Below, piece by piece: positions 1-21,148 of a stretch of 21,148 bases of DNA. This stretch comes from a virus: positions 1 to 21,148 of the IMG/VR virus record IMGVR_UViG_3300035698_008397; one strand, given 5' to 3'. Every line of letters starts with the position of its first letter. Positions within the stretch are counted from its first letter, which is position 1. A model generated the notes under the pieces. It was not told the origin of the DNA and did not search any database. It worked only from the letters and a program-made list of their open reading frames with translations. The translations under genes were made by a program, and so were the position numbers.

Positions 1-96
1 GAGGGTAACTTCACTTGTGTATGCCGGGGATTTGACGCAACGATTAAGGTTATAACCGCTTATTTAGAGGGGAAGATTGAAACCGAGGTGAAATAA
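1..96 (+). CDS. C-terminal end of a hypothetical protein (5' truncated)
   Basis: An open frame runs from the first base of the window to a TAA at 94-96 and encodes the last 31 residues of a protein that starts outside the window. The tail contains two cysteines (CVCRG) and a beta-strand-like stretch (IKVITAY). I do not recognise the family from this fragment; the VITAY-like ending resembles some small RelE/DUF4258-type proteins, but that is only a weak impression. The stop overlaps the next start (TAATG), so the two genes are probably translationally coupled. Confidence 0.55.
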   Translation, partial: EGNFTCVCRGFDATIKVITAYLEGKIETEVK

Positions 97-353
97 TGAA
101 AAACTTTATAACTCAGATGCAGCATCAACACGAAAAGAATTTACAGCTTGCGAGTTTGGCTAAAGATTTGGTTCTTTTCACAAAACTTAGGGCGGATAGA
201 GGACTGTCCACGACACAAATTCTGGCCCGTATGATGGCCCGTATGATGGGTTGGAATATACTCCCCTGGAGCCTAAAACTTTTCGTGAGGAACTTCAGGA
301 TGATACGGATATATGGTTGGGATAAGGGGATAGCTGAAAACTATCCCCCTTAA
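96..353 (+). CDS. Small hypothetical protein, probably frameshifted near 248
   Basis: The ATG at 96 overlaps the previous stop. The first ~50 codons read as a plausible helical protein (KLRADRGLSTTQILARMM). After a 12-base tandem duplication (period GGCCCGTATGAT, about 224-249) the listed frame turns into an arginine/tryptophan/isoleucine-rich tail that looks like an out-of-frame reading. In the frame reached by adding one base near 248-252, the sequence continues as an acidic, natural-looking tail (GLEYTPLEPKTFREELQDD) ending at TAA 323-325, directly at a hairpin. A one-base deletion, a sequencing error or -1 slippage would all explain this. Function is unknown. Confidence 0.5.
   Translation: MKNFITQMQHQHEKNLQLASLAKDLVLFTKLRADRGLSTTQILARMMARMMGWNILPWSLKLFVRNFRMIRIYGWDKGIAENYPP
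323..352. terminator. Hairpin between convergent genes, terminator-like
   Basis: An inverted repeat, GGGGATAG (326-333) and CTATCCCC (341-348), has a 7-base loop. It extends outward with TAAG and CTTA if one C is bulged. It lies between the rightward gene ending at 325 or 353 and the leftward gene ending at 355, the normal place for a bidirectional terminator. There is no strong T-run on either side, so intrinsic termination is uncertain. Confidence 0.45.
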
Positions 354-354
354 T

Positions 355-558
355 TCATGCGCTAAATAACACTACAGTATAAACCCAAAATATCACGACC
401 GCCAGGATTATCATTACGCCAGACCATAAGATTTCATCATAGGCGTATGGATAGATGAACTTTCTTAATATATATTCAATCCTGTCGAGCATTAAAATTC
501 CTTGTTGGGCGAGCGAGTGATATCTAACACGCCTTTTATGTTTGATTCTTGTGAGCAT
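355..558 (-). CDS. Small single-pass membrane protein
   Basis: This encodes 67 residues. The N-terminal third is basic (LTRIKHKRRVRYH), followed by a C-terminal hydrophobic helix of about 20 residues (around 46-65, GVMIILAVVIFWVYTVVLF) that should span the membrane. The ATG is preceded by AAAGGGGG at about 7 bases. It is the last gene of the leftward cluster and converges on the rightward gene at 96. The family is not recognised; small membrane proteins of this kind are common in phage accessory regions. Confidence 0.6.
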   Translation of the reverse strand: MLTRIKHKRRVRYHSLAQQGILMLDRIEYILRKFIYPYAYDEILWSGVMIILAVVIFWVYTVVLFSA

Positions 559-576
559 TTAGACCCCCTTTATTGA

Positions 577-855
577 TTAACATATAACATTACAATGCTC
601 AATTATATCTACAATTTCCGTTTCTTCAATTAATTCATGTTTAAAATTATAATCGACCTCGCTGATAATTTCCTCCACAATAGCGTCTGACACGTTTCGG
701 GACAGATCTATTTTTACCTTTATCCAAATTATTGTTTTTTCCATGCCATCACCTCCCTTTATGTTCTTTATTATCTGCGGCCCACCTTTTATTTCCCGAA
801 GTAATTGTTTAAATTCGTCATCAGTAGGTTTAAAGACTTTTATATGTTTCCTCAT
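577..855 (-). CDS. Small phage protein with two in-frame starts
   Basis: The open frame has 92 codons and an ATG at 855 preceded by AAGGAGG. An internal in-frame ATG at 742-744 (codon 38) has a stronger site, GGGAGGTGATGGC before ATG, and the residues in front of it (KGGDG) are simply that ribosome site translated. The downstream 55 residues (MEKTIIWIKVKIDLS...) look like a complete small beta-alpha phage protein rich in acidic residues. Either two isoforms are made, or an upstream 37-codon ORF became joined to the 55-residue gene by loss of a stop codon. Function is unknown. Confidence 0.6.
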   Translation of the reverse strand: MRKHIKVFKPTDDEFKQLLREIKGGPQIIKNIKGGDGMEKTIIWIKVKIDLSRNVSDAIVEEIISEVDYNFKHELIEETEIVDIIEHCNVIC

Positions 856-871
856 TCAATTCTATCCTCCT

Positions 872-1030
872 TTATATTCTCACGTTTAAATACTTAACAA
901 TTAATCTTTCGATTATCATCTCAAGCAATCCCATAAATTCATCAGCCGTTTGTTTGTCAACCCTCTTGATAAACTTAGAATATGGGAATATGATTATAAT
1001 CTTGCCGTCTGTGTGTTCGATTTTAAGCAT
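872..1030 (-). CDS. Small hypothetical protein
   Basis: This 52-residue protein starts at the ATG at 1030, chosen because AAGGTG lies six bases upstream. A longer ORF beginning at 1054 would overlap the upstream gene and has no good site. The upstream gene's TAA (1032-1034) leaves a one-base gap, so translation is probably coupled. The sequence has an N-terminal beta pair (LKIEHTDGKIIIIFPYSKFI) and a C-terminal helix (TADEFMGLLEMIIERLIVKYL). Family not recognised. Confidence 0.6.
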   Translation of the reverse strand: MLKIEHTDGKIIIIFPYSKFIKRVDKQTADEFMGLLEMIIERLIVKYLNVRI

Positions 1031-1031
1031 T

Positions 1032-1322
1032 TTATTCACCTTGTTGAATATCAATAAACCTAATACTCATACTATTACCAATAGGCATAGGCTGTCTGCT
1101 TTGTAACAAACTTCGCATAGCTTCCGGCCTTGATTTAAAATACTTACTACTTAAACACCCGTTACACTTTTCAATAACCTGCCATTTCATATATTTATTA
1201 TATTCACTTGTTTTCCGTTTAACTGTGGTTATTGCGTGTTGAAGTGATGCCTCAAAACCGTCTGCTTTAAGAATACGCATCGCATCATCACAAGATTTTT
1301 TACTGGTCGGTTCGTAATACAT
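1032..1322 (-). CDS. Hypothetical protein
   Basis: About 96 residues. The second of two in-frame ATGs (1320-1322) was chosen because AAGGAGG lies about six bases upstream of it, whereas the first ATG (1328) abuts the ribosome site. The protein is basic and has two cysteines close together (KCNGC). A C-terminal segment carries an FKSRPEAMRSLLQSR helix. No family is recognised. It sits between the DUF6908-like gene and a 52-residue gene in the leftward cluster. Confidence 0.6.
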   Translation of the reverse strand: MYYEPTSKKSCDDAMRILKADGFEASLQHAITTVKRKTSEYNKYMKWQVIEKCNGCLSSKYFKSRPEAMRSLLQSRQPMPIGNSMSIRFIDIQQGE

Positions 1323-1336
1323 AATCATCCTCCTTA

Positions 1337-1352
1337 CCCCGGCGAACCGGGG
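1337..1352 (-). promoter_or_regulatory. Intergenic hairpin with UUCG-type loop just upstream of an SD
   Basis: CCCCGG (1337-1342), a four-base loop and CCGGGG (1347-1352) form a perfect six-pair, all-GC hairpin. On the leftward transcript the loop reads UUCG, a class of exceptionally stable tetraloop. Four bases after the hairpin comes the AAGGAGG that serves the gene at 1322. There is no T-run, so it looks like an mRNA-stability or processing element rather than a terminator. Confidence 0.5.
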
Positions 1353-1362
1353 CGTTATTGGT

Positions 1363-1764
1363 TTATAGTGATTGCTGGTCTTTAATGTTCTTTAGCCACA
1401 TATTGGCAAAACTTACATGGTCTTTCTGCATAGCTGGCTTAAACTTCCACTTACCATCATCCATAAAAAGAGATTCCTCATAAACTGGCGGAATAGCCTG
1501 CTGAAACATGCAAGGGAAAACTTTACCGCTTGATTTATGCACTATAAAACACATTTCCGGGTCTTGGCACATATCACCGTTCTGTTTGAAGTAATGAGCG
1601 AATGAATACATATTTCCAATGTCATACGTGCCGACCTTCTCAACTACCAAGGGCATGAAAGTATCATTTGTATTGTCAATCTTTTTATAGTTTCGCCGAT
1701 TTCCTTCCATGTCTTCAGTGATACTATTGAATATTTTAGTCGCTGTTTTATTTAATGGTTTCAT
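1363..1764 (-). CDS. DUF6908-like domain protein
   Basis: 133 residues. The segment at roughly residues 38-95 (MPLVVEKVG, then AHYFKQNGDMCQDPEM, then FIVH...FP) matches my memory of the DUF6908 pattern, a small domain of unknown function found in phages and mobile elements. That assignment is from recall only. The start has GAAAGGA upstream. A hairpin (1776-1800) separates it from the J-domain gene before it. Role unknown. Confidence 0.6.
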   Translation of the reverse strand: MKPLNKTATKIFNSITEDMEGNRRNYKKIDNTNDTFMPLVVEKVGTYDIGNMYSFAHYFKQNGDMCQDPEMCFIVHKSSGKVFPCMFQQAIPPVYEESLFMDDGKWKFKPAMQKDHVSFANMWLKNIKDQQSL

Positions 1765-1775
1765 ATTTTCCTTTC

Positions 1776-1805
1776 AGCCGGAGCCATAAAGACCCCGGCT
1801 TTTTT
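1776..1805. terminator. Intergenic hairpin; plus-strand side ends in a T-run
   Basis: AGCCGGAG (1776-1783) and CCCCGGCT (1793-1800) pair around a nine-base loop. On the plus strand the stem is followed by TTTTTT (1800-1805), the form of an intrinsic terminator that would stop rightward antisense transcription into the cluster. On the minus strand the single A/C mismatch becomes a U-G wobble, and the hairpin lies between the stop of the J-domain gene and the ribosome site of the next gene. It may serve both purposes. Confidence 0.5.
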
Positions 1806-1806
1806 G

Positions 1807-2295
1807 TTATGCTATCGCCTGTGAGGTTTCAGACTCAAGGTCGTTTGAACCCCACATAGTTCTTATGTTATCCATTGAAAAACTCTTTTTACTCTTTTTT
1901 CGATACTCCCCTTCATGCCAGTACCATGATTTTTTATTCCCGGCGAACTTAAAACCAGCTGCTTTCAACTGGTCTTTATAATTATATGTGTCACCAGTTA
2001 CCCACAACCAAGACCCGACAATCTCACCCTCAATTTTTGGGAAGGTCTTAATCGTATTCCAGAGCTTCGACATCGTTTCAGTCAATGGAGTTGCGTTCTT
2101 TGCGTTCCACATATTACCGGTCGTCCAGTCAATCTCTTTAAGTAGCTCGAAAGCTAAATTGACAAGTTTCATTATCTCAACATTTCCGCCCTGGTCGGGA
2201 TGAAATTTAAAACTTGCTTCGCGATATGCGGCTTTCAGTCCTTCGGTTGTCTTTTCCTTTGGCATGAGAATTGATAAAGCTTGTGTTTTGTTCAT
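1807..2295 (-). CDS. J-domain (DnaJ-like) phage protein
   Basis: 162 residues. The N-terminal half is a short J domain: helix with KAAYREASFKF, then HPD (residues 32-34) followed by QGG, then a helix (VEIMKLVNLAFELLKE). HPD is the signature that stimulates the Hsp70 (DnaK) ATPase. The C-terminal part (about 90-150) contains GSWLWVTGDTYNYKDQLKAA and a WYW cluster, a compact domain I have seen with J domains in phage and plasmid proteins. The start has GGGAGG upstream. It probably recruits host DnaK to a phage process such as replication or assembly, which is inference. There is no zinc-finger or substrate-binding DnaJ region. Confidence 0.75.
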   Translation of the reverse strand: MNKTQALSILMPKEKTTEGLKAAYREASFKFHPDQGGNVEIMKLVNLAFELLKEIDWTTGNMWNAKNATPLTETMSKLWNTIKTFPKIEGEIVGSWLWVTGDTYNYKDQLKAAGFKFAGNKKSWYWHEGEYRKKSKKSFSMDNIRTMWGSNDLESETSQAIA

Positions 2296-2333
2296 TGTGT
2301 GTCCTCCCTTGTGTTATGTGTTAGTTAAATACA

Positions 2334-2633
2334 TCACTTATTATATATTCCTAAACCTCTAATAGACTCAACAGCACTTGACAATATACCTACGCCGCCG
2401 ATTGAATCACGCCTGTAAATTTGAATAAAAATAGGTGTCCAGCCTGTTGACTTCCCAACATAAAACCGGGCCTTTTTTCCATCCGTCCTGCATCCATACC
2501 CTGTGAAATCTTCAAAGCCATCTTCCCAGGTCACTTCAACCCGTTCGCCGCTATCAAAATACTTTTCAAACCTTGTGTCTATCTCTGAATAATTCATTTG
2601 CTTTCCTGATTTATGGTATTCTGGTCTGTTCAT
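2334..2633 (-). CDS. Hypothetical protein
   Basis: 99 residues with a strong GGAGGG site upstream. The middle has a beta-rich acidic stretch (SGERVEVTWEDGFEDFTGYG) that could be a small barrel resembling an SH3 or Tudor fold, though this is only an impression. Its 5' leader is one of the repeated structured elements (2641-2713). Family not recognised. Confidence 0.6.
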   Translation of the reverse strand: MNRPEYHKSGKQMNYSEIDTRFEKYFDSGERVEVTWEDGFEDFTGYGCRTDGKKARFYVGKSTGWTPIFIQIYRRDSIGGVGILSSAVESIRGLGIYNK

Positions 2634-2640
2634 GTCCTGC

Positions 2641-2713
2641 CCTCCTGTTGATTGTTAATTAAATACCCGCAGTATCCCTCGATATACTCAAGGGATAGAA
2701 CGGAGTTTAATTA
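2641..2713 (-). repeat. Structured stop-to-SD intergenic element, copy A
   Basis: This 73-base element is nearly identical to 3311-3385, apart from one substitution and the hairpin loop. Read leftward it begins with the TAA stop of the gene at 2711-2890 inside TAATTAAA. It continues through TATCCCTTGA-GTATA-TCGAGGGATA (10-pair stem with one U-G wobble), closes with TTTAATTA, and ends in AACAATCAACAGGAGG, the ribosome site of the next gene. The TAATTAAA and TTTAATTA ends and CCG/CGG can form an outer stem around the hairpin. Confidence 0.75.
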
Positions 2714-2890
2714 TATATCCGTAAGGAATATTCTTTCTTTGTTAATTTGCATTTGTCTGCCATTCCAAATAACAACAGCATCACCACCATGCCACCCTCT
2801 AAAATTTACAGGGTATCTTTTTAATCTATCAAAAGCATCTTCAAAATAAACGGTATCATTAACATTCGGATTTATTTGTTCGGTTTTCAT
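2711..2890 (-). CDS. Small hypothetical protein (59 residues)
   Basis: Reading leftward from the ATG at 2890, 59 codons end at TAA (2711-2713). GGAGGG lies upstream. The protein is short and beta-rich, with NDTVYFEDAFDRLKRYPVNF, a central HGGDAVVIWNGRQ stretch and a C-terminal KERIFLTDI. The opposite strand is open too, but it has no ribosome site and its reading is unlike a protein. Family not recognised. The leader and start context (GGTAGGATATGAAAAC) are shared with the next upstream gene at 3071. Confidence 0.65.
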   Translation of the reverse strand: MKTEQINPNVNDTVYFEDAFDRLKRYPVNFRGWHGGDAVVIWNGRQMQINKERIFLTDI

Positions 2891-2897
2891 ATCCTAC

Positions 2898-2918
2898 CCT
2901 CCTGTTGATTGTTAATTA
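2898..2918 (-). repeat. Short form of the stop-to-SD leader (no hairpin)
   Basis: Read leftward this is TAATTAACAATCAACAGGAGG, the same sequence that ends elements A and B, but directly following the stop codon of the gene at 2916-3071. It holds a single TAATTA, whereas A and B hold two TAATTA copies flanking the hairpin. It therefore looks like the version without the roughly 48-base hairpin segment. Confidence 0.65.
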
Positions 2919-3071
2919 TTCATCGGCACTTTCGATTTCCCATTCATTTTCAGTTGACCAGCAAAACATTTCCAGCCCTGCTTCAACTTCTTCCGCATTC
3001 TCACCTTCACGCAAGAAGTTTTCTTCTACAAATCCGGATTTATTGATCAGCTTACATCTAAATGTTTTCAT
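2916..3071 (-). CDS. Small acidic hypothetical protein (51 residues)
   Basis: The ATG at 3071 is preceded by AAAGGGGT, and the frame ends at TAA (2916-2918). The product is very acidic (EEN, EGENAEEVEAGLE, ENEWEIESADE) and starts with a strand (MKTFRCKLINKSGFVEENF). It overlaps the end of the upstream gene by four bases. It could be a small protein that mimics or binds a host factor, but nothing in the sequence shows a function. Confidence 0.65.
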   Translation of the reverse strand: MKTFRCKLINKSGFVEENFLREGENAEEVEAGLEMFCWSTENEWEIESADE

Positions 3072-3304
3072 ATCCTACCCCTTTTAATTGCGTTTATGCT
3101 CGGTAAAATAATAAATTTAACCCATGAGTTATAGTTTATCGCTGCGCTTCCTGGATATCCAGCCATAACGGGCACAATGTAATATTTCCCAGCTTTCAAA
3201 CAAGCGTCATGATCAAAGCAGCCAGCATCGTTTATATCGGCTGACAAAATACTGCCTGTCCAATATGCCTTTTTCCCTGTGCTTGACGTTAGCTCTAAAA
3301 TCAT
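3068..3304 (-). CDS. Hypothetical protein
   Basis: 78 residues, with GGAGGG upstream of the ATG at 3304. Visible features are a central AGKYYIVPVMAGYPG strand and two cysteine/aspartate-containing loops (GCFDHDACLK). Its leader is the repeated element at 3311-3385 and its stop overlaps the next start. Family not recognised. Confidence 0.6.
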   Translation of the reverse strand: MILELTSSTGKKAYWTGSILSADINDAGCFDHDACLKAGKYYIVPVMAGYPGSAAINYNSWVKFIILPSINAIKRGRI

Positions 3305-3310
3305 TTTATC

Positions 3311-3385
3311 CCTCCTGTTGATTGTTAATTAAATTCCCGCAGTATCCCTCAACTATATGTCAAGGGATAGAACGGAGTTTAATTA
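3311..3385 (-). repeat. Structured stop-to-SD intergenic element, copy B
   Basis: This 75-base counterpart of 2641-2713 also starts with the TAA stop of its upstream gene (3383-3385) and ends at the Shine-Dalgarno of the gene at 3304. The leftward RNA hairpin is TATCCCTTGAC-ATATA-GTTGAGGGATA, an 11-pair stem containing two G-U wobbles. The loop and inner stem differ from copy A but pairing is preserved, with changes that are tolerated only in RNA of this strand. Confidence 0.75.
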
Positions 3386-3709
3386 GATAATAAATTGGTT
3401 CAAAAAACCATCATACATATTCAAACTGTGAATTGTGTGTGACAGGCAGGCGTTGTCAAGACTTTCCAATTCTGTCTCTAAACTACTTCCTATAAAGCTG
3501 TAAAATGCTGCCCCTGCGTCTTTTAAACCCTCTTTGACATCTTCCATGCTAATAAAAGCAGTTTTGATAACAGGCGGGTTCAACTTTGTGTGTTCCGTGT
3601 CACTATGGTTTATACAAATAATAGTTTTATCTGTCTTGGGATTGCGTATCAGGCCATACTCATACAAACTGATAATTATTGATGCGTCTATTGTGTCAGT
3701 AAATTTCAT
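3383..3709 (-). CDS. Hypothetical protein, first gene of the leftward cluster
   Basis: 108 residues. AAGGAG lies about eight bases upstream of the ATG at 3709. The middle has a helix (ISMEDVKEGLKDAGAAFYSFIG) followed by another (LETELESLDNACLSHTIHSL). No family is recognised. It is the promoter-proximal gene of the leftward cluster, with about 570 bases of control region upstream. Confidence 0.6.
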   Translation of the reverse strand: MKFTDTIDASIIISLYEYGLIRNPKTDKTIICINHSDTEHTKLNPPVIKTAFISMEDVKEGLKDAGAAFYSFIGSSLETELESLDNACLSHTIHSLNMYDGFLNQFII

Positions 3710-4280
3710 GTTTTATTCTCCTTTTATTTTGCGTTTATACTTGTTTAATATCCCTCCTGTTAATTGGTTATTCGTAACAGTCATAAAGTTCTATGTCTCT
3801 GTTGCTGCCTCCTATTTGATTGTTTCCAATATATAAAGCAATCTCTATGCCAACCGCTATAAATCAGCTAAAATAATCATAACATATCAAAATAACTAAC
3901 AATAAAACTAATTAAGGAAGATATTAATCAAATTATTATCTAATAACACTTGACGTAAAATGTTCAAAGTTATCATACCTGTTACAAAAAACGGCAATAA
4001 ATCCCATAACCATACGAAATAACAATAATAAAAATCATAGTCAAAACAAGCAAATTTGACAAAAATTGTGAAACCCTGTTCAGTCGCAACATATTGACAA
4101 AATAAAGCTTGACATACAATATCTCCGGATGTTAAGGGATATATATGCAACATGAAAATACACAGCCGTGAAAAACACGGGATCAACGGATATGATAACA
4201 GAGAGAGCAATATATAATAAATAGACTCAAGACACATAATCTGTAATACCGTACTTAATAGGAAGTCAAAGAGCGGAGCT
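3710..4280. promoter_or_regulatory. AT-rich divergent control region without a convincing gene
   Basis: This stretch separates the leftward accessory cluster from the rightward genes. Four same-strand TTGAC motifs occur at 3950, 4056, 4094 and 4109. An imperfect operator-like palindrome, TTTGACA-N5-TGTGAAA, spans 4055-4073. A leftward promoter is possible at TTGTTA (3897-3902) and TATGAT (3876-3881) read on the minus strand, with a short 15-base spacer. A leftward 23-codon ORF (3713-3784) and an orphan AGGAGGG near 3751 look like remains of a lost gene or a leader peptide. A small hairpin, CCGTG-AAAAA-CACGG, lies at 4166-4180. The region could also hold an origin. Confidence 0.45.
4094..4120 (+). 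promoter_or_regulatory. Candidate rightward sigma70-type promoter
   Basis: TTGACA (4094-4099) and TACAAT (4115-4120) are close to the -35 and -10 consensus, with a 15-base spacer that is shorter than the usual 17. Another TTGACA overlaps the spacer end. Transcription would run toward the gene at 4281 with a leader of about 150 bases. This rests on motif inspection only. Confidence 0.35.
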
Positions 4281-4541
4281 ATGAAAGCAGACAAAACAAA
4301 CCACTTCCCAAATGCCGAACAATCCAAAAAAGAATACGGCGCTCAAATCCTACAAATAAGAGCCAACCGAAAACCAACCGACCACGAACAAATACTTTCA
4401 GCACTCTCAAACATCCAAGACAGAATAGAAGATATACACGCATACATTACCATTACTAAACACGAGATCGTTGCAGGAATAGCCGATATGGAAGCCAAAA
4501 ACACGGCAAAAGACAACATTAACGGAATAAGCCATAAATGA
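4281..4541 (+). CDS. Hypothetical helical protein
   Basis: 86 residues, with GCGGAG just upstream of the ATG. The N-terminus is charged and polar (KADKTNHFPNAEQSKKEYG), followed by a long helix with coiled-coil character (EQILSALSNIQDRIEDIHAYITITKHEIVAGIADMEAK). It is the first gene of the rightward unit. Its stop overlaps the next start (ATGA). Family not recognised. Confidence 0.6.
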   Translation: MKADKTNHFPNAEQSKKEYGAQILQIRANRKPTDHEQILSALSNIQDRIEDIHAYITITKHEIVAGIADMEAKNTAKDNINGISHK

Positions 4542-4681
4542 CATTGTTAAACTCAAGAAAGGTTTCCGGCGATGAGTTCACTGATTCTGTAAGCATTGCT
4601 TTTATGTTGTTCTGGAGAACGCAGTTGCAGTTAAGGAAAAAATGGAAATCACAAATTAAACAATACGGATTTACAGTATAA
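4538..4681 (+). CDS. Small basic hypothetical protein (47 residues)
   Basis: The ATG at 4538 overlaps the previous TGA and the frame closes at TAA 4679-4681, one base before the next ATG. The second half is strongly basic (WRTQLQLRKKWKSQIKQYG), consistent with nucleic-acid binding but not proof of it. It has no strong ribosome site of its own, so coupling to the upstream gene is likely. Family not recognised. Confidence 0.5.
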   Translation: MTLLNSRKVSGDEFTDSVSIAFMLFWRTQLQLRKKWKSQIKQYGFTV

Positions 4682-4682
4682 A

Positions 4683-4880
4683 ATGACATACATAAACGAA
4701 CGGCAGTCACCCTGGACAATTAAAACAAATAAACTCGATAAAGATAATAAAATATCAATGATAATCACAATGGATGTAAATGCCTGGACGGAGTTAGAAC
4801 ACGTCGAAAAAGGCGGAATAAAAGAACTCCAAAGATCAATAATACATGCAAAGAATCATCTTTTAAAGGATAAGATATAA
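4683..4880 (+). CDS. Small hypothetical protein (65 residues)
   Basis: The ATG at 4683 lies one base after the previous stop, without a strong ribosome site, so translation is probably coupled. The sequence has a strand (KISMIITMDVNAWTELEHVEKG) followed by a helix (IKELQRSIIHAKNHLL). The pattern looks like a small regulator or modulator, but no family is recognised. Confidence 0.5.
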   Translation: MTYINERQSPWTIKTNKLDKDNKISMIITMDVNAWTELEHVEKGGIKELQRSIIHAKNHLLKDKI

Positions 4881-4894
4881 ACAGGGAGGAAATC

Positions 4895-4969
4895 ATGGAA
4901 GACGTTATTAAATTTAAAAACGGAAAAGAATTATCCGCGGATGATTATAAATTACTAAGCATGGAATAA
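4895..4969 (+). CDS. Mini-protein (24 residues)
   Basis: A strong GGGAGGAAATC site precedes the ATG at 4895, and 24 codons (beginning MEDVIKFKNGKELSADDYKL) end at TAA 4967-4969, five bases before the small-terminase start. The excellent ribosome site and tight fit between neighbours favour real translation. It may be a leader that couples translation into the terminase gene. Confidence 0.45.
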   Translation: MEDVIKFKNGKELSADDYKLLSME

Positions 4970-4974
4970 ACTCA

Positions 4975-5403
4975 ATGCCTGATCCAACACCAGCAATAAC
5001 ACCTGAGAAGCTGACAGCTCTTGATATGGCATGGCAATTAGGGCTAACAGACACAAATGCGTGTAAATTCGCCGAATTAGAACCAAGAGCGTTATACAGG
5101 CACCAAGAACGTAATCCAGAATACTGTCAGCACAAGCTTTACATGAAAGCTTACCCAAACATTAGAGCTGAACAGACGATAACTAATGACCTTGACTCTA
5201 TCTCTACAGCCAAGTGGTACGCAGAACGAACCATCGAGAAGTTTAAACCTAAGAAGGACATTAATGTTAATCACTACGCTGTGATATCAGACGAGCAGCT
5301 ACAGGCTAGAATAGAGCATTTATCCCATGCGCAGCTTGAGAACGACGCAGAAGAGGCAGAATATGAGGAAATCAGTGAAAATGACGAATCCACAAGTGGT
5401 TGA
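4975..5403 (+). CDS. Terminase small subunit
   Basis: 142 residues. The N-terminal part (about 8-45) is predicted to be helix-turn-helix (TALDMAWQLGLTDTNACKFA, then LEPRALYRHQERNPEY). It is followed by an AKWYAERTIEKFKPK motif (79-93) of the kind seen in small terminase subunits, and an acidic tail (about 118-140). It should recognise the packaging site on the concatemer and deliver DNA to the large subunit. Its position 0.9 kb upstream of the large terminase supports this. P22 gp3 is similar in size (162 residues). The ribosome site is weak. Confidence 0.75.
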   Translation: MPDPTPAITPEKLTALDMAWQLGLTDTNACKFAELEPRALYRHQERNPEYCQHKLYMKAYPNIRAEQTITNDLDSISTAKWYAERTIEKFKPKKDINVNHYAVISDEQLQARIEHLSHAQLENDAEEAEYEEISENDESTSG

Positions 5404-5444
5404 TTTTATTAGCTCGAATCATGAAGTCACACGGGGTGGAGACC

Positions 5445-5606
5445 ATGATTAACTGGGCAGCTATTATCCTCTTCTCGTATGGAGCTTGCTGTGTTCTTTG
5501 GATGGCATCCATTCTTATACTTTTAGAATATAAGTTTACATACTGTTTTTTATCGGACGTTGTGAAATCAGGCATCGCTAAAGATATCAAGGGCTTAACT
5601 GAATGA
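5445..5606 (+). CDS. Small membrane protein
   Basis: The ATG at 5445 is chosen because GGGGTGGAG lies just upstream; an in-frame TTG at 5400 would overlap the terminase stop but lacks support. The 53 residues start with a hydrophobic helix (INWAAIILFSYGACCVLWMA and on to about residue 28), followed by a short basic tail. A holin-like or other envelope role is possible, but lysis genes are not otherwise visible here. Confidence 0.5.
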   Translation: MINWAAIILFSYGACCVLWMASILILLEYKFTYCFLSDVVKSGIAKDIKGLTE

Positions 5607-5665
5607 CGCGCGAATCTCAATCAATATCAAGAGATATTACAATGATAAACAGAGGTGCATTATGA
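5603..5665 (+). CDS. Possible mini-ORF (20 residues)
   Basis: The ATG at 5603 overlaps the preceding stop (ATGA), and the frame ends at TGA 5663-5665, which overlaps the next ATG. There is no ribosome site of its own. It may only be a coupling or readthrough segment; the product is polar with no recognisable features. Confidence 0.25.
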   Translation: MTRESQSISRDITMINRGAL

Positions 5666-5739
5666 CATTGGGATGCTTCGTGTTTGGTTTTGCAATGGGC
5701 GTGGCCTTCATGAGCTTACTGGATCTGCTTGATGGATGA
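5662..5739 (+). CDS. Hydrophobic mini-protein (25 residues)
   Basis: AGAGGTG lies six to eight bases before the ATG at 5662. The 25 residues are almost entirely one membrane helix (GCFVFGFAMGVAFMSLLDLL) with a GxxxG-like spacing of small residues. It overlaps both neighbours by 4-8 bases. The good site and membrane character favour real expression; the role is unknown. Confidence 0.4.
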   Translation: MTLGCFVFGFAMGVAFMSLLDLLDG

Positions 5740-5872
5740 GGTTAAACCATACGCCAAGCCAGGGCTAACTCAGATAAACGTCTGGATTGCCTGGTTATGC
5801 TATTTATTTGCGGTTTTCTCTGGTGACCTGGCAGGGCTCGACCGGGGGCGGGGGGTGGATTTCCATGTGTGA
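5732..5872 (+). CDS. Small membrane protein (46 residues)
   Basis: The ATG at 5732 overlaps the end of the preceding mini-ORF. A short charged N-terminus is followed by a hydrophobic helix (INVWIAWLCYLFAVFSGDLAG, about 15-35), then a C-terminal LDRGRGVDF tail encoded by an unusually G-rich run. It lacks its own ribosome site. Function unknown. Confidence 0.45.
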   Translation: MDEVKPYAKPGLTQINVWIAWLCYLFAVFSGDLAGLDRGRGVDFHV

Positions 5873-5945
5873 TAATACGGTTACCTCCCCTATCTGTGTA
5901 TTATCTGAAACTGAGCGGTACCATATTATTGGTGTTCCGATATGA
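5865..5945 (+). CDS. Possible mini-ORF (26 residues)
   Basis: The ATG at 5865 overlaps the previous stop by eight bases, and the frame ends at TGA 5943-5945, overlapping the metallopeptidase ATG at 5942. No clear family and no strong ribosome site. It bridges the two genes without a gap, which may be its main effect. Confidence 0.3.
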   Translation: MCDNTVTSPICVLSETERYHIIGVPI

Positions 5946-6331
5946 ATCCTGAATACAAAGGCGTTTCGTATGATAGGCAGAAAAAAATGGAAATACCTAA
6001 AAAGCTAAAGATAGGCGGTCACAAGTTTGACGTTTTATTTCCATATGTTTTTACTGAAAGAACAGACCTTGTAGTTGGACAATGCCACACAGAGCAAAAC
6101 AGAATAAGAATTTCAAAAATAGATGGTACGGGAGAACTAATATCAGAATCGGGAATAAGTGTAACGTTGATACATGAAATTTTACATGCTGTTGATAATA
6201 TAACTGGTCATGGTGTGTTTTGTCAAAACGAAAAGGCGATAGAAGGTTTTAGTGAGTGCATGTATCAAATACTGGTCGATAATAAAGAGGCCATTTTAAA
6301 GTTTATAAATGGAACAAATGAATGGCCCTAA
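5942..6331 (+). CDS. Putative HExxH metallopeptidase-like phage protein
   Basis: 129 residues. LIHEILHAVD carries the HExxH zinc-binding motif (H78, E79, H82). An acidic helix downstream (NEKAIEGFSECMYQIL, E97 or E101) could supply the third ligand, as in gluzincins. The N-terminal IPKKLKIGGHKFDVLFPY followed by FTERTDL is a pattern I recall from small phage proteins of this type. Some homologues would start at the internal Met16 (5987). A role in processing a phage or host protein is inference. It overlaps the large terminase start by ten bases. Confidence 0.6.
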   Translation: MNPEYKGVSYDRQKKMEIPKKLKIGGHKFDVLFPYVFTERTDLVVGQCHTEQNRIRISKIDGTGELISESGISVTLIHEILHAVDNITGHGVFCQNEKAIEGFSECMYQILVDNKEAILKFINGTNEWP

Positions 6332-7059
6332 CTCGTAAACAATCTGAAGAATACCTTGCTTTATTAGAGGAGCAGGATAGGCGCAAGAAACAGAATAGGA
6401 TTTCTACGTTTTATCCAGACAAAGGGCCATTAAGTCGTGAATTTTATCCAAAACACATGGCATTCTTTGCAGCAGGGGAGGAACACAGGGAACGTGCTAT
6501 ACTCGCTGCGAATCGTGTGGGAAAATCTGATGGAATTGGGGGGTATGAAAGTTCTTTACATTTAACAGGGCAATATCCTAAATGGTGGGTTGGGAGAAGG
6601 TTTAAAGATCCTGTGAATGCTGTTGCTGCTGGTGACACCGGGACTACTGTAAGGGATATTGGTCAGAGTATATTATTGGGTCCGCCTGAAGCGCCCGGAA
6701 CAGGATTGGTGCCGGGTAAGTTTATTAAGAAGACTAGGCCTAAAGCTGGTGGAATACCGGACGCGATTGAGAGTGCCTATATTGAGCATACTTCTGGAGG
6801 GCTGAGCCGATTAGTTTTCAAGAGTTATGCTGAGGGTAGGGAAAGTTTCCAAGGGACTCGTAAGGACGTTATTTGGCTGGATGAGGAGCCTCCTGAGAGT
6901 ATATATGGAGAATGTTTAATGAGGACTATGGGAACGCCTATTTTTCCTCCCGGTATGATTTTATGCACATTTACGCCTTTATTGGGAATAAGCAATGTTG
7001 TTGATATGTTTTTACCTGATGGAGCTATTCCTGGGGAGATGGGAATGGTGGTGAATTGA
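6322..7059 (+). CDS. Terminase large subunit, N-terminal ATPase part (split gene)
   Basis: 245 residues holding the packaging motor ATPase: Walker A AANRVGKS (62-69), Walker B DVIWLDEEP (182-190) with the catalytic glutamate, and the coupling motif TPLLG (219-223, approximately). The ORF stops at TGA 7057-7059, just after the ATPase domain and before the strand that normally continues as (K/R)xVVMATWDD. The nuclease half is encoded separately at 7291-8013. The two parts total about 485 residues, close to P22 gp2 (499), so no domain is missing. Whether the parts act as two chains or are rejoined is unknown. Confidence 0.85.
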   Translation: MALTRKQSEEYLALLEEQDRRKKQNRISTFYPDKGPLSREFYPKHMAFFAAGEEHRERAILAANRVGKSDGIGGYESSLHLTGQYPKWWVGRRFKDPVNAVAAGDTGTTVRDIGQSILLGPPEAPGTGLVPGKFIKKTRPKAGGIPDAIESAYIEHTSGGLSRLVFKSYAEGRESFQGTRKDVIWLDEEPPESIYGECLMRTMGTPIFPPGMILCTFTPLLGISNVVDMFLPDGAIPGEMGMVVN

Positions 7060-7298
7060 TGAAATACAAGCACGTATCATATGGTTTAGGGTTTAGGGTA
7101 GACCGTAGCTCCCTACCTAAAACTTATGGCTGGTACACAAGGAATGGCAAGCGGAGGTTAAGGAATTACCATCGTGAGTTAAAAAATGGTATGGGTTTAA
7201 GTTTTACAGAGGTGCTTGTTGAAAAGTTCAAACAGAATTACGAGAACCTTCCAATACATTTTAAGCCTTTATTTAAAAAACGGCTAACATATGAGTAA
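7059..7298 (+). CDS. 79-residue ORF inserted between the terminase halves
   Basis: The ATG at 7059 overlaps the terminase TGA (TGATG) and the stop TAA 7296-7298 overlaps the ATG of the nuclease half. GGTGGTGA upstream is a fair ribosome site. The product is strongly basic (SLPKTYGWYTRNGKRRLRNY, then KRLTYE), which suits nucleic-acid binding. I see no HNH, GIY-YIG or LAGLIDADG motif and do not recognise the family. It is either a small selfish gene or a component of the packaging motor. An internal hairpin (TTTAGGGTAG, 7092-7101; CTACCTAAA, 7113-7121) lies near its 5' end. Confidence 0.6.
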   Translation: MKYKHVSYGLGFRVDRSSLPKTYGWYTRNGKRRLRNYHRELKNGMGLSFTEVLVEKFKQNYENLPIHFKPLFKKRLTYE

Positions 7299-8013
7299 AT
7301 TCGTAATAATGGCAACTTGGCAAGATGCCCCACACCTTTCCGAAAAGGAAAAGGCTGATTTATTAAGCGAAATTCCGCATTATCAGCGTGATGCCCGCAC
7401 AAAGGGTATTCCTCAGTTGGGTTCGGGTGTGATTTATCCTATGGACGAAGAGGATATTGTTGTTAAGGATATGGAAATACCTCTTTGGTATAAAAAGATT
7501 TACGGATTTGATGTTGGTTGGAATTTCACTGCTGCTGTTTGGATAGCGATTAACCCTGAAGATGATGTTGCTTATATATATTCGGTTTACAAGCGCAGTA
7601 AGGCCGAGCCTATCATTCACGCTGCTGCTATAAAGTCTAGGGGATGGTGGATACCTGGAGCTATTGATCCTGCATCTACTGGGAGTTCACAACGCGATGG
7701 TAAAAAACTGATAGATGATTACGAAGGATTGGAATTGAATTTATTTTATGCAGACAATGCTGTTGATGCCGGATTACAAAAGGTTTGGCAAGCACTATCT
7801 ACTGGAAAATTAAAGGTATTTAAAAGCTGTTTGCCTTGGTTTGAGGAATTTAGGCGCTATGCAAGAGATGTAAAGGGTAAAATAATTAAAAGGAACGATC
7901 ATTTAATGGATGCAACACGTTATGCGGTGATGAGTTTGGATATGGCGGAAGAAAAACCTGATGAGGATGAGATTAATGTTGACACACAGAGAAAAGTAGC
8001 GTATGCGTGGTAG
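7291..8013 (+). CDS. Terminase large subunit, C-terminal nuclease part (split gene)
   Basis: 240 residues beginning SKFVIMATWQDAPHLSEKEK, the conserved linker region that normally follows the ATPase domain, then QRDARTKGIPQLGSGVIYP. The RNase H-like nuclease motifs are present: GFDVGW (D74), GAIDPAS (D126) and the last acidic residue in NDHLMDATRY (D203 or D207). It would cut the concatemer at the start and end of headful packaging. The ATG overlaps the stop of the inserted ORF and there is no separate ribosome site, so coupling is likely. It is in the same frame as the ATPase half. Confidence 0.85.
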   Translation: MSKFVIMATWQDAPHLSEKEKADLLSEIPHYQRDARTKGIPQLGSGVIYPMDEEDIVVKDMEIPLWYKKIYGFDVGWNFTAAVWIAINPEDDVAYIYSVYKRSKAEPIIHAAAIKSRGWWIPGAIDPASTGSSQRDGKKLIDDYEGLELNLFYADNAVDAGLQKVWQALSTGKLKVFKSCLPWFEEFRRYARDVKGKIIKRNDHLMDATRYAVMSLDMAEEKPDEDEINVDTQRKVAYAW

Positions 8014-8047
8014 AGTAGAAGAATAGTAGAATAGAAGAACTTTAATT

Positions 8048-8281
8048 ATGAGAAATCTAAAAGAAATGAGGATTCCAGCAAGAACACCACGACCCAATGA
8101 CCCTGATTACTGGAAAGAAGAAATTCTTATAGATGCCAATAGGTTTGGGAGGGATGTAGTCTCGACTGATGGGTGCTACAAAGAACCCACATTGGTTGCA
8201 AAAAGATTTAAAAATATGCTTGAACGAATTACCTCTAAAGAGCATGTTAAAACTTTATACGTAAGGACGGTGAGTGGATAA
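8048..8281 (+). CDS. Hypothetical protein before the portal
   Basis: 77 residues, basic overall, with an N-terminal RIPARTPRPNDPDYWKEE stretch. The purine-rich leader contains repeats of AGTAGAA (8015-8040) but no clean ribosome site. It overlaps the portal GTG start by eight bases. Family not recognised. Confidence 0.5.
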   Translation: MRNLKEMRIPARTPRPNDPDYWKEEILIDANRFGRDVVSTDGCYKEPTLVAKRFKNMLERITSKEHVKTLYVRTVSG

Positions 8282-10295
8282 ACTACAAAAGTACATGGAA
8301 ATGCCAAACATTGCCGACTCGTTAAATAAATCTGAGGACGGCAAGAGACTTCTTGGTGAAATCGGTATGAGGGTCGATGAAGAGTTTAAAATTGATGACC
8401 AAAGCCGTAGGGATAGTGGATGGTTGACTCGTCAAGAAGAGGCAATGAATTTAACAATGCAAGTTGAGGACATTAAAAGCGAACCTTGGCCCGGTGCTGC
8501 TAATGTAAAATATCCGCTTCTCACTACCGCTTGTGTGCAATTTTCAGCAAGGGCGCTCCCTAATATTATAAAAGGCCGGGACATTGTAAAGGGCAAAGTC
8601 ACAGGCAAGGATGAGAATGGGAAGAAAGCGGCACGTGCAGCACGAATTTCTGAGTTCATGTCTTATCAATTCACGGAACTTATGCCTGATTGGATGGAGA
8701 ATAATGATAAACTATTAACTTCATTGCCGATAACAGGCTGTATGTTCAAGAAAACATTCTATTCTCCGGTTGCAGGAACTAACATATCAGAGAGAATTTT
8801 TCCCAAAGACCTTGTAATGCACTATAAAACAAAAAGCATGGAGAGATGTTTTCGTAAAACTCACATAATTGAATTATATCCTAACGAGATTGAGGAACGT
8901 ATTCGTAGTGGGTTATTTTTAGAATATGATTATCAGAGAGCGTCAGGCGATGACGGCAGAGAAAATGACGAAGATGCTCCTCATACTTTTTACGAGCAAC
9001 ACAGATTATGGGATTTAGACGATGATGGATATAAAGAACCTTACATTGTCACATATCACAAAGACAGCCAGAAGGTTGCCAGGATAGTAGCTGGATATGA
9101 CATTGATTCAATATCCGCTTCCGCTAAAAACAATCTATCAGCCAAGCGTGGAAAGGTACAAAGAATAGAACCTATTGAATACTTTACTAAATTCCCATTT
9201 ATGCCTTCCCCGGATGGATCTATATACGATATTGGATTCGGTACGTTACAAACTCCAATTAATAAAATCATAAATCAAGCAACAAATTTACTTTTAGACA
9301 GCGGTACAATTGCGACTCTTGGAGGTGGTTTTCTGGGGCGCGGGATTAATCTCGGAAGAAACAGGGATTCAGGGCCGATACTCTTCAAACCCGGAGAATG
9401 GAAAAGCATTAAGGTTTCCGGCGATGATTTAAGAAAAGGGATAGTTCCATTGCCGGTTAAAGAACCTTCAAACGTATTATTTTTATTACTTGGTATGATG
9501 ATTGAAGCTGGTGAGAAAATGTCTTCTGTAGCCGATGTGCTTACCGGGGAGTCTCCCGGTCAAGAAGTTCCAGCCACAACAACACTGGCGCTTATCGAAC
9601 AGGGACTAAAGGTTTTCAACGCTGTATATGGGCGAGTTCATAGGAGTTTAGCGTCTGAATTTAAAAAACATTATAAATTAAATAAAAAACATTTGGCTCC
9701 ACACACATATTATACTGTTGGTGACGATGTAAAAGAAATGCCAAGGAAAGAGTTTGATGATTCTGATTGTGATGTGCAGCCCGTCAGCGATCCAACGGAA
9801 TCCACCGACACACAGAGGCTTATTAAGGCTGAAGCCCTAGGTAGTATGATGGGTCAGGGATTGAATGATAAAAAAATACAGCGCAGAAAACTTGAAGCGA
9901 TGAACATACCGGATATTGATGAGTTGTTGGTGGATGATGATGGTAAGCCGATACCCCCTCCACAAGATCCAAAGGCTGTTGCTGAACAGCAAAAACAGCA
10001 AATGGAACAACAGAAGGTGCAAATGGAAGCGCAATTTAAACAACAGGAACATCAATTAAAGGTTGCTGAATTTCAGATGAAATTTGAAAAGAACCAACAG
10101 GACATTATTGAATCACGAACAAAATGTATTCTTAATATAGCAAAAGCAGAAGCGGCTGAGAATGGGCCACAGGTAGATATGTATAAGACACAATTAAAAA
10201 GTATAGACGAGAGGTATAAGGCAAATGCACAAAGGATGGTTGCAGCAAGAGGAAACGCAGCGGGTGGTCAAGGAAATGGAGCGCCAAATTCTTGA
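8274..10295 (+). CDS. Portal protein (P22-like)
   Basis: 673 residues, started at GTG 8274 because AAGGA lies about eight bases upstream. The N-terminal region contains EPWPGAANVKYPLLTTAC and ARALPNI, typical of podovirus portals. The body has long helices around a P-D-G-S-I-Y-D-I-G-F-G stretch (about 310-325). The C-terminal tail (about 565-640) is a glutamine-rich coiled coil (EQQKQQMEQQKVQMEAQ), reminiscent of the P22 portal barrel. It forms the dodecameric ring through which terminase packs DNA and to which the tail attaches. P22 gp1 has 725 residues. Confidence 0.85.
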   Translation: MDKLQKYMEMPNIADSLNKSEDGKRLLGEIGMRVDEEFKIDDQSRRDSGWLTRQEEAMNLTMQVEDIKSEPWPGAANVKYPLLTTACVQFSARALPNIIKGRDIVKGKVTGKDENGKKAARAARISEFMSYQFTELMPDWMENNDKLLTSLPITGCMFKKTFYSPVAGTNISERIFPKDLVMHYKTKSMERCFRKTHIIELYPNEIEERIRSGLFLEYDYQRASGDDGRENDEDAPHTFYEQHRLWDLDDDGYKEPYIVTYHKDSQKVARIVAGYDIDSISASAKNNLSAKRGKVQRIEPIEYFTKFPFMPSPDGSIYDIGFGTLQTPINKIINQATNLLLDSGTIATLGGGFLGRGINLGRNRDSGPILFKPGEWKSIKVSGDDLRKGIVPLPVKEPSNVLFLLLGMMIEAGEKMSSVADVLTGESPGQEVPATTTLALIEQGLKVFNAVYGRVHRSLASEFKKHYKLNKKHLAPHTYYTVGDDVKEMPRKEFDDSDCDVQPVSDPTESTDTQRLIKAEALGSMMGQGLNDKKIQRRKLEAMNIPDIDELLVDDDGKPIPPPQDPKAVAEQQKQQMEQQKVQMEAQFKQQEHQLKVAEFQMKFEKNQQDIIESRTKCILNIAKAEAAENGPQVDMYKTQLKSIDERYKANAQRMVAARGNAAGGQGNGAPNS

Positions 10296-10449
10296 GAAAG
10301 CCTATGAGATAGGTAGTGGGGTGGCGTTACGTGATACTGCTGATGAGACAGCGATAAAATATGCCACTGAGGTTGGAGAAGTTTCAGGTATGCAACACAG
10401 TCTTGATTTTTTAAGAGAGGGGTTTAATGATGAAGATAATTCCAGTTGA
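10276..10449 (+). CDS. Small hypothetical protein overlapping the portal end
   Basis: The frame overlaps the portal stop. I place the start at ATG 10276 (57 residues), though GTG 10264 or ATG 10225 are in frame. The product is helical and acidic (EIGSGVALRDTADETAIKYA, then LDFLREGFNDED). No family is recognised. It ends inside the co-chaperonin gene's start region. Confidence 0.45.
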   Translation: MERQILEKAYEIGSGVALRDTADETAIKYATEVGEVSGMQHSLDFLREGFNDEDNSS

Positions 10450-10744
10450 GTATAAATGTTTAATAGAGTTAGAGGAAATTGAGAAAGTGTCAGCCGGTGG
10501 AATACTTTTACCGGAATCAGCAAAGGAAACAGCGGCATATAGGCAAGAGGTAGGAACGCTCCTCGCATGTGGTTCAAGAGCATTTGAGGATTGGGGAGTC
10601 GGGAATATACCGAAAATAGGGGATAGAATTTTGATTAATAAATATTCAGGTGCCACGATTCAATTGTCAGTAGGAGCGAGGATGACATTACGCCTGGTAA
10701 ACGATAAAGATATAACAGCTATATTGGAGGAAGATGATGGATAG
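10427..10744 (+). CDS. GroES-like (Cpn10) phage co-chaperonin
   Basis: About 105 residues. The Cpn10 landmarks are all present: the mobile-loop segment KVSAGGILLPE (20-30) with the hydrophobic I-L-L tripeptide that docks to GroEL, the central KIGDRILINKYSGA (63-76), and the closing LRLVNDKDITAIL (88-100). Phage co-chaperonins such as T4 gp31 cap host GroEL to fold the capsid protein. The position between portal and scaffold fits a head-assembly role. AGAGAGGGG lies upstream of two tandem ATGs (10427 and 10430). No GroEL gene is seen here, so it should use the host chaperonin. Confidence 0.8.
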   Translation: MMKIIPVEYKCLIELEEIEKVSAGGILLPESAKETAAYRQEVGTLLACGSRAFEDWGVGNIPKIGDRILINKYSGATIQLSVGARMTLRLVNDKDITAILEEDDG

Positions 10745-11567
10745 AGATTATGAAGCAGAAGCCAAAAAATATGGCTGGATTCCCAAGGATGATTTTAAGG
10801 GCGAGCCTGAAATGTGGAAAGAGGCCCAACAGTTTGTAGAGGATGGAGAGCAGATTCTACCTATTGTTAAGGGTAATCTTAAAAAGCAACTTGAAAAGAC
10901 TGAACTGTTAGAAACGCAATTAAGAGATACCAATACAAAAATAGATAAAATGGGGCAGACCTTTTCAGAGTTTAATCAATATCACACACAGACCGTCCAG
11001 AAAGCCGAGGAGAGGTCTTACAAGAAGGCTATTGGTGATATTGAGGCAAAGCAACGCGCTGCGGTAGAAGAGAGCAACACGGACGAATTTGACGCGCTGG
11101 CGAAGGAAAAGCTAAGGCTACAGAATGAAAAGATTGATGCGAATGTACAATTAGCCCAACAGCACCAAAATCAACAGGCTCCAATTCCAACACCGGAAGC
11201 TGTAGATTGGGAAAAGAATAATTCATGGTATAGGACTGATCTTGAAATGACAGCATTTGTCGATTCTATAAGTCCTTATATTTACAATGAGAACCCTGGA
11301 TTTCCACCCCCACCGGCAAAGTTTTTTAAGAGATTGTCGGACGAGGCGAAAAAGAAATTCCCTGACAAGTTTGAGCCACCTACTTCAAATCAAAGAGTGG
11401 AAGGTGACACAAGCGAAAAGGGCGTATCAAAGGGCGGTAACGGAAGAGGATATAATGATTTACCGGCAGAGGCTAAGAAAATTTGTGACAGATTTGTTGA
11501 TGAAAAACTGTTGGACAAGAAACAATTTCTTAAAGACTATGATTGGGAGTTAGCTGCTACTGAATAA
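10734..11567 (+). CDS. Capsid scaffolding protein (putative)
   Basis: 277 residues. The N-terminal GWIPKDDFKGEP and the EMWKEAQQFVEDGEQILP segment (about 14-43) form a pattern I recall from phage scaffolds. A long charged coiled coil follows (about 45-145), then a proline-rich spacer (PIPTPEAVDWEKNN) and a C-terminal helix pair (AEAKKICDRFVDEKLLDKKQ) that could bind coat protein. Its place between portal and capsid genes matches P22 gp8 (303 residues). GGAGG precedes tandem ATGs. It would guide procapsid assembly and then leave. Confidence 0.7.
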   Translation: MMDRDYEAEAKKYGWIPKDDFKGEPEMWKEAQQFVEDGEQILPIVKGNLKKQLEKTELLETQLRDTNTKIDKMGQTFSEFNQYHTQTVQKAEERSYKKAIGDIEAKQRAAVEESNTDEFDALAKEKLRLQNEKIDANVQLAQQHQNQQAPIPTPEAVDWEKNNSWYRTDLEMTAFVDSISPYIYNENPGFPPPPAKFFKRLSDEAKKKFPDKFEPPTSNQRVEGDTSEKGVSKGGNGRGYNDLPAEAKKICDRFVDEKLLDKKQFLKDYDWELAATE

Positions 11568-11623
11568 GAATACATAAAATATTGGGCAGTCTTCAGCTAT
11601 GCAGGTTGGAGATTTAAATAAAG

Positions 11624-11676
11624 AGGGCAAGTACGGGCCGTACTAGGAGAAATCCTACCGTATTTGCCCTTTTTGT
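11624..11676 (+). terminator. Strong intrinsic terminator or attenuator with GAAA tetraloop
   Basis: AGGGCAAGTACGG (11624-11636) pairs with CCGTATTTGCCCT (11658-11670), 13 pairs with one G-U, followed by a T-run. Inside, TAGGA-GAAA-TCCTA (11644-11657) adds a stem with a GNRA tetraloop stacked on the main stem. The left strand can instead form the short palindrome GTACGG-G-CCGTAC (11631-11642), giving a competing fold. It sits between scaffold and the zinc-finger/capsid genes, so it could tune scaffold versus capsid expression. Confidence 0.75.
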
Positions 11677-11700
11677 TTGCCCGTAAAAGGAGATTGAAAA

Positions 11701-12306
11701 ATGAGTGAGTTTAAATGTGAGATTTGTGAAAAAGAATTTAAAAGTTTGCCGTCATTAAATAGTCATAAATGGCATTGCAAAAAGAAAATAGAAACAGATG
11801 AGAAGATTAAAAAACTACAGGCTGAATCAAAAGAGCTTGAAATTGTTACTGAAAAACAGGAAGAAGAACAGGAGGAAGCAAGACAGGAAAAGCGTAGAGA
11901 GAGAATACCATTAGGTACTCCAAGACCAAAACTATCATTTGATGTTCCACCTGGAAAACATGGGCGTATTATTAACGATAAACCAGGAAGGTTAGAGAAC
12001 GCTCAAAGAGGTGGTTATGAATTCTATAGAGATCGTGATGGCGGAAAACTTGGGGATGACGATGGTAATTCTGATATTGGTTCTGGAACAAGTAGGGTTG
12101 TCGGCACGAATGAAGCCGGGGGCCCACAGAGGGGTTATTTAATGGTTATCGACCGAGACCTCTATGACCAAGATCAAAAAGCAAAACAGGTAGAAATAGA
12201 CAGGACAATGGAATCAATTAAACGTGGAGTACATGATGAAAAGCCCGATGACCGGAGATACGTTCCGGAAGAGGGCATAAAAATAAGCCGAGAAATCGGC
12301 CAATAA
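11701..12306 (+). CDS. Head-region protein with N-terminal zinc finger
   Basis: 201 residues. Residues 5-27 form a C2H2/C2HC-type zinc finger: C6-x2-C9-x12-H22-x2-H25-C26, with the F and L core residues of classical fingers. A charged coiled coil follows (about 30-70). The rest resembles a phage head-region domain as I recall it (IPLGTPRPKLSFDVPPGKHG, NDKPGRLENAQRGGYEF, SRVVGTNEAGGPQRGYLM). AAAAGGAG lies upstream. The family function is unclear. The zinc finger may bind DNA or another virion protein. Confidence 0.6.
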   Translation: MSEFKCEICEKEFKSLPSLNSHKWHCKKKIETDEKIKKLQAESKELEIVTEKQEEEQEEARQEKRRERIPLGTPRPKLSFDVPPGKHGRIINDKPGRLENAQRGGYEFYRDRDGGKLGDDDGNSDIGSGTSRVVGTNEAGGPQRGYLMVIDRDLYDQDQKAKQVEIDRTMESIKRGVHDEKPDDRRYVPEEGIKISREIGQ

Positions 12307-12318
12307 GGAGAATTTAAA

Positions 12319-12903
12319 ATGGCTAATGTAGATGCTCCGTTTGGGTTAAGACCTATACGGATGAGAGGCGGTGCCCCTTATAATGGTGCAGTAAACAAGT
12401 ACGAGATTAAATCTGACTTGAATGCCGCACTATATATAGGTGACCCCGTTATAAAAACAGGAACCTCTAACTCTAGGGGTATGCCTTACGTACAAATAGC
12501 AACACTTACAGCCAGTAACGCCGTTACAGGTGTTATTGTTGGCTGGGAGGGGCCACCGAACACAGCTAATTTGGAGCAGCAGTATTCTGTTGCATTGAAC
12601 AAATCTATAGCTTTGGTTTGTGACGACCCTGATGTTGTTTTTCTTATAAAGGATGATGCGAGTGCTGTTCCTGCGGTAACCGATGTGGGAACTAACGCCT
12701 ATATGTCTAATACTGATGGCGGAAGCACCACTACAGGACTTTCCGGGGTTGAATTGAATCTTACAACACCCGCAACCACTTCGACATATCAGCTAAAGAT
12801 TCTCAGGCTGTACGATGTTGAAGGCAATGATATAGCCATTAACGCTATATGGGAAGTCATAATCAATAATCACACCGAAGCTCACGGTACAGACGGAATA
12901 TAA
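12319..12903 (+). CDS. Probable capsid decoration/stabilisation protein
   Basis: 194 residues. It begins DAPFGLRPIRMRGGAPYNGA, a start typical of small phage structural proteins located just before the major capsid gene. The body is beta-rich with alternating T/A/V, and the product ends in a KILRLYDVEGNDIAINAIWEV strand pair. AAGGAG precedes the ATG. It is probably a head decoration or capsid-stabilising protein. Confidence 0.6.
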   Translation: MANVDAPFGLRPIRMRGGAPYNGAVNKYEIKSDLNAALYIGDPVIKTGTSNSRGMPYVQIATLTASNAVTGVIVGWEGPPNTANLEQQYSVALNKSIALVCDDPDVVFLIKDDASAVPAVTDVGTNAYMSNTDGGSTTTGLSGVELNLTTPATTSTYQLKILRLYDVEGNDIAINAIWEVIINNHTEAHGTDGI

Positions 12904-12915
12904 GGAGGGTGTAAA

Positions 12916-13818
12916 ATGGGAGTTATAACTACTGGAAATCACCCTGCTGCTTTATGGCCCGGAATTAAAGCGTGGTGGGGACGAACCTATGGAGAACATA
13001 GTGTAGAATATACCACTTTGTTTGAAATGGAAAGTTCGACTAAGAATTATGAAAAAGACGTACAGGTGACAGGCTTTGGCCATGCGCCGATAAAAGGCGA
13101 AGGCGCTAGCGTAACCTACGATTCCGAGGTTCAGGGATTCAGCACTACCTATACTCATGTGGCTTATGCTCTTGGGTATATAGTGACCCGTGAGGAAAGA
13201 GATGACTGTCTATATGAGATGGTTGGAAAACGTAGGGCACAGGCAAACGCTTTCTCTATGAGGCAAACTAAGGAAACCATCGGTGCCAATGTCTATAATA
13301 GGGCATTTAATAGCGATTATGCTGGTGGTGACGGTACGGAACTTCTCGCTACCGATCATCCATCATTAGCTGGAGATTGGGCCAATATGATTTCTGCTGA
13401 TCTTTCTGAAGCTTCTCTTGAGGATTTGTGTATTCTTATCATGGGGCTAACAAATGATAAGGGTTTGAAAATCAATCTTATGCCTAAATCACTTGAAGTA
13501 CCACGGCAGCTTTGGTTTGAAGCTAATCGTATTCTGAAATCAACACTTCAGAGTGATTCCGCCAACAACGACACCAATGTACTCAAGATGACCAATGCAA
13601 TTCCTGGTGGAATACATATTAATCATTATTTTACCGACACTGATGCGTATTTCATGAGAACAAACGCACCAAGAGGAATGATTGGTTACAATAGGGCAAA
13701 AGATGATCTCAAGAGAGACAATGACTTTAACACGGACAATGCCCTTGCGAAAGCATATGAGCGTTATTCATTTGGCTGGACGGATCCTCGCGGGTTGGTG
13801 GGATCTGACGGAACATAA
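12916..13818 (+). CDS. Major capsid protein (HK97-fold type, Mu gpT-like)
   Basis: 300 residues. Features include GITTGNHP-like start, a FGHAPIKGEGASVTYDS stretch, a long helix (RAQANAFSMRQTKETIGANV), then LLATDHPSLAGDWAN and a C-terminal YERYSFGWTDPRGLVGS. These resemble the roughly 300-residue Mu gpT-type major head subunit group, which has the HK97 fold. Position after scaffold, a strong GGAGG site and a following hairpin are consistent with high expression. It is much shorter than P22 coat (430), so the head is not P22-type in sequence. Confidence 0.8.
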   Translation: MGVITTGNHPAALWPGIKAWWGRTYGEHSVEYTTLFEMESSTKNYEKDVQVTGFGHAPIKGEGASVTYDSEVQGFSTTYTHVAYALGYIVTREERDDCLYEMVGKRRAQANAFSMRQTKETIGANVYNRAFNSDYAGGDGTELLATDHPSLAGDWANMISADLSEASLEDLCILIMGLTNDKGLKINLMPKSLEVPRQLWFEANRILKSTLQSDSANNDTNVLKMTNAIPGGIHINHYFTDTDAYFMRTNAPRGMIGYNRAKDDLKRDNDFNTDNALAKAYERYSFGWTDPRGLVGSDGT

Positions 13819-13854
13819 TGATTTAAATGGGTAAGTGGGTGTGTAAATCATTCA

Positions 13855-13882
13855 GGCACCCTGTTGAGACATACAGGGTGTC
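13855..13882 (+). terminator. Hairpin after the major capsid gene
   Basis: GGCACCCTGT (13855-13864) pairs with ACAGGGTGTCC (13873-13883 region), giving an eight-pair perfect core plus a G-U and a G-C. There is no T-run; the next gene's AGAGGAGG follows within about ten bases. It more likely protects the 3' end of capsid mRNA or tunes downstream expression than terminates. Confidence 0.45.
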
Positions 13883-13900
13883 CCTAGAGGAGGATGAACA

Positions 13901-14839
13901 ATGACTTTAACAAATTTCCCTAACGGAATAACAAGTTTTGGAAGTACAGTTCACGGTGGAACAGCCCCTGTAATGGGCAGAGAGTTTTTTGTCCGGAAAA
14001 CAACTGATGCTGGTTATGAGAAGTGGAAGAAAGCAATGAAGCATACGGTACGGGGTGGTGGACAGGCTGTTCATACTACGATTAATTCCGCTATTACTGC
14101 TGCTGCCGATTTTGACACAATCTGGGTATATCCGGGTCAATATGTGGAAACGGCTACGATTGCCATGACTCAAGATAGTTTAAGATTACTTGCTGTTCAG
14201 ACGGGGCCGAATAAAGCTCTAACCAGAACAGAGATTAGGCAGTACGGTGGAACTGAAACACCCTGTATTACTGTGACCGGACATAATTGTGAAATAGCTG
14301 GGTTTAGAATTACCCCTTATCTAAGTGCGGACGGTATCGGTATTTCTGTAGGTGAGACTGTAGCAACTTATGGAACTTGGATTCACGATAACTATTTTTA
14401 TTCTGTTACTGGTGGTCACCAAAGCACTCATATCAAATATGGAAATGCCAGTTATAATGCTGATTCTACATATATCAGCGATAACTACTTTCTTGGTGGT
14501 GGGGGTATGGGAGCATCAGCCGCTAATTACACGGTTGAGGCTGTAAGTGGAACATTTTCGACAATTGTTGGGAATAGGTTTGTTTGCTACGGAGGGACTA
14601 CTGATTCAATTACGATTAAGGTGAGCAGCACTGTCCAGAGACTTCAAATTCTTGACAATGTTTTTATGGCATTTGAGACAGGAACCATACTTTGTATAGA
14701 TGTTGGAAATACCACAGACGGACATACCTGGCTTGATGGTAATAAGTTTATCGGTCATACGGCTAATGCTAATTGTTATGATTGGGATGCAGATAATTCA
14801 GGATTGAATTATAGAGGTCATACCGCAATTAGTTCATAA
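13901..14839 (+). CDS. Beta-helix structural protein (head fibre or spike-like)
   Basis: 312 residues. The start TLTNFPNGITSFGSTVHGG is typical of phage proteins encoded just after the capsid gene. From about residue 55 the sequence is a right-handed parallel beta-helix, with repeated short turns of the form xxIxxNxFxG (for example IHDNYFYSVTGG, ISDNYFLGGGG, IVGNRFVCYGG, ILDNVFMAFETG). Such folds occur in spikes and head fibres, often with glycan binding. AGAGGAGG lies upstream. Confidence 0.65.
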   Translation: MTLTNFPNGITSFGSTVHGGTAPVMGREFFVRKTTDAGYEKWKKAMKHTVRGGGQAVHTTINSAITAAADFDTIWVYPGQYVETATIAMTQDSLRLLAVQTGPNKALTRTEIRQYGGTETPCITVTGHNCEIAGFRITPYLSADGIGISVGETVATYGTWIHDNYFYSVTGGHQSTHIKYGNASYNADSTYISDNYFLGGGGMGASAANYTVEAVSGTFSTIVGNRFVCYGGTTDSITIKVSSTVQRLQILDNVFMAFETGTILCIDVGNTTDGHTWLDGNKFIGHTANANCYDWDADNSGLNYRGHTAISS

Positions 14840-14848
14840 GGAGACAAC

Positions 14849-15025
14849 ATGGACACCACTTGTAGTGCCTGTAATGGCGATGGAAGTTCTGGAGTTGTGT
14901 GGGATAAACTTATTCTAAATACAACCATAACGACCAATGTAATTAAGTCGTACCAAGTCTTAGAATGCCTTGACGCTACAGAACACGCTGCCCTGACCGA
15001 CACACAGAAAGACAAAGTACAATAA
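14849..15025 (+). CDS. CxxCxGxG mini-protein (58 residues)
   Basis: The ATG at 14849 follows AAGGAG (14838-14843). The N-terminus carries CSACNGDG, a single copy of the CxxCxGxG motif that binds zinc in DnaJ when repeated. A strand and helix follow (NTTITTNVIKSYQVLECLD, ATEHAALTDTQKDKVQ). The second part looks like a segment common in small phage structural or tail-region proteins. The exact role is unknown. Confidence 0.55.
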   Translation: MDTTCSACNGDGSSGVVWDKLILNTTITTNVIKSYQVLECLDATEHAALTDTQKDKVQ

Positions 15026-15081
15026 CCTTTAGAGCGCCCCTTGTGGGCGTTACTAATGTAACGCTTTAAAGGAGAATAAAA
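15026..15081 (+). promoter_or_regulatory. Intergenic RNA with competing hairpins and a hidden Shine-Dalgarno
   Basis: Three mutually competing pairings are visible. Y: AGCGCCC (15033-15039) with GGGCGTT (15045-15051). X: GCGTTAC (15047-15053) with GTAACGC (15058-15064). Z: CCTTTAGAGCG (15026-15036) with CGCTTTAAAGG (15062-15072), eleven pairs with one G-U, which covers most of the AAAGGAG ribosome site of the gene at 15082. X leaves the site free and Z hides it. This has the form of a translational switch or thermometer, but it could also be a simple hairpin. No ligand class is recognised. Confidence 0.5.
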
Positions 15082-15804
15082 ATGAGTACACCAAGAAGAT
15101 TTCTAAATGGAGTTTCAAGCGTAAATGCAAGTCATCCACTCGCCCAATTTCCATATCTTGACCCGACTACATGGTCTATATGGATGGAAGATTTTCTTCA
15201 TTATGACATAGCGCAGGGTGATGCAGCATGGATTCTTGACCAAGTTAATGCTGGAGAGGATGCGGTTGTTGGGCCAACAGGAGTTCTTACTCTTACCTTA
15301 ACTGGAGCGAGTGATTCTCTTGGATTACAACAGTCAAACGGTGCATATCAACTTACCTCAACAAAAAAGGCAATCATTGAAATCAAGGCTAAAATTGTAA
15401 AGGGTGGTGGAACTATAGGGCAAGAAGGCTTTGTTATGGGTTTAACTTCAGTTCAGACAACAACAAACTTCATGGATGCCCCGCCTCCGACAGCAAGGGC
15501 TTTTGATGACGGTATTGGTTTTATGAGTTATGATGCCTCAACTGCTCTCCAATGTTTTATGGGAGAGGCAGATACGTTTTCTATTGATGCCGCCGCTTCA
15601 ACGTATGCCGATGACACATGGATGGTACTTACAATTTATTGGGATGGTTCACAGGCAGAATTTTATAAAGATGATGCGCTTATAGCCACAGTGTCTACCA
15701 ATCCCCCGACCTCTGTAATTTCCCCTGTATTCTTTATAAGCGCAGGAGAAGCGCAGACCGATGCACTTCATGTGGATTATGCTTTAGTGGCTATTGAGCG
15801 ATAA
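15082..15804 (+). CDS. Virion structural protein with concanavalin-like fold (putative)
   Basis: 240 residues. The start TPRRFLNGVSSVNASHPLAQ and the WSIWMEDFLHYDIAQGD segment are typical of phage structural proteins near capsid genes. The rest is beta-sandwich-like, with YDASTALQCFMGE, TWMVLTIYWDGSQAEFYKDD and DALHVDYALVAIER, resembling a concanavalin/laminin-G-type fold. Possible decoration or head-surface protein. AAAGGAG lies upstream inside the foldable RNA at 15026-15081. Confidence 0.6.
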   Translation: MSTPRRFLNGVSSVNASHPLAQFPYLDPTTWSIWMEDFLHYDIAQGDAAWILDQVNAGEDAVVGPTGVLTLTLTGASDSLGLQQSNGAYQLTSTKKAIIEIKAKIVKGGGTIGQEGFVMGLTSVQTTTNFMDAPPPTARAFDDGIGFMSYDASTALQCFMGEADTFSIDAAASTYADDTWMVLTIYWDGSQAEFYKDDALIATVSTNPPTSVISPVFFISAGEAQTDALHVDYALVAIER

Positions 15805-15813
15805 GGGGGTATC

Positions 15814-16236
15814 ATGTCTGATGAAGTTTACGTAAAATACATATATCCTCCTCACTTTGATGGCGATACAATGACTCCTCCGAGGCGCTGGACTGTCGAA
15901 TTGATAGGGATTAGTGACGGTTCAGGAGAGACTAATGTTTCAAAGATATCTCTTGGAAATCACCTTACACAGAACGGAGACATTGCTTCTTATTTTATAA
16001 TCGAGAAGATAAACTATCAATGTACTGGTTTTTCATCTGTAAAACTAACTTTCGATAGGACTTTTGATGAAATCCTCACGGTACTTGGTGCTGATTCTGA
16101 TGGTGAAACAGACTATACTAAGTCTGGAGGTCGTAAGGACGATGGTGTTGGTGGAAATGGTGACTTACTTCTAACCACAACCGGAGCATCAAGTGGTAAT
16201 ACATATTCTATCCGGGTTCAGTTCAGGGTGAAATAA
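15814..16236 (+). CDS. Hypothetical beta-rich structural protein
   Basis: 140 residues. A PPHFDGDTMTPPRRWTVELIG segment is followed by serine/threonine/glycine-rich strands (DDGVGGNGDLLLTTTGASSG), and the protein ends NTYSIRVQFRVK. AAGGGGG precedes the ATG. It overlaps the next gene by one base (TAATG). The position among virion genes suggests a structural role; family not recognised. Confidence 0.5.
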   Translation: MSDEVYVKYIYPPHFDGDTMTPPRRWTVELIGISDGSGETNVSKISLGNHLTQNGDIASYFIIEKINYQCTGFSSVKLTFDRTFDEILTVLGADSDGETDYTKSGGRKDDGVGGNGDLLLTTTGASSGNTYSIRVQFRVK

Positions 16237-16520
16237 TGTATGTTCACGGTGCCTGGAATGCCATTTGTGATAGGTGTGGTCGTAAGTTTAAGAATTTTCA
16301 ATTGAAGAAAACGTGGGATGGTTATTATGTATGTCCCAACGATTGGGAACCAAGACACCCACAGGATTTTTTGAGAGGAAAACCGGACAACCAGACTGTA
16401 CCTTGGGCAAGGCCGGAACAGGAATGGAATTTTGTGGTTCCTGAGAATGTAATTCTTGACACCAAAGGGGTCGGAATTAGAGGTACTGACGGTGAATATA
16501 TAACCTCAACGGAGGATTAG
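16236..16520 (+). CDS. Phage protein with a zinc-ribbon-like motif
   Basis: 94 residues. Three cysteines C11-x2-C14 and C33, with WEPRHPQDFLRGKPD following, form a pattern I recall from phage proteins near head-tail genes (CPNDWEPRHPQDF). The fourth ligand is not obvious, perhaps H41. It may be a head-tail connector accessory. The AGGGTG site lies inside the preceding gene end. Confidence 0.55.
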   Translation: MYVHGAWNAICDRCGRKFKNFQLKKTWDGYYVCPNDWEPRHPQDFLRGKPDNQTVPWARPEQEWNFVVPENVILDTKGVGIRGTDGEYITSTED

Positions 16521-16521
16521 C

Positions 16522-17259
16522 GTGGCTACTTCAGGAAGTACTGATTTTACGCTCAACCGAGATGAGATTATCAGTGGGGCTTTGAGAGTCTTAGGGGTGT
16601 TGTCAACCGGGGAAACCGCCTCGCCTAATGAGATAACTGATGGCTCTGAGGCTCTTAATTTAATTATAAAAGAGCTTCAGGCTGATGGTATAGGGTTGTG
16701 GTTGAATCTCGAAGTTACAGTGACGCTGGTGGCAGATACGTATTCATACACCCTCGGACCCACAGCAGGTACGACTACAGACCCGACAACCATCTCTCGA
16801 CCTATGAGTATTCTGGAAGCTCGATACGTGGACAGTGACGATATTGAGACTCCCTTAGTTGAGATGTCCCGAAATGACTACATGGCATTATCAGATAAGG
16901 ATTCCTCCGGCAGACCAACAGGCTTCTACTACGACAAGAAGCTGACCGATGGGGTCATGTATCTCTGGCCTGCCCCGGATACAGCAGATTCTGTGAAGCT
17001 GACATCCAAAGAAGTTGTGGAGGATTTTGACGCAACAGCTAATAACGCTGACTTTCCTCCCGAATGGCTGAGACCTTTGAAATTCTTACTCGCAAAAGAC
17101 CTGGCTCTTGAGTTCGGAATCACCGGACAGAAATTAATCGAAGTGAACGCTTATGCTAGGGAAGCCTATGACAGAGTGCTGGAATTTGATTCTGAAGATA
17201 CGAGCACATTTATTGGAGTGGATTATTCAGGCGCGGGTAGTTATAGAAGGAGTTATTAA
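16522..17259 (+). CDS. P22 gp4-like head-completion (head-closure) protein
   Basis: 245 residues beginning at GTG 16522, chosen for its GGAGG site. The N-terminus has the shape of gp4-type adaptors: RDEIISGALRVLGVLSTGET, then ALNLIIKELQADGIGLWLN, then a beta-barrel-like middle and a C-terminal helix (LAKDLALEFGITGQKLIEVN). In P22, gp4 (166 residues) binds beneath the portal and retains DNA with the tail. The present protein is longer. Its position just before a gp10-like protein supports the call. Confidence 0.65.
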   Translation: MATSGSTDFTLNRDEIISGALRVLGVLSTGETASPNEITDGSEALNLIIKELQADGIGLWLNLEVTVTLVADTYSYTLGPTAGTTTDPTTISRPMSILEARYVDSDDIETPLVEMSRNDYMALSDKDSSGRPTGFYYDKKLTDGVMYLWPAPDTADSVKLTSKEVVEDFDATANNADFPPEWLRPLKFLLAKDLALEFGITGQKLIEVNAYAREAYDRVLEFDSEDTSTFIGVDYSGAGSYRRSY

Positions 17260-18731
17260 TGCCTAAACTTCCTATAAATTTACAGTTTGAAGGCGGCAAG
17301 CATGAGCGCGGGTATAATTCCGATGGTGCTTGTATTGCTGGTGGATATGTGGACGATAAAGGGGTGGTGGTATCTCAGCCTGGATTGACAGAATTGGTTT
17401 CCGCCAATGTGTCTTATCTTCACACCCATTATGCATCTGCTATTTCGCGTGGGGACACCTTTATAGTTAATGAGAATGGCAGAGTTGATAAAGTTAAAGA
17501 TTTAGATACTACACCAACCATTACGGCTGGTTCTGGGGATGTATTAGATTTTTACACAGGGATTGCTTTTGACCATCCTACTTGTGCCGATTTTGGGCAA
17601 ACATTGTATTATGCTGCTGGAAAAAAGATATTAAAGGTTAATACTACTCCTGTAGGTGCTGAATTAACCGATGTGGACATACCAACCAATGTCAATTCAA
17701 TAGCATTTTTCGACCAATATATGCTCGCCACAGAACTGTTAGGAAGCGCTTTCTCAAGAAATAACACACTACATTGGTCTGATGTTGGCACTCCCGATGC
17801 TTGGTCTGGAGATTTTGGCTCTGCTGAATATAGACCTGATAGTATAAGGTCTTTTGCTATCCGTAATAAAGAAATACTTATTCTTTGTGATGATAGTTCA
17901 GAGGTTTGGTATAACGATGGCTCGACACCGTTTCTGCCGTTGCTTGGGGCGCAAACAGAGGTTGGTTGTGCTTCACAATATTCATTAGTATGGTGCGGGG
18001 ATAGGTATTTTTGGTTAAGCAGCAAGGGAGATATAGTTTACTCATCTGGGAGGGGTTCAACTGTTTTTTCACAATCTTTATCTAATTATTTGGAATTAAG
18101 GAAGCAAGTTGGAGGCACTTATTTTATTCCGCTGGAAAGTTTTGGGTATTATCTACCAATAGAAGGCAAACGATTTTACATATTTAACTATAGCGATATC
18201 ACGCTTGATACTACTATAGCATGTGATATAGACACTGGCTCTTGGTATGACTGGGGAAGGTTTAACAGTAGCACTGATAAATACCTGCGGTGGAAAACTA
18301 GATACCCAACCACTAATCCAACTATGAATCTAACTGTTTGCGGCGCATATCTTAGAGATGGAATCTTTTATATGAGGAATGGTGTCAATGATGATTCCGA
18401 TGGCGATGATATTAGAATCACAATAAGAACACCTTCTATTGATTATGGAGACATTGGAAAACGAAAATTCCCAAAAAGGCTAGTGTTTGAGATGGTATAT
18501 AAAGATGCCGACCACGATCTTCCAGCCGCATCAACTACTTATGATGTGTATATAAAATGGAGAGATGAAGGAATCGCTACCTGGGGAACCGAACACACAG
18601 TAACTTGTTATCCTGTTGGTGGTGGAATTTACAGAGGCACATTAAACAGGATGGGTAGTTATTACGCTAGACAGTATGAAACATATAATGAGGATATACT
18701 TGGTTATTCTTCAATAATGGAGGAGTTTTGA
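17259..18731 (+). CDS. P22 gp10-like tail hub / DNA stabilisation protein
   Basis: 490 residues, close to P22 gp10 (472). The sequence is beta-rich with repeated W/Y/D-G motifs, an N-terminal GKHERGYNSDGACIAGGY, a central FFDQYMLATE...WSDVGTPDAWSG stretch typical of these hubs, and a C-terminal strand-rich domain. In P22 gp10 plugs the portal channel and holds the needle and spikes. The start overlaps the gp4-like stop (TAATG). AAGGAG lies just upstream. Confidence 0.75.
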   Translation: MPKLPINLQFEGGKHERGYNSDGACIAGGYVDDKGVVVSQPGLTELVSANVSYLHTHYASAISRGDTFIVNENGRVDKVKDLDTTPTITAGSGDVLDFYTGIAFDHPTCADFGQTLYYAAGKKILKVNTTPVGAELTDVDIPTNVNSIAFFDQYMLATELLGSAFSRNNTLHWSDVGTPDAWSGDFGSAEYRPDSIRSFAIRNKEILILCDDSSEVWYNDGSTPFLPLLGAQTEVGCASQYSLVWCGDRYFWLSSKGDIVYSSGRGSTVFSQSLSNYLELRKQVGGTYFIPLESFGYYLPIEGKRFYIFNYSDITLDTTIACDIDTGSWYDWGRFNSSTDKYLRWKTRYPTTNPTMNLTVCGAYLRDGIFYMRNGVNDDSDGDDIRITIRTPSIDYGDIGKRKFPKRLVFEMVYKDADHDLPAASTTYDVYIKWRDEGIATWGTEHTVTCYPVGGGIYRGTLNRMGSYYARQYETYNEDILGYSSIMEEF

Positions 18732-19855
18732 GCGAGATACACATAACACCACCAAGAGACCAGGAGGAACTGAACGTCCAGCGTCCGCAGAACTGGCCTT
18801 GGAGGGTAGCCACTAAGCTCAATGAGTTGTGGAATTGGATCGTGGATATGCTTTCCGGATTCACTGCTGGGAGCGTCATCTTTTCTGATGGGACTATACT
18901 GGATGAGGATAATGATAATTTCTTCTGGGATGATACAAATAAGAGGTTGGGAATCGGCACGAAGACACCAACAACTCCTTTGAATATCTATACTGACAAC
19001 GCTTTGACCACTGGAAGTATATTCCTACAACAAGACGGTGCTGGAGATGCTAGTACTCGATTTAGTATTGTAGGTGCGGTCAATTGGGCATTTGGTATTG
19101 ATAATTCAGATTCTGATAAGTTTAAAATAGAGAGTTCAGCTTCGCTAGGCGCTGCTACGGCTGAACTAACCTTAATGACCAATGGAAGAGTTGGGGTTAA
19201 TACAACTTCTCCCGACACAGCACTTCAAGTAGTAGGAACTGGTAAATTTGGGGAAGATACTACTAATTTCGCAGAATTTGAATCAGACGGAACACTTAAA
19301 TTTAATGGAACCGCTACGGTTTGGGATGATTATGTAGTACCTCTTGGCCCGAATAACTGGAGAGGAACTTCAAACAATCCAACATTAACTCAACTATTCA
19401 CGGATGGTAGTGGAAGTCAGGGTGTGTACGCTAGTGTGTTTAGCGATGGTGATGAGGCTATTGTAACGGTTCAATTACCACACGGATACAAAGAAGGTTC
19501 AGATATTCGACCACATATACATTTTATGTGTACGTCTGATGTTGACCCGTCTGATAACTTTGGGATAGAATTTGAGTACACATGGACTAATATTGGTAGC
19601 GACTTTCCTGCAAACTCAACACTGGAAACTAATGATATTCCAACTGGAGTAGATACGGACAATATGCATCAATTGGCGAATATAACCGCTGCTGCAATAG
19701 ATGGAACAGGGAAGGGTATTTCATCAGTTCTTTTGTGTAGAATTAAAAGAGTGGCTGCTTCGGGCGATAATTACGCTGGCGGTGTGGCAATAATGGATTT
19801 TGATATTCATTATGAAGTTGATACTATTGGGAGCAGGTTAATAGTAACAAAATAA
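18728..19855 (+). CDS. Tail fibre-like structural protein
   Basis: 375 residues, starting at TTG 18728 with GGAGGAG upstream and overlapping the previous stop. An N-terminal amphipathic helix (RPQNWPWRVATKLNELWNWI) is followed by fibre-like repeats: NFFWDDTNKRLGIGTKTPT, GRVGVNTTSPDTALQVVGTG, then a C-terminal jelly-roll-like domain (DIRPHIHFMCTSDVDPSDN). No peptidase S74 autoproteolysis domain is visible. Receptor or virion binding is inferred from the fold pattern. Confidence 0.6.
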   Translation: MSEIHITPPRDQEELNVQRPQNWPWRVATKLNELWNWIVDMLSGFTAGSVIFSDGTILDEDNDNFFWDDTNKRLGIGTKTPTTPLNIYTDNALTTGSIFLQQDGAGDASTRFSIVGAVNWAFGIDNSDSDKFKIESSASLGAATAELTLMTNGRVGVNTTSPDTALQVVGTGKFGEDTTNFAEFESDGTLKFNGTATVWDDYVVPLGPNNWRGTSNNPTLTQLFTDGSGSQGVYASVFSDGDEAIVTVQLPHGYKEGSDIRPHIHFMCTSDVDPSDNFGIEFEYTWTNIGSDFPANSTLETNDIPTGVDTDNMHQLANITAAAIDGTGKGISSVLLCRIKRVAASGDNYAGGVAIMDFDIHYEVDTIGSRLIVTK

Positions 19856-19868
19856 AGGAGATTAGTCT

Positions 19869-20336
19869 TTGACAGATGATGTTGAAATTATAGAAGAGTT
19901 TGATATTGACATATTTAAAGATCAACTTTCTCTTGTTGCTTTAGAGAATGAACTTTTAAATATGGAACAAGTGGAAACAACCTTAGAGCATTCCTTTTCT
20001 CCGGGTATATATGTGCGGCAACTCTTTATTCCTGCCGGGGCGCTAATAATAGGAAAGCGACACAGATATGAAACGTGCAACATGCTTTTAAAAGGAGAAC
20101 TTTCTTTATACATGGGGCCAAATCGTCCAGCTAAAAAAATATCCGCGCCATGCGTGTTTAATTCTAAGCCGTTAGTAAAAAAGATGGGATACGCTCATAC
20201 TGATGTGATATTTGCCAATGTTCATCCTACAAATGAGACTGATTTAGAAAAAATAGAAGAAGAGTTTATAATTACAGAAGAAGAATATGATGCTTTAGAA
20301 ATAGAGCACGAAGGAGGACAGAAATGTCTTGGATAG
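19869..20336 (+). CDS. Cupin-fold phage protein
   Basis: 155 residues, starting at TTG 19869 (AAAGGAG upstream). The acidic N-terminus is followed by a cupin core: YVRQLFIPAGALIIGKRHRY (48-67), then ETCNMLLKGELSLYMGP (68-84) and ANVHPTNETDLEKIEEEF (116-133). The HRYE and VHPT segments could hold metal or a small ligand. Such proteins are common in phage virion regions, with unknown role. The end overlaps the ejection-protein start. Confidence 0.65.
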   Translation: MTDDVEIIEEFDIDIFKDQLSLVALENELLNMEQVETTLEHSFSPGIYVRQLFIPAGALIIGKRHRYETCNMLLKGELSLYMGPNRPAKKISAPCVFNSKPLVKKMGYAHTDVIFANVHPTNETDLEKIEEEFIITEEEYDALEIEHEGGQKCLG

Positions 20337-20974
20337 CAGTAGCAGTTGGGGGTTCGGCGGTTTTAGGTGTGTATTCGGCGAATAGGGCGATGAGCGCACA
20401 AACAAAAGGAGCCAATCAAGCATCAGCAATGCAATCCTATTGGGGCAGAGAAGGTATTAAATCCCAAATGGATATGTATAGCAGACAAAAAAAGGATGCT
20501 TATCAGGATATGATACGACAATGGGGCGCAGGGAGAGATTATAGAAACATGGGACGTATGGGAATGAAAAGCATGGGTTTGAAAAATATAACCCCTGAAA
20601 CGTCTTACGATCAAAAAACAGGCAAAGCTTTGAGCATGGGTCAGTATTCTATGGGTGATGATAAGTATAGCTGGTTTGGTGGAAGTGGTCAAAAACGGGA
20701 GGGGTATCTTTTTAAGACCAATCCTGAAGGTGAGGGTAGTTGGATAAAACAAACCTCTGCCCCGGCTGCGATACAGTCTGTTATGGGCAAAGCTCGTAAG
20801 GAATCAGGATATATTTATGGTAAATACGATCCTTACACAATGGCAGGGAAGACCGATCCGAGTTTATATCCTGCACCTTATCAACAGGGAAAACCGCGTA
20901 CGTCTGGATTAGGCAGGGAGAAAAAAAATTTGGACAGTGAGGAGTATATGGGCGGCAGATTTAGTGGGAAATAA
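20324..20974 (+). CDS. Probable ejection protein (P22 gp7-like)
   Basis: 216 residues. The start WIAVAVGGSAVLGVYSANRA is a hydrophobic glycine/alanine helix typical of small DNA-injection proteins, followed by a charged helical middle and a glycine/serine/proline-rich C-terminus (GKYDPYTMAGKTDPSLYPAP). P22 gp7 has 229 residues and leaves the virion with the DNA. The location after tail genes and before another, truncated, virion gene matches. GAAGGAGG precedes the ATG. Confidence 0.55.
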   Translation: MSWIAVAVGGSAVLGVYSANRAMSAQTKGANQASAMQSYWGREGIKSQMDMYSRQKKDAYQDMIRQWGAGRDYRNMGRMGMKSMGLKNITPETSYDQKTGKALSMGQYSMGDDKYSWFGGSGQKREGYLFKTNPEGEGSWIKQTSAPAAIQSVMGKARKESGYIYGKYDPYTMAGKTDPSLYPAPYQQGKPRTSGLGREKKNLDSEEYMGGRFSGK

Positions 20975-20991
20975 TAAATAAGGAGTAAATT

Positions 20992-21148
20992 ATGGTAATA
21001 TATGCTGGCGAAGAAGACCCTTTTGGACAGGATACCCCTCTTGTTCATGAACCTGTAGTTCAGGGCGTCTTGGGTGTGGGGCGCGGTGTTTTTAATACCA
21101 TACGGGATAGATTAAGCCCAGAGCCAACAGGCGAAAACTATTTTGAAA
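20992..21148 (+). CDS. Start of a virion-region protein (3' truncated)
   Basis: An ATG at 20992 follows AAGGAG, and 52 codons remain open to the window edge. The visible N-terminus is acidic then glycine/valine-rich (EEDPFGQDTPLVHEP, then VVQGVLGVGRGVFNTI). The place after a gp7-like gene suggests another ejection or internal virion protein, but the fragment does not show it. Confidence 0.5.
   Translation, partial: MVIYAGEEDPFGQDTPLVHEPVVQGVLGVGRGVFNTIRDRLSPEPTGENYFE

Follow-up and report, generated by a model that had tools for sequence, protein, structure and literature searches.

The phage represented by the 21,148 nt of DNA analyzed here (hereafter "the window", which is one metagenomic contig from a 21.1-kb viral record) very probably encodes its large terminase as "genes in pieces", with the packaging motor predicted to be made as two chains. 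The large terminase (TerL) is the core ATPase and nuclease of DNA packaging as well as a standard single-gene marker in phage phylogeny, and in textbook phages it is one protein. In the window, the enzyme is divided between two ORFs, referred to here as the N-half and the C-half, with a 79-codon ORF (P0001) between them that overlaps both:

4975..5403, plus strand: probable small terminase subunit (142 aa), assigned by position and size, with no Pfam match
6322..7059, plus strand: TerL N-half (245 aa), nucleotide-binding core of the packaging ATPase (Terminase_6N, 3e-10)
7057..7061, plus strand: TGATG, in which the N-half stop and the ATG of the 79-aa ORF overlap
7057..7292, plus strand: 236-nt segment present in the window and absent at the same junction of its sister, L013
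7059..7298, plus strand: orphan basic ORF of 79 aa (P0001), from ATG at 7059 to TAA at 7298, called from coding statistics
7291..7298, plus strand: the ATGAGTAA octamer, in which the start of the C-half overlaps the stop of the 79-aa ORF
7291..8013, plus strand: TerL C-half (240 aa), predicted last ATPase strand and lid region, followed by the RNase H-like nuclease
8274..10295, plus strand: portal protein (673 aa; SU10_portal, 1.5e-7)

The boundaries of the three ORFs (6322–7059, 7059–7298, and 7291–8013) and the two overlaps, TGATG at 7057–7061 and ATGAGTAA at 7291–7298, had been described in an earlier sequence-only reading of this DNA and proved exact upon re-checking. That reading had also described both halves as complete, in the same frame, and in possession of their catalytic motifs. 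Pfam places the N-half in Terminase_6N and the C-half in Terminase_6C (2.2e-16). The N-half has Walker A (ANRVGKS), Walker B (VIWLDEE), and motif III (TFTPL) sequences and aligns with intact relatives; in PHROGs it matches phrog_31467 (3.6e-51), so that the first piece of TerL carries the label "unknown function" in an annotation library. The nuclease motifs of the C-half (GFDVGW, GAIDPAS, and NDHLMD) align with those of relatives, and the RNase H-like acidic residues are present. The window therefore has the ATPase motifs and the nuclease (Terminase_6N/6C) of a P22-like large terminase, on two ORFs with stops between them rather than on a single polypeptide. The N- and C-halves share one frame, and the 79-aa ORF lies in another. 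The N-half stop (TGA, 7057–7059) begins a tandem TGATGA at 7057–7062 when read in the N-half frame, and this frame meets nine stops before the C-half, the first of which are UGA UGA, so that an intein and simple readthrough are excluded. An intein is also at odds with an insert ORF in another frame and with the stops that end both the N-half and the insert ORF.

As a reference fold, we used an AlphaFold model of the intact TerL of a relative (L008), which was built from a 44-sequence alignment and has a mean pLDDT of 87. In this model, motif III lies on strand 214–219 and is followed by helix 227–232, loop 233–246, strand 247–252, and helices 262–282, which we read as the lid; the linker between the ATPase and the nuclease spans approximately residues 283–297, with low confidence near 287–289, and the first nuclease strand is 313–319. 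On this predicted fold, the split maps to the surface loop 233–246, within the ATPase domain and upstream of its last core strand and the lid helices, and not to the inter-domain linker, where the sequence-only reading had mistakenly placed it. The Pfam ATPase profile bridges the break, with positions 2–146 in the N-half and 163–213 in the C-half, the latter share being weak (E = 0.14, below the cut-off). The structure of the P22 nuclease domain (4dkw), which the family profile matches at 2.9e-37, starts about 40 residues beyond the break, and the nearest solved structures according to Foldseek are the terminases of D6E, P22, T4, HK97, and P74-26. Because the cut precedes the last ATPase strand and the lid, the missing part of the ATPase fold would have to be supplied in trans by the C-half.

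The same break recurs among relatives of this phage. Relatives were gathered with four scans of viral contigs (two with single-half queries and two with half-alignment queries), one scan of genome contigs, and a search of annotated phages, and profile HMMs of each half were run on stop-to-stop ORFs. Both halves were found at 227 distinct loci, in one ORF at 144 of them and in two ORFs at 83, including the window; the resulting 37% is a proportion within a sample picked by similarity. The N profile ended at positions 216–227 in all 83 splits and the C profile started at positions 1–3 in 82 of them and at position 9 in one, while breaks inside a half were found at only two loci (L043, which is also among the 83, and L111). 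At 41 of the 83 junctions there is no insert, and the start of the C-half overlaps or abuts the stop of the N-half; these include 24 overlaps of four bases (the ATGA type), seven of one base, and five of eight bases. The remaining splits comprise three short gaps, 36 inserts that range in length from 60 nt to about 2.8 kb, and three junctions without a recognized start codon. Both halves are still retained where they are as much as 2.8 kb or other genes apart, and split and intact genes are alike in how often they preserve the Walker A, Walker B, motif III, and nuclease motifs. In one pair of split loci (L022 and L024), omega was 0.006 for one half and 0.009 for the other, and in split pairs from Halomonadaceae prophages it was 0.15–0.25; this purifying selection on both halves indicates that the genes are not decaying. 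As expected of genes in pieces, two ORFs span the whole enzyme and each is conserved. The break therefore looks like a stable, recurring form of the gene, neither an error nor an intron, and this survey of the insertion site, with 83 of 227 loci split there and half of those with nothing between, backs the two-chain motor that had been one of the options in the earlier reading. Among annotated phages the split form looks rare, as the 60 records listed from a spread of 425 were all one-piece matches and the split was seen only in MW202785.1.

This survey also bears on two rival explanations. An error of sequencing or assembly is conceivable for a window that is a single metagenomic contig, as is a defective phage whose terminase has decayed, but we regard both as exceedingly improbable. 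The locus has two independent clean stop/start overlaps, and random frameshifts, sequencing errors, and decay are ruled out by a single break site in 83 relatives with only two loci broken elsewhere; strong purifying selection on the halves of split pairs and the intact structural genes around the locus also speak against them. Almost as improbable is the production of one chain through programmed frameshifting, stop readthrough, or ribosome hopping. This would fit the shared frame of the N- and C-halves in the window and the common offset of 33 of the 44 relatives with little or no insert. However, ten of these 44 have an offset of the other sign and one has none, which speaks against programmed frameshifting as a conserved feature, and the run of N-frame stops as well as inserts of up to 2.8 kb, which would demand very long hops, are further difficulties.

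The sister of the window is L013 (support 92/90 in a careful 38-row tree). Here the N-half is joined straight to the C-half by the ATGAGTAA octamer, with no insert and with the halves in different frames, and because the junction is the same without an insert, the break probably predates the 79-aa ORF. The simplest history, which the sequences make probable but not certain, is thus that the split came first and the insert second: in the ancestor shared with L013, the halves would already have overlapped at ATGAGTAA, and the segment of 236 nt at 7057–7292 that carries the 79-aa ORF would have been inserted afterwards. This order depends on the 38-row tree, as the nearest row to the window in a 222-row FastTree is an intact locus, L214, rather than L013. 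Over the 222-row tree, at least 30 changes between split and intact are required, with 15 of them forced by well-supported branches, compared with 65 for shuffled labels. For the wider family, the modeling is compatible with both fission and fusion: with a midpoint root, fission-only and fusion-only models differ by about 3 log units and are not separated, and with a root on distant intact rows a two-state model estimates both directions (0.48 and 0.32). The split state of the terminase is recurrent and probably reversible.

The sister locus is also relevant to the possibility that the insert is an intervening RNA of 237 nt, namely a small group I-like self-splicing intron whose removal would restore one TerL chain. 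The arithmetic given for this in the earlier reading is correct: 237 nt is divisible by three, a U at 7056 stands before the 5' end and a G at 7293 is the last base, and a splice of 7056 to 7294 would restore the frame. Spliced terL genes also have precedents in ICP1 (PMC10448857) and the Jug phages (PMC12363816). However, that reading had recognized no group I intron core, and neither did Rfam, which gave no match to E = 5 at the locus (6900–7500) and none at the gathering threshold in the window. Intron models gave nothing above threshold around terL in 20 further split loci, the RNA fold energy is ordinary (z = −1.33), an ORF with gene-like codon usage occupies the entire insert, and the halves of 41 relatives overlap or abut directly. 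In L013, which is split without an insert and with halves in different frames, there is nothing to splice. A removable RNA is therefore unsupported, and we consider it very unlikely.

The 79-aa ORF itself is probably translated, as judged from its sequence, because an open frame of this length is rare by chance (0.25% of simulations per given frame at this composition) and its in-frame codon usage resembles that of neighboring genes, with a score of 0.003 per codon compared with approximately −0.46 in the other forward frames. No relatives of the protein were found in Pfam, NCBIfam, the PDB, annotated phages (tblastn), or the viral-contig scans, and one plasmid match was non-significant. PHROGs gave a weak match to phrog_3618, a family of unknown function (E = 0.0075, over the 22 residues 15–36), and the phrog_3618 profile had no match in related phages and equally none in control genomes, so that its absence from the relatives carries no information. 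A single-sequence AlphaFold prediction is helical, with a confidence too low to be informative (pLDDT 52). We also considered the ORF in the gap of L176 as a relative, but the likeness covers 16 residues (RYKNVAYGMGFEV versus KYKHVSYGLGFRV) at an E-value of about 5 and is not significant, and a viral-contig scan built on this stretch found nothing.

Across relatives, the inserts at the junction, some of them nuclease genes and others encoding small proteins, are mostly unrelated to one another. The following were found between the halves:

L113, L205, L223, and L272: HNH or endonuclease VII genes
L001: AP2/HNH fragment
L065: GroES
L204: IS110-type transposase
L059: weakly holin-like ORF
L275: tail-fiber-like protein
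L247:4708-4968, L263:4654-4887, and L272:5013-5207: homologous protein of 64–86 aa in three Halomonadaceae prophages

These contents suggest that the break in the loop is tolerated as a slot in which passenger genes would come and go. Because such varied genes fill the slot elsewhere, we take the 79-aa ORF to be, most likely, a passenger that occupies a reusable slot and is not needed to join the halves. The "tiny selfish ORF" of the earlier reading survives in part, in that a slot passenger is plausible and nuclease genes occupy the slot elsewhere, while the ORF itself carries no nuclease signature. Several further observations were made on the contents of the slot. The transposase-like ORF of L204 lies in a 1.9-kb gap (L204:3709-5656) between arrays of short repeats ("SEPxxREP" or "ERAxxxERT"). 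L022 and L024 come from one metagenome and have nearly identical TerL halves (dN 0.004) and unrelated gap contents, which are a 59-aa ORF in L022 (4672–4857) and, in L024 (756–854), roughly 76 nt in which the end of the N-half (AATTGAGGAAAACC.CAAA) occurs a second time. The slot protein of the Halomonadaceae prophages had no match in PHROGs in the two members scanned, and L282, from Kushneria aurantia DSM 21353, has a bare ATGA junction, unlike the three prophages with the protein, of which L263 and L272 belong to Halomonas/Chromohalobacter strains.

The nuclease genes in the slot raise the question of whether an HNH-type homing gene invaded and split terL, leaving the 79-aa ORF as its decayed remnant. 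In addition to the slot genes of L113, L205, L223, and L272 and the AP2/HNH fragment of L001, residues 22–36 of P0001 (TYGWYTRNGKRRLRN) weakly resemble the "YTTxxGKRSxR" of slot HNH proteins. We did not accept this likeness, which amounts to 2.7 bits and ranks 21 of 2001 against shuffles. The earlier reading had found no homing-nuclease motif in the ORF, and this holds: it has no HNH, Cys, or GIY-YIG motifs, Pfam and NCBIfam were empty, and phrog_3618 was the only PHROGs match. An endonuclease is also not needed to keep the split, because L013 and half of all splits have no insert, and we therefore regard an HNH remnant as unlikely. More doubtful still is the idea that the terminase has the 79-aa protein as a working third subunit, acting as a bridge between the two chains or as their regulator. 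The ORF fits the halves perfectly, with predicted translational coupling at both ends, and the prophages L247, L263, and L272 conserve a different small protein in the same slot; yet a small protein is missing from the sister of the window and from 40 further split loci, most inserts show no relationship from one phage to the next, and no relative of P0001 was found.

With the 79-aa ORF as a passenger, a two-chain motor could be made as follows. The N-half, the 79-aa protein, and the C-half would all be made from one mRNA, with ribosomes that finish an upstream ORF re-initiating at the overlapping ATG through termination-reinitiation coupling, so that the passenger would be co-expressed with the packaging genes. 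Shine-Dalgarno-like sequences precede the C-half in 37 of 80 split loci and in 52 of 144 intact ones, which is no clear enrichment, and independent initiation therefore rests on coupling. The C-half would contribute the last ATPase strand and the lid, the two chains would join non-covalently as one motor subunit, and a ring of such subunits would work at the portal, as in other phages. We further propose, tentatively, that for this P22-like terminase family a two-chain TerL is a normal condition, reversible and possibly favored by selection, with the ATPase core completed in trans by the strand and lid of the nuclease chain and the break serving as a standing slot for passengers; in the strongest form of this proposal, the two-chain state may alter motor regulation, for example if translational coupling fixes how many ATPase chains are made per nuclease chain. 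Many uncultured phages and prophages have TerL as two genes cut within the ATPase domain, and if the chains cooperate, these amount to many natural split-motor experiments on the communication between lid, core, and nuclease. For genome surveys, such phages should not be dropped as terminase-less, nor should the break be called an intron.

The surrounding genome encodes an ordinary podovirus-like set of head and tail genes, including a Mu gpT-like coat protein. GroES-like genes accompany the packaging module in L065 (2691–2987), the window (10427–10744), and L001 (7046–7369), lying between the terL halves in L065 and 3' of the portal gene in the window and in MW202785.1. Upstream of the N-half, an ORF at 5942–6331 encodes an HExxH motif (HEILHA) with a weak SprT-like match (0.0046, below the cut-off) and overlaps the start of terL by 10 bases. 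A short G+C-rich stretch at 5826–5860 (gaccgggggcggggggtgga), which lies 5' of the packaging genes in an otherwise A+T-rich genome, could be a junction or site. The early region encodes a DnaJ-domain-like protein on the minus strand (1807–2295; 2e-4, below the curated cut-off), and the related podovirus MW202738.1 has a "dnaj domain" gene near terL too.

A two-gene TerL of this pattern was not found described in the open-access literature, which was the scope of our search (subscription papers lay outside it), but several known systems can be compared with it. To the same family belong gp2 of P22 and related single-chain large terminases. P22 TerL aligns with an intact relative at 35% identity and its nuclease structure 4dkw is matched here, but it is one polypeptide, whereas that of the window is two ORFs. 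TerL is also annotated as two CDS in phiPDS1 (MN929097), an isolated infective phage of Parabacteroides, for which its authors raised the codon table or the assembly as a suspected cause (PMC10773633). The two CDS of phiPDS1 (L294:23502-25054) are 337 and 148 aa and lie 92 nt apart; these lengths differ from those of the window and point to another break site. The terL genes of ICP1 (PMC10448857) and Jug-phage (PMC12363816) are likewise annotated in at least two pieces, with homing endonucleases nearby in places, but RNA evidence shows that they are interrupted by introns and spliced to give one chain, whereas the window has no detectable intron and the halves of its sister L013 are overlapping and out of frame.

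Precedents for the assembly of an enzyme from separately encoded pieces are the split NrdA of Aeromonas phage Aeh1, which arose by insertion of MobE, gp43A/B of phage 25, and the topoisomerase of T4 (PMC2988022). As in the window, the NrdA of Aeh1 is an essential phage enzyme encoded as two separately translated chains, and its pieces are functional together (PMC2988022). The enzyme here is the DNA-packaging motor, and the homing endonuclease that usually, though not universally, lies between such pieces, and that occupies the split in Aeh1, is absent from the window, which has a non-nuclease orphan ORF instead; in half of the split relatives nothing lies between the pieces. The split polymerase of the T4-related Aeromonas phages 25 and 44RR offers a further parallel, as gp43A and gp43B co-purify and are active, related phages split one gene with differing material in the gap, and the mobile gene may have entered a gene that was already split (PMC2988022). 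While that split was reported for two phages, the TerL split was found at 83 loci, with many switches of state and often a bare ATGA. The slot in TerL recalls the invasion of already split T4-type polymerase genes, with many more examples.
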